From assembly GCF_007678455.1 (NCBI RefSeq), contig NZ_VEEP01000010.1, forward strand, positions 1 to 64,000: a DNA stretch of 64,000 nt, in the 5' to 3' direction. Positions 1 through 64,000 of the stretch are shown one piece after another. Each line of letters opens with the position of its first letter. The stretch's first letter is position 1. The stretch comes from Cytobacillus oceanisediminis 2691. GTDB lineage: Bacteria; Bacillota; Bacilli; Bacillales; Cytobacillaceae. The notes under the pieces were generated by a model. That model saw nothing but the letters and a program-made list of their open reading frames with translations, searched no databases and was not told where the DNA came from. Made by a program: the position numbers and the translations under genes.

Positions 1-234
1 TCCATAAACTCGCCAGAGTATTAGTAGGAATGGCCAGAAAGAATGATTCTTATCGTTCCGAGAAGATCCAATCGATTACGCCAATAGCTGCCTAACGTTT
101 AGTTAATAATTAAAGAAATACTTTAGATTTAATACCTTTCGAATACTGCCTTTTTCGCAGGACTCAAAGAATGTACAAGTACCGGATTTATTGAACAAAA
201 GGGCTCAGACCCGTTTCTTTAGAAAGACCGGCCT

Positions 235-531
235 CTACCACTTGGATAGGTGTAACGAAGGAATGAGAGGGCTTTTGACCCGTTGAGACATGGGAGTGAA
301 AACCTCCAGGGGTAGCGTGGAGAAAACGTACATTATATGGAAATCATTGGATTTAGCAGTAAATCCTTTATTAAAGTACGCCTTCAGGTAGCCATAATGT
401 TCAGACTCATTCAATCTATCCCCTACTATTCTTTCAAGTGATTTGAAATCCTGCGAATAAGTGAGTATTCGAGAGATAATGGTATCTAACTGAGGGAGTT
501 CAATAAGGAATTCAATAAAAACAGCCGCCAC
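235..531 (-). CDS. Doubtful 98-aa hypothetical ORF
   Basis: An open frame of 98 codons with no family I recognise, no signal peptide and no membrane segment. The composition is protein-like (an acidic/aromatic middle, HYGYLKAYF) but there is no convincing ribosome binding site in front of it. It may be the decayed end of a gene. The flanking 1-234 and 532-582 hold nothing I can name. Confidence 0.2.
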   Translation of the reverse strand: MAAVFIEFLIELPQLDTIISRILTYSQDFKSLERIVGDRLNESEHYGYLKAYFNKGFTAKSNDFHIMYVFSTLPLEVFTPMSQRVKSPLIPSLHLSKW

Positions 532-582
532 CTATGGAAGCTGGATATTGACCAACGCATCCGTTGTTTAGGTAAGAATCTA

Positions 583-1011
583 CTATTGATTTGTTACGAT
601 TAATTTTCGTGTTTTAACGTCGTATATTTTATAACTAATTTCAAACATATGATCTTTTGTAACTGTGAGCTCGCAATAATATGGAATTGACTTTCCATAA
701 GCATCAAGTGCAGGAATATCTCTGAAGGTAAATATTTCATCTGAATCGAGTATTCTAAAGGTCGTTACTGATGAACGACCTGATGAATCGATTTCGATAA
801 CACATTTCCCTGCGACGACATCATATTCCTTAAGAACCATATATTTTATGCTTGGAAGAGTAATGGCTAAAAATAAAACACCAAGTAAAAGGATTCCCAA
901 GCTCTTACCTATATTTAATATTGAATAATCCTTGTTACTATACATACCACTAAAAATAAACACTGCCCCTAAAACAAACAAGACTCCAAGTATGAGTATT
1001 AAATAATACAT
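583..1011 (-). CDS. Hypothetical two-helix membrane protein
   Basis: I chose the Met that opens the hydrophobic stretch (MYYLILILGVLFVLG), giving about 142 residues. An upstream Met would add about 34 hydrophilic residues. There are two predicted membrane helices in the first 60 residues, then a soluble beta-rich tail of about 80 residues (KCVIEIDSSGRSSVTTF, later FTFRDIPALDAYGKSIPYYCEL) that probably faces outside. No family recognised. It is a single gene on the minus strand with a weak ribosome binding site, so the start is uncertain. Confidence 0.55.
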   Translation of the reverse strand: MYYLILILGVLFVLGAVFIFSGMYSNKDYSILNIGKSLGILLLGVLFLAITLPSIKYMVLKEYDVVAGKCVIEIDSSGRSSVTTFRILDSDEIFTFRDIPALDAYGKSIPYYCELTVTKDHMFEISYKIYDVKTRKLIVTNQ

Positions 1012-1216
1012 GAAAATCTCTTGATTTCCCAATTCCAATCCCTCTTTTAGCTTAATCAAAACTCGATTGATTTTGTATAAATTTATACGAGTTAATTGTA
1101 AAGAAGGTTTCACATTGTTTTACTTGCAGGTTCTCCAGATGATTGATTAAAATGGTTGGTATTTTAGCAAATAAAATGACATTCCTATGATGCTAATCCC
1201 AAGTCCATAAAAAAGA

Positions 1217-1236
1217 GGATAGACATAGGTCTATCC
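1217..1236 (-). terminator. Intrinsic terminator of the SurA-like gene
   Basis: Perfect 8-bp stem GGATAGAC / GTCTATCC with a 4-nt loop, followed on the minus strand by TCTTTTTT. It lies just after the stop of the lipoprotein gene at 1266. Confidence 0.85.
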
Positions 1237-1265
1237 CCCATTAAAAATCCGAGGCAGGAACCTTT

Positions 1266-1964
1266 CTACGCCTTACGGATTTTCACTTTATCTTCATTGT
1301 CTTTGCGGATTTTTTCCACTAGCTGGGTGATCTTTTCATCTTTCTTTTGTGCTAGAACTTGCTGCTCAAGCTGTGGTTTGATTTTTTCGAGTTCTTCTGG
1401 CTTTTGCTTTTGGCCTTCAGCTTGCTGCTTGTATTGATCATACATTGCCTGGATTTCTTCATCGGAGGCTTCTACCTTGCCGATCTTGCTGTCCAGATAT
1501 TGTGTGACAGTCATTTGCTTTTTCAGTTGGGCCTTAAGTTCTTTCTCACTCAATTTGTTCTTTTTCAATGCTTCTTCATACTGTTTTTCATCTTCGAAGT
1601 TGGTTTTGATCTTTTCCAATTCTGCATCGATTTCTTTCTGTTCAACAGAGACGCCGTCCTTCTCTGCTGTCTGGAGAAGCAGCTCCGCATTGATCATTTG
1701 ATCCAGAACAGACTTTTCAAGTTGTTCCTTCATCTTGCTATCCATCTGGTCTGCCGGCATACCTTGCTGTTCGTAAGTTGCCTTCATGGCATCCAGTTCT
1801 TTTTTATATTCTTTTTTTGAAATATCTTTTCCATCTACTGTTGCAACTATATCTTCTTTATTTTCTTTTTCAGCATTCCCTTTCGAGCTATCATTGCTGC
1901 ATGCGCCAAGCACTAGGGCGGCGATGCTCAAGAAAAGAACGCCTGTTAAAAATCGCTTCATCAT
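1266..1964 (-). CDS. SurA N-terminal-domain lipoprotein (foldase-like)
   Basis: About 232 residues. Begins with a lipoprotein signal peptide ending in the lipobox LVLGAC, so the mature protein should be lipid-anchored on the outer face of the membrane. The rest is highly charged and helical and matches the SurA/PrsA N-terminal chaperone region: VATVDGKDISKKEYKKEL, then QLEKSVLDQMINAELLLQ and EIDAELEKIK. There is no parvulin isomerase domain, so it is a PrsA-like chaperone module without the catalytic part. ATG chosen because AGGGGAG lies 9 nt upstream; the in-frame TTG two codons earlier is less well placed. Monocistronic, with its own terminator. Confidence 0.85.
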   Translation of the reverse strand: MMKRFLTGVLFLSIAALVLGACSNDSSKGNAEKENKEDIVATVDGKDISKKEYKKELDAMKATYEQQGMPADQMDSKMKEQLEKSVLDQMINAELLLQTAEKDGVSVEQKEIDAELEKIKTNFEDEKQYEEALKKNKLSEKELKAQLKKQMTVTQYLDSKIGKVEASDEEIQAMYDQYKQQAEGQKQKPEELEKIKPQLEQQVLAQKKDEKITQLVEKIRKDNEDKVKIRKA

Positions 1965-2121
1965 AAACAAACTCCCCTTTCAACCAACATGTCCGTCATA
2001 GTATCACATTTCTCGAAGAAATAGAAGGTTTTAAAGGAATTGTTATTGGATTGTAATATAGTTAATGATAAAAAAGTCCCGAAAATCACACATAATAGTT
2101 TGGCTCCTACAGCACAACCAA

Positions 2122-2952
2122 TCAGTCACCACTCAAAGGGAATAAAGGATATTCCCACTGATGCGTACACTCTTCCAGCATATAATAGCCTCGCTCTTCA
2201 TTCGGCACGATGCGGTTGCACTGCTGTCTTGGAATGGGTCCCTTATCTTCTTCGCTTGTCACATCAATCCAGCTCTCACCTGTTGCTTCGTCATAACGTG
2301 TTGTCAGCCGGTTTCCATTGACTACAATGATGTGGCCGTTTTCTTTCATCTCGGCTTTTTTCATGAAAGTCACGATATCACTAGTGTGATCAGCTACACT
2401 CTGCCCTGGCTTGAACGGTCCAAGATGAACCTCTTTCATTCCCTTCCAGGCAGGAAAACGCACCGTGCTTTCCGTCACCCATTCAGCCCTGTCCACACCG
2501 AGGATTCCTTCCGCATCCAAACCTGGATGTTCCGTTCCCTGTACAACCATGGTGATCGATTGATCATCAAGCAGTTTGCCAATCAAGCCAAACCTTGTTC
2601 TGTAAAAATGGTATTGATACGTCGTTTCGCCTAGCGAAAAGAATCGGTATTCAATGACGACGGACTGGTTGTTCCACGGCGATTCAATTTTCTTAAAGTG
2701 ATTTTCCTTGACCAGAAGCATGAGACCGTGAAGCAGCATAACCGGAACGATCACGGTCACTCCAATGGCTGCACCCCATTTTTTGCGACGGGATGACCGA
2801 TAAGCGATGACCGCTAAAACAATCACATTTGCGGCCAATGGAATCAAGTACCCCGTTGGCTTCAAAAACAGAAAGAAGTATCCTGCCATATGCATGATGA
2901 CAAGCAATAAGTCCATACCAGCTAACAACCATAATGCTATTTTATTGTTCAT
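2122..2952 (-). CDS. Membrane protein of unknown function
   Basis: About 276 residues from the ATG preceded by GGGGAAG. The first 85 residues hold three hydrophobic segments (ALWLLAGMDLLLVIMHMAGYF; LIPLAANVIVLAVIAY; GVTVIVPVMLLHGLML). The remaining 190 residues look extracytoplasmic and beta-rich (VVIEYRFFSLGETTYQYHFYRT). I do not recognise the family. The stop lies in an A/T-rich stretch about 150 bp past the neighbouring lipoprotein's start; the opposite side faces the serine hydrolase gene divergently. Regulation not evident. Confidence 0.7.
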   Translation of the reverse strand: MNNKIALWLLAGMDLLLVIMHMAGYFFLFLKPTGYLIPLAANVIVLAVIAYRSSRRKKWGAAIGVTVIVPVMLLHGLMLLVKENHFKKIESPWNNQSVVIEYRFFSLGETTYQYHFYRTRFGLIGKLLDDQSITMVVQGTEHPGLDAEGILGVDRAEWVTESTVRFPAWKGMKEVHLGPFKPGQSVADHTSDIVTFMKKAEMKENGHIIVVNGNRLTTRYDEATGESWIDVTSEEDKGPIPRQQCNRIVPNEERGYYMLEECTHQWEYPLFPLSGD

Positions 2953-3064
2953 TGCTTCTTCCCCACTTTTATTTAAAAACATTCGTCAACCCTGACCGAT
3001 AACATCCAACTTTGTATATTTATGGTAACATAAAAACAGGTCATACATAGCACTGGAGGTTGAA

Positions 3065-4087
3065 TTGAAGAATTTGAATCAGGTTTTATCAGGTATTCAC
3101 ACAAAGATCGATTTTTCAGGTACGGTTTTCGTCCAGCAGGGGAATGCTCCGGCAGCAAGTGCAAGCTTTGGCTTTTCCAACCGCTCGGATCAGGTAAAAA
3201 ACAACACTGACACGCGTTTCGGCATCGCTTCTGGCTGCAAGCTGTTCACGGCAATTGCCATTTGCCAGCTTGTCGAGGATGGAAAACTCACCTTTGATAC
3301 GAGATTGAGAGACTGTCTTGACATCAAGTTTCCTAGATTTAATGAAGAGATTACGATTCAACATTTGCTGACGCATACCTCGGGGATTCCTGATTATTTT
3401 GATGAAAAAATCATGGATGATTTCGAGGATCTCTGGGTGGCGAGACCGATGTACCACATCAGGAACCTCAGCGATTTTTTGCCGATGTTCCAAAATGAAC
3501 AAATGAAAGCTGCTCCCGGTGAAGCTTTTCACTACAATAATGCTGGCTATATTTTACTCGGACTGATTGTTGAACAGGCTTCCAAGATGACATTCACGGA
3601 TTATGTCGAGGAACATATTTTCAAAAGAGCTGGCATGAATGATTCAGGTTATTTTTCATTTGATCAATTGCCCGCCAATACAGCGACCGGCTATATCGAT
3701 CTTCCTGACGGAACATGGAAAACCAATATCTATTCCCTGCCGGTAAAAGGCGGCTCTGACGGAGGAGCCTATATCACCGTAAACGACATGGCCGAGCTGT
3801 GGAAAGCGTTATTTGGGCAGCTTTTACTCACAAAGGAGACCTTGGAACGACTGCTCACCCCCCACGCGCAAGCCAACGAAACCGGCTATTACGGGTACGG
3901 CATCTGGATCAAGAATGAATCCGGGCAAGTAGCTAAATACCATGTGATGGGCTATGACCCAGGAGTCAGCTTCCACTCCGCCTACTACCCGGCCACCCAG
4001 GCCATCGCCGTGGTCTGCTCCAATAAATCCGAGGGTGCCTATGACATCATGGAGGCTGTGGAACAGGGGCTCTTAAGCGGTATTTGA
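3065..4087 (+). CDS. Serine hydrolase, beta-lactamase/DD-peptidase fold (class C type)
   Basis: 340 residues, TTG start 5 nt after GGAGG. The beta-lactamase family signature is present: SxxK as SGCK (residues about 56-59; Ser is the nucleophile), the YxN element as YNN (about 156-158), and QHLLTHTSGIPDY after the first motif, typical of the EstB/AmpC/FmtA-like group. There is no signal peptide, so the enzyme is probably cytoplasmic and acts as an esterase or peptidase rather than an antibiotic resistance enzyme. Substrate cannot be read from the sequence. Monocistronic, divergent from the membrane-protein gene at 2952. Confidence 0.88.
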   Translation: MKNLNQVLSGIHTKIDFSGTVFVQQGNAPAASASFGFSNRSDQVKNNTDTRFGIASGCKLFTAIAICQLVEDGKLTFDTRLRDCLDIKFPRFNEEITIQHLLTHTSGIPDYFDEKIMDDFEDLWVARPMYHIRNLSDFLPMFQNEQMKAAPGEAFHYNNAGYILLGLIVEQASKMTFTDYVEEHIFKRAGMNDSGYFSFDQLPANTATGYIDLPDGTWKTNIYSLPVKGGSDGGAYITVNDMAELWKALFGQLLLTKETLERLLTPHAQANETGYYGYGIWIKNESGQVAKYHVMGYDPGVSFHSAYYPATQAIAVVCSNKSEGAYDIMEAVEQGLLSGI

Positions 4088-4170
4088 ATTAGCTAGTTAC
4101 ATAGGTACGTGATTTTAATATATGGTGGTGTTGCAAAATCATTTCAAAATGGAAAATCTATCAAGGCATT

Positions 4171-4641
4171 ATGATCATCATTTTGGTCATTCTCGCTTTC
4201 ATAGCAGACTTGTATAAGGACAATCTTTCTAGCAATACCGTTCAATATCCATATTTGCAATTTCTCTTATCAACTTTGTTCATTGCCGCTGTTTTAGGAA
4301 TAATTAGCTTGATCTTATATTTTCAAACGAAGACGAGCCAATCATTCTTAATCCATCCGGCATGGGATAAAATGAATATCGTGGTATTGGTGGTCTTTTT
4401 CCTTTCAGTCGTCATTTTCATTAGCCTGGTCATGTTTACTCCATTGGCGTCCGCAGTGGAACATAGCCGCTGGATCTTGTATATCATTCTTTACTACTTT
4501 CTATTTTTAGCCAATGTTTTAACCTTATCGATTGTTCATAAAAATAATAAAAGTTTAGGAAATCAACAAAAAATCAGATCATCATTTGTTTGGACATTAT
4601 TGATCCTATTGCTGGTGATTTTCTTCATTCCTGGATTGTAA
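4171..4641 (+). CDS. Small polytopic membrane protein, unknown
   Basis: 156 residues from the ATG at 4171, with four hydrophobic helices (IIILVILAFIADLY; LLSTLFIAAVLGIISLILYF; IVVLVVFFLSVVIFISLVMF; WTLLILLLVIFFIPGL). That ATG lacks a proper ribosome binding site. GGTGGTG sits about 8-10 nt before ATC ATT TCA AAA TGG at 4138, so the real start may be a rare ATT/ATC codon adding IISKWKIYQGI, which would supply the usual positively charged N-terminus. No family recognised. Ends just before a strong bidirectional terminator. Confidence 0.65.
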   Translation: MIIILVILAFIADLYKDNLSSNTVQYPYLQFLLSTLFIAAVLGIISLILYFQTKTSQSFLIHPAWDKMNIVVLVVFFLSVVIFISLVMFTPLASAVEHSRWILYIILYYFLFLANVLTLSIVHKNNKSLGNQQKIRSSFVWTLLILLLVIFFIPGL

Positions 4642-4650
4642 GCGAAATAT

Positions 4651-4680
4651 AAAGAGGATAGCTTAGTGGCTATCCTCTTT
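4651..4680. terminator. Bidirectional intrinsic terminator
   Basis: Perfect 12-bp stem AAAGAGGATAGC / GCTATCCTCTTT with a 6-nt loop and A/T runs on both sides. Serves the membrane protein (plus strand) and the Uma2 gene (minus strand). Confidence 0.9.
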
Positions 4681-4709
4681 TGTATACACATATTGTCTAA
4701 GCCTTCGAT

Positions 4710-5273
4710 TTAAGCAAAGATTTTCTCTACATCAACGTTGAATTCTTTCAAGAACGCCGACCTTATGATGCCTTTATCTTTAGCAACGTCATGTAATTTA
4801 AATGTCTTCTTTTCATCTAAGACATACACTTGAATGGTATTTATGAGCGGATTCACGATCCAATATTCCTTTACACCAAACTGCATGTAAAGGTTCAGTT
4901 TGAAAACCAGGTCATGCGATTGATTCGAAGGACTAATAATCTCAATGATCAGTGAAGGAACCCCTACATATCTATTTTCCTGGAAACCTGTTTTGTCGCA
5001 AATGATAGAAAGATCAGGGATAACAATCCTGGTCCCTTCCATATGATCGCTCTTTAGCTCTACATCAAACGGCGCTTGGAACACCTCACATCCTGAGCCA
5101 TCAAGCAGCTGGAACAACTGAGCATGCAAACGTCCTGATATTCTTTGATGCTTCGTGGAAGGAGAAGGTGTCATAAAAACCATACCGTCTATATACTCCA
5201 GTAGCTGGTCGGAATCCTCTCTATATCGATAAAATTCACTTAGTGATATACGTCGATCTTCTGGTAAGCTCAT
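4710..5273 (-). CDS. Uma2 family (DUF820) putative endonuclease-fold protein
   Basis: 187 residues, ATG chosen because GGAAGGGTGAG precedes it; an upstream frame extension of 32 codons lacks a binding site. Typical Uma2/DUF820 features: N-terminal YIDGMVFMTPSPSTKHQ, the core VIPDLSIICD, VGVPSLIIEIISPSNQSHD and KEYWIVNPLINTIQVY. The E-I-x-S-P-S and D residues correspond to the PD-(D/E)xK-like active site of the fold. The cellular role of the family is not established; copies are abundant in cyanobacteria and sporadic in Bacillus. Stands alone. Confidence 0.85.
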   Translation of the reverse strand: MSLPEDRRISLSEFYRYREDSDQLLEYIDGMVFMTPSPSTKHQRISGRLHAQLFQLLDGSGCEVFQAPFDVELKSDHMEGTRIVIPDLSIICDKTGFQENRYVGVPSLIIEIISPSNQSHDLVFKLNLYMQFGVKEYWIVNPLINTIQVYVLDEKKTFKLHDVAKDKGIIRSAFLKEFNVDVEKIFA

Positions 5274-5459
5274 GATCTCACCCTTCCTGCTTTTAATTTC
5301 ATTATATAATATACGCTTTATATTCACCAAGGAACACAAACGGGACAGAGGGACGGTGATGTGCCCCAATAAGTTTTATTCCCTTCGCTGAAGGCTAAAT
5401 GTAGTTATGCACTTGCTTGTTGTGGAATAGTATGAACAAATACGAAAAGGAAAGCTGGG

Positions 5460-6188
5460 ATGAGGATGGGACGATTTCTTTTAATTCTGCTTGCCTCGAT
5501 CGTTGTGGTCGCGGTCAATGCACTTGCGAATATTCTGCCGATCAATGGGCAGAACACCGGGGAAATTTCGAATAAGCTGTATGTTTTGTTTACTCCGGCA
5601 GGATATGTTTTTGGCATCTGGGGATTGATTTATTTTTTATTGTTCATTTGGACAATCAGGCAGTTTCCGGCTTCACGAAGGGATTTGCCGGTCTACCAAA
5701 AGTCCGCTCCGCTTTATGTGCTAAGCTCTGTCCTCAATACCGCCTGGATTCTTTTATGGCATTACGAGTTCTTCCTATTGACGGTTTTTGTAATGATTGG
5801 TTTGCTGCTGACACTTATCAAGCTTTATCAGCTGATCAAAAATGAAGAACATTCTTTTTGGGATCTGCTCCCTTTTTCTGTCTACCTCGGCTGGATCAGC
5901 GTCGCCACCATCGCGAATATCAGCTATTACTTGAAATATATCGGCTGGAACGGCTTCGGTCTATCCGATGTGGCCTGGACACTCATCATGCTCGTTATCG
6001 CTACACTCCTGGCTGTTTATTTTCAATATAAAAATGAGGATCGCATCTATCCACTGGTCTTCGTCTGGGCCTTCATTGGAATCGGTGTTAAAAATGCTGC
6101 CGCCCATCCGCTAGTGAGCACCACTTCCTATGTCTTATCTGCCATCATCCTGATCACGATTGTATTCGGAGTGTTCAAGAAGCGTTGA
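5460..6188 (+). CDS. TspO/MBR-like tryptophan-rich membrane protein
   Basis: 242 residues with six to seven hydrophobic segments. The signature LFTPAGYVFGIWGLIYFLLF followed by Trp-rich helices (TAWILLWHYEFF; YLKYIGWNGFGLSDVAWTLIM) matches the bacterial TspO/MBR-related group of extended length (usual TspO is about 160 residues and five helices). Family members bind porphyrins or other lipophilic ligands; function here cannot be inferred. Start ATG follows AAGGAAAGC; a second in-frame ATG two codons later is also possible. No partner genes. Confidence 0.75.
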   Translation: MRMGRFLLILLASIVVVAVNALANILPINGQNTGEISNKLYVLFTPAGYVFGIWGLIYFLLFIWTIRQFPASRRDLPVYQKSAPLYVLSSVLNTAWILLWHYEFFLLTVFVMIGLLLTLIKLYQLIKNEEHSFWDLLPFSVYLGWISVATIANISYYLKYIGWNGFGLSDVAWTLIMLVIATLLAVYFQYKNEDRIYPLVFVWAFIGIGVKNAAAHPLVSTTSYVLSAIILITIVFGVFKKR

Positions 6189-6214
6189 CACTGGTCATTG
6201 TTTCAGGATTCCAG

Positions 6215-6502
6215 CTACGGTGCCAATCGAAAAAATTCATCTATAAAATCCATAATGATGGCATAGCCGAAAAGACTAATAGGCACAAGATTGACAATCA
6301 AGACAAAAATCCTTTTCAATAAACTCTCTTTGCTGAACATCGAAATGATGCTGAAAGGGATGCCAACCAAGGTAAGGATGAATATGAATGATCCAAGTTC
6401 TCTTGGTATAGATGTGAAAAGCGAAAGAGGAATCACAATGATTACAGCTATCGCGATAAAGAATGACATGGTTGTGAAGATTTTTAGCTCTTTCCTTTTC
6501 AA
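6215..6502 (-). CDS. Small membrane protein, unknown
   Basis: About 95 residues. A TTG start (LKRKELKIFTTMSFF) is preferred because AGAGGTG lies 6 nt before it; a GTG three codons upstream would overlap that binding site. Three hydrophobic helices (TTMSFFIAIAVIIVIPLSLF; LGSFIFILTLVGIPFSIISM; IFVLIVNLVPISLFGYAIIM) and a basic N-terminus. No family recognised. Convergent with the TspO-like gene. Confidence 0.6.
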   Translation of the reverse strand: MKRKELKIFTTMSFFIAIAVIIVIPLSLFTSIPRELGSFIFILTLVGIPFSIISMFSKESLLKRIFVLIVNLVPISLFGYAIIMDFIDEFFRLAP

Positions 6503-6684
6503 GTGATTCACCTCTTTCTTCCTTATATAATCATCTCATATTGGATTCTATCTTTTAAAGGATTTTATCGCTTCCCTTCATGCCTCCGTTTAGAAGGATA
6601 TTCAAAGTTGGTATCGAATAGAGATAGAATAAATAAGCTCTTGTCGGCAGTTTTATGGTTGTGAAAACAAAGGGGGAATTACAA

Positions 6685-7632
6685 ATGATCTCATTAAAAG
6701 ATGTGAAGGAAGCGCGGGAACGAATTAGCGACATCGTTCATGTAACACCTATCCTAAAATCAGACCAACTATCGATGGCATGCGGCAACCAGATTTTTTT
6801 CAAATCAGAGCACTTGCAAAAGACTGGCTCATTCAAGATCCGCGGCGCGAGTAATAAAGTGAAACAAGCTGTCGAGAATGGCGCAAAGTATGTAACCGCA
6901 GCCTCCTCGGGCAATCACGGCCAGGCAGTTTCCTATGTGGCGAATAAATATGGAGTGCCTGCTACCATTGTCGTTCCAGAGGATATCAGCCAATGTAAAA
7001 TGAACGCCATTCAAGCCTATAATGGCAAGACCGAAATGTGCGGCATAACGTCTGCGGAGCGGCTGCCAAGGGCCCAGGAAATCGCTGAGCAAGAAAATGG
7101 TGTATTCATCCCACCCTATGACGATCCGTATATCATGGCTGGTCAGGGAACGGTAGGATTGGAGGTTCTCGAACAGATACAAGATGTCGATGCCGTGATT
7201 GTTCCGATTGGCGGTGGCGGTCTTCTTTCGGGGATACTCACTGCCATAAAAGAGACAAACCCACGGATCAAAGTAATCGGTGTAGAACCCGAGATTGCGA
7301 ATGACACTTATCTATCTTTAAAAAACAAGAAGATCACCGCAATCCCAGCCACCTCCACAATCGCTGATGGCTTGAGGAGCAGCCAGCCTGGAGACCTGAC
7401 CTTCCCTGTCCTGATGAAATACCTCGATGACCTTGTCCTGGTCAGTGAAGAAGAAATCCGCCATGCATTTAGCTTCGTTTTGGAACGAATGAAACAGCTG
7501 ATCGAACCTTCAAGCGCAACAACAGTCGCAGCTGCCATGCATAACAAACTGCCTTTTAAGGATAAAAAAGTGGTGACCGTCATTTCAGGCGGGAATGTGG
7601 ATTTGGGGAAGATCTCTGGATTGATCAGCTAA
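6685..7632 (+). CDS. PLP-dependent threonine/serine dehydratase
   Basis: About 315 residues from the ATG preceded by GGGGGAATTACAA. Type II PLP fold: the Schiff-base lysine lies in TGSFKIRGA (about residue 53), the substrate loop is ASSGNHGQA (about 76-84), and the phosphate-binding glycine loop is GGGGLLSG (about 178-185); C-terminal VISGGNVD completes the cofactor site. Deaminates L-threonine or L-serine to the 2-oxo acid and ammonia. There is no C-terminal ACT regulatory domain, so it is the short catabolic/TdcB or serine-racemase-like form rather than isoleucine-feedback-controlled IlvA. Monocistronic. Confidence 0.9.
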   Translation: MISLKDVKEARERISDIVHVTPILKSDQLSMACGNQIFFKSEHLQKTGSFKIRGASNKVKQAVENGAKYVTAASSGNHGQAVSYVANKYGVPATIVVPEDISQCKMNAIQAYNGKTEMCGITSAERLPRAQEIAEQENGVFIPPYDDPYIMAGQGTVGLEVLEQIQDVDAVIVPIGGGGLLSGILTAIKETNPRIKVIGVEPEIANDTYLSLKNKKITAIPATSTIADGLRSSQPGDLTFPVLMKYLDDLVLVSEEEIRHAFSFVLERMKQLIEPSSATTVAAAMHNKLPFKDKKVVTVISGGNVDLGKISGLIS

Positions 7633-7643
7633 AGAAAAGGAAA

Positions 7644-7720
7644 TGGGGACGGTTCTCCCGTCCCCAAGGTTATATTTTATTCTTCTGTCGGGACACCAGA
7701 ACCGTCCCCGTGTCCCATCC
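7644..7720. repeat. GGGACGGTTCT-type inverted repeat element
   Basis: Imperfect inverted repeat of about 75 bp: GGGGACGGTTCT at the left end and AGAACCGTCCCC near the right end, with a GGGACACC segment between. Sits right after the dehydratase stop. Related copies occur at about 39675 and 40758, with partial copies at 14122 and 49500. Confidence 0.75.
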
Positions 7721-7730
7721 TTTTCTACTC

Positions 7731-8339
7731 TTACCTCTCGTGTCCCAGGTACCACTGCGCCGCAGCTTCGACTTCCTCACGGGTCAACTGATGGCCTCTA
7801 TTCTCCCAATGGAGTTTCACATCAGCACCAGCTTTCTCAAGCAGGGATTTAAGTTGTTCAGATTCCATCGGTGAGCAGATTGGATCATTCGTTCCTGCCG
7901 CAATGAATACCGGAGTTCCTGTCAGGTCAGGCAGTTCAATACCTCTTCTCGGCACCATTGGGTGATGAAGGATGGCTCCCTTCAAGGCATTTTCATAGTG
8001 GAACAGCAGGCTTGCCGCGATATTCGCTCCGTTTGAATAACCGACGGCAATCACATTGTTACGGTCAAAGTCGTATTTTTCAGCTGCTTCATCAAGGAAT
8101 TCATTCAATTCTTTTGTCCGGAAAATTAAATCCTCTTCGTCAAACACACCTTCTGCCAGCCTTTTGAAAAATCTTGGCATTCCGTTTTCCAATACGTTCC
8201 CGCGGACACTTAAGACAGAAGCTTCATCATCAATCATTCCAGCTAGAGGCAGCAGGTCCAATTCATTGCCTCCTGTGCCGTGAAGCATTAATAATGTTGG
8301 TTTTGTTGATACCTTACCCTTGTTGAATATATGTTTCAT
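7731..8339 (-). CDS. mhqD: MhqD-like alpha/beta hydrolase (carboxylesterase)
   Basis: 202 residues. Alpha/beta hydrolase with LMLHGTGGNELDL (oxyanion region), the nucleophile elbow VAVGYSNGAN (Ser about residue 100), and a late GTNDPICSP Asp and NRGHQLT His completing the triad. Matches the phospholipase/carboxylesterase family of B. subtilis MhqD (YodD), induced by quinones under MhqR. Its ATG overlaps the stop of the upstream dioxygenase by 4 bp (ATGA), so they are translationally coupled. Last gene of the electrophile-response operon that starts at the MarR gene or at the operator before doxX. Exact substrate unknown. Confidence 0.85.
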   Translation of the reverse strand: MKHIFNKGKVSTKPTLLMLHGTGGNELDLLPLAGMIDDEASVLSVRGNVLENGMPRFFKRLAEGVFDEEDLIFRTKELNEFLDEAAEKYDFDRNNVIAVGYSNGANIAASLLFHYENALKGAILHHPMVPRRGIELPDLTGTPVFIAAGTNDPICSPMESEQLKSLLEKAGADVKLHWENRGHQLTREEVEAAAQWYLGHER

Positions 8340-9277
8340 TGTTTATCTCCCTCCAAAACACGTGCCTCCACCTGCGGAAGCTTGTGCTCTAATTCTTCCC
8401 TCTTTGACTCGAGCCATGACGGCAGCATCAGTTTTTTTCCGAGTGCGTTCGCTGGCTCATCTACCCCAAAGCCCGGTGCATCCGTTGCGATTTCAAAAAG
8501 AATGCTCCCGCCCTCGTGAAAATACAGGGCCTTAAAATAGTTACGGTCGAGAATTTCTGTTGGATAAAATCCCTTCTCCACTAGAAGTTCTCTCCACCTT
8601 TGATGGTCTTCTTCATCTCTCGCTCTCCAGGCAATATGATGGACCGTTCCTGCTCCCATCAATCCGCGTACCGAAGGACTAAGCTTGATGTCAATCGTGT
8701 TGCCAATCTCTGTTTTAAACCTGAGGAAGCTTTCTTCCTGGCCAACTGGCTCAAGTCCGAGAATATCTTCAAGTACCTCTGCCGTTTTATGAGGCTGGGC
8801 TGAAATCAATGTCGCTCCCCCAAACCCTTTGATCGCAACATCAGATGTAACTCCTCCATAGCTCCAGGGATTCATGGCTCCCTCATTCCTTTCAACCAGT
8901 TCGATTTCAAGCCCGTCAGGATCCTGGAACTGCAAATAGGTTTCGCCATAACGGACATTCTGAATGAACCTGACTCCAAATCGTTTCAACCGATCCTTCC
9001 AAAAAGACAGAGATCCGGCGGGTATGACATAGCTGGTCACACCAACCTGTCCGGTGCCAATTCGCCCTTTCATCTGGTTTTCCCATGGAAAGAAGGTGAT
9101 GACTGTTCCAGGATCCCCGGCTTCGTTGCCAAAATAAAGATGATACACTTCAGGCCGGTCGAAGTTAATCGTCTTTTTCACAAGCCTAAGACCTAATACA
9201 CCTGCGTAAAAATCAATATTCCGCTGCGCATCGTTGACCATGGCCGTAATATGGTGGATACCTGTTGTCTTTTGCAT
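8336..9277 (-). CDS. VOC-family ring-cleaving dioxygenase (MhqA/MhqO type)
   Basis: 313 residues with two glyoxalase/VOC modules: GIHHITAMVNDAQRNIDFY at the start and GTVHHIAWRARDEEDHQRW near residue 215. His residues in IHH and HHI and the Glu in ILFEIATDAPGFG (about 265) are the expected metal ligands. Belongs to the ring-cleaving dioxygenases MhqA/MhqE/MhqO, which act on hydroquinone-type aromatics in quinone detoxification. Roughly the same length and layout as the second copy at 9921, pointing to duplication within the operon. Confidence 0.87.
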   Translation of the reverse strand: MQKTTGIHHITAMVNDAQRNIDFYAGVLGLRLVKKTINFDRPEVYHLYFGNEAGDPGTVITFFPWENQMKGRIGTGQVGVTSYVIPAGSLSFWKDRLKRFGVRFIQNVRYGETYLQFQDPDGLEIELVERNEGAMNPWSYGGVTSDVAIKGFGGATLISAQPHKTAEVLEDILGLEPVGQEESFLRFKTEIGNTIDIKLSPSVRGLMGAGTVHHIAWRARDEEDHQRWRELLVEKGFYPTEILDRNYFKALYFHEGGSILFEIATDAPGFGVDEPANALGKKLMLPSWLESKREELEHKLPQVEARVLEGDKQ

Positions 9278-9306
9278 TTCCTTTTCACCCTTTCTCCGAT
9301 CGGATA

Positions 9307-9924
9307 CTACTTGGGCCTTTCGATTTCAAAAATTTCTCCGACTTTCGCGTAATTATTCCCTGCCAGCCTGCTCACAGCCGCCAGCCCCTCCGGATTGATC
9401 CTTCCATGATTGTAGATGCTATCCTCTATATGGAACTGTACGACTTTCCCGATGATGAAATCGCAGCCCGACACATTTCCGCCCCCTAATTCCAACGCCT
9501 GCTCCAGCACGCATTCCATCCTGACTTTTGCTTCCTTCACCCCTGGCACTGAAACTTTCACACTTTTAACCGGAGTTAACTGAGCCAGCTCGACTTCACT
9601 TTCTTCAGGAGCAAGGCTGGCGGCTGTTTGGTTTATTTTTTCAACATTCTGTTCATCAACGATATGAACGACAAATTCCCCGGATTCAAGAATGTTCCTC
9701 GCCGTATCCTTCTGCTTTCCTCCTGACCGCTGGATGGATAGCGAAATCATCGGCGGATTGGACGATACGATATTGAAGTAGCTGAACGGCGCACCGTTCA
9801 AGACTCCATCCTCGGAAGCTGTTGTGACGAAGGCGATTGGCCTGGGAATGATGCTGCCAATCAGAAACTTGTAATTCTCTCTCTCGGAAAGCTGGTCTGG
9901 GTCAACCGGAAGCATCGCCATCAA
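9307..9924 (-). CDS. Flavin reductase family protein (FMN-binding split barrel)
   Basis: 205 residues. Matches the flavin reductase-like family: an N-terminal SIIPRPIAFVTTASEDG, then NGAPFSYFNIVSSNPPMI (FMN-contact region) and KDTARNILESGEFVVHIV. Such proteins bind FMN and reduce flavin or transfer electrons to partner oxygenases. Starts inside the stop of the upstream VOC gene (4-bp overlap), so it is co-translated with the dioxygenases. The classical B. subtilis mhqNOP operon has a nitroreductase instead, so a flavin reductase may be the local replacement electron donor (inference). Confidence 0.85.
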   Translation of the reverse strand: MMAMLPVDPDQLSERENYKFLIGSIIPRPIAFVTTASEDGVLNGAPFSYFNIVSSNPPMISLSIQRSGGKQKDTARNILESGEFVVHIVDEQNVEKINQTAASLAPEESEVELAQLTPVKSVKVSVPGVKEAKVRMECVLEQALELGGGNVSGCDFIIGKVVQFHIEDSIYNHGRINPEGLAAVSRLAGNNYAKVGEIFEIERPK

Positions 9925-10859
9925 TCCAGCTCTCTCACTTCGATCGGAATGAGCCTTCTCTCCAGCTGCCCGCGATACTGTTCATATTGTTCTGGCAGCA
10001 TTAATTTCTCACCCATCGTTTCCTGTGATTCATCGTGAGCAAATCCTGGTGGATCCGTCGCAATTTCAAACAGGATTTCACCATGCTCTCTAAAATAAAT
10101 CGCATTGAAGTAGTTTCTGTCCCTTACAGGTGTTACACCATAGCCATTGTCTGCCACGTATTGCTGCCAATCCAGCTGGTCTGCGTCATCGACAGCCCTC
10201 CAGGCAATATGATGCACGGTTCCTACACCCATCTCCCCACGGCCAATCGGTGTCAATTTAAGGTCGATGACATTCCCGATGTCTGCAGAAGATCGGAAGC
10301 GAATGAAGTCTCCTTCTTTTCCGACAACCTCAAGTCCCATCACTTTTTCCAGCAGATCTGCTGTTTTTTCCGGCTGGGTCGATAACAGTGTCGCTCCGCC
10401 AAATCCTTTGATGGCAACATCAGGCGTTACCTCACCGAAGCTCCACTCATTGATTTCCCCTTCTTCTCGTTCCACAATCTCCAGGTGGAGACCATGAGGA
10501 TCATCAAACTCTAAATATTGTTCGCCGAACCGCTCCATAATTGTGAATGGTACATTAAATTTTTCAAGGCGGTTTTTCCAAAAATCGATAGATCCTTTCG
10601 GAACCACATAGGAAGTCACTCCTACCTGTCCGTCGCCAATGACTCCCTGGCGAGCGCCTGCCCATGGAAAGAAGGTGATGATGGTTCCCGGCTTGCCGCC
10701 TTCATTTCCAAAATAAAGATGATATGTCTCTGGATCGTCGAAATTGACGGTTTTCTTTACCATTCGCAGTCCTAATACACCACTGTAAAAATCAACGTTT
10801 TCCTGTGGATGGCCGACTATTGCGGTAATATGGTGAATGCCCATTGTTTTTTTGGTCAT
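9921..10859 (-). CDS. mhqO: VOC-family ring-cleaving dioxygenase (MhqO type)
   Basis: About 312 residues, ATG taken 6 nt after GGGAGTG. Two VOC modules: GIHHITAIVGHPQENVDFY and GTVHHIAWRAVDDADQLDW, with the metal-ligand Glu in ILFEIATDPPGFA. Very similar in layout to the copy at 8336 (shared FGNE.GDPGT/GKPGT and FGGATL motifs). Directly follows doxX, as in the B. subtilis mhqNOP order where the dioxygenase gene sits next to a DoxX gene (MhqP). Probably opens the ring of hydroquinone or catechol-like electrophiles. Confidence 0.87.
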   Translation of the reverse strand: MTKKTMGIHHITAIVGHPQENVDFYSGVLGLRMVKKTVNFDDPETYHLYFGNEGGKPGTIITFFPWAGARQGVIGDGQVGVTSYVVPKGSIDFWKNRLEKFNVPFTIMERFGEQYLEFDDPHGLHLEIVEREEGEINEWSFGEVTPDVAIKGFGGATLLSTQPEKTADLLEKVMGLEVVGKEGDFIRFRSSADIGNVIDLKLTPIGRGEMGVGTVHHIAWRAVDDADQLDWQQYVADNGYGVTPVRDRNYFNAIYFREHGEILFEIATDPPGFAHDESQETMGEKLMLPEQYEQYRGQLERRLIPIEVRELD

Positions 10860-10891
10860 TATTAACACTCCCATTTATAATCTAATATAAT

Positions 10892-11290
10892 TTAGAATAA
10901 AATAGCATCTATAGCGTATCGGCCAGGGCCAATCAGTGCTAATCCAATCGTGACAGCAATCAATGTCAAGTTATACTCATAGCCATTTGAAGTGGACCAC
11001 AAACCATTTGGGCCATGCACTTTTAAAATGGCCATCAGCATGGTTCCGACAATCATCAAAGCTGCGAGTGGAGTGAAAAGCCCTGCTGCCAATAATATTC
11101 CCCCGAGAAGTTCTGCTAATCCCGCAAAGAGTGCCAGCGTGACTCCAGGCTTCATGCCGATCGAATCAAACCAGCCGCCTGTTCCTTTTAATCCATAGCC
11201 CCCAAACCAGCCAAACAGCTTTTGCGCACCATGTCCAATAAATAAAATACCAATTACCAATCGTATGATTAACAAACCTAAATCCATCAT
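10892..11290 (-). CDS. mhqP: DoxX family membrane protein (MhqP-like)
   Basis: 132 residues, four membrane helices, with the DoxX hallmark LLIIRLVIGILFIGHGAQKLFGWFGGYG and later GLAELLGGILLAAGLFTPLAA. DoxX proteins are quinone-linked membrane subunits of uncertain chemistry; in the Mhq regulon MhqP is of this type. The operator palindrome at 11313-11330 lies 23 bp before the start, between it and the upstream MarR gene, so doxX is the first gene under that site. CAGGAGGA provides a strong binding site. Confidence 0.87.
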   Translation of the reverse strand: MMDLGLLIIRLVIGILFIGHGAQKLFGWFGGYGLKGTGGWFDSIGMKPGVTLALFAGLAELLGGILLAAGLFTPLAALMIVGTMLMAILKVHGPNGLWSTSNGYEYNLTLIAVTIGLALIGPGRYAIDAILF

Positions 11291-11312
11291 TTATATAATC
11301 CTCCTGAATTTT

Positions 11313-11330
11313 TATCTCGAATTCGAGATA
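11313..11330. promoter_or_regulatory. MhqR-type operator (perfect 18-bp palindrome)
   Basis: TATCTCGAATTCGAGATA, perfectly palindromic, in the 5' leader of doxX. This is the established B. subtilis MhqR box sequence; MhqR is a MarR-type repressor released by quinones. Identical copies lie at 12400 and 63274. Confidence 0.93.
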
Positions 11331-11349
11331 TATAGTGATAAAAATGTAT

Positions 11350-11784
11350 TTAAAGGCCTTTTGCCCGATAACCGATTCGTTTTAATAAACTGACTGTCTG
11401 ATTGACTTCCTCGGCATCCAAATCTGCAAAAATCCTGCTCATTTCCATTTCATGCTGAGGAAAAATAGTATCCATCAGCTCTTTACCTTCATTCGTTAAA
11501 ACCCCATAAGTGACGCGGCGATCTTCGGGACAGGCCCGCCGTCTCACATAATTTTTCTCCACAAGCTTATCAATGACATAAGTTATGCTGCCGCTCGAAA
11601 TCAGAACCTTTTTTCCAATAATTTGAATAGGCTGCTCCCCCCTGTGATAAAGCAGCTCCATCACAGAAAATTCCGTAGGATTCAATCCATACTGTGCTGC
11701 GTCTTTTCGAATCACATCGTGAATAGCCTGCGCGGCACGAATAATCACGGTTACAGCTTTTAACTCTTCTCTTGGCTTTTCCAT
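11350..11784 (-). CDS. mhqR: MarR-family repressor, probable MhqR
   Basis: 144 residues. Winged-helix MarR protein: TEFSVMELLYHRGEQPIQ leads into the recognition helix VLISSGSITYVIDKLVEKNYV, then wing ACPEDRRVTYGVLTNEG. The identity as MhqR is inferred from the exact MhqR box in front of doxX, the Mhq-type neighbours and the family; B. subtilis and S. aureus MhqR have this size. MhqR is not a thiol sensor, and there is only one Cys here (in RRACPEDR). Strong TAAAGGAG binding site. The promoter region carries a different 14-bp palindrome rather than an MhqR box. Confidence 0.87.
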   Translation of the reverse strand: MEKPREELKAVTVIIRAAQAIHDVIRKDAAQYGLNPTEFSVMELLYHRGEQPIQIIGKKVLISSGSITYVIDKLVEKNYVRRRACPEDRRVTYGVLTNEGKELMDTIFPQHEMEMSRIFADLDAEEVNQTVSLLKRIGYRAKGL

Positions 11785-11800
11785 TTTTCCAACTCCTTTA

Positions 11801-11835
11801 CATTATGCTGGATTCGCATGTAATCCAGCATAATG
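11801..11835. other. 14-bp perfect inverted repeat before mhqR
   Basis: CATTATGCTGGATT / AATCCAGCATAATG with a 7-nt loop, between the yceI stop and the mhqR ribosome binding site. No T-run follows in either direction, so it is a poor intrinsic terminator. It could be a processing hairpin, a weak terminator of yceI or an operator for another regulator. Confidence 0.75.
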
Positions 11836-11845
11836 GCCAAAGGTT

Positions 11846-12373
11846 TTAAGCTGCAGGGTTTACTTCTAATTCAACTTTGATTTTGATGTCTTTTCCCACC
11901 AAGACGCCGCCTGTCTCAAGTGCTGCATTCCATGTCAGACCAAATTCTTCACGGTTGATTTTTGTTTCTGCTTCAAAGCCATAAACTTCTACGCCCCATG
12001 GGTTTGTGCCTTTGCCGCCGAATTCCACATCGAATGTGACTGGTTTCGTTACATCCTTGATTGTCAAGTCACCCGTTACTTTGTAGTCATCGCCGTCTCT
12101 TGTAATGCTTGTAGATTTGAAATCAATGGTTGGATACTTCTCAACATCAAAGAAGTCAGCTGATTTCAAGTGATTTTCACGATCTTCATTACGAGTGTCA
12201 ATGCTAGCTACATCAATTTTGAATGCAATTGAAGCAGTTGTTAAATCTGTAAGATCCGCTGCCTCAACATCTGCAGTATAAGAATCGAAATGACCCTTCA
12301 CCTTTGATACCATCATGTGTTTCACTTCAAATCCAATTGCTGAGTGTGCCTGATCGACTGTCCATTTTGCCAT
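11846..12373 (-). CDS. YceI family lipid-binding-like protein (copy 1)
   Basis: 175 residues. YceI fold: KWTVDQAHSAIGFEVKHMMVSKVKG, VASIDTRNEDRENHLKSADFFDVEKYPTIDFKS-type core, and DLTIKDVTKPVTFDVEF. Proteins of this family form a lipocalin-like barrel that binds isoprenoid quinones or similar chains. No signal peptide, so cytoplasmic. Near-identical to the copy at 62722 (a few substitutions). Its leader carries a perfect MhqR palindrome and a second half-site pair, so expression should be derepressed by quinones, which fits a quinone-chain ligand. Confidence 0.92.
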   Translation of the reverse strand: MAKWTVDQAHSAIGFEVKHMMVSKVKGHFDSYTADVEAADLTDLTTASIAFKIDVASIDTRNEDRENHLKSADFFDVEKYPTIDFKSTSITRDGDDYKVTGDLTIKDVTKPVTFDVEFGGKGTNPWGVEVYGFEAETKINREEFGLTWNAALETGGVLVGKDIKIKVELEVNPAA

Positions 12374-12399
12374 TTTAAAATTCCTCCTAATATTGTTTT

Positions 12400-12464
12400 T
12401 ATCTCGAATTCGAGATATTGATTTAAAAAAATATCTTGAATTAATTTATTTTTAATTCGAGATA
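12400..12464. promoter_or_regulatory. Double MhqR-type operator of yceI copy 1
   Basis: Perfect palindrome TATCTCGAATTCGAGATA at 12400-12417, plus a second inverted repeat with 13-bp arms (TATCTTGAATTAA at 12432, TTAATTCGAGATA at 12452; one mismatch). The second pair spans 33 bp. The same two-site arrangement is found before the second yceI. Confidence 0.88.
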
Positions 12465-12526
12465 AATTTATCATATATTCCACAAGGATGTCAATAGATA
12501 ATTTTCATTCTTTTTCTCCTAAATCA

Positions 12527-12560
12527 AAACGGAACCCAAACGACGATTCGAGTTCCGTTT
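12527..12560. terminator. Terminator of the SDR gene
   Basis: AAACGGAAC / GTTCCGTTT arms with further partial pairing inside and T-rich flanks on both sides. Lies 44 bp past the SDR stop on the minus strand. Confidence 0.7.
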
Positions 12561-12603
12561 CTTGTTTTATTTTTCAAAGTGAACTTCTTAAATTAAAGAG
12601 TCT

Positions 12604-13365
12604 TTAAAAAGCAGATGTCCAGCCGCCATCGACGGTAATCACGGTTCCATTAACAAAGCTGGAGTCATCAGATGCAAGGAACAGTGCTGCCTGCGCAATT
12701 TCTTCTGGCTTCCCGGCGCGTGGCGATAATGAGTGGGTCAAGCCTGCACGTGACATGCCAAACTCATTAATGCCCTTCATGCTTGATCCGATGTTGGTTT
12801 CGACCGCTCCCGGTGCAATCGCATTGCAGCGGATCCCTTTTTGCGCATACATGAAGCCAGTGTTCTTTGTCAGCCCGATCACGGCATGCTTGGATGCACC
12901 ATAAGCTGCACCAGCATGGGCACCGCTAAATCCGCCGGTGGAGGCTATATTAATGATGATACCTTTTTCTTTTTCAAGGAAAAGCGGTATCGCCTTACGC
13001 ATCGCGCGCATCACGCCCTTTGTATTCACATCAAAAATCTGGTCCCATCTCTCGTCTGTGATATCACCAACAGGCTCAAAGCCATCCATAATCCCCGCGT
13101 TATTCACCAAAATATCCAGTGTTCCATACTCACTTACAGCAGTATCGATCATATTCTCAACATCCGCAAGATCCGCCACGTTCACTTTTAGCGCTTTTGC
13201 AGTCCCGCCGTTCGCAACAATCCCTTTCGCAACATCCTCAGCACCATCAAAATTATAGTCAGCCAGTAAAACCTTCGCACCCTCCTGGGCATATAATTCC
13301 GCAATCGCCTTTCCCATCCCCGACGCAGCACCCGTCACTACAGCCACTTTGCCTTCTAATTTCAT
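12604..13365 (-). CDS. Short-chain dehydrogenase/reductase (SDR)
   Basis: 253 residues from the ATG behind CTGGAGGG. Classical SDR: TGAASGMG (cofactor glycine motif, about residues 12-19), LADYN ending beta-2 with an Asp typical of NAD(H) preference, NNAG (about 89), catalytic Ser in NIASTGG and YGASK (Tyr about 154, Lys about 158), then the end ASSFVNGTVITVDGG-like loop of the family. Substrate unknown. Own promoter and terminator; its leader contains no MhqR box, so its link to the neighbouring electrophile cluster is only positional. Confidence 0.9.
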   Translation of the reverse strand: MKLEGKVAVVTGAASGMGKAIAELYAQEGAKVLLADYNFDGAEDVAKGIVANGGTAKALKVNVADLADVENMIDTAVSEYGTLDILVNNAGIMDGFEPVGDITDERWDQIFDVNTKGVMRAMRKAIPLFLEKEKGIIINIASTGGFSGAHAGAAYGASKHAVIGLTKNTGFMYAQKGIRCNAIAPGAVETNIGSSMKGINEFGMSRAGLTHSLSPRAGKPEEIAQAALFLASDDSSFVNGTVITVDGGWTSAF

Positions 13366-13683
13366 CACGATTCCCTCCAGTCTATTATTTTCCTTCAACT
13401 CTATTTTAAGCTTCTGTTTGGCACTTCTGCTAATTTTATGTGAATAATTAGTTAATTTGGTTTGGACAAAGCGAGCAGCTTTGGCCTCGGTTATCTCTTA
13501 ACCTGCCCTTACTTCAGATAAGTATTATTTTGACTGGTTTTCATCAACTAACCTTAAACTTGTCAAAAAACCGGCAACAATCCTGACTCTTCCTCTCTAT
13601 AGGAATTAGCACACGATAGTTTCAATTTTCTGTAAGTTTGTTCTTATTCTGATAAACTTGGTTAAAAGAGGGGGAAGATTAAA
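13366..13683. other. Intergenic region, nothing clear
   Basis: 318 bp between the divergent SDR gene and the 151-aa gene. A/T-rich with possible promoters both ways (for example TTGTTC and TATTCTGATA-like boxes before 13684), but no repeat, RNA or ORF I can support. Confidence 0.5.
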
Positions 13684-14139
13684 ATGGAATTACAAGTCTG
13701 GCAGCCGGTCATATGTCTGGTGAAAGGCAACATTATTGGGGCAACCTTTCAATATTTTGATACAGAAGATCAGGGCGGTCTTAAAATTGTCCTGACGGAT
13801 ATCAAAGGAACTATGGTGGAAGTGATTTATGATAAGCATTCACCAATTGTGGGCGACTGTGTCTGGACGTTTCGTTACGCAAATGAGATAGCAAGGTCTG
13901 ACCTGAACAAGTTCATTGACCGCGCCGACCACTCCAAACTTACTGACCCGGCCGCGCATCATTTTTATAAAGCCTTACAATCAGACTATATCGCATGGTA
14001 TGATCAGCTTCCCTGGCTCGGCAGTGAGGATGCCCCACACGTTGAGCATCATATTTATATGTATAATGATGGAGTTTTCGAAGTCATCAGCGATTATGAG
14101 CCGAGGTTTATCGTAAAAAAACAGGGTGACGGTTCCTGA
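13684..14139 (+). CDS. Hypothetical 151-aa cytosolic protein
   Basis: Good start: GAGGGGGAAGATTAAA then ATG. No signal peptide or membrane helix. The first 60 residues look beta-barrel-like (GNIIGATFQYFDTEDQGG, GTMVEVIYDKHSPIVGD), the middle helical (HHFYKALQSDYIAWYDQLPW), the end beta again (HHIYMYNDGVFEVISDYEP). No family recognised. The last codons overlap the terminator hairpin, so the C-terminal KKQGDGS is encoded by its left arm. Confidence 0.7.
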   Translation: MELQVWQPVICLVKGNIIGATFQYFDTEDQGGLKIVLTDIKGTMVEVIYDKHSPIVGDCVWTFRYANEIARSDLNKFIDRADHSKLTDPAAHHFYKALQSDYIAWYDQLPWLGSEDAPHVEHHIYMYNDGVFEVISDYEPRFIVKKQGDGS

Positions 14140-14160
14140 AAAATAGGAACCGTCACCCTG
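14122..14160. terminator. Long bidirectional hairpin between the 151-aa gene and proA
   Basis: Perfect 16-bp stem CAGGGTGACGGTTCCT / AGGAACCGTCACCCTG with a 7-nt loop. No long T-run. Contains GACGGTTCC as in the GGGACGGTTCT repeat family, suggesting a repeat recruited as a terminator. Confidence 0.75.
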
Positions 14161-14166
14161 TCTGAT

Positions 14167-15432
14167 TTATCTCACCAATCCATCCCCGACCATGACGTAC
14201 TTTCTCGTCGTCAAAGCGGACAGTCCCATTGGTCCTCTTGCATGGAGCTTCTGTGTGGAAATTCCGATTTCTGCTCCAAACCCCAATGCTCCCCCGTCGG
14301 TAAAACGGGTGGAAGCATTATGATACAGTGCTGCTGCATCAACAAGCTGCAGGAACTTCCTGGCGTTGTCTTCATTTTCGGTGATGATCGCTTCTGAGTG
14401 CTTCGTACCGTACTGATCGATATGCCCAATGGCTTCATCTATGCTGTCGACGACTTTAACGGCCATGTCGAGGCTCAAATATTCATCGGCCCAGTCGGTT
14501 TCCGTTGCTGGAATCACATCCGCCAGCGCGGCTGCTGCTTTTTCATCTCCATGCACAGTGATTCCGTTATCCTGGAATGCTGAAGCAAGCTTCTCCTTGT
14601 TATTCTCAAGCCATCCCTGATGGACGATAAGTGTTTCCGCTGCGTTGCATACAGCCGGTCTATCTGTCTTGGCATTGATCATGATGTTCAGCGCTTTTTC
14701 ATTGTCCGCTTCTTCGTCCACATACAGGTGACAGTTGCCTACTCCTGTTTCGAGCACAGGAACGGTCGCGTTTTCGACGACTGCTCTAATCAGAGCTCCG
14801 CCTCCGCGCGGGATCAATACGTCGATATGCTCTTTCATCGTGAACAGCTGCTGGGTTGCTTCACGGTCTGCTGTCGCAATGAATTGGATGGCTTCTTTTG
14901 GCACCTTTGTGTTTTCCAGAGCCTTGTGCAGGATGTCGACTATGGCATTGTTCGATGACAATGCAGAAGATCCGCCTTTTAAAATGATTGCGTTGCCTGA
15001 TTTGAGCGCCAGCCCTGCTGCATCGACGGTCACGTTCGGGCGTGCTTCATAAATCATCCCGATGACACCAAGCGGAACACGGATTTCTTTTACATTGAGT
15101 CCGTTCTCGAGCGTCCAGTCTGAAAGGACGTCCCCGACTGGATCATCATGCTCCGCCACCTGGCGCAGCCCTTCCGCAAAGTCCACGATTCGCTCGCGAG
15201 TAAGTTCGAGCCGATCCATGAATGCATCCTCGAAGCCTTTTTCCCTTCCGTTCTGCAGATCCTTTTCGTTCTCCGCTAAAATGGCTTCATAATTTTTCTC
15301 CAGTGCAGCAGCGAGGACCAGCAGTGCCTCATTCTTTTCCTCAGCGGAAAGGATGATCAGCTGTTTCGCTGCCTTTTTCGCTGCGATGGCCTGCTTTTCT
15401 ACTGTCGTTGTTTGTGTCATTGTCAATGTCAT
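14167..15432 (-). CDS. proA: Gamma-glutamyl phosphate reductase ProA
   Basis: 421 residues. Aldehyde-dehydrogenase-type enzyme reducing gamma-glutamyl phosphate to glutamate semialdehyde with NADPH, second step of proline synthesis. Diagnostic stretches: GVIGMIYEARPNVTVDAA, LKGGSSALSSN, LIPRGGGALIR, and the catalytic Cys in DRPAVCNAAETL (about residue 260); end HARGPMGLSALTT. ATG chosen 8 nt after CAGGAGG. Lies 22 bp after proB and is evidently co-transcribed with it. Confidence 0.97.
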   Translation of the reverse strand: MTLTMTQTTTVEKQAIAAKKAAKQLIILSAEEKNEALLVLAAALEKNYEAILAENEKDLQNGREKGFEDAFMDRLELTRERIVDFAEGLRQVAEHDDPVGDVLSDWTLENGLNVKEIRVPLGVIGMIYEARPNVTVDAAGLALKSGNAIILKGGSSALSSNNAIVDILHKALENTKVPKEAIQFIATADREATQQLFTMKEHIDVLIPRGGGALIRAVVENATVPVLETGVGNCHLYVDEEADNEKALNIMINAKTDRPAVCNAAETLIVHQGWLENNKEKLASAFQDNGITVHGDEKAAAALADVIPATETDWADEYLSLDMAVKVVDSIDEAIGHIDQYGTKHSEAIITENEDNARKFLQLVDAAALYHNASTRFTDGGALGFGAEIGISTQKLHARGPMGLSALTTRKYVMVGDGLVR

Positions 15433-15453
15433 CAAAACGCCTCCTGTAAAATT

Positions 15454-16578
15454 TTAGACTGATACCGGCAATGCAAAATCCCGTGAACACACAAAAGCAT
15501 CCTGTTCGATTGCTTCTTTTCGCTCACATTCTTCTTCAATTAGTGTTTCTTCCAATTTCACACTGGAATAATTGATACGTCCAAGACCAATCTTTTCTCC
15601 ATCATCATCCATCACTCTCACGACTGCCCCCTCACCGAACTTCCCTTTTACCTGAAGGATGTCGGATGGGAGGATATTTTTCCGGTCTTCAATGATTGCC
15701 GCACTTGATTCGGGGCGGATGATTACTTCCCCCTCAGGCCCGGAATGGAAAGCGATCCATTGCTGATTGTTATCGAGGTTGAAGCCCTCCGGATCCTGGT
15801 TGAAATATGTCCCCTTTGCACTTCCAGTCACCGCCTTCATCAAAATGTTTTCGCTGTCGGCCTTTCCTAAAAATGAATCAATTCCCGATGCCATTGCGAT
15901 TTTCACAGCGGAGATTTTCGATTTCATTCCCCCAGTACCAACAGCACTTCCGGAACCGCCTGCTGCCGCTTCGATTTCGGGAGTGATTTCGCGCACCTTA
16001 TCAAGCAGCTTAGCCTCTGGGTTCGAATTCGGATTCGCATCATACAACCCATCGATGTCGGAAAGGATGATCAGCTGATCTGCCTCTATCATCGCCGCGA
16101 CCTTCGCCGATAATGTGTCATTGTCGCCGAAACGAAGACGGTCGACCGTAACCGTATCATTTTCGTTGATGATCGGGATGATCCCTCTCTCCAACAGCAC
16201 GTTCAACGTATTTTTCATATTGTTGTATCGATTCTCATTCGAGAAGTCGCTTCTCGTGATCAATATCTGGGAAGCCACATACCCATGAGATAAAAAGAGT
16301 TCTGAGTAAGATTCCATCAACAAGCCCTGGCCAATCGAGGCTGCTGCCTGTTTTTCCGGCAATGAAGTCGGCCGCTCGATGCATCCAAGCTTGCGGTAGC
16401 CTGCTGCCACAGCGCCTGATGAAACCACCGCCGTTTCATAGCCCGCATCCTTCAAGGCAACAATCTGGTTCGCCAGGTTCTCCAGCTTCCTGCGGCTGAT
16501 TTCCCCGTGCATACTCGTTAGTGAACTGCTGCCAATCTTAATTACAACTCTTTTTATCTTCCTGTCTTGCTCTAACAT
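15454..16578 (-). CDS. proB: Glutamate 5-kinase ProB
   Basis: 374 residues from the ATG behind AGGAGG. Amino acid kinase domain: VVIKIGSSSLTS (ATP), VVSSGAVAAGYRKLG, ENDTVTVDRLRFGDND (substrate), LLSDIDGLY-type region and GTGGMKSKISAVKIA. The C-terminal 90 residues hold the PUA domain (KNILPSDILQVKGKFGEGAVVRV). Phosphorylates glutamate, first and feedback-controlled step of proline synthesis. I looked for a proline T-box in its leader (as in some Bacillus pro operons) and found none. Operon proB-proA. Confidence 0.97.
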   Translation of the reverse strand: MLEQDRKIKRVVIKIGSSSLTSMHGEISRRKLENLANQIVALKDAGYETAVVSSGAVAAGYRKLGCIERPTSLPEKQAAASIGQGLLMESYSELFLSHGYVASQILITRSDFSNENRYNNMKNTLNVLLERGIIPIINENDTVTVDRLRFGDNDTLSAKVAAMIEADQLIILSDIDGLYDANPNSNPEAKLLDKVREITPEIEAAAGGSGSAVGTGGMKSKISAVKIAMASGIDSFLGKADSENILMKAVTGSAKGTYFNQDPEGFNLDNNQQWIAFHSGPEGEVIIRPESSAAIIEDRKNILPSDILQVKGKFGEGAVVRVMDDDGEKIGLGRINYSSVKLEETLIEEECERKEAIEQDAFVCSRDFALPVSV

Positions 16579-17005
16579 CCAATACCTCCTTGTAAATCTG
16601 CCTGAGCACCTCATTCAAAAAGTGTTCGTAAACCGTTCTTTTTTTACCAACGTTATCTATGGTAACATCCTCAGAATGACATTCAAGGGATGCGGAGCCA
16701 TTCGCGAGCATAAGGCCGAGATAGTGAATGGAAGCGGTAACATTCCAAAGAAATACTGGGTTAAATCTGGATGAGCCAGACTCACGACTGCTGAGGGAAG
16801 AATATGAAGAAATATCGGAAGTTTCGTAGGCTTACAAAATGATATCCTTTTAAAACCACTTGAATTAACAATGAAGAACGCCTACTTTGGTAAAATGCTT
16901 TCCTAAGAGCAACAGGGTCTATTTCGACTTAGTAAATCATATTGTGATTTAACTGAATATCCTGTGGGTCATCAAATTACGGTACATTTTTACCGAGAAA
17001 ATCAA
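16579..17005. other. Long intergenic region with possible gene remnant
   Basis: About 430 bp between proB and the orphan hairpin. On the plus strand around 16694-16850 two frames read as protein-like segments (AIREHKAEIVNGSGNIPKKY, then REEYEEISEV after a frame change), interrupted by stops, which looks like a decayed gene. No family recognised. No riboswitch or T-box found on the minus strand for proB. Confidence 0.3.
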
Positions 17006-17035
17006 AAATCACTTAACGTTGACGTTAAGCGATTT
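17006..17035 (+). terminator. Orphan terminator-like hairpin
   Basis: 14-bp arms AAATCACTTAACGT / ACGTTAAGCGATTT with one mismatch, ending in TTTT on the plus strand. No intact gene precedes it; it may have belonged to the remnant at 16694. Confidence 0.55.
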
Positions 17036-17253
17036 TCATCAATGAGGATGTTTAGCTAAGAACCCTTTACTTTAAGTACATTGTTTCACAAAGTTAGGAC
17101 AAATAATGTTATTTAATACACTTTATCATTGAACTACTAATTAAACTTCTTGTATGAATTTTATTTACAATAAAAAATTTTTTCACTCTAATAAATGTCC
17201 AAACCTTTCTATGTTAATCGCATTTAATAATAACAAGAAAGGTGGTGGACAAG

Positions 17254-17460
17254 ATGAACAGTAAGGATAATTTTATAAATGGAGCACATAAACTAGTAGG
17301 TGAAGATGTTGAAGTTATTACAACAGAAGGCACCTATAGAGGTACCCTTTTATCTGTTGGAAGTGATTCTCTTGTTTTAGAAACACGCATTAGAGGTCGT
17401 TTAGTACGATTACTTATTCGATTAGCTCTAATTGTTGCTCTTTTTAGGTTATTTTTCTAA
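17254..17460 (+). CDS. Small LSM-like protein (DUF2642-type)
   Basis: 68 residues; ATG chosen after AAAGGTGGTGGACAAG. The stretch LVGEDVEVITTEGTYRGTLLSVGSDSLVLE is the short Sm-like beta strand pattern of DUF2642/YuzF-type proteins of sporeformers, some linked to spore coats. The C-terminus RLVRLLIRLALIVALFRLFF is a hydrophobic, arginine-rich tail that may bind the membrane, unusual for the family. Followed directly by a good terminator. Confidence 0.6.
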   Translation: MNSKDNFINGAHKLVGEDVEVITTEGTYRGTLLSVGSDSLVLETRIRGRLVRLLIRLALIVALFRLFF

Positions 17461-17518
17461 AATAACCTTATAAACTAGGATTCGCAACTAAAAGTTATAA
17501 GAATAGGTACCCCCCTTT

Positions 17519-17541
17519 GCCAGAAGAAATTCTGGCTTTTT
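17519..17541 (+). terminator. Intrinsic terminator
   Basis: GCCAGAA / TTCTGGC stem, GAAA loop, then TTTTT. Ends the small gene at 17254. Confidence 0.9.
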
Positions 17542-17623
17542 CATTTTGCAATAACGGCCTATTACGCATTACACAAATGACGATTTTCTTATTCCACATT
17601 ACTGCCCCTTTAGTTGATGAAAC

Positions 17624-17917
17624 TTAGTAAATCAATAATGTTACTCCATTACCTTTCACTTGAGCTCCGCAAGGGTAATTACCCGATTCATACAATTTTA
17701 GTAATTCTTTAAAAAAGCTGACTTCATTTTCTTTTATGCTAAATGAACTTTCCATAATTGCATTTACAATATCCCATTTCACACAATCAATAAAAACTTG
17801 ATCTAGGTTGTTCTGTTCCTTTATCATCTCTATCATATTTAGGACGAAATACTTTTCATCATATTTTGCGATTAACTTATGATCCTTTACATATCCTGAA
17901 CCCCATGCCGGATACAT
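17624..17917 (-). CDS. Hypothetical 97-aa protein
   Basis: A longer frame runs to 17989, but that part encodes the terminator hairpin of the neighbouring phosphoesterase gene, so I start at MYPAWGSGYVKDHKL, preceded by the weak AGGGATTTGATCACG. Helical in the middle (FVLNMIEMIKEQNNLDQVFIDCVKWDIVNAIMES), with a C-terminal GAQVKGNGVTLLIY strand. No family recognised; size and style recall small immunity-like proteins, but that is only an impression. Confidence 0.5.
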   Translation of the reverse strand: MYPAWGSGYVKDHKLIAKYDEKYFVLNMIEMIKEQNNLDQVFIDCVKWDIVNAIMESSFSIKENEVSFFKELLKLYESGNYPCGAQVKGNGVTLLIY

Positions 17918-17960
17918 CGTGATCAAATCCCTATCGATCCTGGCTAGTATCCTTTTACAC

Positions 17961-17987
17961 AAAAAACGCCCATCCCGAGGGATAGGC
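17961..17987 (-). terminator. Intrinsic terminator of the phosphoesterase gene
   Basis: On the minus strand GCCTATCCC / GGGATGGGC with a 2-nt loop, followed by GTTTTTTG. Confidence 0.8.
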
Positions 17988-18068
17988 ATTCTTGAATTTT
18001 TTAAAATATTTATGACGGTAAGCGACTTCGTTCTTCTAAAATTCGTCCAAATTGCTTCTCTTTAAAAT

Positions 18069-19283
18069 CTATCTAACTACTTTTTCTTTCTTCTTGCTTT
18101 CATCAATTGGAGCAGGAGCAACGCTCTGGTCATTTGCGGTTAAATCGATGCCATAGTCCTTTGCGAAGACCATATGTGTTTCAACCAGCACGTTTTCATT
18201 ATTTTCATCCAGATTGAAAACCCTTGCGCCTCTTAACCGGTTGCGGTCGGCTCCAGGCAGGCCATAGGTGCCAAAACCTGTACTGCCTCCATATCCAAGC
18301 ATGACTCCATAATAGTTTCCTGAATACGTATTGATGTGGTCATGCCCGCAAAATACGCCTTTGACATCACCGCGGTCAAGAATGGCAGAGAACATGCCGC
18401 TGTTGATCGGACCGGGACATTCGTCTTCATTTCTTTCGCCAGTGATTCCATGCTTTTCCACAGCGTTCGCATGATGTGCATCCGTTCTACCATCGACGCT
18501 TGCGAACCACATAAAACGATGCTCCCAAAGTGGAATATGGATGAACATAAGGGAAGGGACTTTATGGCCGACTTGCTGTTCGAGACTCTTTGATGTTTCA
18601 TAGTACCAATTCACCTGATTGAAACGCAGCCAGTCCCATGTTGGGTAGCCGCTGAAGTCCTGTCCGGCAATCGTTTTCGGCGCATACCGTCCGCTGTCAA
18701 GCAGCCAAAGATTGAAGGCAGCTTTTTTTCCGTGGGAATTCTTGATCAGGAGATTCATATTGCCTGTTCCAGTAATTCCCTTCGGACCCGGCTGATTCAT
18801 ATTGAATTTGTAGGACATATAAATATTGAGCATGTCATCCTCATTCAGGCCGCTTTTTGGTGTGGAATCCTCGTCGTGATTCCCATATGTAATAGCCCAT
18901 TTGATTCCCCTTTTTTCCATTGGCTGGGCTACATTGTTGATGGCCTGCTTCATTTCATCAGGGGTATCACAGCCGCCTGTTATATTGTCTCCGTTCAGCA
19001 CCACAAAGTCCGGCTTTTCTTCATCAAGGACTTTTCCCATTAATTCAATCGTCCTTCTATCAATATTCTCATCATCCTGCGTATCATTGAACTGGACAAT
19101 CTTAAATTTACCATCAGGTTTGAATTGAAGCTTCATTTCCACATTTGCCGCCGCATATGCCTTTGGTTCAAACAAATTAGCCGGAATTCCCGTGGATGCC
19201 AGTGTCAATGCAAGAGCACCCACTCCTCCCGCCTTTAAAAAATCTCGCCTTTCAATTCCTTTACCTAATCCCTTATTCGACAT
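18069..19283 (-). CDS. Tat-exported calcineurin-like metallophosphoesterase
   Basis: 404 residues from the ATG behind AGGGGAGGG. A twin-arginine signal (ERRDFLKAGGVGALALTLAS, ending in AYA) indicates folded export by Tat. Dimetal phosphoesterase motifs: FNDTQDDENI (first Asp), LNGDNITG, YGNHDEDS (GNHD/E), MFIHIPLWEH and CGHDHIN. Such enzymes hydrolyse phosphomono- or diesters outside the cell, often for phosphate scavenging; the exact substrate is not readable. Own terminator. No Pho box looked for beyond the leader, and none obvious. Confidence 0.9.
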   Translation of the reverse strand: MSNKGLGKGIERRDFLKAGGVGALALTLASTGIPANLFEPKAYAAANVEMKLQFKPDGKFKIVQFNDTQDDENIDRRTIELMGKVLDEEKPDFVVLNGDNITGGCDTPDEMKQAINNVAQPMEKRGIKWAITYGNHDEDSTPKSGLNEDDMLNIYMSYKFNMNQPGPKGITGTGNMNLLIKNSHGKKAAFNLWLLDSGRYAPKTIAGQDFSGYPTWDWLRFNQVNWYYETSKSLEQQVGHKVPSLMFIHIPLWEHRFMWFASVDGRTDAHHANAVEKHGITGERNEDECPGPINSGMFSAILDRGDVKGVFCGHDHINTYSGNYYGVMLGYGGSTGFGTYGLPGADRNRLRGARVFNLDENNENVLVETHMVFAKDYGIDLTANDQSVAPAPIDESKKKEKVVR

Positions 19284-19564
19284 AAAGATCCCTCCCCTAT
19301 TCAATCTATTGATAGAATAGCAAAGAGATTTTAAAAGTCTGCTTTGTTTATGTAAAAAAACATGAAGAGAATGTAAAATGAAATTCTTCTGGAGGAACCA
19401 GCTTTTCCATGTATGCTTTCAAGGAGATTGAAGAAGCAGGTGACCATACTAACTAGAGCCAATATAGATGGACCGCTTACCGGAATCGGGAATGGAGAGT
19501 TTAAGTACATAGCCTACGGTTCATAAGGGAATCTGGTGCAGCTCGTTCAAAATGCAGGCTATAC
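19284..19564. other. Intergenic region with weak coding-like remnants
   Basis: About 280 bp. On the plus strand GNGEFKYIAYGS then a stop then GNLVQLVQNAGYT can be read near 19480-19560, which looks like residue of an old reading frame. No start, no binding site, no recognisable family. Confidence 0.3.
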
Positions 19565-19598
19565 AAAAAAGGCCTGCCTCCTCAATTGGAAGGCAAGC
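19565..19598 (-). terminator. Intrinsic terminator of the secreted 545-aa protein gene
   Basis: 10-bp stem with two G-T pairs on the minus strand (GCTTGCCTTC / GGAGGCAGGC), followed by CTTTTTTG. Confidence 0.85.
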
Positions 19599-19611
19599 CC
19601 GGATGCAAAAC

Positions 19612-21249
19612 TTAATTACTGATCAAAATATCATCGAAATTGAGCCTTTTTCCGGAAGTTCCAGAAACAACGATCCTGAACCTTACAGGTGAGGTTAGGT
19701 TTAATGTAAAAGTTTTAACCGCTAATGCCGATCCGCTGGTATTCGAGCTGCCGACGTTGGTCCAAGACGTTCCTCCATTCGTCGACATTTGCAGCTGCCA
19801 TGAGGCACCAGTGTCGGTTCCAAAGTTCGCGTGGGAAACTTGTACACTTTTTGCCCCGTTTACATCAAATTTCATTGTAAGGGTCCCATATGACCGGACG
19901 CGCGCAGACTGTATACCATTTTTCTTATCACTGGATAAATTGCCAAGCAACGCATTGTCAAAATACCAGGATCCACTTGATAGCGACACATTCCCTGCAG
20001 AATACGCTCCCTTTGTCCCTGACTCAAAATCCTCATCCACTGTTGCTGGTCCCACAGTGCCGCCATCATCGTAACCATATGATCCCGACTTGAAGGTTGA
20101 TGGGTCATACCACTTGTAGTCCGCTGAAGGCTGTGACCAAGGCTCCGCTTCTGGTTCAGTGGAAGTCTCAGGTGTTTCCATCGCTAACAGGTCTGTTGGC
20201 TGATCAAGCTGCAATCCGCTAACCTGTGATAAAGAAGTATAATTTTCCTGCTTGGCTAGCCAGTCAATCAAATTGACAAGCAAAGTACTGTCGTTCTGCT
20301 CTTTAAATCCATCATAGGTAGTTTTCGTACCGCCCGTTTCTTCACGCAGGTATTTTGGAGTTGAATCTTCTACCGGAGAAGAATCCCCAATGAACGCAGC
20401 CTTCCCTAATCCAACCTTGGAAACCGCTGCATAAGGTCCCTCTGCCCTGCCGCCTCCATTATAGACACCCTGGTCAACAGCATGTGTCCAGGCCGCTGTA
20501 GTTTGAGGCAAGTAGACAACACCTTTTGCCTTGTTTGGGTCCATAATCGCCAAAGTTGACCCTGCATGCATCGCCACAGTCCCGACTCCGGATGTAATCC
20601 CGAACGCCTGACTCGGCGCAACAATGTCATTCGCCGTTACGTCGCCAATTGCGTTGTAGCGGAATCGCACCCCAAAGTTGTCTCCAAGCCAGTCAGAACC
20701 CGTGACTCCCTGCATGGCTGAAGATGAAGCTTCCTCTGAACCCATTCCTTTTGCCGGATCATAGTAAGCACCGCGGCGGTATCCGTTAAAAATCTCAGAA
20801 GCATCCCAGCGGTTCTTGTTTCGGTCCGCATTATAATGATCACCGATGAAAAAAATGCTTCCGCCATCTTGCACATACTGGAGCATCGCAGCCTGTTCAG
20901 ACGATTTGTATGGTATATTCGCTTCGCCGATGATAAAGACATCATAGGCTTTTAAATCCTCGTACGTAATGGAAGTGTTTTTCCTCAGTTCTTTCGCATA
21001 GTATCCCTTATTCGCCAGGGCGCTGGCAAAATCAGAGAAGGCCCCATCGAGAACCCAGTCGGCAGCACCTGCCGTTTGGCCATGAGTATTGTCGAATAGC
21101 ACCCTCTTGCCATTCGCAGTTCCGTAGGGCTGAAGCTCAGGCGCCTGGTCAAGCGCATTTTCCGCAGACACTTCGGGGGCGAAATGAAACAAAGTTGGAG
21201 ACAGCAGCATCAAAATCAAGGCAAAAACAGAGAACTTTTGACGGAACAT
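19612..21249 (-). CDS. Secreted modular protein: GATase/DUF4350-like domain plus jelly-roll domain
   Basis: 545 residues. Sec signal peptide (LILMLLSPTLFHFAPEVSA). Residues about 35-380 look like an extracellular DUF4350/GATase-like Rossmann domain: RVLFDNTHGQTAGAADWVL, YDVFIIGEANIPY, LQYVQDGGSIFFIGDHYNAD. An acidic linker (TPETSTEPEAEPWS) leads to a C-terminal beta-sandwich of about 135 residues (FESGTKGAYSAGNVSLSSG ... WQLQMSTNGGTSW ... RLNFDDILIS), the kind appended to secreted nucleases and phosphoesterases of Bacillus. ATG follows AAGGAGTGAG. Next to the Tat phosphoesterase; a joint role in extracellular scavenging is possible but not shown. Confidence 0.75.
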   Translation of the reverse strand: MFRQKFSVFALILMLLSPTLFHFAPEVSAENALDQAPELQPYGTANGKRVLFDNTHGQTAGAADWVLDGAFSDFASALANKGYYAKELRKNTSITYEDLKAYDVFIIGEANIPYKSSEQAAMLQYVQDGGSIFFIGDHYNADRNKNRWDASEIFNGYRRGAYYDPAKGMGSEEASSSAMQGVTGSDWLGDNFGVRFRYNAIGDVTANDIVAPSQAFGITSGVGTVAMHAGSTLAIMDPNKAKGVVYLPQTTAAWTHAVDQGVYNGGGRAEGPYAAVSKVGLGKAAFIGDSSPVEDSTPKYLREETGGTKTTYDGFKEQNDSTLLVNLIDWLAKQENYTSLSQVSGLQLDQPTDLLAMETPETSTEPEAEPWSQPSADYKWYDPSTFKSGSYGYDDGGTVGPATVDEDFESGTKGAYSAGNVSLSSGSWYFDNALLGNLSSDKKNGIQSARVRSYGTLTMKFDVNGAKSVQVSHANFGTDTGASWQLQMSTNGGTSWTNVGSSNTSGSALAVKTFTLNLTSPVRFRIVVSGTSGKRLNFDDILISN

Positions 21250-21465
21250 TTTCTCACTCCTTATTGGTGTTTTCCTCACTAACTTACCACACCAATATTG
21301 ACAGAATGTTAAGAAACCATTAATTTGAAAATTTCCCAACATAGGGTACGTCACCATGCTTTCGAGGCCAGTTCAAGTAAATAATGGCTCCTTTACTTGA
21401 ATAACACTTTTACAGTTCACTTATGGATAGTTTTTAGAAGTCAATCAACTTTCTGTGAAATCCTT

Positions 21466-21975
21466 CTAATTAATTTTTAGTTCGTATATCATTTGTTCAC
21501 CTATCTTACCCATTTTTCGTCTCCCAGTATCAACGAATCCTACCTTTCCATATAGCTTTTGAGCAGGGATATTTCTGCTGTTAACTGCTAAAACAACCTC
21601 ATTTGAATTTGGGTAGTTTCTGAGTACAAAATCGTTTAATAGGTTCATTCCTAACTTCGCATAACCCTTGCCTTGCTCAGAAGAGTTAATTGATAATGCT
21701 ATTAAGAGCAATGCTCGTGGATTTTCAGTAAACTCCAATATTTCATCTCCTGTACGTAATACGAAGAAGCCGACTGGTTCTTCTTCGCTCAAGATTACTA
21801 TCGGGTGTCTACTCTTATCAGTCTTTGCTTTTTCTAACATCTCTATAGGCAGTGCTGTAAATTGCTGTTGAGAGCCAGGTAAGAAAAATTCACTTAACGC
21901 CAACTCATACTCCGAATTATAGAATTCCAATTTAACACCATTATCTTTCATTGGTTCTTTGTTTTGTGTACCCAT
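21466..21975 (-). CDS. GNAT family N-acetyltransferase
   Basis: 169 residues. GNAT fold: VGFFVLRTGDEILEF (beta strands), ALSINSSEQGKGYAKLGM, where QGKGYA is the acetyl-CoA pyrophosphate loop, then VVLAVNSRNIPAQKLYGKVGF typical of motif B. Acceptor substrate unknown. Start after GATGAGGACTG. Alone on the minus strand. Confidence 0.87.
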   Translation of the reverse strand: MGTQNKEPMKDNGVKLEFYNSEYELALSEFFLPGSQQQFTALPIEMLEKAKTDKSRHPIVILSEEEPVGFFVLRTGDEILEFTENPRALLLIALSINSSEQGKGYAKLGMNLLNDFVLRNYPNSNEVVLAVNSRNIPAQKLYGKVGFVDTGRRKMGKIGEQMIYELKIN

Positions 21976-22098
21976 CAGTCCTCATCCCCAATAATACGAA
22001 TATGCATTCTCATTAAGTGTTATTGCTAATTACAATCCATTCCATTATCCTGCTTCCTTAGTCCAATTCGAGAGACGTGTTATCATTTCATCCAGGTA

Positions 22099-22353
22099 TT
22101 AATTTTTATTTGTAAGTGATTTCCGTGATCCTTTGAATTTAAAGATAATAAAAAGAGTTAGATGAATGATTAGTATTACGGGGAAATATATTGAATTTAT
22201 AATTTCTAAATTCAATGCTTTTTTAGCTGCCTCCAGACTTCCGTCAAACTTTGCATACTCATCTGCTTTTATATATTCAATATGCAATATTCCGGCAACA
22301 ACACAAAATCCCAAAAAACTTATCAGTAGAAATAGGTATTTGAGCTTCCTCAT
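22099..22353 (-). CDS. Small two-helix membrane protein
   Basis: 84 residues; ATG behind GGGAGGAAATA. Helices LKYLFLLISFLGFCVVAGIL and IINSIYFPVILIIHLTLFII separated by a short acidic loop (KADEYAKFDGSLEAAKK); basic C-terminus. No family recognised. Confidence 0.65.
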   Translation of the reverse strand: MRKLKYLFLLISFLGFCVVAGILHIEYIKADEYAKFDGSLEAAKKALNLEIINSIYFPVILIIHLTLFIIFKFKGSRKSLTNKN

Positions 22354-22404
22354 TATTTCCTCCCAAAAAAGGTGGTCGATCTCCTTCCTGGATCAACGCA
22401 CCCA

Positions 22405-22839
22405 TTACTTCAATAGAGATTGGGACTTGTATTCTTTCGTTATGTAGTCCATTAAAAAATCTCTATCTTCTGGAAATGATAATTCTAAAGTCTTTATTTC
22501 ATCAACGTTTTTCCAAGCAATATCATAAATCAGATTATCTGGATCTTGGAAATTTCTTTTTCCACCGACTGTCTTTACTAAAAAATAATGGACTTCAAAT
22601 GAAGTATTAAGGTGTTCATAAATTCCTCTTTTAACCTTTATTTCTTCAACTATTTCGGCAATATAACCTGTTTCTTCCTCAATTTCTCTAACACAACATT
22701 CTTGGAATGTTTCGTTATGTTCCTTTCCACCCGATGGAATAGACCACGTTTTTTTCTCTTCTGGTTTTCCTTGCAAAACCATTAACAAATCACCATTTTC
22801 ATTAATACATACACCTGAAGAACCAAACCATTTTTGCAC
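22405..22839 (-). CDS. NUDIX hydrolase
   Basis: 144 residues. Nudix box GGKEHNETFQECCVREIEEETG: the Gly, Arg-Glu and EExG residues are all present (about residues 37-58). Hydrolyses a nucleoside diphosphate linked to some moiety; substrate not predictable. GTG start 1 nt after the stop of the 43-codon gene at 22841, whose last codons contain the GAGGT binding site, so the two are probably translationally coupled. Confidence 0.9.
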   Translation of the reverse strand: MQKWFGSSGVCINENGDLLMVLQGKPEEKKTWSIPSGGKEHNETFQECCVREIEEETGYIAEIVEEIKVKRGIYEHLNTSFEVHYFLVKTVGGKRNFQDPDNLIYDIAWKNVDEIKTLELSFPEDRDFLMDYITKEYKSQSLLK

Positions 22840-22840
22840 T

Positions 22841-22972
22841 TTATAGTACCTCTTTATTTAATATGAAAACCAATAGAGCGGCTGATCCGACTATCGAAGG
22901 TTTGTTTTTCTTACCTATTCCATAGATTATACCTATAATTGCAGCTATTGTAAGAGTGAGAACAAGGACCAT
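22841..22972 (-). CDS. 43-aa membrane peptide, coupled to the NUDIX gene
   Basis: Found by reading the minus strand: AAAGGAGTG 6 nt before ATG, then MVLVLTLTIAAIIGIIYGIG, a KKNK turn and SIVGSAALLVFIL, two short hydrophobic helices. The stop is 1 nt from the NUDIX GTG. Strong binding site, membrane-protein composition and coupling support a real gene. No family recognised. Confidence 0.6.
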   Translation of the reverse strand: MVLVLTLTIAAIIGIIYGIGKKNKPSIVGSAALLVFILNKEVL

Positions 22973-23122
22973 TCCAAACACTCCTTTTTTATACAATTAT
23001 TGCCAAACACTGATGGATGCTTACCTTCTATTGAATCCAAGTTTTAACCTTCTTCGCTGTATTCTAACATTTAGTTTCTATATATAAATTGTCCTTCTAT
23101 TGAACTTTGCTGCGTAAATAGT

Positions 23123-23977
23123 TCAATAAAAAACAGTTTCTGTTAAGAAAGTTGAAATGACTTGTTTAAACAACAACTTTTCTTCTAGGAAAGGGTAATG
23201 ATTGCTCTCATTAAAAACAATTAGTTGTGATCCTGGGATTAACTCGCTCATTTCTACGGAGAAAGAATACGGGCATTGTACATCATGTCGGCCACTCAAA
23301 ATTAAGGTATGAGTTGAGATCTTTTCTAACTCACGGGTTACATCAAAGATCATTTCTTCTCTAATAAAAAAATTCATTCTAGGAGCAGACATCTTTTTAT
23401 ATATGCCTAAAGTAAAATATTCATCATACTTATCCGGATGAAATAAAGACAGTTTAGTTCTCTCTTTTGAGAAACGCTCTCTTTCACTAGGTGTTAATTC
23501 AGTGCTTTTTAAAGTCTCTATAAGCTGCTGCATTCGGTGGAACTGTGGGTGGTCAGTATGATAGATACATTCAGAGGATGAATTAGCATATTTTCTTGCG
23601 GCTGCTCCGACAATTATTAGTGAAGTGAGTGACTTAGAACAATGAATACCGTAAATGACCCCTATCATACCTCCTGTCGAGTGACCGGCAAAGCTCCACT
23701 GGGAATAACCCAGGGCCTCCCGGATTGCTTCAAGATCGTAAACAGCATCAAACATACTCAACTCATGAGCCTCATTTGCCTTACTGGAATTTCCGGTTTG
23801 TTTTAAATTCACGAGATAGACCATATTATTCTCTGTAAAAGTATCTGCGAAGTAATCACCTGTATGGTTAAACTCTGAATAATGATGAGTAACGCAAATC
23901 GGACTGCCCTCTCCTTTAACAAAAACCTCAAAGTATCCACGTGCGGTATTAATTATTCTCGTTTCCCAATAGGACAT
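23123..23977 (-). CDS. Alpha/beta hydrolase (proline iminopeptidase-like group)
   Basis: 284 residues; ATG behind AAGGAGATTCAATA. Nucleophile elbow FAGHSTGGMIG (Ser about residue 98), VTHHYSEFNHTGDYF oxyanion region, late Asp in LSGRHDVQCPYSF and His in NESNHYPFLEE complete the triad. The EYFTLGIYKKMSAPR cap segment recalls the haloalkane/iminopeptidase-like branch. Monocistronic; substrate unknown. Confidence 0.85.
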   Translation of the reverse strand: MSYWETRIINTARGYFEVFVKGEGSPICVTHHYSEFNHTGDYFADTFTENNMVYLVNLKQTGNSSKANEAHELSMFDAVYDLEAIREALGYSQWSFAGHSTGGMIGVIYGIHCSKSLTSLIIVGAAARKYANSSSECIYHTDHPQFHRMQQLIETLKSTELTPSERERFSKERTKLSLFHPDKYDEYFTLGIYKKMSAPRMNFFIREEMIFDVTRELEKISTHTLILSGRHDVQCPYSFSVEMSELIPGSQLIVFNESNHYPFLEEKLLFKQVISTFLTETVFY

Positions 23978-24154
23978 TATTGAATCTCCTTACTTTCCTA
24001 GTTATCTTTACATTGATCGTCCTGGAACAAACATTTCATTGCTTTTAAATACTTTCTATAAAACATTCAATAATCCCTCTTAGTATCCAACTATATGGAA
24101 GAGATTTGTTTGTTAAATCACTATATCAATGATTCTAAATTACTGGTTGAGGAT

Positions 24155-24890
24155 GTTAATCAAGCGTCATTATTTTGACAGGTTCGGCGGTTGAAGCCGA
24201 TAAGCTGTCAAGAAAGCATCGGTATTTTGACAGGTCCGAGGGTTGAAGCCGAAAAGTTGTCAAGATAGCATCGTTTTTTGGACAGGTCCGAGGACAGAAG
24301 CCGATAAGCTGTCAAGAAAGCATCGTTTTTTGGACAGGTCCGAGGGCAGAAGCCGAAAAGTTGTCAAGATAGCATCGTTTTTTTGACAGGTTCGGGGGTT
24401 GAAGCCGATAAGCTGTCAAGAAAGCATCGTTTTTTTGACAGGTTCTGGAGTTGAAGCCGATAAGCTGTCAAGAAAGCATCGTTTTTTAGACAGGTCCGAG
24501 GGCAGAAGCCGAAAAGTTGTCAAGAATACATCGTTATTTTGACAGGTTCGGGGGTTGAAGCCGAAAAGTTGTCAAGATAGCATTGTTATTTTGACAGGTT
24601 CGGGGGTTGAAGCCGAAAAGTTGTCAAGAATACATCGTTATTTTGACAGGTTCTGGGGCAGAAGCTGATAAGCTGTCAAGATAGCATCGGTATTTTGACA
24701 GGTTCGGGGGTTGAAGCCGAAAAGTTGTCAAGAATACATAGTTATTTTGACAGGTTCTGGGGCAGAAGCTGATAAGCTGTCAAGAAAGCATCATTTTTTT
24801 GACAGGTTCAGGGGTTGAAGCCGATAAGTTGTCAAGAAAGCATCGGTATTTTGACAGGTTCGGGGGTTGAAGCCAAAAAGCTATCAATCA
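24155..24890 (-). repeat. 52-bp tandem hairpin array A (14 units)
   Basis: Fourteen units counted by their (T)GACAG element: TTGACA starts at 24175, 24227 and so on to 24851, i.e. 13 intervals totalling 676 bp, exactly 52 each. Each unit holds an inverted repeat CTGTCAA...TTGACAG (left arm alternates GCTGTCAA/GTTGTCAA) with a 15-nt loop such as GAAAGCATCG, then a linker like TTCGGGGGTTGAAGCCGA. Relative to arrays B, C and D it is in the opposite orientation. Between the hydrolase start and the symporter terminator. Not a CRISPR: arms and linkers are both conserved, no unique spacers, no cas genes. Confidence 0.95.
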
Positions 24891-25010
24891 TCCAGGATGA
24901 TGCGGGTAGTTAGTGGCTAGTTCTTGACTCAAAACATCGTTCAGAAACCATGTTGCCATATCTGCTGCTATTTCCCACGCTAAAACCTAGCAAGCCTTTT
25001 CCTTATAATA

Positions 25011-25042
25011 AAAAAACAAGCGAATTATGAGAAATTCGCTTG
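25011..25042 (-). terminator. Intrinsic terminator of the symporter gene
   Basis: Perfect 10-bp stem CAAGCGAATT / AATTCGCTTG with a 6-nt loop; TTTTTTTA follows on the minus strand. Confidence 0.92.
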
Positions 25043-25104
25043 CAAATAAATCCGTATCCTAAGTTTTGAACCGGGCCACTAACAATCTTCACCGGCTCCT
25101 TTTT

Positions 25105-26328
25105 TTACGCTTTTGTAGTTTCTCTTTTTCCTTCCGTCTCTGCTACAATCACGGCACAGGCAGCATCACCTGTGATGTTTACAGCCGTGCGAGTCATGTC
25201 TAGCAAACGGTCAATTCCGATAATCAGGGCGATCCCTTCCACTGGCAGGTTAACGGATTGGAGGACCATCGCCAGCATGATCAGCCCCACTCCCGGAACA
25301 CCCGCGGTTCCTATGCTGGCCAGAACAGCTGTCAGGACAACCGTGATCAGTTGGGTGAAGGTCAGATCCACGTTGAATACCTGTGCGATAAAAATTGTCG
25401 CTACCCCTTGCATGATGGCGGTACCATCCATGTTGATTGTCGCACCGAGCGGTTGAACGAAACTGCTGATTGACTCAGGGACTTTTAGATTTTTCTGTGC
25501 GGTGCTCATGGAAATCGGCAGGGTAGCATTGCTGCTCGAAGTACTGAAAGCAACGCCCATCGCTGGGGCAAACCCTTTAAAGAACCAAATCGGACTTTTC
25601 TTTGCCAACAGTGCCACCGAAGATCCGTAAACGAAAATGGAATGAATCAGAAGTGCCAGCAGGACAACAGACATGTAAAGGCCCATGGCTTTGATGGCAT
25701 CGAGTCCCTGGCTGCCCACTGCTGAAACAATCAGCCCGAATGTACCATATGGTGCAAACTTCATCACCAGGTTGACTAAGTACATTAACAGGTCATTCCC
25801 CTGTTCAACGAGGTTCAGTATCCCTTTCGTTTTGTTGCCAAGCATGGTCAGGGCGAAGCCGACAAAGACGGAGAAGGTGATGATTTGGAGCATGTTTCCT
25901 TCTGCAAAGGCTTGGATAGGATTTTTAGGGATAATATTTAACAGCGTATCAGAAACCGGCGGAGCTTCTTTTGACTGGAACTCCGCATTGGCGGTGTCAA
26001 AAGTACCGACATTACCAGGCTGGAAAACATAGCTCAGAGAGATGCCGATGATGAGAGCCATAGTCGTAGTCATAAGGAAATAGGAAATGGTTTTAAGGCC
26101 GATCCTGCCAAGCTTCTTCGGATCGCCAAGTCCCGCGGTTCCAAGTGTAATCGAAAAGAAGACAATTGGCACTACGAGCATATTGATAAGGTTTAAAAAG
26201 ATTTTCCCCAGCGGTGTGAACACAAACTGATCGAGCTGCGGAAAAATGCCGGGTGCAAACAGATTGATCAGCAGCCCAGTGATTCCGCCGGCTATAAGGG
26301 CTATGATAATTTTGGTAGACAGTTTCAT
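25105..26328 (-). CDS. Dicarboxylate/amino acid:cation symporter (DAACS family)
   Basis: 407 residues from the ATG behind GAGGTTACC. GltP/GltT/DctA fold with eight helices and two re-entrant loops: the serine-rich loop FSTSSSNATLPIS and the substrate/cation motif TINMDGTAI, then GVPGVGLIML and the end helix DRLLDMTRTAVNITGD (Asp and Arg/Thr contact the substrate). Imports glutamate, aspartate or C4-dicarboxylate with Na+ or H+. Its 5' leader is a c-di-AMP riboswitch with a terminator, tying uptake to osmotic/potassium signalling. Own terminator. Confidence 0.93.
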   Translation of the reverse strand: MKLSTKIIIALIAGGITGLLINLFAPGIFPQLDQFVFTPLGKIFLNLINMLVVPIVFFSITLGTAGLGDPKKLGRIGLKTISYFLMTTTMALIIGISLSYVFQPGNVGTFDTANAEFQSKEAPPVSDTLLNIIPKNPIQAFAEGNMLQIITFSVFVGFALTMLGNKTKGILNLVEQGNDLLMYLVNLVMKFAPYGTFGLIVSAVGSQGLDAIKAMGLYMSVVLLALLIHSIFVYGSSVALLAKKSPIWFFKGFAPAMGVAFSTSSSNATLPISMSTAQKNLKVPESISSFVQPLGATINMDGTAIMQGVATIFIAQVFNVDLTFTQLITVVLTAVLASIGTAGVPGVGLIMLAMVLQSVNLPVEGIALIIGIDRLLDMTRTAVNITGDAACAVIVAETEGKRETTKA

Positions 26329-26379
26329 AAAGGTAACCTCCAAGTTGTGAATATTTTCCTGAAAAAGGCAATAAAAATA

Positions 26380-26401
26380 CACAGAGGCAAAAACCACTGT
26401 G
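26380..26401 (-). terminator. Riboswitch expression-platform terminator (symporter)
   Basis: Minus strand CACAGTGG / CCTCTGTG stem (one T-T mismatch), loop TTTTTG, followed by TATTTTTATTG; between the aptamer and the symporter start. Confidence 0.75.
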
Positions 26402-26411
26402 CATGAATGCA

Positions 26412-26568
26412 GTGTTTTCCTCTCAACACGCCTACGAGGTTAGCTGTCGGGTTCGGGTTTTGAGAGTACCCTACCTGTTAAGGATTCACCCCAATTACTA
26501 AAAAAAGTAACAATTGGTTCCCCCGCTCAAAGGATTAAGCGATTATGTATTATTTTTTTAATATAATA
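26412..26568 (-). promoter_or_regulatory. Cyclic di-AMP (ydaO-yuaA) riboswitch with promoter, symporter leader
   Basis: On the minus strand the conserved ydaO blocks occur in order: CGCTTAATCC, GAGCGGGGGAACCAA, GGGGTGAATCC, GGGTACTCTC, CCCGACAGCTAACCTCGTAG. A TG-A-TATTAT extended -10 lies at 26563-26568, just upstream. In this class c-di-AMP binding favours the terminator, shutting off downstream transport. Confidence 0.93.
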
Positions 26569-26852
26569 TCAGGTTTATCCGATTTTGGGAACAAAAAAAA
26601 TTTTCCTGATTCATCCCGTTGGCAATCTTCCCCCCTTGGAACCGACTAAATAACTAATTGATCCTATGGCCTTTTAACTAATTTTATTGTTTGCAATTTT
26701 GACCAAAATCCCTATAAAACCTAAATCTAAAACGTATGACGAAATCTGATAGTCACGATATATCAGTTTTTTTCACAACAAAAATGCCGGGTGAATTCCC
26801 TCCGTTTACAACTCCATTGTAATTATCTTCTTTTCCCCATTTTTCTAAAATG
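26569..26852. other. Intergenic, nothing further recognised
   Basis: A/T-rich region between the riboswitch promoter and the methyltransferase stop. No ORF or conserved RNA seen; a terminator for the methyltransferase is not obvious. Confidence 0.4.
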
Positions 26853-27662
26853 TTACTTCTTCCTGCCAATATAAAGTAAGTGTGTTGAAACCCCAAGAAT
26901 ACTAGGGTCAGTAGCTTTTTCTTTTATTAAATCAATAATTTTTCTTACTTCTTGATCACCTTTATCTCTCCAATAACTCCAACTATCATTGTTAAGTATC
27001 GCTCCTGGATTCGAACCTATTAAATCCAATGTTTCAAATCCTTGTGATTCCATAAAAGGATTGATGTCTGCAATATTAAAATAATACGCCCCTGTAAAAC
27101 GTCCCTCATCAGCGTGGTTAAAGCAACCTGTTTGAGAAAACCGATTAATGGTATCCATATTATCATTCGGCTTCCAATTCATCGGATTTATCAGCGATGT
27201 AAGTATGTGCCTAATTCTGGGCATAAAAGCAACGAAAACTAGTCCGCCCTTTTTGGTTACTCTATTTAACTCTTCGACAGCCTGGATACGTTCATCTTCT
27301 TTTTGTAAATGATACATAGGACCAAGCATTAACGATGCGTCGAATTGTTCATCTTTAATCATATTAAGCTCTCTGGCATCCGCTGCATAAAACCCTTCGA
27401 ATTGCCCTTCTAATTTCAATTCCTTAGCTTTATCTTTTGCGATTTCAACTAATCGTGGGGTTAAATCCGTGAGTGTTACCTTATAACCTTCTTTTGCAAG
27501 TTCCATTGAATACTTGCCGGGTCCAGCACCATTATCAAGCACGTAACCATTTTGGGGCATATATTTTTTTATAAAATGCCAATTCACTTGGAATTCAATT
27601 GGTTCACGCTCTAATCTTCCCCACTCATCAAATTGATTGTAATAGTTAATGATTTTATTCAT
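26853..27662 (-). CDS. Class I SAM-dependent methyltransferase
   Basis: 269 residues from the second Met (weak GGGTGAAATA site). Motif I is VLDNGAGPGKYSMELA (a DxGxGPGxY variant), motif II VTLTDLTP, post-I ADARELN, and LMLGPMYHLQ at motif IV, typical of the Bacillus YtxM/YqeM-like small-molecule methyltransferases with a GPMYHL motif. Acceptor unknown. Stands alone. Confidence 0.85.
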   Translation of the reverse strand: MNKIINYYNQFDEWGRLEREPIEFQVNWHFIKKYMPQNGYVLDNGAGPGKYSMELAKEGYKVTLTDLTPRLVEIAKDKAKELKLEGQFEGFYAADARELNMIKDEQFDASLMLGPMYHLQKEDERIQAVEELNRVTKKGGLVFVAFMPRIRHILTSLINPMNWKPNDNMDTINRFSQTGCFNHADEGRFTGAYYFNIADINPFMESQGFETLDLIGSNPGAILNNDSWSYWRDKGDQEVRKIIDLIKEKATDPSILGVSTHLLYIGRKK

Positions 27663-28257
27663 TATTTCACCCATATTCCACTTTTTATCTAATGAAAAGC
27701 CTTCATATCCTTTTAAGCTAAACTCCCTCGTTATTCAATAAGACCTTCATAAGAGTGCTTTAATCCTTCTTGCAAGTTTATTTTCCTTTAAAATCCTGCA
27801 GATCTTTTAAAAGACCGGAAATACATCCATGATTAACCGAGCGTCACAAATAAGGGAGATAATAAACTCAATATAACGAAATGCTTAATCGTAATCATCC
27901 ATCCAATACAACACATCTGGTACTGGGGTAAATTATATCTCCATAGAAAAGTGTTCTTTGTCTATCCATCGTTATAATTCATCTTTTCATAAACTTTACT
28001 AAACTGTATTATTCTTCCTGATAAAGAATAATCCTTCTATAAATTAACCTACTTCCTTAATTTAATAAAAGAATTCAATAAAAAGCGGCCGCTCAGGCTA
28101 CAGGTTTCCCACCTGAAACGCACTAAGAGAGACCGAGAATACCCTGTCATAATAAGACTTTTTCAGCATTCCTTTCGTCATCACTCCTTGCATTTTGCTG
28201 GCTGCAAAGTTTTTATTAACTGCTTTACATGTGTCTTCCACGTTGAATCTGAAAAAG
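27663..28257. other. Long intergenic region, no gene
   Basis: About 600 bp, A/T-rich, no supported ORF. A CAGGT/ACCTG mini-hairpin lies near 28101. A 61-codon frame at 28181-28366 is a shadow of the DUF3231 gene end and its terminator. Confidence 0.5.
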
Positions 28258-28291
28258 GGAGGAGCCTATGATCAGGCGCTTCCCTGTGAAC
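28258..28291 (-). terminator. Probable terminator of DUF3231 copy 1
   Basis: Minus strand GGGAAGCGCCT / AGGCTCCTCCC (two mismatches), loop GATCAT, then TTTTTC. Confidence 0.7.
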
Positions 28292-28295
28292 ATTC

Positions 28296-29312
28296 CTACT
28301 CTTCCCCTTTAATGAGCTTTTCCCGATCCACAAACATCGGAGGCTGCTCGAGCCAGCCTCTTTCAATAATCATCTGGGCTCCATCTTCGGAATAGGCTAA
28401 AGCTCTTAAAATAAAACCGCTGTACATGGCTCCTACATCTCTTCTCATACTCAGGGACAAAGCCATTCCATAAGCAGCTATGCCCAATTGGGAAAGGATG
28501 CCTACCACAAAGAGCATCAGCCGGTCAGAATATGGCGCATCAGTTGAATCACTGACGATAGCATCCCAGGTCATCGAGTTGGGGACATTGCTTTCCATCA
28601 AAACATGATGGCTCTCCCTCAAGATTTTGTCGCAAAATTGGACACCTGAATAAAAATAAGATTTCAGATCACGATCCTGGGTTACCTGGGCAAAGCCTAA
28701 TAGTGTGGATTTCCCCAGCTCATTATGAAGCGAGGTCAAATAGAGATGATTTACCTCATTCCCCAGAAGCGGCCGCTTTTTCCCGAACCAGCCTGTCAGG
28801 AAGTTTTGCTTTTCCACGAAGTCCACCTTCTTGGGATAGTTCATGTATGGCGGCCGGATGTAAACCCCTTTCTTCTTCATCAGTGTGGTAATCTCACGGT
28901 AAAGCTCCGTTGCCTGTTTGTGGAATTTTTCAAAAAGAGCACGGATATCATCCCTGGATGAAGTCGCAATGGCACTGGAATGGCTCGTCAAGCCAAACTT
29001 GCTCATATGCTGCATGTACTCCATGTAAAAAATATCAGAAAAGAGCCGTGGAGCAGACAGATTCACATGCTTTTCAACCGGGAATCCTTCTGGCCTGGCG
29101 ATGCCCTCCTGCTTATAAATTTCACTAATGTCTTCCAAATGAGAGTCCGCCACTTCGATCGTGAATTCAAGAAGTGGTTTTACTTCCGGATCATCAACCA
29201 TTTGAAGGAAATGAGTCAGTATACATTTAACAACACTGTCGTTAATATATGTATCCCATAAATTCGAAATCTCCGCACAGGTTAAATGAGCCTTTTGATT
29301 TGATGCTTCCAT
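28296..29312 (-). CDS. DUF3231 protein, copy 1 (ferritin-like four-helix, spore-coat-related family)
   Basis: 338 residues from the ATG behind CTGGAGGGG; a frame extension upstream lacks a binding site. Two tandem DUF3231 halves: residues about 8-160 starting LTCAEISNLWDTYINDS, and about 175-325 starting LLGNEVNHLYLTS. Ends with the family signature ERGWLEQPPMF. The family (B. halodurans BH2358 has a ferritin-like structure and was called a putative spore coat protein) is confined largely to sporeformers; its biochemistry is unknown. Divergent from a ferritin gene with a 189-bp shared promoter region. Paralogues at 56278 and 58083. Confidence 0.87.
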   Translation of the reverse strand: MEASNQKAHLTCAEISNLWDTYINDSVVKCILTHFLQMVDDPEVKPLLEFTIEVADSHLEDISEIYKQEGIARPEGFPVEKHVNLSAPRLFSDIFYMEYMQHMSKFGLTSHSSAIATSSRDDIRALFEKFHKQATELYREITTLMKKKGVYIRPPYMNYPKKVDFVEKQNFLTGWFGKKRPLLGNEVNHLYLTSLHNELGKSTLLGFAQVTQDRDLKSYFYSGVQFCDKILRESHHVLMESNVPNSMTWDAIVSDSTDAPYSDRLMLFVVGILSQLGIAAYGMALSLSMRRDVGAMYSGFILRALAYSEDGAQMIIERGWLEQPPMFVDREKLIKGEE

Positions 29313-29501
29313 ACATACCCCTCCAGAAAAACAACAAGATGTTATTATAGTTTTTCCTGTTCCATCCAAATAATGTATTTGAATTCTTAAGACCTCCTTG
29401 AAAAAAAGAGCCCGAATAAAAACATATAAAACAAGTTTCACAAATGCCCATTTCCTATAAACTAAACTGTAGATTTTATTGAAATCGGGGAGTGAAAAAA
29501 A

Positions 29502-30002
29502 ATGAATGAGGAACTTCAAAGCTTGTTTAATGATTTAATTCAACTGGAGCATGTTTCTTCAACCTTATATCTCGCGATGTCCGCTGCTATGGCCAGACAG
29601 AATTATACAGGGATTGCTCATTGGTTAAGGCTGCAATCAGAAGAAGAGAGAACCCATATGCTGACCTTAGTTGATTTTGTCCTGGACCGGGATGGTACAG
29701 TCCAAATCAACAGCATTCCTGCCCAGCCAACCGACTTCGGAACTCCGCTTGAGACATTTCAAAAGGTATTGAGCCATGAACAATATGTCACCAATACTTA
29801 CCGCCAGGCCTATAACTATGTGAATCCAATCGACCCTCAGGCTGCTTTGATCGTCCAGGACCTTTTAAGGGAACAAATAGATGAAGAAGCACAAGCCAAA
29901 ACCATCATTGATCGCCTTAAACTTGCGGGAAATAACCCTTCCGCTCTTTTACTGATTGATCAAGAATTAGGGGCCAGAGCGGCTGCCCCGGCAGCAGGCT
30001 AA
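29502..30002 (+). CDS. Non-haem ferritin
   Basis: 166 residues. Ferritin four-helix bundle: LNDLIQLEHVSSTLYLAMS-like helix A with the first Glu (QLEH), HWLRLQSEEERTHMLTLVDFVL carrying ExxH (about residues 48-52), FQKVLSHEQYVTNTYRQAYNY and LLREQIDEEAQAKTIIDRL with the late Glu/Gln ligands. Stores iron as ferric mineral in a 24-mer. Starts after GGGAGTG. Shares its promoter region with DUF3231 copy 1. Followed by a strong terminator. Confidence 0.88.
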   Translation: MNEELQSLFNDLIQLEHVSSTLYLAMSAAMARQNYTGIAHWLRLQSEEERTHMLTLVDFVLDRDGTVQINSIPAQPTDFGTPLETFQKVLSHEQYVTNTYRQAYNYVNPIDPQAALIVQDLLREQIDEEAQAKTIIDRLKLAGNNPSALLLIDQELGARAAAPAAG

Positions 30003-30057
30003 ATTTTAGTATAGTTACATTCAGCTGGCTGATAACTATCTCAATTTCACGTTAAAA

Positions 30058-30085
30058 GGCAAAGGGGCATCCCCTTTGCCTTTTT
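30058..30085 (+). terminator. Intrinsic terminator of the ferritin gene
   Basis: GGCAAAGGGG / CCCCTTTGCC, 3-nt loop, then TTTTT. Confidence 0.95.
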
Positions 30086-30128
30086 GGATTTTAAACGGAA
30101 GGATACAAGGGGAGCTTTCCAAAGCCCC

Positions 30129-30297
30129 TCACTGCCCTTTGTTTTTAATCGCCGTTCTGTCCTCCATCTGCGGTGGCTCCTCAAACCAGCCGGTCTTAAT
30201 TCAAAATCCCAATACCTTCCATATCATAGAAGTAGACACCTTTAGCGAACACGATGGATTTCATGGCAAGTTCATTTCTTAAGCTAGAAAATGCCCC
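30129..30297 (-). pseudogene. C-terminal remnant of a DUF3231 gene, frameshifted
   Basis: On the minus strand AFSSLRNELAMKSIVFAKG continues to MEGIGILN and, after a single-base frame change, KTGWFEEPPQMEDRTAIKNK and a stop. These line up with the ends of the three intact DUF3231 proteins (SMRADLIVH / KNGWQEEPPVSDDR and SMRRDVGAM / ERGWLEQPPMFVDR). Only about 55 codons remain. A 12-bp direct repeat CTCACTGCCCTT lies at 30128 and 30299, flanking the fragment 171 bp apart. Confidence 0.75.
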
Positions 30298-30310
30298 GCT
30301 CACTGCCCTT

Positions 30311-30811
30311 AAGAAAATCCAAAACCATTAAGGTGTAAATGCAGGAAATGGCAAGGAGTTAGAATCGGGCACCAAGGGATCTGCTCTGTATTTTTCCAAA
30401 GCATGATATCTCTACTGAAAAACACAGCCAATCAATCCTCCAATTTTAATCAAACGTTTGATTAAATAAACTAAACCCTTATTAAACGGGCTTCCTAACA
30501 AAAAAATCACACTGAGCCCAACTCATAACCCATAAGGTTAATCTCTCTTCTGCTTTGAACTTACAGTCTTCTTAAACAGTGCAACAGTCACTAATCCATT
30601 TTGACTACATATGAAATTATCTCTTTTACTGTCTTTTTCCCTGTACTTACAAAAGTGTACACGTTACAAAAAGAGGAAATATCCTCAAATTTCACAGTAC
30701 ACAGATGCCGTTTTACCAGGTGCAATGATATTTAATATTTTGTTTCAGAATTTCTCAAAGAAAATCTAATGCTCAACAGAAACTATTTCGAATCAGCATT
30801 TTTCAGCATAA
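30311..30811. other. Intergenic region, nothing recognised
   Basis: About 500 bp, A/T-rich. Contains a few short inverted repeats (for example AATCAAACGTTTGATT near 30455) but no supported ORF, RNA or regulator site with a partner gene. Confidence 0.4.
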
Positions 30812-30837
30812 AAGAAGCTCCCCATTCCTGGGAAGCT
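30812..30837 (-). terminator. Intrinsic terminator of the cadA-like gene
   Basis: Minus strand AGCTTCCC / GGGGAGCT stem followed by TCTTTTATG, just past the ATPase stop. Confidence 0.8.
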
Positions 30838-30842
30838 GTTGT

Positions 30843-32972
30843 TTATTTGTCTTTAACTCCGAGAAGTCTTAGGCTGTTCAAGGTAACAAGTAAAGTTGCG
30901 CCCATATCAGCGAATATTGCAATCCAAAGGGTGAGCCACCCTGGAATCACGAGCAATAACGCGATAAGCTTTAAGCCTAAAGCGAAGGTTATATTTTGTT
31001 TAATGATCGTTAAAGCTTTTCTGCTTAGTTTTACCGTAAAGGGAAGCTTTCCTAAGTCATCGGCCATCAGGGCAATATCAGCGGTTTCTAATGCTGTGTC
31101 TGTCCCCGCACCTCCCATTGCCACCCCAACAGTTGAGGCTGCAAGAGCAGGAGCATCGTTCACTCCATCACCGACCATGGATACGCGGTTAAATTCATTT
31201 CTGAGGTCTTTGATGTAGTTAAGCTTATCCTGCGGTAAAAGCTCTGCTTTAATATCCGAAACGCCTACTTGCTGTCCAATGGCATTCGCAGTCCTTGAGT
31301 TATCTCCTGTTAACATGATTGTTTTCTCGATACCTAAGGAGTGAAGTTTTTGTATCACTTTTTGACTATTTTCCCTCACTTCATCTGCAACCGCGATCAA
31401 TGCGGTAATTTTCGTTGACGTTCCAGCAACCATCACAGTCTTACCCTGATTTTGCAGGGCTTCCACTTTCTTCTTTAGTTCGGAGCTAATCCCCCCAGCA
31501 AGGATTTCGTCGAACAAATTCGGGCTGCCGACAAAATAGGTCTCACCGTTGATATTTCCTTTTATTCCTTTACCCGTTATGGAGGAGAAGTCATGAATAT
31601 CAACACTTTGATAATCCAGGCTTTCCTCCTCTGCCTTTTTCATGATCGCCGAAGCCAACGGGTGTTGTGATCCATTTTCCAGTGCAGCAATGATTTTTAA
31701 TTGTTCGTTTGAGGCTCCATCTTGCGGAAGGTAATCGGTGACGACAGGAACCCCTTTTGTCAATGTTCCTGTCTTATCGAAAGCAATGGCTTTTATCGAT
31801 CCCAATTCTTCCAGATGAATTCCACCCTTAATTAATACGCCGTTACGAGCTGCATTTCCGATTGCAGTAACAATTGAAACAGGAGTAGAAACTACAAGGG
31901 CGCAAGGGCAACCGACCACCAGTACAGCCAACCCTTGATAAATCCAGGTGCTCCAATCAGCTCCGAAAAGCGGGGGAAGTACGGCAACTCCAAGGGCGAT
32001 TAACATAATGACAGGCGTATAGTACTTTGCAAAGCGGTCAACAAACGCCTGTGAAGGTGCTCGCTCACCTTGAGCTTCTTCAACCAGATGAATAATTTTC
32101 GCAATGGTCGTGTCGTCTACATGCTTGGTTACTTTAACCTCTAGCAGTCCTTCTTCATTAAGAGTTCCGGCAAAAACTTCATCATCGATTTTTTTAGCCA
32201 CTGGTACGGACTCTCCAGTGATCGCTGCCTGGTTAACAGCAGAAGTTCCCTTTAAAACGATGCCATCCATCGCAATTTTTTGCCCGGGTTTAACAATCAT
32301 GATGTCTCCAATTTGAATTTCATCGACCTGGATCATCAGTTCCTGACTGCCTCTTCTGATCAGGGCTTCCCTTGGTGCAATGTCCATTAATGACCGAATG
32401 GATTGACGGGCTTTATCCATCGAGTAGGTTTCAAGGGCTTCACTGATGGCAAACAGGATGACAACCGTAGCACCTTCTCCCCATTCACCAATGACTGCTG
32501 CACCAATGACGGCAATGGTCATTAAGGTTTTCATATCAAAATTTAATCGAAACAGGTTTTTCAATCCTGTGTTAAACAGACGATAGCCACCTATTAAGAT
32601 AGAGGCTGCGTATGCAATAATGGACGCAATATTCTCTTCACCGTTCAATTGTCCGGAAATCCATCCCATCAGCAAGAAAACAAATGAGGTGATGACTGTA
32701 GCATGCTTTTTCAAAAATGGCTCTTTCTTTTCTTCAAATCGTTCCTTCTCCGGTATGACTTTAAGATTCTCGAAAGCCCCGGCCTTTTCAAGTTGTTCAA
32801 TGGAAGCATTCCCGTATAAAACAAGTTTGGAAGCGCCAAAGTTAACACTTGCATCTGAAACACCCTCCAGGTGTTTTACGTTCTTTTCGAACGTAGTAGC
32901 ACAGCCTGCTCAGGAGAATCCCTGTACACGGTATACATGTTTTTCGGCTGATTGCTCAATCGCTTTATCCAT
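30843..32972 (-). CDS. cadA: CadA-like P1B-type metal-exporting ATPase with in-frame TGA at the first CxxC Cys
   Basis: If read through, 709 residues, the normal CadA length. The ATG at 32970-32972 overlaps the cadC stop by 8 bp behind AAAAGGAGGGG, so this is the natural start. Codon 21 is TGA (32910-32912), precisely where the HMA metal-binding motif GFSCAGCA needs its first Cys; reading continues [16 protein letters not shown]. The rest is intact: [10 protein letters not shown] (metal site), DKTGTLT (phosphorylation), QHPLA (HP motif), [11 protein letters not shown], eight helices. It should export Cd/Zn/Pb. Options: a selenocysteine or read-through codon, a nonsense mutation leaving translation from the in-frame TTG at 32714 (623 residues without the HMA domain), or a sequencing error. 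Confidence 0.85.
32868..32912 (-). other. In-frame TGA followed by a SECIS-like hairpin
   Basis: Immediately after the TGA the mRNA can fold as CAG..GTG..TACGTTC-GAAAA-GAACGTA..CAC..CTG. The apical loop is 5 nt, begins with G and starts 21 nt after the TGA. This fits the general bacterial SECIS layout. The inner stem also happens to encode TFEKNV, a natural sequence in CadA proteins, so it may be coincidence. Confidence 0.35.
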
Positions 32973-33333
32973 GCACTTTCCCCTCCTTTTCATGAGTGAA
33001 GGCTAGTTGAATCAGTTGTTTGACATGTTCATCATCCAGCGAGTAAAACACAAGCTTTCCATCTTTACGATGTTTTGCCAGCCCCATGTTGCGGAGCAGG
33101 CGTAAATGATGAGAAGCAGTTGCTGTTGTACACTCTACAATATTGGCGACGTCACACACACAAAGCTCATCTTCTTCACTTAATGCAAAAGCTATTTTTA
33201 GTCTTGTATCGTCTGCCAATGCCTTGAACATTTTAGAAACAGAAACTGTATTATGTTTAGATAAAGATTCCTTTACCCTGTTCACTTTTGGTCCATCAAA
33301 ACATGTTATTTCACACACATCATCATGTTTCAA
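32965..33333 (-). CDS. cadC: CadC, ArsR/SmtB-family metal-sensing repressor
   Basis: 122 residues from a TTG behind AGAGGTG (the longer frame adds MRGENR). Starts KHDDVCEITCFDGPKVNRV, whose two N-terminal Cys plus ELCVCDVAN form the four-Cys alpha3N site of CadC that senses Cd/Pb/Bi. Winged helix: ATASHHLRLLRNMGLAKHRKDGKLVFYSL. Represses itself and cadA, released by metal. The stop overlaps the cadA ATG. Confidence 0.93.
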   Translation of the reverse strand: MKHDDVCEITCFDGPKVNRVKESLSKHNTVSVSKMFKALADDTRLKIAFALSEEDELCVCDVANIVECTTATASHHLRLLRNMGLAKHRKDGKLVFYSLDDEHVKQLIQLAFTHEKEGKVHG

Positions 33334-33351
33334 ACGATTCTCACCTCTCAT

Positions 33352-33367
33352 TCAAACATTCATTTGA
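33352..33367. promoter_or_regulatory. Probable cadO operator
   Basis: Inverted repeat TCAAA-N6-TTTGA just upstream of cadC, the layout of the CadC operator in S. aureus. Position fits repression of the cadCA promoter. Confidence 0.65.
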
Positions 33368-33863
33368 GTATCAGTATATGCAATGGATTTCAAATAGTCA
33401 AACGATTATTAGAATATTATAAGATCTGATCCGGTTGGATATGGTCAGATTTTAAGGGACTGCATTTTACGGGTCGATTCTAGAAGGATGTAAAGAAGTA
33501 CAGGCTAGTTAAACAATTAACAATAAAAAAAGAATGGAAGCCCATTCTTTTCTGTGTACCAATTATTCTCTGTTTTTTAAAGTTTTCATACCTTTTTGGG
33601 GCTGGTCCAGAGCCTTCGCATCATGTTGTATAGCAACCAGGTAAACCATATTGTGCACAGCCAATTTCTTTAGCTACAAAAATCTTAATATATTCTTCCA
33701 CTTACCAGTCAAAAAATAAGCCTGTATTTGAGCTTGTTATTTAACTGCCCTTCCATTCCCTTTTCAACTGCCTATTATGCCGCGTACAAAACCGGATTCC
33801 TGGTTTTTTTAAAAAACCTCAGGGTAAAGAAATACTAATACCATGACATAAGGAGATGTAGCA
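33368..33863. other. Intergenic region with an orphan hairpin
   Basis: About 500 bp. At 33528-33551 a hairpin AAAAGAATGG / CCATTCTTTT with a short loop resembles a terminator in both directions, but no intact gene adjoins it. Rest is featureless A/T-rich sequence. Confidence 0.4.
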
Positions 33864-34496
33864 ATGAGCATTAAAGCGCTAGTTTTGAATTGCAGTTTGA
33901 AAGACAGCACGCAGCAATCCAATACCCGTGCGCTGATTGACGAGATTGTAAAGATTTTTGATGAAAACGGAGTGGAGACGGAAGTACTCAGGATGGCTGA
34001 CTACCATATCGGCTTTGGGATTACCCATGAGGCAGTTAATGAAAAGGATCACTGGCCAGAAATCTTTGAAAAAGTGAAGCAGGCGGATATCCTTTTGCTT
34101 GGCTCGCCGGTTTGGCTTGGCGAACAGAGCAGTCTGGCCACTTTAGTGGTGGAAAGATTGTATGGCGGAAGCAGCCTTACGAACGAAAAAGGCCAGTATA
34201 TCTACTATAACAAGGTAGGCGGAGTGGCAGTGACCGGGAATGAAGACGGGGCGAAAAATGTCTCTAGCTACCTAATTTACGCCTTGTCCCATATTGGGTT
34301 TACAATACCTCCAAATGTCGATACCTATTGGGTAGGTGAAGCGGGCCCTGGCCCTTCCTTTATCGAGGCAAACGGGAGAGAGAACGAATTTACGATGCAA
34401 CACGTAAAAACCACTGCCTACAATTTACTGCATTTTGCCCGGCTGCTGAAGGAACATCCGATTCCGGCAGAAGGAAATGTGAGTGACAGCCAATAA
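33864..34496 (+). CDS. Flavodoxin-fold NAD(P)H-dependent FMN oxidoreductase
   Basis: 210 residues; ATG after AAGGAGATG. Flavodoxin-like fold: ALVLNCSLKDSTQQSNTRALID (FMN phosphate loop), ADILLLGSPVWLGEQSSLA, and VGGVAVTGNEDGAKN. Members reduce FMN, quinones or azo compounds with NAD(P)H; the WrbA/IsdG-type partner cannot be told. Monocistronic with a good terminator. Confidence 0.85.
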   Translation: MSIKALVLNCSLKDSTQQSNTRALIDEIVKIFDENGVETEVLRMADYHIGFGITHEAVNEKDHWPEIFEKVKQADILLLGSPVWLGEQSSLATLVVERLYGGSSLTNEKGQYIYYNKVGGVAVTGNEDGAKNVSSYLIYALSHIGFTIPPNVDTYWVGEAGPGPSFIEANGRENEFTMQHVKTTAYNLLHFARLLKEHPIPAEGNVSDSQ

Positions 34497-34546
34497 TAAG
34501 ATGTCTAGAAACAATGGAGTGAAAAATCAACTAGCATGCTAAATTA

Positions 34547-34582
34547 GCAATCCAATTCAAACAGAACTGGATTGCTTTTTTT
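34547..34582 (+). terminator. Intrinsic terminator
   Basis: GCAATCCA / TGGATTGC with TTC/GAA pairing inside, then TTTTTTT. Overlaps the last bases of msrA on the other strand. Confidence 0.9.
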
Positions 34583-35051
34583 ATAAGTATTTACTTAATA
34601 ATTCATCTGGAATATGACAATAATCATTTGGACATTTAGCTAAGCGATCTTGGTGCTCTTCCGCACTTCTTACATAATTTGTAAGAGGTAAAACTTCCAC
34701 AACGATAAGGTCATAATCATCTCTCTCATTAAGGAACGCCTTCACTTCGGTTAAGTGTTCAGGCTTTTCACTATACACTCCAGTTCTGTATTTCTCCCCA
34801 ACATCCTGTCCTTGTTTATTCAAACTATAGGGATCAATAATTTCAAAAAAATACCCCATCAATTCCCGGACCGTTACAATCTTTGGATCAAATCCAGTTT
34901 TCACACATTCGGCGTAGCCATCATAATCACCATCAAGTGTTTGACTGGTCCCATTCGCTCTTCCCGCTTCTGTAAACTTGACTCCAGGCAAAGTTTTTAT
35001 AAAAGCCTGTACCCCCCATAAACAACCACCAGCAAAATAGATTATTTCCAT
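34581..35051 (-). CDS. msrA: Peptide-methionine (S)-S-oxide reductase MsrA
   Basis: 156 residues, the short MsrA form. Catalytic GGCLWGVQ (usual GGCFWG; the Cys is residue 9), YDGYAECVKTGFDP, FFEIIDPYSLNKQGQDVGEKYRTGVY and SAEEHQDRLAKCPNDYC, with a C-terminal Cys pair able to resolve the disulfide. Repairs oxidised methionine in proteins. The Phe-to-Leu change in GGCLWG occurs in other short members. Confidence 0.9.
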   Translation of the reverse strand: MEIIYFAGGCLWGVQAFIKTLPGVKFTEAGRANGTSQTLDGDYDGYAECVKTGFDPKIVTVRELMGYFFEIIDPYSLNKQGQDVGEKYRTGVYSEKPEHLTEVKAFLNERDDYDLIVVEVLPLTNYVRSAEEHQDRLAKCPNDYCHIPDELLSKYL

Positions 35052-35107
35052 ATTGACTCTCCTCTTTGTTTAAAAGTGAAATAGGGTCTTAATTTACCGA
35101 AAGGTCC

Positions 35108-35209
35108 TTAAAGAACATTTATATAATAGAATGATAGGAAAATAGCAAAAGTAAGCATCCCTATAAATAAACATAAGAAAATTATAAATAACCGATCAAC
35201 ACTTTTCAA
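35108..35209 (-). CDS. Possible 33-aa single-helix membrane peptide
   Basis: TTG start preceded by GTGGGGGA; KSVDRLFIIFLCLFIGML then TFAIFLSFYYINVL. A longer frame to 35326 also exists, overlapping the neighbouring gene's stop by ATGTTTGA. Either may be real; no family recognised. Confidence 0.35.
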   Translation of the reverse strand: MKSVDRLFIIFLCLFIGMLTFAIFLSFYYINVL

Positions 35210-35300
35210 AAATCCCCCACACTGAATATTCCCTTCTCCTTGTACAAAACAAGATGGAGCCGTCCCCAGCAACAAAAATAAAAAGCATCCCGAAGGATAC

Positions 35301-35519
35301 TCAAACATAGATTTTAAGCGGTTCAACGCTGATTTTCAGGATAACGGTTGATGGGTCATGGACCATATTGATTTTCTCTACCATATATTCTTTCTTGTTG
35401 ATTGTTACCGTATTACTCGCCCTCAATGCTGCAATATAGTGCTCCCAATGTTTTACATTGGCACTTAAAAGACATTTTTCTTTCAGATAATAATCCACCC
35501 TGTTAGGTATGCGGTTCAA
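35301..35519 (-). CDS. Hypothetical 72-aa protein
   Basis: Soluble, basic N-terminus (MNRIPNRVDYYLKEKCLL), then KHWEHYIAALRASNTVTINKKEYMVEKINMV and a beta-rich end. ATG after AAAGGGGGTGTAGAGTTGAACCGC-like purine-rich sequence. Similar short proteins of unknown role are common in Bacillus; I cannot assign a family. Confidence 0.5.
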   Translation of the reverse strand: MNRIPNRVDYYLKEKCLLSANVKHWEHYIAALRASNTVTINKKEYMVEKINMVHDPSTVILKISVEPLKIYV

Positions 35520-35655
35520 CTCTACACCCCCTTTTGATAGAGTCTATGAACAATGGTACCTAATCATGACAAGCTGTTAACCTTAGTTTTTCGATATCGA
35601 GAATGGTGGGATTACGATATAATCAGATTAAAAACCTTGTAAGAAAGGGCGTTGA

Positions 35656-36201
35656 ATGATGGCAATTCGTTACGAGTTAATCCCTGATGAGCAGATGGAT
35701 ACTGTGAAACATCTTTGCAATGAGCTGATGGCCTACCAAAAGTCACTAGCCACTATACGTCCCGAGCTCTTTGATGGCATGAACTTTGAAACCAGAATGA
35801 TCCCTTCGGTTAAAAACGCGAAGGCGAATCAAATCATTGCTGCGATGGACGGTGATGAGCTGGTCGGATACGTGTACAGCAATGTTTCCCCAAAAGAAGT
35901 TTATTCGAATGATTTCGCTGTTTTTTTCGATATGGATTCGGTAAAAAGAAGTGATGTCGGCTGCCTTTCGCAATTTTATATCAAAGATGGATATCGCAGC
36001 ATGGGAATCGGATCTGTTCTCTTTGAAAAATCAAAGAGCTGGCTCGATTCATATGACGGCATCGACGACCAGTTCATCTATGTATCCAATGGGAATGATG
36101 CGGCTTTGCATTTTTACATAAGTAAAGGCTTTAAAATAAGCCATCAAATTCTGGATGGATTCATTACCGTTCTCAGGAATACAAAAAGTGATTCCAAATA
36201 G
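35656..36201 (+). CDS. GNAT family N-acetyltransferase
   Basis: 181 residues. GNAT motif A is CLSQFYIKDGYRSMGIGSVLF (YRSMGIG acetyl-CoA loop) followed by FIYVSNGNDAALHFYISKGF (motif B). An N-terminal extension of about 90 residues is longer than in minimal GNATs. Substrate unknown. AAAGGGCG precedes the ATG (a second ATG follows directly). Confidence 0.87.
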   Translation: MMAIRYELIPDEQMDTVKHLCNELMAYQKSLATIRPELFDGMNFETRMIPSVKNAKANQIIAAMDGDELVGYVYSNVSPKEVYSNDFAVFFDMDSVKRSDVGCLSQFYIKDGYRSMGIGSVLFEKSKSWLDSYDGIDDQFIYVSNGNDAALHFYISKGFKISHQILDGFITVLRNTKSDSK

Positions 36202-36323
36202 AGGACGTTCCATTCGCATTTTTTCTTCTTCCAATGATATTAATCATGATGCATTCGATTTCCCGGATCCGGAAAAACAACGTGAAATTGAACTACTTTT
36301 TTAAAATAATCTGGAGGTTCGAA

Positions 36324-36779
36324 ATGGAAATTAAAGCGGATGATCTAACAAGTCCTAAGGTGACAGCATTAATCGGGGAGCACTTGCATGGAATGACACT
36401 TCACTCCCCGCCGGAGAGCATACACGCCCTCGGACTTGAGGCGTTGAAAAAACCTGAAATTACATTCTGGACAGTCTGGGATGGAGACCAGTTGATGGGC
36501 TGCGGTGCATTGAAGGAGCTCGATCGCGAGCATGGTGAAGTGAAATCGATGAGAACCGCAGCTGCCCATCTTCGTAAAGGTGTCGCGCAGGCCATGCTTC
36601 AGCACATCATTTCAGAAGCCAAAGGCCGCGGCTATAAAAAACTGAGCCTGGAAACAGGTTCAATGGAAGCGTTCATACCAGCAAGGAAACTTTATGAAAA
36701 ATACGGCTTTGATTATTGCCCGCCTTTTGCAGATTATACCGAGGACCCGAATAGCTTATTTATGAAGAAAGAATTGTAA
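36324..36779 (+). CDS. GNAT family N-acetyltransferase (YsnE-like)
   Basis: 151 residues from the ATG behind CTGGAGG; the frame upstream is not coding-like. MTLHSPPESIHALGLEALKKPEITFW and MRTAAAHLRKGVAQAMLQHI (RKGVA acetyl-CoA loop) then LSLETGSMEAFIPARKLYEKYGF are characteristic of the YsnE/IAA-acetyltransferase group. Lies 122 bp after the previous GNAT gene and may share its transcript. Confidence 0.87.
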   Translation: MEIKADDLTSPKVTALIGEHLHGMTLHSPPESIHALGLEALKKPEITFWTVWDGDQLMGCGALKELDREHGEVKSMRTAAAHLRKGVAQAMLQHIISEAKGRGYKKLSLETGSMEAFIPARKLYEKYGFDYCPPFADYTEDPNSLFMKKEL

Positions 36780-37075
36780 AGTAACGCCGCTGGAGAAACA
36801 GGCGACCTGGTTTTGCGGCAGTTAAAGAGCCATAAAACCGGGCCGTTGTTATACTGATTGATTATTAGCACCAATTCTTATATGTTCTGTCCCCCTTATT
36901 CATTTGAAAAATAACATCCCCCTCATCGAGAGAATGGAAATGAATCGCCCTGCCTTCATTTCTGGACGTAAGGAATTCCCTCCCTATCTAATAATTTTTA
37001 CTTTTCCAATAAAAAACATCTTTTAGCAATAACTTCCTCCCTGCTATAATACTATCGATAACTTAATAAAGGGGA
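36780..37075. other. Intergenic, nothing recognised
   Basis: About 300 bp; a GGTTTT...AAAACC inverted repeat near 36812-36842 could be a weak terminator for the GNAT gene but lacks a T-run. Confidence 0.35.
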
Positions 37076-37081
37076 ATGAGA

Positions 37082-38965
37082 ATGACAATTCAAGAGTTTG
37101 AAACACTGGTGAACAAGCTTGAAAAACAGGCTTCTGCCAACCCTAAGCTTTACAGATTCAAGGTCATCATGCTCACTGGTCTTGGTTTTGGTTATGTCGC
37201 ATTATTTTTGTCGTTATTTTTATTTTTAATGGCGATTTCAGCAGCCATGATTTTGGATGGGAATTTCACCTTTGGGAATGTGAAAGTTCTGCTCTTGACG
37301 GGAACCTTGTCATTCTTTATTATCAGAGCCCTGATTGTGAAAATGGAAATGCCTGAAGGGTATTATCTGCGACAGGAGGAAGCTCCTAAGCTGTTTGAGA
37401 TGATTGACTCTTTGCGCCTAAAAATGAATACACCACGGATCGATGAAATTGTACTCGACAGCGAATTCAATGCCTCCGTCGCCCAAATTTCACGCTATGG
37501 ATTCATCGGGAAAAAGCGGAACGTCCTGGTCATCGGCATCCCGCTACTATCGACTCTTTCCCAGGAACAATTTACGGCTGTTCTTTCCCATGAACTTGCC
37601 CATATTTCGAATTCTGATACGGCCCTGGGTGCAAGAATATACCGTTTGAGAATGAGCTGGGGGCGTTTAATGCATTCCTTGGAGGAAAACGAACAATTTG
37701 GCACTTTTATTTTCAGGAAGTTTTTTCAGTGGTATTACCCGAGGTTTGATGCCTATTCATTCGCCATGGCCAGGCAGGAAGAATACGATGCAGACCGCTC
37801 CGCAGCATCGGTCACATCCCAGCAGGCAATGGGAGAAGCGTTAGCTATGATCTCTGTGGCGGCCCCCTATTACTACCGTGATTTTTACAGTGAATTGTTT
37901 GAAGAATGTGCGAAGACCAATAGTGTACCTCAGCCATATTCAAACTTTGCCGAGCAGTACCGGTCACTTAGCGAGCAAAAAGCAACTAAATATTTCAGCG
38001 AACAGCTGGAAGTTGAGAGTTATGTGACGGATACCCATCCTTGTTTAAAAGACAGACTTTCAGCACTGGGGGCAGAAGCACTGTTACCAGAGAGACAACA
38101 AGCTTCTGCGCTTGATTACTTCTTCGCCTACCCAGGCCGGATCCTGAATGACTTCAATAAAATGTGGGTGGACCACAATCAGGATGACTGGAAACAAGAA
38201 ATTGAAAACTTCAATGATTCTAAGCTGCGATTCAAAGAATTATCGGCCAAACAAGTTGCCAACCTTGAAGAATTGCTGGAAAAAGCTTTTTTGACAGTAG
38301 AGTTTAATAGTCTGGAAGCCGCGATTCCATTGTATGAAGAAATAGCGAAAAAACACTCGGAAGATCAGCGAACCGCAGGAGCATTAATGACTTTAGGTGA
38401 GTATTATCTGGAGTCCAGGAACACAGCGGAAAAAGGAATCCAATTGATCAACCTGGCTATGTCGTACGATTGGGAATTGCGTTTGCCAGGGCTTGACCTA
38501 TTATGCGGATACTATTATGAAACAGAACAGAGCGAGTTATTCGAAAAGACGAGAGAGGAACTGGAAAAGTGGGAAGAAATCGTAGAAGCTTCCAACGAAG
38601 AATGCGACTTTATCCAGCCAAAGGACCGCTTTATCACTCACGACAAAGAAAGCAAAGAAATCATCGCAGGAATGAATCAACTAGCACAGTACAAAGAAAT
38701 CACAAATGCTTACCTTGTACGAAAGCAGCTCAACTCAATTCCTGAGCGTAAACAGTACGTGCTTGGACTTGATCTGTCACTTCCGAAAACCACGGATCTA
38801 GATGAAGCTGAAGAAGCTTTATATGAAAAGTATATTAATGGTCTAGGAGAGTTCGAGGATACATGTGTGATTATCCTCAATGATAAGAAGGACTTGCGAA
38901 AAAGCATGCTAAACGTGGAAAATTCCTTGATTTATACTGTGGAGGATAACGAACAAGTCTCTTAA
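37082..38965 (+). CDS. M48 family membrane metalloprotease with C-terminal repeat region
   Basis: About 627 residues. Two N-terminal helices (VIMLTGLGFGYVALFLSLFLFLM; VLLLTGTLSFFIIRALIV), then the zinc site SHELAHISNSD (HExxH, about residue 170) and the third ligand region ARQEEYDADRSA (about 230). Residues beyond about 330 form a helical region resembling TPR-like repeats (AIPLYEEIAKKHSEDQRTAGALMTLGEYYLES), a larger C-terminus than in HtpX (about 290). Probably membrane quality control. Start: second ATG, best spaced from AAAGGGGA. Monocistronic. Confidence 0.88.
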   Translation: MTIQEFETLVNKLEKQASANPKLYRFKVIMLTGLGFGYVALFLSLFLFLMAISAAMILDGNFTFGNVKVLLLTGTLSFFIIRALIVKMEMPEGYYLRQEEAPKLFEMIDSLRLKMNTPRIDEIVLDSEFNASVAQISRYGFIGKKRNVLVIGIPLLSTLSQEQFTAVLSHELAHISNSDTALGARIYRLRMSWGRLMHSLEENEQFGTFIFRKFFQWYYPRFDAYSFAMARQEEYDADRSAASVTSQQAMGEALAMISVAAPYYYRDFYSELFEECAKTNSVPQPYSNFAEQYRSLSEQKATKYFSEQLEVESYVTDTHPCLKDRLSALGAEALLPERQQASALDYFFAYPGRILNDFNKMWVDHNQDDWKQEIENFNDSKLRFKELSAKQVANLEELLEKAFLTVEFNSLEAAIPLYEEIAKKHSEDQRTAGALMTLGEYYLESRNTAEKGIQLINLAMSYDWELRLPGLDLLCGYYYETEQSELFEKTREELEKWEEIVEASNEECDFIQPKDRFITHDKESKEIIAGMNQLAQYKEITNAYLVRKQLNSIPERKQYVLGLDLSLPKTTDLDEAEEALYEKYINGLGEFEDTCVIILNDKKDLRKSMLNVENSLIYTVEDNEQVS

Positions 38966-38973
38966 TAACGGAA

Positions 38974-39004
38974 GCAGCGAAGCTAATGGGCTTCGCTGCT
39001 TTTC
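38974..39004 (+). terminator. Intrinsic terminator
   Basis: Perfect 10-bp stem GCAGCGAAGC / GCTTCGCTGC, 6-nt loop, then TTTTC. Confidence 0.92.
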
Positions 39005-39021
39005 TGTTAAATTAAATTCGA

Positions 39022-39378
39022 TCATAATGGAACAATGAACAGAGATAGAACGAATATCACCATTCCTGAGTATCCAAGAGAGTCTAATATTATGTTGGTT
39101 TTACCTTCCTCATTAAAAGGTTCTTCTTTTTCGATTTGTTTAAGGATCTTTTGCTGCAGATGTTCATCTGGAAAAATCTCATTTGCTTGTTTAGCTCGGC
39201 CTCCAAAGAAGATTAGCCGATGTATTTTAACAGATGGCAGCATTAAAATAATACCTGCTGCAATTCCCCCCAGACCAATCACATCTCTGTGGATGGTTGA
39301 AGTAAACAAAACCGATATCAGGGCCAAAAGAGAAAATATGATTAAGCTGATGACCAAAACGCACTTTATTTTGCCCAG
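39022..39378 (-). CDS. Small membrane protein, non-ATG start
   Basis: Helices VLVISLIIFSLLALISVLF, IGLGGIAAGIILML and YSGMVIFVLSLFIV with a soluble acidic loop (FPDEHLQQKILKQIEKEEPFNEEG). TTG at 39357 is one possible start, but GGAGGGAAC lies 6 nt before an in-frame CTG at 39376-39378, which would add LGKIKCV; I give that longer form as likely. No family recognised. Confidence 0.55.
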   Translation of the reverse strand: MGKIKCVLVISLIIFSLLALISVLFTSTIHRDVIGLGGIAAGIILMLPSVKIHRLIFFGGRAKQANEIFPDEHLQQKILKQIEKEEPFNEEGKTNIILDSLGYSGMVIFVLSLFIVPL

Positions 39379-39407
39379 AACGTTCCCTCCATCCCTATAA
39401 CATCAGG

Positions 39408-39551
39408 CTACTTCATAAACCAGACAATCAAAATGATAATCAGTACAAAAACAAAACAACCACCCTTTGTAGGACTACCGTACACAGCCCTATTCCAACC
39501 GTCATCACCATCTATTTTACTTTTATCATCATCTCGGCCATGCCTGGACAT
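39408..39551 (-). CDS. 47-aa membrane protein
   Basis: AAAGGAGTGATTTA precedes ATG. MSRHGRDDDKSKIDGDDGW, a hydrophilic head, then AVYGSPTKGGCFVFVLIIIL and IVWFMK: one helix with a short basic tail. The GSPT.GGC-hydrophobic pattern recalls the 60-aa protein at 59550. Strong binding site and typical composition support a real gene. Confidence 0.7.
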   Translation of the reverse strand: MSRHGRDDDKSKIDGDDGWNRAVYGSPTKGGCFVFVLIIILIVWFMK

Positions 39552-39674
39552 TAAATCACTCCTTTGAATGGTTGGATATATTAGATGGTTTTTAAAACCT
39601 GTAAGAGCAGAAGTATAAAGAATTTCTTACTAACACTTACGTTTTAAACAACAAAATGTTTCAACATAACACAA

Positions 39675-39748
39675 AAGGACGGTTCACCCGTCCCATAAAG
39701 TTTTTATATTCCTTTTCCAGGACACCAGAACCGACCCCAAGTCCCACC
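39675..39748. repeat. GGGACGGTTCT-type repeat element
   Basis: AAAGGACGGTTCACCCGTCCC at the left; GGACACCAGAACCGACCCC and AGTCCCACC at the right, as in the element at 7644. Lies between two small membrane-protein genes. Confidence 0.7.
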
Positions 39749-39751
39749 TTT

Positions 39752-39931
39752 TTATCCATTTAAATAAAGATATATAATCAGAAAGATGATCAATCCAATC
39801 ATGAAAACTGAACCAAGACTTGCACTAAACACGACATAGACCTTTGTGTGGAGTATGACATGAACAATTAAAACTATAAGCAAACCTAGAAGCAAATAGA
39901 TGGCTAATTGCAAATTCTTATTCCTATTCAA
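39752..39931 (-). CDS. 59-aa two-helix membrane protein
   Basis: TTG start after AAGGTGCTGATCG. NRNKNLQLAIYLLLGLLIVL then HVILHTKVYVVF and a second helix SLGSVFMIGLIIFLIIYLY ending NG. Membrane-protein composition and correct topology; the binding site is moderate. No family recognised. Confidence 0.5.
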   Translation of the reverse strand: MNRNKNLQLAIYLLLGLLIVLIVHVILHTKVYVVFSASLGSVFMIGLIIFLIIYLYLNG

Positions 39932-40069
39932 ACGATCAGCACCTTATAGTTCCAATTTATCGAAAAGCAGTAGTTGTCCATATTCTTTATATATTTGATC
40001 GTGGCAAATTTTATACCAATCACGCCAAAAAAGAAAAGGACGGTTATCCCGCCCCCTCTAAATTACTTC

Positions 40070-40660
40070 TTATTTACTTTCTTCCGCTGCCAGAACCGTC
40101 TCCAATTCACTATACTGTTCGGATGGGACAAGCTCATCCTCCAGCAGGACATAAGGATGTGTTTCCATCAGGATTTTTCTGAGGTGCTCTGGCATTTTCA
40201 CCCCTTGATAAGCGCAAATCAATGGAAAGAATAGTTCGTTTACAGCATCGTCTACTATTCTCTCAAAATCTTCAATAATATTCAGAGGCTCTTTTATAGA
40301 AGCCCACTCGACATGTGCCCATGACCGGAAAGAAATTTCATTTTCCACATATGGCTGGACTGTTTTTTGAAAATACTCCGTAATCGCAGGAGGATGGTAA
40401 CTTCCACTTGAATAATAAAAATCGAAGTTATTGACCCAGTGAACCAATTCCATTTGGACTGATGTTAACCGTTTGTTCAGTTCTGCATGCAGGATTTTGT
40501 AAATCCGATCATTTTCAATCAGGATCACATAATCCCCCGACAGAACACCTTCTTCTATATATCTTATGGCCTGTTCTATGTAATTTCTCATACCATCATA
40601 TGAGTATAGGATATGAACATTCTTTTGGTCCCCTAACATCTGAGCCATTTTATATTTCAA
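40070..40660 (-). CDS. MEDS-domain protein
   Basis: 196 residues; TTG start 6-7 nt after AGGAGTG (the longer frame to 40690 overlaps the binding site). MEDS-type sensory domain: QKNVHILYSYDGMRNYIEQAIRYI, SGDYVILIENDRIYKILHAEL, HPPAITEYFQKTVQPYVEN. MEDS domains resemble KaiC/RecA folds and occur in regulators such as DcmR; as a stand-alone protein its role is unknown. Confidence 0.75.
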   Translation of the reverse strand: MKYKMAQMLGDQKNVHILYSYDGMRNYIEQAIRYIEEGVLSGDYVILIENDRIYKILHAELNKRLTSVQMELVHWVNNFDFYYSSGSYHPPAITEYFQKTVQPYVENEISFRSWAHVEWASIKEPLNIIEDFERIVDDAVNELFFPLICAYQGVKMPEHLRKILMETHPYVLLEDELVPSEQYSELETVLAAEESK

Positions 40661-40757
40661 GTGATCACTCCTTTTTTTGTTTGCTTCCATTTTACGCGGT
40701 TTCCGAAGAGAATACTATTTGTTTTTTTTTTGAAAAACTTACCCTTAAAAAACAAAA

Positions 40758-40842
40758 AGGGACGGTTCTCCCATCCCCTCAAAACACATGTTCACTCCTG
40801 TTCTCCGGGACACCAGAATCCTCACGAAGTCCATCCCGTGCC
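40758..40842. repeat. GGGACGGTTCT-type repeat element (degraded)
   Basis: GGGACGGTTCTCCCATCCCC at the left and GGGACACCAGAATCCTCACG with ATCCCGTGCC at the right, matching the element at 7644 with several changes. Right next to the stop of the sigma/anti-sigma gene. Confidence 0.65.
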
Positions 40843-40851
40843 ACAGTATGC

Positions 40852-42921
40852 TTATTCCCCTTTTTTCTCGGACAGCTTAACCGGCGCCAGGTCCCAGACT
40901 TCTTTCACATATTTCAAAGCATTATACCCCGTTATCTTTAGTTTCATATCATTCTTTTCGAGGCCATCGATTCCCAGTGTCTGTTCGGTGACAAAATAGC
41001 GGGGCTCCACCAATTTTTCATAATCGACCGGCCCTTTATTCTCATCGTATTCGATGCCATTTTTATCAATGAGCACTCCTTTAGATTCCATATGGTTGAT
41101 GATTGGCTGATCTGCATAACCGTCGTTAAAATCGAACTGAAGCGAGTCGTATTCCCGATTTTTGATTTCGTTATCTGTTATTACGACATTGGTCATCTGC
41201 CCATTTTCAACCTTATCGATGCTGATGTCACTGCCTGCATACTTGATTGTCTGGGGGAATTGCCGGGTTTCGCCAAGGTCGATGGTTTTAGGTTGGATTA
41301 CGGATAAATACACCGATTTTAACTTGGCTCTCACCTCTTTTGGCTTTTCCCCATGAACGGGATCGAAGTAAGTTTGAAAAGCAATCCAATCATTGTCCTG
41401 CTGGTAGTCCATAAAGTAGCTGCTATACATGTCAGCCTCCACTTCGTTCTTGTTGACTTCAAGAGTACGGAAATCAATCCTATCAATCCGTTTCTCCAGT
41501 TTTTCTGTATTGATCGCATACTGTAAAATCGTTGTCGTTGGAGCAATCGTCAATTTATCAATCCTGATTGGGACTCCCTCGATTTCTTTTTGTTGATTGA
41601 CAGAGTATTCCAGGGAAGGCTGTTTGGTTGCCGGGAATTCGAAGGACCAATCCCCTGTTTTATACTCACCAGGAGTGAAACCAAATCTCAATGCAGTGTC
41701 GTTCGTCAATTCCTGGATCTTGGTGATCCTCAGCTTGATCAGCCCCTCCTCCTCTTTTAGCGGACTGAGAGCAACCTTGCCGTAAAACACATTCTTCTCC
41801 CTTTTGTTCATTCCCGCTTCAGCATCAGGAATAGAAAACCGCGGATAGCTTTGCGTTTCCATAATGTCCTGTTCATTCTCAACGGAAACTCCATCATCAA
41901 AGCCCATGAAATATTGCTTATTCTCCTCCGTAGCATGAATCTCATAAAAAACCAGCGTCTGGATGTCATCAGCAACCACCCCGTTGATTTTCACCGTTAC
42001 TCCTGCACTTTCCGCTTCCAGGCTCAGCCTTTTACCAAGGCCTTGCTGCAAAAAGGAACGTAATTGTTCATCATCTTCCGCCCATGCATAGTAGACCTTC
42101 GGCAGCGCACCCGTCATGAAACCAAACGCCATTACAAATGCAAATACACTTGCAAAAATAAGGGCCAGCTTGTTACGCTTTTTATTCTTCTTTTGCCGGT
42201 TTTCCTTTTTTTCTGACAGCCTTTTCCTGACGTTTTCCAGGAGTTGAGAAGGTATCGTAAGTCCTTGCACCTCCTCGACCTGGTTCAGACTGGTCATTGC
42301 CATTTCCTGAAAGCTCCCTAAATCAGCCTGGCATTCCGGGCAGTAATAAAGGTGCATTTCAAATTCAATCTTTGCCTGACGATCCATCAATTTTTCCAGA
42401 TAATCGATATAATGCTTATGGTATTCTTCACAGCCATGATAGTCATCTCCATACAGCTGGTCCCGGACAGACTGAATCCCTGAGAACAGATGTCCCTTTA
42501 TTTTATCCACGGCAATCCCAAGGATTTGTGATGCCTCCTCAAGGGAAAAGCTCGCTGCATAAGTAAGGATAAGCGCTTCCTTATCATCATTATTAAGATG
42601 GTCAATCGCTTTGAATAAGTCCTCCCTTGTTTTCTCAGAGTCTTGCAAACCGCCATCTTTAGAAAGCTCCCGTGCGTTCTGAACAAAAATCGTTGTCACC
42701 CACATTTTAAAAGAGATATCCCCTTTATACCTCGGCCACTCCTTATGCACCCTCACAATTGACCGGTAAAAGAGATTCTCCATCTGCTGCTGGTTTTGAA
42801 CATAGAACCAGCCCAGCGTATAAAAATATTTCTTATACTGATCAAACCAATCAACGACAGATTCAATCCCTTTCTCCTGGATCGCCGCTATCGAAATCGG
42901 CTCTAGTTTTTCCAGTATCAT
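40852..42921 (-). CDS. ECF-type sigma factor fused to a zinc-finger, membrane, DUF4179-type anti-sigma region
   Basis: 689 residues in one frame, ATG after GGGGGGAATATAG. Residues about 20-90 look like sigma region 2 (WFYVQNQQQMENLFYRSIVRVH), about 105-160 region 4 (DKEALILTYAASFSLEEASQILGI, helix-turn-helix). Then a ZAS-like metal motif EFEMHLYYCPECQADL (about 185-200, HxxxCxxC), a basic stretch KKNKKRNKLALIFASVFAFVM with one transmembrane helix (about 250-270), and a 400-residue extracellular beta-rich part beginning VYYAWAEDDEQLRSFLQQG, typical of DUF4179 anti-sigma factors. Sigma and anti-sigma are normally separate proteins. A membrane-tethered sigma factor that needs proteolysis for release is an inference. 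Confidence 0.8.
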   Translation of the reverse strand: MILEKLEPISIAAIQEKGIESVVDWFDQYKKYFYTLGWFYVQNQQQMENLFYRSIVRVHKEWPRYKGDISFKMWVTTIFVQNARELSKDGGLQDSEKTREDLFKAIDHLNNDDKEALILTYAASFSLEEASQILGIAVDKIKGHLFSGIQSVRDQLYGDDYHGCEEYHKHYIDYLEKLMDRQAKIEFEMHLYYCPECQADLGSFQEMAMTSLNQVEEVQGLTIPSQLLENVRKRLSEKKENRQKKNKKRNKLALIFASVFAFVMAFGFMTGALPKVYYAWAEDDEQLRSFLQQGLGKRLSLEAESAGVTVKINGVVADDIQTLVFYEIHATEENKQYFMGFDDGVSVENEQDIMETQSYPRFSIPDAEAGMNKREKNVFYGKVALSPLKEEEGLIKLRITKIQELTNDTALRFGFTPGEYKTGDWSFEFPATKQPSLEYSVNQQKEIEGVPIRIDKLTIAPTTTILQYAINTEKLEKRIDRIDFRTLEVNKNEVEADMYSSYFMDYQQDNDWIAFQTYFDPVHGEKPKEVRAKLKSVYLSVIQPKTIDLGETRQFPQTIKYAGSDISIDKVENGQMTNVVITDNEIKNREYDSLQFDFNDGYADQPIINHMESKGVLIDKNGIEYDENKGPVDYEKLVEPRYFVTEQTLGIDGLEKNDMKLKITGYNALKYVKEVWDLAPVKLSEKKGE

Positions 42922-43004
42922 CTATATTCCCCCCAGGGACAGCGATCCCGAGCATAATTTTTGAATAATCAGTCACCTTTAAAAACACCTTGCCTTCAAG
43001 AACA

Positions 43005-43190
43005 TCAAGCCATGACTTTCTTTAAGTCTTTCTCTCTAACCCAAATCTGGGCATCTCTGATTTCATATTTGATCTTCGCTTCATCCAGACGCGGTAACTG
43101 ATTTTCTGTAGTGTCTGTCCAATTTGTAAGTGATTCATCAGGATTACAAGAAGCTAAAGTGATCAATAGGAAAATGATTATTTCCTTCAA
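43005..43190 (-). CDS. Small lipoprotein
   Basis: 61 residues from a TTG after AAAAGGGTGGTCAGC. Signal KEIIIFLLITLASC with the lipobox LASC; the mature part reads PDESLTNWTDTTENQLPRLDE then KIKYEIRDAQIWVREKDLKKV, a basic-acidic beta-hairpin found in several small Bacillus lipoproteins. Role unknown. Ends 70 bp from the large gene's start. Confidence 0.6.
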   Translation of the reverse strand: MKEIIIFLLITLASCNPDESLTNWTDTTENQLPRLDEAKIKYEIRDAQIWVREKDLKKVMA

Positions 43191-43292
43191 GCTGACCACC
43201 CTTTTCTTATAACTGTCTATCACTTCAACAATACCACAAAATGGCAAATAGAGACATAGGTTTTGGAGCTCTTTCAGACCGTCCTAATAAAA

Positions 43293-43324
43293 AGCAGCCA
43301 GGATTGATTTTGCTCCTGGCTGCT
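43293..43324 (-). terminator. Intrinsic terminator of the cytochrome gene
   Basis: Perfect 11-bp stem AGCAGCCAGGA / TCCTGGCTGCT, 10-nt loop, then TTTTTATT on the minus strand. Confidence 0.92.
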
Positions 43325-43334
43325 TCTTTTCAGA

Positions 43335-44318
43335 CTAATCTGGCTGGATGACATTATCAATCTCAGACCAGTCGAAGGTTCCTGCACGAATCTTTTCGCG
43401 GCGGTCTTTGGTAATGATATCTGTCGGTCTGCCGCCATTTGGCCAATCTTTATCATGGCCTTCCCAGACCGGACGATCCTGGGAAAGGATAAAAGCTGCA
43501 AGATTTGCTGCTTCCTGATCCGTTAAGGTTCCGCCATTCGGCGGCATATTATTCTGGATATACCCTGCTATTTTTGACAATCTTCCCATTCCTGCCCCAT
43601 CGTTGAAGGAGTTTTCTCCCCATAGGGACGGTCCAACTGTCGCACCTTTCCCTTCGCCATTTTCGCCGTGGCAGGCGACACAGCCTTTTTCGGTATACAG
43701 TCTCTCGCCATCCTCGACTTTCGGCAGCGGGATTTCTTTCATCGTGTTCTGCATTCTCCACGGGAGCTCAGTGCCAACTTCAATCCCCTCTGAGATATAA
43801 GTCAGATAGGAAATCATCGACCGCATCTCTTTGCTGTCATTAGGCAGCTTTTTTCCATTCATGCTTCGGACCATACAGCCATTTACTCGGTCTTCAAGCG
43901 TATAAACAACACCTTCCCTTGGCCGGTATTGAGGAAATTGAGTGGTCACCCCCACCATCGAAGCAGACTTCGCAAGCCCTGCATCGGCATGACAGCTGGA
44001 ACAGGACAATTGGTTCCCGACATATCCATCCAGAACAGTATCCGTTTCATGGAATACCTTTTGCCCATACGTAATGTATTCGGTCATGGGATTTTTCGGA
44101 TCGAGATCGTCCATTGACGGCGGATTATAAGCCGCATCCCCGCCTTCATTTTCTCCCCCGCCCTTTTTACTGTCAGCGGCCTGCTCATTCGTCTTTCCTT
44201 CCGTATTCTTGCTTTGACTCTCTTCAGGATCTTTATGGGCATTATCATTGCTGCAGGCTGCAAATGAAAACACAAGCGCCAACATCAAAAAAACTACCCA
44301 AATTGGCTTCTTCCACAT
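43335..44318 (-). CDS. tsdA: TsdA-like dihaem c-type cytochrome lipoprotein (thiosulfate dehydrogenase type)
   Basis: 327 residues. Lipobox FAAC; a Gly/Glu-rich linker; haem sites CSSCH (106-110) and CVACH (213-217). Around haem 1: QFPQYRPREGVVYTLEDRVNGC then RSMNGKKLPNDSKEM, which is the hallmark of TsdA, where a Cys in the NGC position is the second haem-1 ligand (here Cys148). Around haem 2: GPSLWGENSFNDGAGMGRL and NMPPNGG supplies Met259. TsdA oxidises thiosulfate to tetrathionate or the reverse. Divergent from the PadR gene, whose operators lie between them. Confidence 0.82.
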   Translation of the reverse strand: MWKKPIWVVFLMLALVFSFAACSNDNAHKDPEESQSKNTEGKTNEQAADSKKGGGENEGGDAAYNPPSMDDLDPKNPMTEYITYGQKVFHETDTVLDGYVGNQLSCSSCHADAGLAKSASMVGVTTQFPQYRPREGVVYTLEDRVNGCMVRSMNGKKLPNDSKEMRSMISYLTYISEGIEVGTELPWRMQNTMKEIPLPKVEDGERLYTEKGCVACHGENGEGKGATVGPSLWGENSFNDGAGMGRLSKIAGYIQNNMPPNGGTLTDQEAANLAAFILSQDRPVWEGHDKDWPNGGRPTDIITKDRREKIRAGTFDWSEIDNVIQPD

Positions 44319-44396
44319 TTTTTCAACTCCTAAAATAATTTCATATAATAGCTTCTTAATTTTTTATCGAAATTATTCGCCGAGAAGTTTTTAACT

Positions 44397-44485
44397 CTTG
44401 CATTGCAAGATACCGTAATGTAGAGTATATGTATATCTTGTAATACAAGGTACCACTCTTCGCATCAAATACCTTGCAATACAAG
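44397..44485. promoter_or_regulatory. Three PadR-type operators and promoter
   Basis: Three copies of CTTG-N5-CAAG: 44397-44409, 44437-44449, 44473-44485, the last two in the context ACCTTGYAATACAAGGTAC. A promoter TTGCAA (44403) - 17 nt - TATATG (44426) overlaps the first copy, the second follows, the third precedes the padR binding site. The pattern predicts autoregulation of PadR. Confidence 0.75.
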
Positions 44486-44506
44486 CTACTGAAAGGAGCC
44501 TTCTAT

Positions 44507-44851
44507 ATGGCTGATACGACACAAATGCTCAAAGGGATCCTGGATGGATGCCTTTTATCCATCATCAAAGAGGGCGAAATCTATGGGTATGAATTAGCCG
44601 CCAAGCTAGAGTCCTATGGCTTCCATTCTTTTAGCGAAGGGACGATCTATCCCCTGCTGCTGAGGATGCAAAAAGAAGGCCTGGTGAGCACAACGCTAAG
44701 GAAATCCACTGCTGGGCCGAAACGTAAATATTACACATTGACCGAAAAAGGTGAGCAGGAATTGGAGCAATTCATCATCCGGTGGACGCAGCTGAGCGCC
44801 TCGGTGAACAATGTATTGAATAAAGGCTATTTTCGTAATGATAGTTGTTAA
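44507..44851 (+). CDS. PadR-family transcriptional regulator
   Basis: 114 residues from the ATG after GAAAGGAGCC. PadR winged helix: MLKGILDGCLLSIIKEGEIYGYELAAKL, EGTIYPLLLRMQKEGLV, GPKRKYYTLTEKGEQEL. Small (subfamily s2) type, with a short C-terminal helix. Usually represses a nearby membrane-protein operon; the HAAS gene follows 181 bp downstream in the same direction. Confidence 0.9.
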   Translation: MADTTQMLKGILDGCLLSIIKEGEIYGYELAAKLESYGFHSFSEGTIYPLLLRMQKEGLVSTTLRKSTAGPKRKYYTLTEKGEQELEQFIIRWTQLSASVNNVLNKGYFRNDSC

Positions 44852-45032
44852 AATCCTAAAGCCAATTTTAACGTAATACAAAGCTATTTTGTAGGTCGGT
44901 ATTAAGTTGGTATGCTCTTTTCTCATAGCAAGAATCTACTTAAAGAAGAAGCATAGTTCATTCACTTCTATGGTGTAGCCAATAGCAAAAAAGTTTGAGA
45001 AAAGAGCCTAAACAAAAGGGGGAAATGATGGG

Positions 45033-45800
45033 ATGGTCTCGAAAAAAGCGGAACAATTTTTAGTGGAACTGCGGATGTATTTGATCTCAAAGGGGAAAAA
45101 CGACCAGGAAATCAATGAAATCACCGAAGAACTTGAAGTGCATTTAATGGAGGCAGAAGCTGCCGGCAAGGATGTCAGCCATATCATCGGAGACAGTCCG
45201 AAGAATTATATGAAGAGCATCGGCGAATCAATGAAGACCGATTATGGTCAGTTGGCCGGCCTTGTTCCATTGATGATCCTGATGATCACAGCCTATTTAA
45301 GCATTGGGCCGGCAATCGAAGGGACGTTTTCCGTTTCTCAAGGCACCATCTGGTTTGCAATTATCATTAGCGGCATAAGCATCCTGATCTACGGTTTATT
45401 CTTATTCAAGGTGCTGCCAAAATTCTTTCATTCTAAATGGGGCTATGTTATTTTTTTCGGTATCTCTATAGCGACAACCGGTTTAATCATGGTATTCCTG
45501 CTCTGGTACCAAGCACAGGATTTCGAAACCACCTTTATTGCAACCCAAGCGCAAAACAACTGGATCATCGTCCTCTGTGCCGTGATTTTCATTGGTGCAG
45601 CACTTTACACCAAAACCTGGTTCACTGTCCTGATTCCTTTATTTATATCCATTGGTTCAATTGCCACCCGATTCATCCCGGAAGAAACAAACAATGATTC
45701 CCTGTACATCACGATCACCATCCTTACCTTTTTACTTGCATCAGCTGTGTTAATCGCCATCTTTTTTTACCAGAGAAAAAAAGAGCAAAAGGAAATTTAA
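45033..45800 (+). CDS. HAAS-domain (DUF1700/DUF1129-like) membrane protein
   Basis: 255 residues. N-terminal HAAS-type helical head (FLVELRMYLISKGKNDQEINEITEELEVHLMEAEAAGKDVSHIIGDSP), the family often encoded next to PadR regulators, then six hydrophobic helices (MILMITAYLSIGPAI, ISGISILIYGLFLFKVL and so on). Function unknown; typically paired with PadR in an autoregulated unit. ATG after AAAAGGGGGAAATG. Strong terminator follows. Confidence 0.85.
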   Translation: MVSKKAEQFLVELRMYLISKGKNDQEINEITEELEVHLMEAEAAGKDVSHIIGDSPKNYMKSIGESMKTDYGQLAGLVPLMILMITAYLSIGPAIEGTFSVSQGTIWFAIIISGISILIYGLFLFKVLPKFFHSKWGYVIFFGISIATTGLIMVFLLWYQAQDFETTFIATQAQNNWIIVLCAVIFIGAALYTKTWFTVLIPLFISIGSIATRFIPEETNNDSLYITITILTFLLASAVLIAIFFYQRKKEQKEI

Positions 45801-45806
45801 TATTTC

Positions 45807-45842
45807 AAAGGAGCTCAACTAAGTTAAGCTCCTTTCTGTATT
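45807..45842 (+). terminator. Intrinsic terminator
   Basis: AAAGGAGCT / AGCTCCTTT, 11-nt loop, followed by CTGTATTTT. Confidence 0.85.
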
Positions 45843-46295
45843 TTAGTGGATCTCATGCTCAGGATAAATCAATTCATTGTCCACAAAAATCCTGCACTCA
45901 ACGGTTATTGCACCGCCGAGGCTGACTTTAATATGCTGGTTTGCACCAAGAAAAATTGGATGCACCTATGCACAGCCGAACTGGTAAAAATCAAAGAAAA
46001 TTTCCAAGTCGCCAATAAAGTTGTGAACATCGCCAATAAAATTATTTTTTCGCCAAAACATGGCAAGCATGTCCAAATAGGAACGCTAATGCCTTTCAAA
46101 CAAGGATGTAAACAGATTCTATACTGAAATAGAACAACATTTTTTAAAAATATAGTCTTGAGCACCCTTTTCATGGTCAAACTGCAGATAATGATGGCAT
46201 TAACGAATAAGCAGGGTTTCACCATGAAGGACTTCGTGAACAATTGTCGTATATAATAAGGCTAAAATCTATAGTCATTTTGAGAGGGTGAACGC
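45843..46295. other. Intergenic region with short direct repeats
   Basis: About 450 bp. Contains TCGCCAATAAA near-repeats (GTCGCCAATAAAG and ATCGCCAATAAAA around 46008-46045) and a TATAAT box at about 46253 that may serve the GNAT gene. A 93-codon frame here is rejected as non-coding. Confidence 0.4.
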
Positions 46296-46742
46296 ATGGC
46301 GCTGAGCTTTAAAATCGCTGACGAAACGGAGCTGCACGAAATCTATGAATATGCTGGAGTCAACCGTAAGGAAGCAACAAATCACGATTCGGAAGATAAT
46401 CAGCAAAAAATGATTGAAGCATATGAGCATTCTGCGAAATATAATGCTTATTTTGTTTGCTTGATGGATGGCCACACACTTATTGGCTGGGTTCAAATTG
46501 ATAAAGCATTCGATTACTTAACGGGGGATGAAATCGGCTGGATCAATGATTTATATGTAAAAGCGCCATACAGAGGCAAAGGCTATTCCAAATTATTGAT
46601 GGAAGAAGCGTTTAAGGAGTTTCGTAAAAACGGATATAGCGATGTAAGGCTGAACGTTTATTCACACAATGAAAAAGCAATGAAGTTATATGAGAAAATG
46701 GGATTTAAGGATGTCAGCAAATTCATGAAGATTTCTTTATAA
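46296..46742 (+). CDS. GNAT family N-acetyltransferase
   Basis: 148 residues; ATG after GAGAGGGTGAACGC. Motif A: WINDLYVKAPYRGKGYSKLLM (RGKGYS acetyl-CoA loop); motif B: VRLNVYSHNEKAMKLYEKMGF. Third GNAT of this 11-kb stretch. Substrate unknown. Confidence 0.9.
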   Translation: MALSFKIADETELHEIYEYAGVNRKEATNHDSEDNQQKMIEAYEHSAKYNAYFVCLMDGHTLIGWVQIDKAFDYLTGDEIGWINDLYVKAPYRGKGYSKLLMEEAFKEFRKNGYSDVRLNVYSHNEKAMKLYEKMGFKDVSKFMKISL

Positions 46743-46748
46743 TTTCAA

Positions 46749-46780
46749 AAAAACGCTGTTGAGGCTTCAACAGCGTTTTT
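46749..46780. terminator. Bidirectional intrinsic terminator
   Basis: Perfect 14-bp stem AAAAACGCTGTTGA / TCAACAGCGTTTTT with a GGCT loop, shared by the convergent GNAT and K+ uptake genes. Confidence 0.95.
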
Positions 46781-46784
46781 ACTT

Positions 46785-48134
46785 CTATCCCACAATCAAT
46801 CTTTCTTTCGGATAATGGCACTTTGGCTCTGCTTTTCCACGGTTGAACAAGAAAATGAAGGAAAGGATCCCGATTCTTCCGATAAACATCATGGCAATGA
46901 TGACGACTTTCCCTGCGTAACTCAGATCAGGTGTAATCCCCATTGACAAGCCAGTTGTTCCGAAAGCAGAACTGACCTCGAACATGATTTCCATCATCGA
47001 GAACTTCTCTGTTGCATTCAAAATGACCACCGCCGCAAAACAGAGGATGATCGCCAAAAAGCTTACGACCACTGATTTCCGGACATCTTCTTCATGCAAT
47101 TCACGGCCAAATACCTTGATCGAGTTATGCCCTTTTGCAAAGTTGATAATGACCAATAATATTACAGCGAAAGTCGTCGTCCGTATTCCCCCGCCCACCG
47201 AGCTTGGCGAAGCCCCGATGAACATTAAGAAGCACAGAAGCAGCAATGTCGGGTCAGAAAAATCACTGACATTCATCGTAGCAAGGCCGCCATTCCTGGT
47301 GGATGACGATTGAAACCAGGCAAAGAAGAAGGATTCATGCCAATTATAATCTTTAAAAAAGTGATTATACTCAAACAGCAAGATGGCGAATGCACCGAAG
47401 AACATCAGTGCAAAAAAGGTCAAGGAAGTCACCTTGGTATACAAGGAAAAATGGGTTCGTTTGTGTTTTTTGCGATTCAGGAAAAATTCCTTCAATTCGA
47501 CCAAGACAGGGAATCCAATCGCACCCAGGGTCAGCAGAATGATGTTCACAGTCTGCACAAAGTAATCATGCGCAAACGGAATCATCGAGCTTCCCGTAAT
47601 ATCAAATCCCGCATTGGTCGTTGCACTGACAGCCGCAAACGCTCCCTGAAGATACGCTTCCTCCCATGTCGGAAAATACCCTAGAAAATAAGTCCCTAAA
47701 ATCGACGCTCCCAGTGCTTCAATCAACAGGATGATAATCAAAATCTGCCTCATCAGTTTGACCAGGCCCGACATTTGGGATTGGTTCTGGTCCGTCATGA
47801 TTAACTGCCGGTCTTTAAGGCCGATTTTTTTTCGCAGCACCAGCCAAAAAAATGTACCGAGCGTCATGATTCCGATTCCACCAAACTGGAGGATGAACAT
47901 TAGGATAAAAATGCCGGTTGTGCTGAAGGTATCCGGCGTAGACACGACAGCAAGACCGGTTACACTCACCGCACTCACTGCTGTAAACAAGACATCAATG
48001 AATGTCCAGCTCACCCCCGGCTTCAACGCGATTGGCAAGCTAAGTAACGCAGCCGAGATCAAAACAGCGAAAACATAAAACAAAACAATGATCTGAGCCG
48101 GCTTTAAGCGATTCTTTCTCAAAATATTGACCAA
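46785..48134 (-). CDS. KtrB/KtrD-type potassium uptake channel subunit (TrkH/Ktr family)
   Basis: 449 residues from a TTG with AAGAAGGGG upstream; the frame extends to 48227 but that part is riboswitch leader. Four pore loops with the selectivity glycine: VSVTGLAVVS, TTNAGFDITG, STRNGGLATMN and FGTTGLSMGI. Works with a Ktr RCK gating subunit not present in this window, as B. subtilis KtrD (449 residues) is also encoded apart from KtrC. K+/Na+ uptake across the membrane. Preceded by a c-di-AMP riboswitch. Confidence 0.93.
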   Translation of the reverse strand: MVNILRKNRLKPAQIIVLFYVFAVLISAALLSLPIALKPGVSWTFIDVLFTAVSAVSVTGLAVVSTPDTFSTTGIFILMFILQFGGIGIMTLGTFFWLVLRKKIGLKDRQLIMTDQNQSQMSGLVKLMRQILIIILLIEALGASILGTYFLGYFPTWEEAYLQGAFAAVSATTNAGFDITGSSMIPFAHDYFVQTVNIILLTLGAIGFPVLVELKEFFLNRKKHKRTHFSLYTKVTSLTFFALMFFGAFAILLFEYNHFFKDYNWHESFFFAWFQSSSTRNGGLATMNVSDFSDPTLLLLCFLMFIGASPSSVGGGIRTTTFAVILLVIINFAKGHNSIKVFGRELHEEDVRKSVVVSFLAIILCFAAVVILNATEKFSMMEIMFEVSSAFGTTGLSMGITPDLSYAGKVVIIAMMFIGRIGILSFIFLFNRGKAEPKCHYPKERLIVG

Positions 48135-48196
48135 AGATACCCCTTCTTTACTTTTCAACTTATACGGGATAGAATCCCCATCCCTTAAAAAACCAC

Positions 48197-48223
48197 AAAA
48201 AAACCATCCCAAATAAAGAATGG
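48197..48223 (-). terminator. Riboswitch expression-platform terminator (K+ uptake)
   Basis: Minus strand CCATTC / GGATGG stem, 8-nt loop, followed by TTTTTTT; between the aptamer and the start codon. Confidence 0.75.
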
Positions 48224-48235
48224 CCATAAGACCCT

Positions 48236-48378
48236 TCTCCCAACCGCGCTTACGGAGTTAGCTGTCGGATTAGGGATTGAGAGCATCCCCTTTTAGCTGC
48301 ACACGCTAAAATTCACCCCAAGATAAAATCAATTTATCCAAAAATGGTTCCCCCGCTCATAGGATTCAGCAAAAAGGT
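48236..48378 (-). promoter_or_regulatory. Cyclic di-AMP (ydaO-yuaA) riboswitch, K+ uptake leader
   Basis: Minus-strand blocks in order: GCTGAATCCTATGAGCGGGG-type start, GGGGGAACCATT, TTGGGGTGAATTT, GGGGATGCTCTC, and the end TCCGACAGCTAACTCCGTAA with GCGCGGTT. A TTTTAGC/GCTAAAA variable hairpin lies in the middle. High c-di-AMP would terminate transcription of the channel gene. Confidence 0.95.
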
Positions 48379-48502
48379 TTGTTATTAAAATGAATACATT
48401 TAAATTACTCCTATATCATTTTGGTGTCAATGCCCATTTTACAGTTTAGCCCAGATTGGAGGCGATAGGACAGTTCTTCCGTCTAACTTAGGCAAGATAC
48501 GA

Positions 48503-48533
48503 GCACATATTGATACTACTTTAGTAAATACTA
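48503..48533 (+). promoter_or_regulatory. Putative sigma-G promoter
   Basis: GCACATA, 17-nt spacer, AATACTA, followed 37 bp later by the spore protein ATG. Resembles forespore sigma-G promoters. Confidence 0.5.
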
Positions 48534-48570
48534 ATGCTGATAAAACGATAACTGAGGAGGAATCCATAAT

Positions 48571-48726
48571 ATGCAACAGAATCAACAAAAAGCAAAAAGC
48601 GGCAATGCTGCAACTGCCGGATTTGCAGGCACAGATGCACAGCAAGTAAAACAGCAAATCCAAAAAGATGTACAGGCAGGCCAGGGAGCGATGACCTCCC
48701 GGGAAGCAGGAGCCATGCGGGATTAA
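48571..48726 (+). CDS. sspE: Gamma-type small acid-soluble spore protein (SspE-like)
   Basis: 51 residues; ATG after GAGGAGGAATCCATA. Gln/Ala/Asn-rich MQQNQQKAKSGNAATAGFAG then TDAQQVKQQIQKDVQAGQGA, matching the gamma-SASP motif FAxxTDAQQVKxQ, here with only one repeat unit instead of two (usual length about 80), so a short form. Amino acid reserve degraded at germination. Sigma-G-like promoter, terminator directly after the stop. Confidence 0.75.
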   Translation: MQQNQQKAKSGNAATAGFAGTDAQQVKQQIQKDVQAGQGAMTSREAGAMRD

Positions 48727-48750
48727 AAAACCACTTTAGAGTGGTTTTTT
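48725..48750 (+). terminator. Intrinsic terminator
   Basis: AAAAAACCACT / AGTGGTTTTTT with a 4-nt loop. Confidence 0.93.
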
Positions 48751-48829
48751 CTATGTTCATAATCGTTTTGTCCATTTTTGTACTTCTCATTGCTCCACTT
48801 TTTCTAGCTTCTTTCTTAACACCCTTAGC

Positions 48830-49465
48830 CCTGATTAATCCCAGGACTATTTTTGACAGCTATTACTCTTAGCACCCCAAACCTGTCTAAATCCAGAGCT
48901 TTTCTTGACAGCTTTTACCCTTCCACCTTCAAACCTGTCTAAATCACGCGCTTTTTTTGACAGCTTTTCCGCCTTCAGCATCAAACCTGTCTAAATCCAG
49001 AGCTTTTTTTGACAGCTTTTCCTCTTAGCACCCCAAACCTGTCTAAATCAAGAGCTTTTCTTGACAGCTTTTTCCCTTTCACCATCAAACCTGTCTAAAT
49101 CACGCGCTTTTCTTGACAGCTTTTCCGCCTTCAGCATCAAACCTGTCTAAATCAAGAGCTTTTTTTGACAGCTTTTCCTCTTAGCACCCCAAACCTGTCT
49201 AAATCACGAGCTTTTTTTGACAGCTTTTCCTCCTCCACCCTCAAACCTGTCTAAATCACGGGCTTATTTTGACAGCTTTTCCGCCTTCAGCATCAAACCT
49301 GTCTAAATCACGGGAGTTTTTTGACAGCTTTTCCCCTTCCACCCTCAAACCTGTCTAAATCACGCGCTTTTCTTGACAGCTTTTCCCCTTCCACCCTCAA
49401 ACCTGTCTAAATCACGGGCTTATTCTGACAACATTTCCTCAAAACACCGCAAACTTGTCTGAATC
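48830..49465 (+). repeat. 52-bp tandem hairpin array B (12 units)
   Basis: TTGACA/CTGACA elements at 48853, 48905, 48957 and on to 49425: 11 intervals of exactly 52 bp. Unit: AAACCTGTCTAAATC-N8-TTTTCTTGACAGCTTTTCC plus a linker that falls into three recurring types (TTAGCACCCC, TTCAGCATC, CCACCCTC). Here the base next to CTGTC is T, giving a T-T mismatch in the stem. The outer units (48830 and 49451) are degenerate. Between the spore protein terminator and the cupin gene. Confidence 0.95.
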
Positions 49466-49499
49466 CTTAATCGGGAGATCAAGTCACGTAAAATATTAA

Positions 49500-49524
49500 G
49501 GGACACGAGAACGTCTCGTGTCCC
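49500..49524. terminator. Perfect palindrome after the cupin gene
   Basis: GGGACACGAGA / TCTCGTGTCCC, 3-nt loop ACG, no T-run. Shares GGGACAC with the GGGACGGTTCT repeat family. Could act as a terminator or processing site for the cupin transcript. Confidence 0.6.
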
Positions 49525-49532
49525 ATCCAAAC

Positions 49533-50318
49533 CTACATATTCTTGCTCTGCTGAAGAAGTTTGGACTTTCCTGTGCGTTCCCATTCTTCTACTGTCTCAT
49601 ATGCTTTTTCTGGTGTGTATCCTTTTCCGACAAGCACGCCCATTAGAATGAATTCCTGCAGGATGTGGGTGGCGTTGATTCCTCTTTTCACGTCCTCCAG
49701 TCCTTCTTGCACTAAAAACTCGGTGTGTTTTACCCATTCGTCCGGGGTCTTTCCAAAAACCTCTGGAACTCCATTGCTCGCTACTGGTCTTTCCATTGCA
49801 TCTGCATGGGTCACATGCACTGTACCAAATGGATGGTTTGGCGGAGCATAAATGGAGTATAACTTGAGTGGAGTATTGCCTGTGTTGGTCACGTTATGCC
49901 ATGTTCCTGCGGGAATCATGATGGCGGAATCATCGGCGACATTGGTTTGGAAGGTCAGGTTATCTCTGCTTTTGCCCATTTGGACAATTCCCTGGCCTTT
50001 CTCAATCCGCAAAAATTGATCGACCTTCGGATGGATTTCCAAACCGATATCGTCGCCAACCTCGATGCTCATCAAGGTGACCTGAAGATGTTTCCCTGTC
50101 CACAAGGCTGTCCGATAATTCTGGTTTTGAATCGATGCTTCATTGATATTCACTACATACGGGTTTGGACCATAATCCTTTAAAACAAGTTCCCTGTAAG
50201 GATAGTGGAAAGAATGATAACCATTCGCCTGGTCCCAGTTTACGCATTGTCTTCCATTATTGTAGTACATCGGCCCATTGACATAATAAGGGTAAAGATT
50301 TGAATATCCATAGTACAT
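49533..50318 (-). CDS. Cupin-domain protein
   Basis: 261 residues. Tyr/Asn-rich first 45 residues (MYYGYSNLYPYYVNGPMYYN), then a cupin: VGDDIGLEIHPKVDQFLRIEKG (metal-binding G(X)5HXH-like with HPKVDQF-E) and AIMIPAGTWHNVTNTG. The C-terminal 85 residues form a helical tail (KHTEFLVQEGLEDVKRGI ... KAYETVEEWERTG). The Tyr-rich start resembles spore-surface proteins, so a spore coat role is possible; enzymatic activity unknown. Confidence 0.7.
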   Translation of the reverse strand: MYYGYSNLYPYYVNGPMYYNNGRQCVNWDQANGYHSFHYPYRELVLKDYGPNPYVVNINEASIQNQNYRTALWTGKHLQVTLMSIEVGDDIGLEIHPKVDQFLRIEKGQGIVQMGKSRDNLTFQTNVADDSAIMIPAGTWHNVTNTGNTPLKLYSIYAPPNHPFGTVHVTHADAMERPVASNGVPEVFGKTPDEWVKHTEFLVQEGLEDVKRGINATHILQEFILMGVLVGKGYTPEKAYETVEEWERTGKSKLLQQSKNM

Positions 50319-50427
50319 TTTTGCTCAATCCCTTCACAATTTCTCAGAATATCCTATGCACTTGTGACGGGAATGTACTTAGCAGGAAAAAGGACTGCCT
50401 AAAAACTGCATGTATTTCTTGCCCTCG

Positions 50428-50454
50428 AAAAAAGCCCCGACAAAAAGTCAGGGC
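50428..50454 (-). terminator. Intrinsic terminator of potABCD
   Basis: Minus strand GCCCTGAC / GTCGGGGC stem (one G-T pair), TTTTT loop, then TTTTTTC. Confidence 0.9.
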
Positions 50455-50460
50455 TCCTCG

Positions 50461-51534
50461 TTATTTCCTATGCATCTTGAACTCTAAAAACAACTCATTG
50501 TAAAAAGCAAGGTTTGCCTGGCCGAGATTTTCATAGACCTCAAGCTTCTCTGTCAGCTCTGCCGATGGATAGAATCTTTCATCCGTCACCATCTCTTCTG
50601 GCATAAACTCAAGTGCTGCTTTGTTCGGCGTCGAGTAGCTCACCCATTCAGTATTGAGCGCGGAAACTTCCGCATCCAGCATAAAGTTGATGAACTGGTG
50701 CGCCCCCTCGACGTTCTTGGCTGTCTTCGGGATGACCATGTTATCGAACCAGAGATTGGAGCCTTCTTCCGGTACGACATAATCCAGTTTTTCATTTTCG
50801 GACATGATGTCGGCGGCGTCACCGGACCAGACGAGTCCGATAGGTGCTTCTTCATTCGCCAGCAAAATCTTGATTTCATCACCAACGATGGCTTTGATGT
50901 TCGGCGTCAGGGTGTCGAGCTTCTCTTTTGCCTCGCGGAGATGGGTTTTGTTTGTATCGTTCAAGGAATAGCCAAGGCTGTTCAATCCCATACCCATCAC
51001 TTCACGCGCGCCGTCTACTAACAGGATTTCATTTTTCAGCTCAGGGTCCCAGAGGTCATTCCAGCTTTTAAATCCCTTTCCGTCCAGCAATTCGGGATTA
51101 TACACAATCCCAACTGTTCCCCAAAAATAAGGAATTGAGTACTTATTGTCGGGATCGAAGGGTAGATCCATGAAGCGTTCGTCGATATTTTTCAAATTCG
51201 GCAGCTTCGAATGATCAATCGGAATCAGCAGGTCCTCTTCCCGCATTTTTTCAATCATATATTCGGAAGGGACAGCAATATCATACGATGTTCCGCCCTG
51301 CTTGACCTTCGTCATCATCGCTTCGTTCGAATCGAAAGTTTCATATACGACGCTGATGCCCGTTTCTTTTTCAAAGCGTTTGATGAGATCCGGGTCGATG
51401 TAATCTCCCCAGTTGTAAATCGTCAAGGTATTGTCGCCTGAGTATCCCTGGGTGTCATTCAGCTTCGAAATCGCCACAAGCACCAGTGCTGATACGATGG
51501 CAATCGCGATGAAAACGCGGACTAATTGCTTCAT
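50461..51534 (-). CDS. potD: Spermidine/putrescine ABC transporter substrate-binding protein PotD
   Basis: 357 residues. N-terminal hydrophobic segment (VFIAIAIVSALVLVAI) without a lipobox Cys, so likely a membrane-anchored rather than lipid-anchored binding protein. Then LTIYNWGDYIDPDLIKRFEKETG, the PotD hallmark, YDIAVPSEYMIEKM and IPYFWGTVGIVYNPE, and a polyamine pocket with DAADIM-type residues (VWSGDAADIM). Delivers polyamines to PotBC. Its start overlaps the potC stop by 4 bp. Confidence 0.95.
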   Translation of the reverse strand: MKQLVRVFIAIAIVSALVLVAISKLNDTQGYSGDNTLTIYNWGDYIDPDLIKRFEKETGISVVYETFDSNEAMMTKVKQGGTSYDIAVPSEYMIEKMREEDLLIPIDHSKLPNLKNIDERFMDLPFDPDNKYSIPYFWGTVGIVYNPELLDGKGFKSWNDLWDPELKNEILLVDGAREVMGMGLNSLGYSLNDTNKTHLREAKEKLDTLTPNIKAIVGDEIKILLANEEAPIGLVWSGDAADIMSENEKLDYVVPEEGSNLWFDNMVIPKTAKNVEGAHQFINFMLDAEVSALNTEWVSYSTPNKAALEFMPEEMVTDERFYPSAELTEKLEVYENLGQANLAFYNELFLEFKMHRK

Positions 51535-52334
51535 TTCTTCACCCCCACTGCGTTTAGCTTCTGGCGCTGCGTGATGAAGTAGTAGACCACGACCAGCAGG
51601 ATCGTGAACAGGAATAACAATGCTGATAACGCGTTAATATTCAGGGATACGCCGCGGCGTGCCAGCGAGTAAATTTCGACGGACAGTGTACTGAAGCCGT
51701 TGCCTGTCACGAAGAATGTCACGGCAAAATCGTCCAGTGAATAGGTCAGCGCCATGAAAAAGCCAGCCATGATGCCAGGCGAGATGAACGGCAGGATGAC
51801 CTTCGTCAATACTTCCCAGGTGCTTGCCCCCAAATCCCTCGCAGCGTCCACGAGCGATGAGCTCATTTCCGACAGCTTCGGCAGTACCATCAAGACAACA
51901 ATCGGCACGCTAAAAGCAATATGAGACAGCAGCACCGAATAAAATCCGAGCTTATAGCCGGAAATGGTGAACAAAATCAGGAACGAGGCCCCGATGATGA
52001 CATCCGGACTGACGATCAGGACATTGTTCAATGACAGCAGCCCATTGCGGATGGATCGTTTTTTTACCTCATGGATCGCCAGTGCCCCGATCACACCAAT
52101 AATCGTCGCAAACAGCGCGGACAGCAAGGCGACGACCAGTGTATTCAGCACAATGATCAGCAAACGCACATCCGAGAACAATTCCTTATACCAATCAAGC
52201 GTGAAGCTTTCGAAATGATACATCGTTCCGCCGCTATTGAATGAGTAATAGATCAGGAAGAAGATCGGTGCGTATAAAATGAAGAATACAATCATCAAGA
52301 ATACGTTCGCTAGTTTAGATGTTTTTCGCTCCAC
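51531..52334 (-). CDS. potC: Polyamine ABC transporter permease PotC
   Basis: 267 residues from a GTG, 1 nt after the potB stop. Six helices; the EAA loop reads VDAARDLGASTWEVLTKVILPFISPGI (Gly and Pro conserved), which contacts PotA. A longer frame would include 15 codons inside potB and lacks a binding site. Confidence 0.93.
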   Translation of the reverse strand: MERKTSKLANVFLMIVFFILYAPIFFLIYYSFNSGGTMYHFESFTLDWYKELFSDVRLLIIVLNTLVVALLSALFATIIGVIGALAIHEVKKRSIRNGLLSLNNVLIVSPDVIIGASFLILFTISGYKLGFYSVLLSHIAFSVPIVVLMVLPKLSEMSSSLVDAARDLGASTWEVLTKVILPFISPGIMAGFFMALTYSLDDFAVTFFVTGNGFSTLSVEIYSLARRGVSLNINALSALLFLFTILLVVVYYFITQRQKLNAVGVKK

Positions 52335-52335
52335 C

Positions 52336-53139
52336 TTACACACCTCTCTTTCTTGTACCAGTAACAGCCATGATGGCAAACATGATGATGATTAAGAATA
52401 CCGCAATCGTCGAACCCATTCCCCAGTCCTGCGTCACAAGAAAATGCTGCTCGATCGCCGTACCAAGCGTGATGACACGGTTTCCGGCAATCAGGCGCGT
52501 CAGCATGAAGAGGGACAGCGCCGGAATGAACGTGACCTGGATTCCTGATTTTACCCCTTCAATCGTCATCGGAAAAATAACCCTCGTGAATGTCGTCCAC
52601 TTTGATGCACCCAGATCATTGGCCGCATCGATCAGCGTCGGATTCAATTCATTCAGCGAATTGAAAATTGGCAGGATCATGAACGGGATAAAAATATAGA
52701 CCGATACGAAAATAAAACTGAAATCGGTGAACAGGATCTGCTGCGTGCCAATCCCGATTGCTTCCAACAATTGATTGCTGATGCCGTATGTCCCGAAAAT
52801 CCCCAGGAAAGCGTACGCTTTTAACAAAAGATTGATCCATGAAGGAACAATGATCAGCAGCAGCCAGAGCTGTTTATGCTTTGTTTTTGTTAAAAGATAG
52901 GCAGTTGGATAAGCAACCAAAAATGAGAAAAAGGTAATTAAGAATGCGTACCAGAAGGAACTCAGGGTCATCGTCAAATAGACCGGCGTAAAGAACTTCT
53001 GGTAGTTTACAAGCGAAAAGTCACCGTTAATATCCAGAAATGAATAGTAGACAACGAGCACTATCGGCGCGATAACGAAAAACACTATCCAGAGTGTATA
53101 AGGCAGCGTGTACCATGAACGTGTCAGTCTCGTGTTCAT
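52336..53139 (-). CDS. potB: Polyamine ABC transporter permease PotB
   Basis: 267 residues, six helices; EAA loop [28 protein letters not shown]. Overlaps the potA stop by 4 bp (ATGA). Partners with PotC to form the pore. Confidence 0.94.
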
Positions 53140-54239
53140 TTCACTTCTCCATCCTCATATGCTTCGAGACGCGCATCGAACTCCTCTTCCGTTTCGCCAA
53201 GGCGCATGACGTGGATCGCTTCAGGGTCGAAATAGAGTCCAATCTGGTCACCCACTGCCGCTTTTTTAGTAGAATGGACGAGCCATTCATTGCCCTCGTT
53301 GTCATAGCAGCTCAGCTCATAGTGCACGCCACGGAACAGCTGGGAATCGACTTTTACCTGAAGCTTGCCATTCTCCGTCTTCGTGATCTCAAGATCCTCA
53401 GGACGGATGACGATTTCAACCGGCTCACTCGGGTTGAAGCCCCTGTCGACACACTCGAAACGCTTGCCGGTGAACTCGACGAGATTGTCTTCAATCATCG
53501 TGCCTTTGACGATGTTCGACTCACCGATGAAATCAGCGACAAAACGGTTGATCGGTTCATCGTAAATATCCGTAGGGCTGCCGCTCTGCATGATTTTCCC
53601 CTGGTTGATGACGAAAATCTCATCCGACATCGCGAGCGCTTCCTCCTGGTCATGCGTGACAAAAATGAACGTAATGCCAAGACGCTGCTGCAGCTCGCGA
53701 AGCTCATACTGCATCTCCGTCCGCAGCTTCAGGTCAAGCGCCGATAAAGGCTCATCCAACAGGATAACCTCCGGCTCGTTGACAATCGCCCTGGCGATCG
53801 CCACACGCTGTCGCTGTCCGCCTGACATTTCACGAATTTCACGAGTCTCATAGCCTGATAGATTCACAAACTGCAAAGCCTCTTTTACCTTCGCTTCAAT
53901 GACAGCATTCTTCATCTTCTTGATCCGCAAGCCGAACGCGACATTCTCAAACACATTCAAGTGAGGGAACAGCGCGTAATCCTGGAAAACCGTATTCACC
54001 TGGCGCTTATTCGCAGGCAGATCATTGATCCTCTTTCCATTGAAAAAGATGTCCCCAGACGTCGCCTCCGTAAAACCAGCGATTAATCTAAGAATCGTCG
54101 TTTTCCCACAGCCCGACGGCCCCAGCAGTGTATAGAACTTCCCCCGCTCAATCTCAAAACTAACATCGTCCAGAACTGGGGCATCATTATCATATTGCTT
54201 TGTTACATTGTTGAATTGAATAATCGTAGAATGTCTCAT
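53136..54239 (-). CDS. potA: Polyamine ABC transporter ATPase PotA
   Basis: 367 residues. Walker [16 protein letters not shown] (about 38-52), Q-loop [16 protein letters not shown], signature [15 protein letters not shown], Walker [14 protein letters not shown]-loop [14 protein letters not shown], and a C-terminal TOBE-like OB domain ([11 protein letters not shown]). Energises polyamine uptake. First gene of potABCD, in which all four overlap or abut. Between it and array C lies only a short terminator-like hairpin. Confidence 0.96.
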
Positions 54240-54273
54240 TATCGAACCCCCTTCTCATTTTGCTTCATTCCAA

Positions 54274-54295
54274 TAAAAAAAGGCCTAAAAGCCTT
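54274..54295 (-). terminator. Terminator-like hairpin before potA
   Basis: AAGGC / GCCTT with a 6-nt loop and TTTTTTT on the minus strand, 35 bp upstream of potA. Either ends transcripts coming through array C or acts as an attenuator in the pot leader. Confidence 0.65.
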
Positions 54296-54359
54296 GGTAA
54301 ATAAATAAGTAATTTGGCATTCGAAATAATTATACAATAGGGCGAGGAAAATACAATGG

Positions 54360-55100
54360 CCGAAAAATTACGGGCTTTTCTTGACAGCTTTTCCTCCTTA
54401 CACCGCTATCCTGTCAAAATCACGACCTTTTCTTGACAGCTTTTCCTCCTAACACTGCTAACCTGTCAAAATCCTGACCTTTTCTTGACAGCTTTTCCTC
54501 CTAACAACGCTAACCTGTCAAAATCACGACCTTTTCTTGACAGCTTTTCCTCCTAACACCGCTAACCTGTCAATATCCAGACCTTTTCTTGACAGCTTTT
54601 CCTCTTAACACTGCTAACCTGTCAATATCCAGGCCTTTTCTTGACAGCTTTTCCTCCTAACACTGCAAACCTGTCAAAATCACGACCTTTTCTTGACAGC
54701 TTTTCCTCCTAACACCGCTAACCTGTCAATATCCAGGCCTTTTCTTGACAGCTTTTCCTCCTAACACCGCCAATCTGTCATAATCCAGGCCTTTTCTTGA
54801 CAGCTTTTCCTCCTAACACCGCTAACCTGTCAAAATTACGAGCGTTTCTTGACAGCTTTTCCTCCTTACACCGCTAACCTGTCAAAATCACGACCTTTTC
54901 TTGACAGCTTTTCCTCCTTACACCGCTAACCTGTCAAAATTACGAGCGTTTCTTGACAGCTTTTCCTCTTAACACTGCTAACCTGTCAAAATCCAGACCT
55001 TTTCTTGACAGCTTTTCTTCCTAACAACGCTAACCTGTCAAAATCCAGACCTTTTCTTGACAGCTTTTCCTCCTTCACCATCAAACCTGTCAAAATCCAA
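54360..55100 (+). repeat. 52-bp tandem hairpin array C (14 units)
   Basis: TTGACAG elements at 54381, 54433, 54485 and on to 55057: 13 intervals of exactly 52 bp. Unit: TAACCTGTCAAAATC-N7-TTTTCTTGACAGCTTTTCC plus TCCTAACACCGC linker. Stem CTGTCAA/TTGACAG. The most homogeneous of the four arrays. Lies between potA and the thioesterase gene terminator. Confidence 0.96.
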
Positions 55101-55118
55101 TAAGAGTTCAAATCCCAA

Positions 55119-55145
55119 ACAAAAAAGCTGCCTAAATGACAGCTT
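55119..55145 (-). terminator. Intrinsic terminator of the thioesterase gene
   Basis: AAGCTG / CAGCTT, 9-nt loop, then TTTTTTG on the minus strand. Confidence 0.75.
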
Positions 55146-55163
55146 CAAACCAAAACAACCCGA

Positions 55164-55619
55164 TTACTCCTGATCATCGAGTTCTACGAAGTACTGGTCT
55201 TTCCTGTAAGCTACGGCTTCCATGGTGGCGACAGGATTTTCTTCGTGGAAAATCTCGATTCTGTAGAATCCTGTCCGGAAGTTCCGCCTTGTTTCTGTCG
55301 CCCTTGCCACAATTCTCTCGCCCGGTTTTACCGCTTCAATGAACTGGATGGTGGTGGATAGCCCTACCGACGTTTTCCCATAGGCATTGCAGGCTACGGA
55401 AAAAGCGTGATCGGCTAATGCGTAAATCACCGCGCCATGGACGGTTCCGTGTGCGTTGACCATATGGCTTTGCACATCGAGCACAGCTTCCGCGAAGCCC
55501 GCTTCGAATTTTGTTAACTGAATGCCTAATGACTGCGCGTATGGATCGTTTTTTACCCGCTCCAAAATTTGTTTATAGTGCTTGTCATGGATTTGGTATT
55601 CATCAATTCTTTTCTTCAC
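55164..55619 (-). CDS. PaaI-type hotdog thioesterase
   Basis: 151 residues. Hotdog fold with MVNAHGTVHGAVIYALADHAF, the PaaI signature in which the His-Gly-Gly-like HGTVHG turn and the Asp of LADHAF lie in the acyl-CoA site, then GLSTTIQFIEAVKPGE. Hydrolyses acyl- or aryl-CoA esters. Downstream of yiaA/B-like gene by 18 bp, probably one transcript. Confidence 0.88.
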   Translation of the reverse strand: MKKRIDEYQIHDKHYKQILERVKNDPYAQSLGIQLTKFEAGFAEAVLDVQSHMVNAHGTVHGAVIYALADHAFSVACNAYGKTSVGLSTTIQFIEAVKPGERIVARATETRRNFRTGFYRIEIFHEENPVATMEAVAYRKDQYFVELDDQE

Positions 55620-55637
55620 AATGGCCTCCCCTTAAAA

Positions 55638-56108
55638 TCAGTCCCTCTCTCTTGCTCTTTGTGTGTCCCTGATATTCTTCTGAACCGTGATTGCTGCAAA
55701 TAGGCTAAGCACAAATGACATGCCGTAGAATCCTTTTTCGCTTAGGACGATACTTCCTGCATTATACAAGCCAATGGCCATCAATGAAATCGATACGATC
55801 AGGGCAAACCAGCTGATGCCATAATAGATGCTGGTAACCGGTATTCCCTCTTCCTTGTCCCGGACCGCTTTTTGCAATGATACCGATGCATAAAGTCCAA
55901 ATATCAAAACAGCAAAATAATAGCCTTTTTCATTCAACTCCATCGCTGCGTTGAACAATCCGATCAAATAAGCAGATACTCCAACCACGAGTGCCGCCCA
56001 GGAAGCCCCCTTGAACGCCGAAGTCGGCTCTCCCTCTTTCCTTTCCACTCTTACCTTCGGCTTACTTTGCTCGCCTTTATTCAATAAAATCTCCTGATCA
56101 TTAGACAT
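55638..56108 (-). CDS. YiaA/YiaB-family membrane protein
   Basis: 156 residues, two tandem YiaAB two-helix modules: [21 protein letters not shown] followed by [23 protein letters not shown], then [20 protein letters not shown] and [23 protein letters not shown]. Function unknown. Divergent from DUF3231 copy 2. Confidence 0.87.
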
Positions 56109-56277
56109 TGTTGCTCTCCCCCTCTTTTACCTATATAAATAGTGCTTATGCATAAATTCATTATATAGAAATTTATGACAAATAATAGGTAAAATTCTCA
56201 AATTCGTGATTTTACAGCATGGACAAAAAAATCATATTTATTCCATAAGAGGGGATAATACGTTGCGAGGTGAGATT

Positions 56278-57282
56278 ATGGATAATGACAAGTTAAAGCT
56301 TACTTCGTCTGAAATAGGTTCCTTGTGGGGCGAGTATGTAAACGGGACAATGATTGATGCAGTGAACAGATATATGGTCACCATTATTGAAGATGAGGCA
56401 ATAAAGGGCATCTTTGAGGACGCGATCAGTACATTCGCCCGCCAAAAGAAGCAGCTCACAGAATTCATCGAGAATGAAGGGTTTCCTGTTCCAATTGGAT
56501 TTGGTGAAAATGATATCAATATCGGGGCTGGCGGGCTGTTCTCTGATATTTTCTGCTTGAATTATTTACATATCATGACCTTGCACGGATTGATCGGGCA
56601 CACCACCGCACTAAGCGTATCAGTCAGAAAAGATTTACGGGAATTCTATGATTCGTGTGATAACGATGCCAAGAACATGTATCACCAGACAATTGAACTA
56701 TTGCTTGAAAAAGGTAATTTCCAGAGAGATCCTCTATTTTATCCTGATAAAAACCCTAGCTTTATTGAGAGTGAAGATTTTACCGATGGAATTTTTGGAA
56801 AAGGAAGATGTTTATCTGCCACGGAAGTGATCAGCATTTCTTTCAACATCAAGAAGAATATTATGGCCAAAACACTTTCGATTGCTTTTAGCCAAGTGGC
56901 TCAATCAAAAGAAGTCAGAAAGTTCCTAGTGGAATCAGAGAAAACCGCGGACCAGCACATCCAAAAGTTTACCAGCATTATGCATCATGATAACTTGCCA
57001 GTTCCCCGTTCATGGGAAACAGAAGTGACAACTTCTACAGATTCCCCATTTTCAGACAAGCTCATGATGTATCACACAGGATTCCTGTTCCAAGCCTCGC
57101 AAGTCTACTACGGAACAGGATTGGCATCTGCCATGCGGACGGATTTAGTCACAACGTACGAAAGCATCATCCTAAAAAATATAATGGTGACCAAAAAGTG
57201 GTTTGATATCATGAAAAAGCACAAGTGGCTGGAACAACCCCCGCTAGCGCCAAATCGAAAAGAACTCTCGGGTGAAAATTAA
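56278..57282 (+). CDS. DUF3231 protein, copy 2
   Basis: 334 residues from the ATG after GCGAGGTGAGATT. Two DUF3231 halves starting LTSSEIGSLWGEYVNGTMIDA and LSATEVISISFNIKKNI; ends KHKWLEQPPLAPNRKEL. Same layout as copies 1 and 3, with more divergence in the loops. Followed by a terminator. Confidence 0.88.
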   Translation: MDNDKLKLTSSEIGSLWGEYVNGTMIDAVNRYMVTIIEDEAIKGIFEDAISTFARQKKQLTEFIENEGFPVPIGFGENDINIGAGGLFSDIFCLNYLHIMTLHGLIGHTTALSVSVRKDLREFYDSCDNDAKNMYHQTIELLLEKGNFQRDPLFYPDKNPSFIESEDFTDGIFGKGRCLSATEVISISFNIKKNIMAKTLSIAFSQVAQSKEVRKFLVESEKTADQHIQKFTSIMHHDNLPVPRSWETEVTTSTDSPFSDKLMMYHTGFLFQASQVYYGTGLASAMRTDLVTTYESIILKNIMVTKKWFDIMKKHKWLEQPPLAPNRKELSGEN

Positions 57283-57287
57283 CGATC

Positions 57288-57320
57288 AAATGTCCTTCCG
57301 TATCGGTTGGACATTTTTTA
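57288..57320 (+). terminator. Intrinsic terminator
   Basis: AAATGTCC / GGACATTT with a 13-nt loop, then TTTT. Confidence 0.88.
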
Positions 57321-57355
57321 TGGCTTTAAATTCAGGTTCAACCCGGCCCTGATCT

Positions 57356-57607
57356 CTATCGCTGAATCGTGACATGCGGCTTACTGAAATGGCTCGTTCC
57401 TCCGCTCCCTACCAGGATGTACCCGTTTTTAGGGAAAAGAGCCAGCCTATTTGAACCATCAGAAAGGATCAGCTCAACCGACGCTTTATTCTTCAGCGCG
57501 ATATATTTAACATAGCCAGTCTCCGTAATCGTCGTCTCCCAGTTGTCGTCAAATTCCGCCCTCAACACACGGTTGGAATACGTTTGATTCGTTATCTCCC
57601 TGTCCAT
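57356..57607 (-). CDS. Hypothetical 83-aa protein
   Basis: ATG after GGGAGGGGTGATGTAA, a strong site. MDREITNQTYSNRVLRAEF then alternating beta-rich ETTITETGYVKYIALKNKASVEL and RLALFPKNGYILVGSGGTSHF. No family recognised. Confidence 0.6.
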   Translation of the reverse strand: MDREITNQTYSNRVLRAEFDDNWETTITETGYVKYIALKNKASVELILSDGSNRLALFPKNGYILVGSGGTSHFSKPHVTIQR

Positions 57608-57696
57608 TTACATCACCCCTCCCTTTTAAAAAAATGCTCTCGATATTTTATTCACGATTTAAATATTAGAATAGACAGGTACACACTTCAGTCCAC

Positions 57697-57730
57697 AAAA
57701 ATAAAGGAAGCCACCTTTAACGGCAGCTTC
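57697..57730 (-). terminator. Intrinsic terminator
   Basis: Minus strand GAAGCTGCC / GGTGGCTTC stem with two G-T pairs, then CTTTATTTTT. Ends the 44-aa coiled-coil gene. Confidence 0.75.
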
Positions 57731-57742
57731 CCTTCCATTTCA

Positions 57743-57877
57743 CTATTTCATCTTAGCCAGCTTACTGTTGATTTCCGAAATCTCCTTCTCCACCTCATAA
57801 AGATTCTTCTGCATCCGATCCCTGCGAGCCGTCAGCACACTCAACTGCTGCTTAAGCTCCTCTTTGGTTTCACTCAA
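57743..57877 (-). CDS. 44-aa coiled-coil protein
   Basis: Seen by reading the minus strand: GGAGGT 9 nt before TTG, then SETKEELKQQLSVLTARRDR, MQKNLYEVEKEISEINSKL and AKMK. Regular heptads of Leu/Ile with charged flanks mean a coiled coil along the whole length. Has its own terminator. Similar short coiled-coil proteins occur in Bacillus; role unknown. Confidence 0.65.
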   Translation of the reverse strand: MSETKEELKQQLSVLTARRDRMQKNLYEVEKEISEINSKLAKMK

Positions 57878-58082
57878 AACATACAGACCTCCAATGCATT
57901 TAAAAAATAAACCACGACGCTCGATTCCCGAGGGACCACCTTTTTCAGAACTCCCATCTTATTATTTACATTTATTTAATGTAAAGCAGCATTGAAAAAC
58001 GGAAATCCCTTAAGTATATTCAACGACCAGCCTCTAGTTATTAAAAGGCAGCTTCTATAAAGAGGCCCTGTCAGTTTTTTTG

Positions 58083-59075
58083 TCAACACTCTGTTTTTTG
58101 ACGGTCATCTGAAACAGGTGGCTCTTCTTGCCAGCCATTTTTAATCAGGAGTCGGGCAAACTGTGATAACACTTTAAGGTCTCTGGAAATTGCTACCTCA
58201 CAATGAACGATTAAATCAGCTCTCATGCTGGTAATCGCAGCATAACTGTAATAGGATACTGCCATATTAAATAGGCTGCCTGCATGAAACAGCATTAGTT
58301 TGTCTGAAAACGGTGCAATCGAAGAATCAGTTATCTCCGAATCCAAGCTCGGAGGAATTCGAAGGTTATTTGCTTGCAAGAGTGATGAAAATAACCCAAT
58401 ATGTTTATTGGTTACTTGCATACCCTTTTCCATGAACTTTCGTACTTCATTTGATTTACATACTTTACTGAACCCCAGCATAAGTCCCTTTTGCAATATC
58501 GTTTTTTTCAGATTAAAGAAAATGTTTCCACTTTCAATTGTATTTAGTTGTCTCTGTTTCCCAATAACATCCGTCACATAATTGATATCTTTTATGTAAC
58601 TTACTTTTTTTGGAGTCGAAAAATAGGGTGATTTCTCATATAAACCCTTTGATAGCAGAATATCAACCGTGATGTTATAGAGATCCATTGCTTCGTTTAA
58701 GCATCTGTAATAAAAATCCCTTACATCTTTTCTTGACGATGAATTAAATGCCATTGGATATAAGGAACATCCATGCATGGACATACTATAAATATATATT
58801 AACCAAAAATTTTCAGAAAACAATGGAGGAGCGTCTAAATTCACGTCATCTTTGGTAAAACCGTGAGGAATCGGAAAGTTTTCTTTATTGAAAAAATCTT
58901 GGAGATCTTTAATATGTTGAATTGATAACTTCATAGCGAATTCAAGAGTTGAAACTATTTCCTTATCTTTTACACACTTCAATGCATATTCTAAGACGCA
59001 AATTGACATTGTTTCACGAATATAATGAATCCATAAATTCGTTATTTCCGCTGATGTCATCCTATTTTGGTCCAC
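58083..59075 (-). CDS. DUF3231 protein, copy 3
   Basis: 330 residues, GTG start after AAGGAAGTTATTTCA. Halves start MTSAEITNLWIHYIRETMS and LNTIESGNIFFNLKKTI; ends LIKNGWQEEPPVSDDR, the same tail as the pseudogene at 30129. In contrast to copy 2 it lies on the minus strand, about 800 bp away, pointing to duplication followed by inversion or independent insertion. Confidence 0.88.
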   Translation of the reverse strand: MDQNRMTSAEITNLWIHYIRETMSICVLEYALKCVKDKEIVSTLEFAMKLSIQHIKDLQDFFNKENFPIPHGFTKDDVNLDAPPLFSENFWLIYIYSMSMHGCSLYPMAFNSSSRKDVRDFYYRCLNEAMDLYNITVDILLSKGLYEKSPYFSTPKKVSYIKDINYVTDVIGKQRQLNTIESGNIFFNLKKTILQKGLMLGFSKVCKSNEVRKFMEKGMQVTNKHIGLFSSLLQANNLRIPPSLDSEITDSSIAPFSDKLMLFHAGSLFNMAVSYYSYAAITSMRADLIVHCEVAISRDLKVLSQFARLLIKNGWQEEPPVSDDRQKTEC

Positions 59076-59109
59076 TGAAATAACTTCCTTTCTTTAGAAG
59101 ATACTTCAT

Positions 59110-59361
59110 TTAAATTCCCCCCAAAATGGAAATCCATTCATCCCCGTACCGGTTTTGCCTGCCCAATAAACGAAGTAAAAGGAACCTCCTATATTGAAAG
59201 TTCCCCGGCCAACGCATATTTAGAGAGTTGTATTTACAAGCATCGCAATCTCTACAAGCCAAAAAGACAGGCTTGTGATGGTTCCAATGACTTGATAGTA
59301 GGTCGAATCCTCTGGTGAGGAATACAACCCATTCGTATAAATAATAATAGCCTTCACTCAC
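59110..59361 (-). CDS. Doubtful 83-aa ORF
   Basis: GTG start only 3-4 nt after GGAG, so a poor site. YYYLYEWVVFLTRGFDLLSSHWN then HHKPVFLACRDCDACKYN: a possible Cys pair but no family. Overlaps the end region of the next small gene closely. May be non-coding. Confidence 0.25.
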   Translation of the reverse strand: MSEGYYYLYEWVVFLTRGFDLLSSHWNHHKPVFLACRDCDACKYNSLNMRWPGNFQYRRFLLLRLLGRQNRYGDEWISILGGI

Positions 59362-59371
59362 TCCCTGTTTT

Positions 59372-59527
59372 TCAGGATAAGCTATCTTTCTTACGCGGCA
59401 CGATTTTTAAAAAACCGATAATGCAAAGGGCACCGATTCCTTTTACAATACAATTTCCAATCAATGAATCCTCCACCGTTACGCCAATAAGCAGACTTCC
59501 TATAAGCAACAGTATAAAACTGACCAA
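59372..59527 (-). CDS. Small two-helix membrane protein, start uncertain
   Basis: LVSFILLLIGSLLIGVTVED, then GNCIVKGIGALCIIGFLKIV ending PRKKDSLS, read on the minus strand. GGAGAGGGTG lies about 15 nt before the TTG used here; a rarer ATC/ATA codon closer to it is possible. Directly downstream of the DUF6366 gene, presumably co-transcribed. Confidence 0.45.
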   Translation of the reverse strand: MVSFILLLIGSLLIGVTVEDSLIGNCIVKGIGALCIIGFLKIVPRKKDSLS

Positions 59528-59549
59528 GGCTCTGATATTACACCCTCTC

Positions 59550-59732
59550 CTACTGCGAACACGCCCGGATTAATAAAACCACACCCAAAACCATCACGAC
59601 CGAAATGATATTCACCAGACACCCACTGCTTGGGGAGCCTGTAACCGCTCGTGCCCACGCGTTGTTCAGGGCGGCCCCTGGATTTTTCCGCTGCTCCTTT
59701 AATTTCAACCGCTCTCTATTTTCTTCTGACAT
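59550..59732 (-). CDS. DUF6366-type small membrane protein
   Basis: 60 residues; ATG after GGGGGGCTTTAT. Basic head MSEENRERLKLKEQRKNPGA then ALNNAWARAVTGSPSSGCL and the helix VNIISVVMVLGVVLLIR. The NPGAALNNAWxRAxTGS pattern is that of DUF6366. Function unknown. Confidence 0.65.
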   Translation of the reverse strand: MSEENRERLKLKEQRKNPGAALNNAWARAVTGSPSSGCLVNIISVVMVLGVVLLIRACSQ

Positions 59733-59753
59733 ATAAAGCCCCCCGATTTGTAT

Positions 59754-59790
59754 AAAAAGGCGATAGCGGCCAAAACACAGCCCTATCGCC
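59754..59790 (-). terminator. Intrinsic terminator of the AI-2E family gene
   Basis: GGCGATAG / CTATCGCC, 16-nt loop, then TTTTT on the minus strand. Confidence 0.88.
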
Positions 59791-59802
59791 CATTGAACAG
59801 CA

Positions 59803-60906
59803 TCATTTCACATCTACGGAAATACTTGCTCTTTTTCTCGCCCGTAAAAATCTGACGAGATTCAAAATAATTGTTTTTATGACAGCATATGTCGGCACAG
59901 CCAGCACCATTCCCAGGACACCTGCCAGATTCCCGGCAGCCAGTAAAATAATGATGATTGTTGCCGGATGGGTATCCAGTGTTTTACCAAGGATCAGCGG
60001 AGAAAGAAGGTTTCCTTCGATTTGCTGAGCCACCAGGATGACCACTACGACCAGCAACGCCTTCGTCGGTGAATCGAAGAAACCAACCAGCACGGCCGGC
60101 GCTCCGCCGATAATCGGCCCGACATACGGGATAATATTTGTAAAAGCGACGATCAAAGCCATGATCAGCGCATAGCGCAAATCGATGATCATATAGCCGA
60201 TAAAAGCCAAAATCCCAACCGCCGAAGCAACTGTCACCTGTCCCTGGATGTAGGCAGACAGGGTTTCGCCCGTTTCCTTCAGGATCTTCAGCCCCTCATC
60301 ACGGTACTCTTTCGGAATAAACTTTGACACAGCTTGAGGGAACCTGTGTCCATCCTTGAACATGTAAAATAGTAAAAACGGCACGGTCACAAGAATAATT
60401 GCTATGTTGGTAACGACGCCGAGGAAGCCTTTCAAGCCACTCGTCAGCTTGTTTGGCAAAGTATTCGCATACTCTATCAAGCGCTCCTGCACCGTATCAA
60501 TCATTTCCCGCTGCTCATCCCTGAAGCTTTTAAACTCAGAAGAACGAACTACATCATAGAAATAATCAGTCGTCTTGTTGGCGAATTCAGGAAGGTCATT
60601 AGCAAGCTCGGTGGCCTGCTTGGAAACCGCCGGAACCAGATTCCCGATTGCCAGGACAAGAAGCGCCCCGAACACCACATAAATAATCAAGATCGCAAGC
60701 ACTCGCGGAACCTTCTTGCGCTGCAGAAAGTCAACCACCGGATTCAGCAGGAAATAGAGAAAACCGGTAATCAAAATTGGAAAAAAGATAGTCGAGATAA
60801 AGATTCCGATTGGTTCAAACATAAAGGATATCTTCGTTGAAACATAAATAATGGACGTGATAAGCAAAATTTGAATCAGCCAAAACTGCACTTTCGATTT
60901 ATTCAA
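59803..60906 (-). CDS. AI-2E family transporter (PerM family)
   Basis: 367 residues, seven to eight helices. Family signatures: FPILITGFLYFLLNPVVDFL, VPFLLFYMFKDGHRFP, YIQGQVTVASAVGILAFIGY and NIIPYVGPIIGGAPAVLVGF. Members include TqsA (AI-2 exporter), sodium/proton antiporters and a sporulation protein; the particular role here is not readable. Confidence 0.9.
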   Translation of the reverse strand: MNKSKVQFWLIQILLITSIIYVSTKISFMFEPIGIFISTIFFPILITGFLYFLLNPVVDFLQRKKVPRVLAILIIYVVFGALLVLAIGNLVPAVSKQATELANDLPEFANKTTDYFYDVVRSSEFKSFRDEQREMIDTVQERLIEYANTLPNKLTSGLKGFLGVVTNIAIILVTVPFLLFYMFKDGHRFPQAVSKFIPKEYRDEGLKILKETGETLSAYIQGQVTVASAVGILAFIGYMIIDLRYALIMALIVAFTNIIPYVGPIIGGAPAVLVGFFDSPTKALLVVVVILVAQQIEGNLLSPLILGKTLDTHPATIIIILLAAGNLAGVLGMVLAVPTYAVIKTIILNLVRFLRARKRASISVDVK

Positions 60907-60960
60907 TGTATGTACCTCTTGCCTTAGATTATTTTGGTAAAATTATAGCAAAATTCAGAG

Positions 60961-62175
60961 CTAAAGTATATCGATGTCTCGATTTTGAGCTTCGATCTCC
61001 ACACTCAATTTCTTCCTTAGCATCGAAATGGAAATTGGCGTAATGATCGTCATGACACCAATCGTCGTGAATGCAATCCCCCAATTAAAATAATCGAGCA
61101 GGATCCCAAAAATCATCGGTGAAAAAATCGTTGCGCTAAAACCCATAACAGATTGGATTCCCAGTGCGATTCCTGTGATTTCCGGATCGGATACTTCTGT
61201 AATCATCGTGTTATAGATTGGGGAATCGGCGATGATGGTAAATCCATAGACGAAAACAAGCGGAAGCAAAATCCACATGCTTGCGGGTGTCAGCCAGCCA
61301 ATCGACAGCGAACAGGCGATGCTGATATAGATGAACAATTTGATCGATTTTAACCGGCCAAACGAATCAGACATCCTGCCCCCAATGAAACTGGCAACCC
61401 CGCCAATCATCACCACAAACGCTCCAATAAAATTGCCAACCGAAATCGCATTCGCGACACTATGGGTCTGGAAGTAATACACCATAAAAGGCCCAATCCA
61501 CGCCCACATCGCATAAAGCTCCCAGCAGTGCCCCGTGTAACTGATATTCACTAGCAAATTTCTTCTGGTCAAGACCCGTTTTAACAGCGTCATACTCAAA
61601 CGCTGATTATGAATATGGATATTTTCCGGAATCCTTGAAAAGTAAATAAGCGAAGCAGCAAGGATTGCAGAACATGAAGTAATGAAAATAACACCCTTCC
61701 ACCCCACCAAGTTAATGAACAAACCAGAAACCAGCAGGGAAAATCCCGAGCCGACCACAAGCGAGCCAACAAAAAGTCCCAGGGCCGCCCCACGCGCCCG
61801 GTCGCTCGAAGTCTGCGCGACAATCTTCATTCCCGGCACATAAATCCCCGCAATCCCTACCCCCGAAATAAATCGCAACAATAAAGCCGACCAAAACCCT
61901 TGCGCCAAAACGCTAAAAAGAATACCCGATAGCCCAGCGATCAGAGCTCCATACATAAACGAGTACTTCGGATTATAACGATCACTCAAGAAGCTGTAAA
62001 AAAACACCGCCGCCACATAGCCAATATGAAAAAAACCAACGATTATTCCCGATTGCGTCGAGGACAACCCCCACTCCCTCTCCACAACCGGCATCACCGC
62101 AGAAAAATTAAACCACACCTGCATTGCCAGAAATTGAGCAAACGATAAAGTCCATAACAAACGAGTCAAACCCAT
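60961..62175 (-). CDS. MFS transporter
   Basis: 404 residues, 12 helices, ATG after GAGAGGCGGTG. MFS motif A-like FFYSFLSDRYNPKYSFMYG (loop 2-3) and its second copy IGGRMSDSFGRLKSIKLF (loop 8-9); WSALLLRFISGVGIAGIYVPG marks helix 4. Substrate unknown (closest style: drug/nitrate-type CynX-like). Lies upstream of array D. Confidence 0.88.
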   Translation of the reverse strand: MGLTRLLWTLSFAQFLAMQVWFNFSAVMPVVEREWGLSSTQSGIIVGFFHIGYVAAVFFYSFLSDRYNPKYSFMYGALIAGLSGILFSVLAQGFWSALLLRFISGVGIAGIYVPGMKIVAQTSSDRARGAALGLFVGSLVVGSGFSLLVSGLFINLVGWKGVIFITSCSAILAASLIYFSRIPENIHIHNQRLSMTLLKRVLTRRNLLVNISYTGHCWELYAMWAWIGPFMVYYFQTHSVANAISVGNFIGAFVVMIGGVASFIGGRMSDSFGRLKSIKLFIYISIACSLSIGWLTPASMWILLPLVFVYGFTIIADSPIYNTMITEVSDPEITGIALGIQSVMGFSATIFSPMIFGILLDYFNWGIAFTTIGVMTIITPISISMLRKKLSVEIEAQNRDIDIL

Positions 62176-62257
62176 CACCGCCTCTCTCTTTTAACATTAA
62201 AATACCGAATTTTCGGAATTTTAACAAGGTGAGTTTTTCCTAGGGCAGTTACCCATC

Positions 62258-62640
62258 AAACCTGTCCGAACTCCCACTTACTTCGGACAGCTTTTCTGCA
62301 TTTCCCGCTAAACCTGTCCGAACTCCAGCTTACTTCGGACAGCTTTTCTTCGTTTCGCACTAAACCTGTCCGAACTTGGACTTACTTCGGACAGCTTTTC
62401 TGCATTTCCCGTTAAACCTGTCCGAACTTCGACTTACTTCGGACAGCTTTTCTGCATTTCCCGCTAAACCTGTCCGAACTCCGACTTACTTCGGACAGCT
62501 TTTCTCCGTTTTCCACTAAAGTTGTCCGAACTTGGACTTACTTCGGACAGCTTTTCACCTCCAGCACCCAAACCTGTCAAAATTACCTCACTTTCTTGAC
62601 AACTTTTCACCTCCAACACCCAAACCTGTCAAGATCCCCT
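62258..62640 (+). repeat. 52-bp tandem hairpin array D (7 units, covarying stem)
   Basis: GACAG/GACAA elements at 62286, 62338, 62390, 62442, 62494, 62546 and 62598: exactly 52 bp each. In the first six the stem is CTGTCCGAA / TTCGGACAG instead of CTGTCAA / TTGACAG; flanking AAAC/CTTT also pairs, with one C-C mismatch kept. The seventh unit reverts to the TTGACA type. Between the MFS gene and yceI copy 2. Confidence 0.95.
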
Positions 62641-62680
62641 CGATATCCTCCCACCAACCACAATCCAAAGCAAACCAAAA

Positions 62681-62710
62681 AAACCGTTCAGAGTATCTCC
62701 TGAACGGTTT
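62681..62710 (-). terminator. Intrinsic terminator of yceI copy 2
   Basis: AAACCGTTCAG / CTGAACGGTTT, 8-nt loop, then TTTTTT on the minus strand. Confidence 0.93.
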
Positions 62711-62721
62711 CCAAATCGAAA

Positions 62722-63249
62722 TTATGCTGCTGGGTTTACTTCTAGTTCTACTTTGATCTTGATGTCTTTACCAACCAGAACGCCGCCTGTTTCTAGTGCT
62801 GCATTCCATGTAAGACCGAAGTCTTCACGGTTTACCTTTGCTTCTGCTTCGAAGCCGTATACTTCGACGCCCCATGGGTTTGTGCCTTTGCCGCCGTATT
62901 CGACATCGAATGTGACTGGCTTTGTTACGTCTTTGATTGTCAGGTCGCCAGTTACTTTGTAATCGTCGCCATCGCGAGTGATGTTTGTTGATTTGAAATC
63001 AATTGTTGGGTAGTTTTCAACATCAAAGAAGTCTGCTGATTTCAGGTGGTTCTCGCGGTCCTCGCTGCGTGTGTCGATGCTTGCAACATCGATTTTGAAT
63101 GTGATTGAAGCTGTTGTTAAATCTGCCAGGTCTGCTGCCTCAACATCAGCTGTATAAGAGCCGAATTGTCCTTTTACTTTTGATACCATCATGTGTTTTA
63201 CTTCAAATCCGATTGCTGAGTGCGCCTGGTCTACTACAAATTTAGCCAT
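62722..63249 (-). CDS. YceI family lipid-binding-like protein (copy 2)
   Basis: 175 residues, same length as the copy at 11846 and differing at only a few places (for example KFVVDQAH for KWTVDQAH, GQFGSYT for GHFDSYT). Same lipocalin-like YceI fold and same operator layout. Cytoplasmic. Duplication with a shared regulator suggests dosage or a slightly different ligand; not determinable here. Confidence 0.92.
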   Translation of the reverse strand: MAKFVVDQAHSAIGFEVKHMMVSKVKGQFGSYTADVEAADLADLTTASITFKIDVASIDTRSEDRENHLKSADFFDVENYPTIDFKSTNITRDGDDYKVTGDLTIKDVTKPVTFDVEYGGKGTNPWGVEVYGFEAEAKVNREDFGLTWNAALETGGVLVGKDIKIKVELEVNPAA

Positions 63250-63273
63250 TATAAATTCCCCCTGTTTTGTTTT

Positions 63274-63338
63274 TATCTCGAATTCGAGATATGATTCTAA
63301 AAAAATATCTCAAAACTAATTATTTTTAATTCGAGATA
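63274..63338. promoter_or_regulatory. Double MhqR-type operator of yceI copy 2
   Basis: TATCTCGAATTCGAGATA (perfect) at 63274-63291; a second, weaker pair TATCTCAAAACTAA / TTAATTCGAGATA spanning 63306-63338 (33 bp, the same spacing as before copy 1). Confidence 0.88.
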
Positions 63339-63419
63339 AATTTATCATGAATTCAAGGTGACTGTCAATACCTTATCAACATTTTTTTTAGCAGAATTAA
63401 AGTTACTGTTTATCAAATT

Positions 63420-63998
63420 TTATAATGCTTTTCCCTCCTTCCCTTTCAGCCTGATCTCTTCGATCCTCCACTTTTCCGTCATATCGTAAAAGCCCCCACC
63501 TTTTGACATGACGAATTGATAATTGTTTTCCAAATCGTCAACGGTAAGATAAGTAAGGACAATTTTTCTTTTTTCAACATTAAACTCGCTAAGGTCCAGG
63601 ACTACACCAGGGTTCCAATCATGAGTACGATATTTAAAAGTAATAGTGCATGGACAATTGCCAGCACCATCAAAAGTGCCATAACCTATGAAATTTTGAT
63701 GCAATATTAATTCCATCGCTTCTTCATTATTCCCCGCCGCTTTAAAAGCTTCAACAACTTCGATCACATCCAAAAAGTCCTGATATGAAACAGCGGATTG
63801 CGCTGCGGCCATTTCATCCTCCAAGGTTGAAAGATTCCCGGCCAAAGTATCATTCTCATTCTTCAGATCATCCGCGATCCTCGACCGGTTTTCGACCTCG
63901 ATTTCCAGACTGGCAACCTTCTCTTCTAACCGCTTTTTGTCCTCCGCCAACCTCGAAGCCGAATCTGCTGTTCTGGCATTATCCAAAAGAGCAATCAC
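63420..63998 (-). CDS. Partial protein with N-terminal coiled coil
   Basis: The frame runs off the window end, so the true start is unknown. KKRLEEKVASLEIEVENRSR, DDLKNENDTLAGNLSTLEDE form a long coiled coil; then a globular C-terminal domain (FEAFKAAGNNEEAMELILHQ-like helix, GNCPCTITFKYRTHDWNPG, YQFVMSKGGGFYDMTEKWRIEEI). No family recognised. Confidence 0.6.
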   Translation of the reverse strand: MIALLDNARTADSASRLAEDKKRLEEKVASLEIEVENRSRIADDLKNENDTLAGNLSTLEDEMAAAQSAVSYQDFLDVIEVVEAFKAAGNNEEAMELILHQNFIGYGTFDGAGNCPCTITFKYRTHDWNPGVVLDLSEFNVEKRKIVLTYLTVDDLENNYQFVMSKGGGFYDMTEKWRIEEIRLKGKEGKAL

Positions 63999-64000
63999 TG

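Follow-up and report, generated by a model that had tools for sequence, protein, structure and literature searches.

Replication-oriented 52-bp tandem repeats around array D of Cytobacillus oceanisediminis 2691 as candidate double-stranded dyads for a DNA-binding protein

A window of 64,000 nucleotides from Cytobacillus oceanisediminis 2691, the whole stretch of DNA analysed here, contains the tandem repeat arrays A to D. Array D (62258-62640, + strand) raises the question of what is conserved in such repeats. The original prediction answered that the hairpin is, and that pairing, or the palindrome, matters rather than the sequence alone. The array is composed of seven 52-bp units, which start at 62258, 62310, 62362, 62414, 62466, 62518, and 62570, followed by a truncated eighth unit with the left half only (62622-62640, + strand). 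Units 1 to 6 (62258-62569, + strand) have the arms CTGTCCGAA/TTCGGACAG and belong to class II, with the half-sites TGTCCGAA .. TTCGGACA. Unit 6 (62518-62569, + strand) is a hybrid, in which a class II stem is joined to a class I linker. Unit 7 (62570-62621, + strand) belongs to class I, with the half-sites TGTCAA .. TTGACA and the arms CTGTCAA/TTGACA. All nine arm positions are matched in units 1 to 5. Eight of nine are matched in unit 6, where the outermost position is T.G (left arm TTGTC), and seven of nine in unit 7 (CTGTCAAAA/TCTTGACAA), where the outermost pair is broken (C.A). Tandem Repeats Finder scored array D at 362-535 and assigned a period of 52 and 5.8-14.1 copies to arrays A-D. 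The left neighbour of array D is a MFS transporter gene (60961-62178, - strand) and the right neighbour is a gene for a YceI-domain protein (62722-63249, - strand). A terminator-like hairpin 3' of the YceI gene (62679-62712, - strand) lies between this gene and the array. The YceI-like paralogues at 11846-12373 and 62722-63249 are 85% alike over 300 bases. The palindromic stretch ATCTCGAATTCGAGAT occurs three times, at 11309, 12396, and 63270, with two copies immediately upstream of YceI-like genes, and it is possibly their shared operator.

Arrays A (24162-24887, - strand) and C (54364-55097, + strand) are of class I, each with 13 units by script. Array B (48850-49440, + strand) has 11 units by script, with CTGTCTA .. 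TTGACAG. The described arm usage was right for array D, where six units share one pair of arms and the seventh differs. The statement that the other arrays use CTGTCAA/TTGACAG holds for array C and most of array A. It fails for array B, in which CTGTCTA/TTGACAG gives a T.T first inner pair in all 11 units found. In array A, the first inner pair is T.T or C.T in 3 of 13 units and the outermost pair is broken in 7 of 13. The window genome contains 93 + 87 exact single units, and 74 + 70 = 144 matches of a two-unit pattern against 0 in the reversed control. Together with the Tandem Repeats Finder scores of array D, these counts show that the repeat is no chance pattern. The window genome holds classes I and II and differing linkers, so that several sequence families are present in one genome. 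Two c-di-AMP riboswitches on the - strand (26415-26551 and 48232-48381) have arrays A and B nearby, and the first precedes a sodium:dicarboxylate symporter gene. A dispersed palindromic repeat of the GGGACGGTTCTCCCGTCCC type with CGGGACACCAGAACCGTCCCC was also seen at 7635-7733, 39665-39762, 40026-40056, and 40748-40832, and it stands apart from the 52-bp arrays.

Each 52-bp unit is made of a 27-bp dyad, with two inverted 10-bp half-sites and a 7-bp spacer, and of a linker rich in purines on the leading strand. The half-site consists of TGTC and six class-specific bases. The dyad recurs every 51-53 bp, which is about five helical turns. In a mainly Mesobacillus set, the inner gap was 19 in 923 of 977 units, with 16-22 permitted at a score penalty of 1 per base, and the unit spacing was 52 in 796 of 871 steps over 106 arrays. 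The middle of the inner gap is free in sequence. Arms are matched across N1-N6 and unmatched at N7-N13, which leaves 10-bp half-sites around 7 bp. The C.C position outside the arms is usually kept, as had been noticed in array D: with weighting per array, the left side has C in 90% and the right side in 96% of 915 units from 106 arrays. This set is nearly all Mesobacillus; four of its arrays come from other genera, and some loci entered it twice, each time under a different name. On the leading strand, the apparent C.C mismatch is a G in both halves. By crude ORF calling, predicted ORFs of at least 240 nt share no more than 40 bases with the array in 95 of 106 cases. The arrays were gathered without L053 (Planctomycetaceae) and L092 (Sphingobium), which are single chance-like matches, without L153 (viral), and without the duplicate window loci L001-L027, L029, L030, and L036. 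For the Mesobacillus consensus set, units scoring below 10 and arrays with fewer than 3 units were dropped, and 100 arrays with 87 distinct consensus sequences were obtained. Four arrays from other genera were present before this filtering.

The core TGTC-N19-GACA, repeated every 51-53 bp, was found in 74 of 397 genomes and 31 of 135 genera of the order, four of the 74 carriers having a single match only. The reversed control matched one place, in the array-rich genome G013. In a class-wide sample, the core was present in 11 of 398 genomes, and outside the order in 4 of 360, three of these in one family. The 19-base gap was preset by the pattern in both the order-wide and class-wide searches. 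Within the genus, two-unit matches of the strict pattern were found in 18 of 20 genomes, and G014, which lacks a strict match, gave 63 matches with a looser core. Most of the 80 loci listed are from Mesobacillus or 'ISL' strains. Thalassobacillus, Robertmurraya, and Bacillus sp. FJAT-29937 have single or double matches among them, and the arrays there have the same layout. A record labelled Chryseobacterium sp. ISL-80 (L065, L069, and other JAGGQZ loci) contains many Mesobacillus-type arrays, and its label is probably wrong. The distribution of the core is patchy, and the array copy number is unstable. A phage or plasmid origin was rejected. No match of array D was found in plasmids or phages, and one isolated viral-contig match, with a 17-base gap, was judged to be chance.

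The joint change of both arms described in array D was confirmed in many genera. Among 40 consensus sequences of arrays from other genera, pairing was present in 87.3% of the cells, and 85 cells were changed on both sides compared with 31.5 in shuffles. The cross-genus covariation score was 0.443, against 0.127 for shuffles and 0.108-0.167 for controls with slid partners. The four TGTC/GACA pairs are fixed by the pattern and hence invariant in this test, and the number of pairs with any two-sided change was 6, which is not above shuffles (5.8). The effect was weaker in the mainly Mesobacillus set, where N1:N19 was paired in 66% of 87 array consensus sequences (46% expected) and N2:N18 in 39% (22% expected). 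Most of the arm covariation lies between classes. Nine genomes from seven families share one identical half-site, CTTCAT, which accounts for 33 of 34 identical cross-family half-site pairs (1.1 expected). Without CTTCAT, the cross-family recurrence is not above chance (identical, 1 vs 0.3; within one mismatch, 7 vs 4.1). The proposal that a few half-sites recur across families therefore holds for CTTCAT only and was dropped for the rest. In this comparison, half-sites with fewer than 4 copies or below 8% of a genome were dropped, and Mesobacillus was represented by 8 loci.

The covariance test across units that accompanied the original prediction was thus strong between genera, but it was not significant within genome and class in the other genera. 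When the right arms were shuffled within genome and class, 1157 pairs were observed and 1150.4 expected (sd 5.5, p 0.13) in 259 oriented units of 44 strata from other genera; 583 pairs are expected without strata. This does not support the claim that the hairpin was proved and that pairing rather than sequence is kept. An unoriented run of 147 units gave 661 pairs with 660 expected. Strata with fewer than 3 distinct units were left out of the within-class tests, and the genomes used here, in the left/right-arm test, and in the cross-family test were those with places listed, a non-random sample. Some excesses were seen. Both runs placed N4:N16 about 2.9 sd higher than expected, and the two-arm changes within strata were 22 vs 14.7, with 15 of them re-paired. 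Mesobacillus class I units pooled over genomes had 1076 pairs vs 1019 expected (sd 14.2), which is a 4-sd excess, and the pooled class II units had a deficit, with 699 pairs vs 727 expected (sd 8.4). Shared descent of the copies or unseen subclasses may explain the class I, N4:N16, and two-arm excesses, and some weak pairing selection may act on the arms. Over 17 genomes, the left arm fitted the right arms of other arrays at 4.09 of 6 positions and its own at 4.40 (p 0.40), with the two-class genomes G195, G210, and G540 as exceptions to this interchangeability. Inverted half-sites that lie near one consensus and deviate independently were found in the other genera, and Mesobacillus class I departs from this behaviour. 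The within-class data fit a dyad with each half-site staying near its class consensus.

The history of array D itself was followed through the MFS gene, by which the orthologous locus can be recognised in 7 more genomes of the genus. This gene is close to full length in 8 of the 21 genomes of the genus, the window genome included; in G011, the match is of 31 bases only. Array D is present at the orthologous place in 8 of the 8 genomes with this neighbour, and the unit number at the locus ranges from 6 to 18. In orthologues with both parts, class II stems with one linker type make up the left part, and class I stems with another linker type the right part. Besides the window strain, G303 (same species) and G013 also have the hybrid unit. 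Since the hybrid unit and the two-part layout are seen in relatives, the junction of array D is older than the species. The suggested junction of two array types thus recurs in relatives, and a joining of two pre-existing unit types describes array D better than a compensatory substitution in situ. Among the places listed, classes are mixed inside single arrays in array D, G029 (C11:142286), and G299 (C6:40071). The first inner pair was lost without repair in the array D orthologues of two relatives: G001 has C.T in 17 of 18 class II units, and G016 has T.T in all 8. This loss, too, gives no support to pairing rather than sequence.

Could the arrays be transcribed as RNA hairpins, with stem-loops selected for pairing and acting as a sponge, a stabiliser, or a terminator series? 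The strong cross-genus covariation and the within-class excess of Mesobacillus class I would agree with this. Also, array D unit 1 folds at -12.2 kcal/mol on one strand and -17.6 kcal/mol on the other (z -4.5 and -4.4, respectively), and z is -1.9 to -3.3 for two class I units. Transcription of such satellites in B. coagulans is reported in PMC8625621. However, an array B unit folds no more stably than shuffled sequences (z -0.8 and -0.2), compensation within genome and class is not significant in the other genera, and the array D orthologues lost the first inner pair unrepaired. The deviations in the 147-unit run were 51 for G.T and 45 for A.C, and no G.T excess was found in the Mesobacillus units in which it was looked for. 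With no G.T excess over A.C, neither array strand behaves as a folded RNA. The terminator-like hairpin of the right-hand gene comes before array D, the replication orientation described below is kept with both neighbours head-on (5/5), and Rfam at gathering thresholds gave no hit to an array, either in the window or among 18 loci from other genera. The RNA hairpin as the conserved thing was demoted on the within-class test, the array D orthologues, and the lack of G.T excess, although the class I excess remains; we consider it improbable. Tandem terminators were rejected, with one weak terminator-like site inside array D and a mean of 0.7 in shuffles of the region.

Orientation was compared with replication by taking dnaA as the origin and the opposite point as the terminus. 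The array strand that is rich in pyrimidines is directed against the fork in 19 of the 21 arrays in G018 and in 14 of the 15 in G015. Therefore, 33 of 36 arrays in these two complete Mesobacillus genomes are replication-oriented, where the G015 orientation comes from 68 of 79 matches and two of the 36 arrays are one exact unit. In G016, 18 of 18 positions have the same polarity, and in G019, among the 87 of 136 matches listed, all 17 positions up to 2.134 Mb are '-' with zero '+'. In G139, from another family, 19 of 20 positions follow replication. The counts were 11 of 15 in G235, where the four exceptions are weakly asymmetric, 2 of 2 in G125, and 5 of 8 in G261. Contig C1 of G125 also has 34 DnaA ATPase domain matches, many of identical score, which are probably copies of an IS helper ATPase. 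When the window was placed on the complete genome G303, arrays B, C, and D obeyed the rule, and A was the sole window array to break it. The polarity is strong in Mesobacillus and one other family and mixed elsewhere. Transcription as the cause of the orientation was ruled out by arrays beside head-on genes, as the rule is obeyed by 15 of 15 arrays with at least one head-on neighbour gene and by 5 of 5 with two. The array strand is antisense to both neighbours in 37 cases and sense to both in 17, as replication-biased genes would give. Ordinary strand skew was rejected as well. The leading-strand GC/AT skew of the arrays is 0.245/0.273 vs 0.089/0.031 in the non-ORF flanks, about 3 (GC) and 9 (AT) times larger, and it is 3 and 4 times that of the ORF flanks. 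The polarity may have a replication-linked mutational cause.

Replication polarity is also expected if the arrays form single-stranded DNA hairpins on the lagging-strand template, which would be acted on by replication slippage, template switching, or a hairpin-specific enzyme. The perfection of the palindrome would then come from template-switch correction and not from selection, and the arrays would be satellites growing in one orientation. The palindromic arms, accompanied by linkers that in 18 of 25 arrays from three further genomes are rich in purines on the lagging template, are in line with this, as are the variable unit number at the array D locus and the coordinated arm changes followed by independent decay. 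Arms other than CTTCAT, moreover, are not common to families above chance. On the other side, CTTCAT itself occurs in seven families, and arrays that otherwise differ have a constant 52-bp unit and the TGTC foot in common, which calls for an additional cause. Carriage of the arrays is not tracked by the hairpin transposase family Y1 (PF01797). This family is present in 14 of the 15 genomes with arrays and in 18 of the 20 without; among the carriers, G288 has none, and G235 and G045 have short weak matches only. We regard single-stranded hairpins as rather unlikely.

The geometry recalls another kind of site. Tyrosine recombinases act on core sites in which a central region of 6-8 bp is flanked by inverted arms of about 10-13 bp. 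If the arrays were cores of such a site-specific recombinase, the inverted 10-bp arms would follow the recombinase and the 7 bp would be the overlap region. The 10-7-10 geometry and the variable central 7 bp resemble these cores, and the array length and composition differ between species. However, the central regions often differ between adjacent units, which would hinder exchange by a recombinase, and the 52-bp phasing and the replication polarity are left unexplained. This explanation is very unlikely.

We therefore favour, with a probability of roughly 0.43, that the arrays are helically phased double-stranded dyads for a putative sequence-specific DNA-binding protein. The fixed lengths with free sequence, the approximately five helical turns per unit, and the near-independent half-sites point to protein-bound double-stranded DNA. 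The geometry, the class-level matching of half-sites, the near-independent drift within classes, and the replication orientation in Mesobacillus and one other family were directly observed. The dyad would be bound by a sequence-specific dimer or pair of subunits, and the binder may be one protein or a set of paralogues differing in specificity. It would be loaded in phase along the array, and its role would be linked to replication or chromosome organisation. Array D would then be a composite of class II and class I units. Several points are against these double-stranded dyads. The mixing of classes within single arrays is awkward if each class has its own protein, and the polarity cannot come from a symmetric dyad alone. 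The patchy distribution, the unstable copy number, the transcription in B. coagulans, and the polarity exceptions of array A and of G235 and G261 also count against them. The recurrence of half-sites rests on one class, and class I has a pairing excess; both weaken the double-stranded reading and strengthen the single-stranded DNA and RNA alternatives. The search for a partner protein covered one family, the Y1 transposase, and gave no partner; Y1/RAYT was rejected in this role, as it has no association with array carriage. It is a broader and doubtful step to propose an order-wide, so far unrecognised chromosome system, in which a putative DNA-binding family with few interchangeable specificities would read tandem, helically phased dyads directed by the fork. 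If this is true, the 52-nt satellites would be a polar landmark on bacterial chromosomes.

Tandem repeats of 52 nt, constant in length and variable in sequence, were reported in about 30% of the Bacillus species studied (Subirana and Messeguer 2021, PMC8161180). The carriers include B. selenatarsenatis, B. boroniphilus, and B. subterraneus, whose records are now titled Mesobacillus. The present arrays resemble them in being 51-53 nt long, numerous in each genome, species-specific in sequence, and non-coding, and they belong to this published kind. In the same paper, AAAGCTGTC is listed as a signal in B. alkalitelluris, and short signals are often accompanied by their own reverse within one repeat. 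The repeats were described as having no sequence conservation between species, and a protein polymerising on the repeat DNA, or small RNAs, was proposed. In contrast to that description, the present arrays share TGTC-N19-GACA, the 10-7-10 dyad, half-site classes, and replication polarity. The protein-on-DNA reading is close to the published proposal, and the dyad, the classes, and the polarity are added to it. In 27 published consensus repeats, the core is exact in 5 and within one mismatch in 7, and the 10-7-10 dyad is present in 15 at a shuffle p <0.05. As a rule for all published 52-nt families, this dyad was rejected, because the longest inverted repeats in the 21 examined have loops of 3 to 19; it is claimed for core-bearing families only. 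The core, the dyad geometry, and the polarity are not stated in the main text or tables of PMC8161180 or in the available part of PMC8625621. The literature search gave no other paper on them; the 2020 J. Bacteriol. paper of the same authors lay outside its scope and may note the core or polarity.

STAR elements of Staphylococcus (PMC3532100) are likewise intergenic repeats of about 50 nt with variable copy number. Their motif is a 14-bp GC-rich direct one, whereas the present core is a pair of inverted half-sites. Until now, 52-nt satellites were known by their length, without a shared sequence and with only general suggestions of function. The core, the dyad, and the replication orientation together allow specific predictions on a bound protein or a replication-linked process. 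Two further systems are worth comparing. REP/BIME elements are intergenic palindromes with a constant foot, found with RAYT (Y1) transposases. The present repeats are also intergenic palindromes with a constant foot, but they are tandem arrays phased at 52 bp, replication-polar, and without Y1 association. KOPS/SRS are short dispersed octamers, replication-oriented and purine-rich on the leading strand, which are read by FtsK/SpoIIIE. The arrays described here share with them an orientation fixed by replication and the purine-rich leading strand. In place of dispersed octamers, however, they consist of tandem 27-bp dyads.
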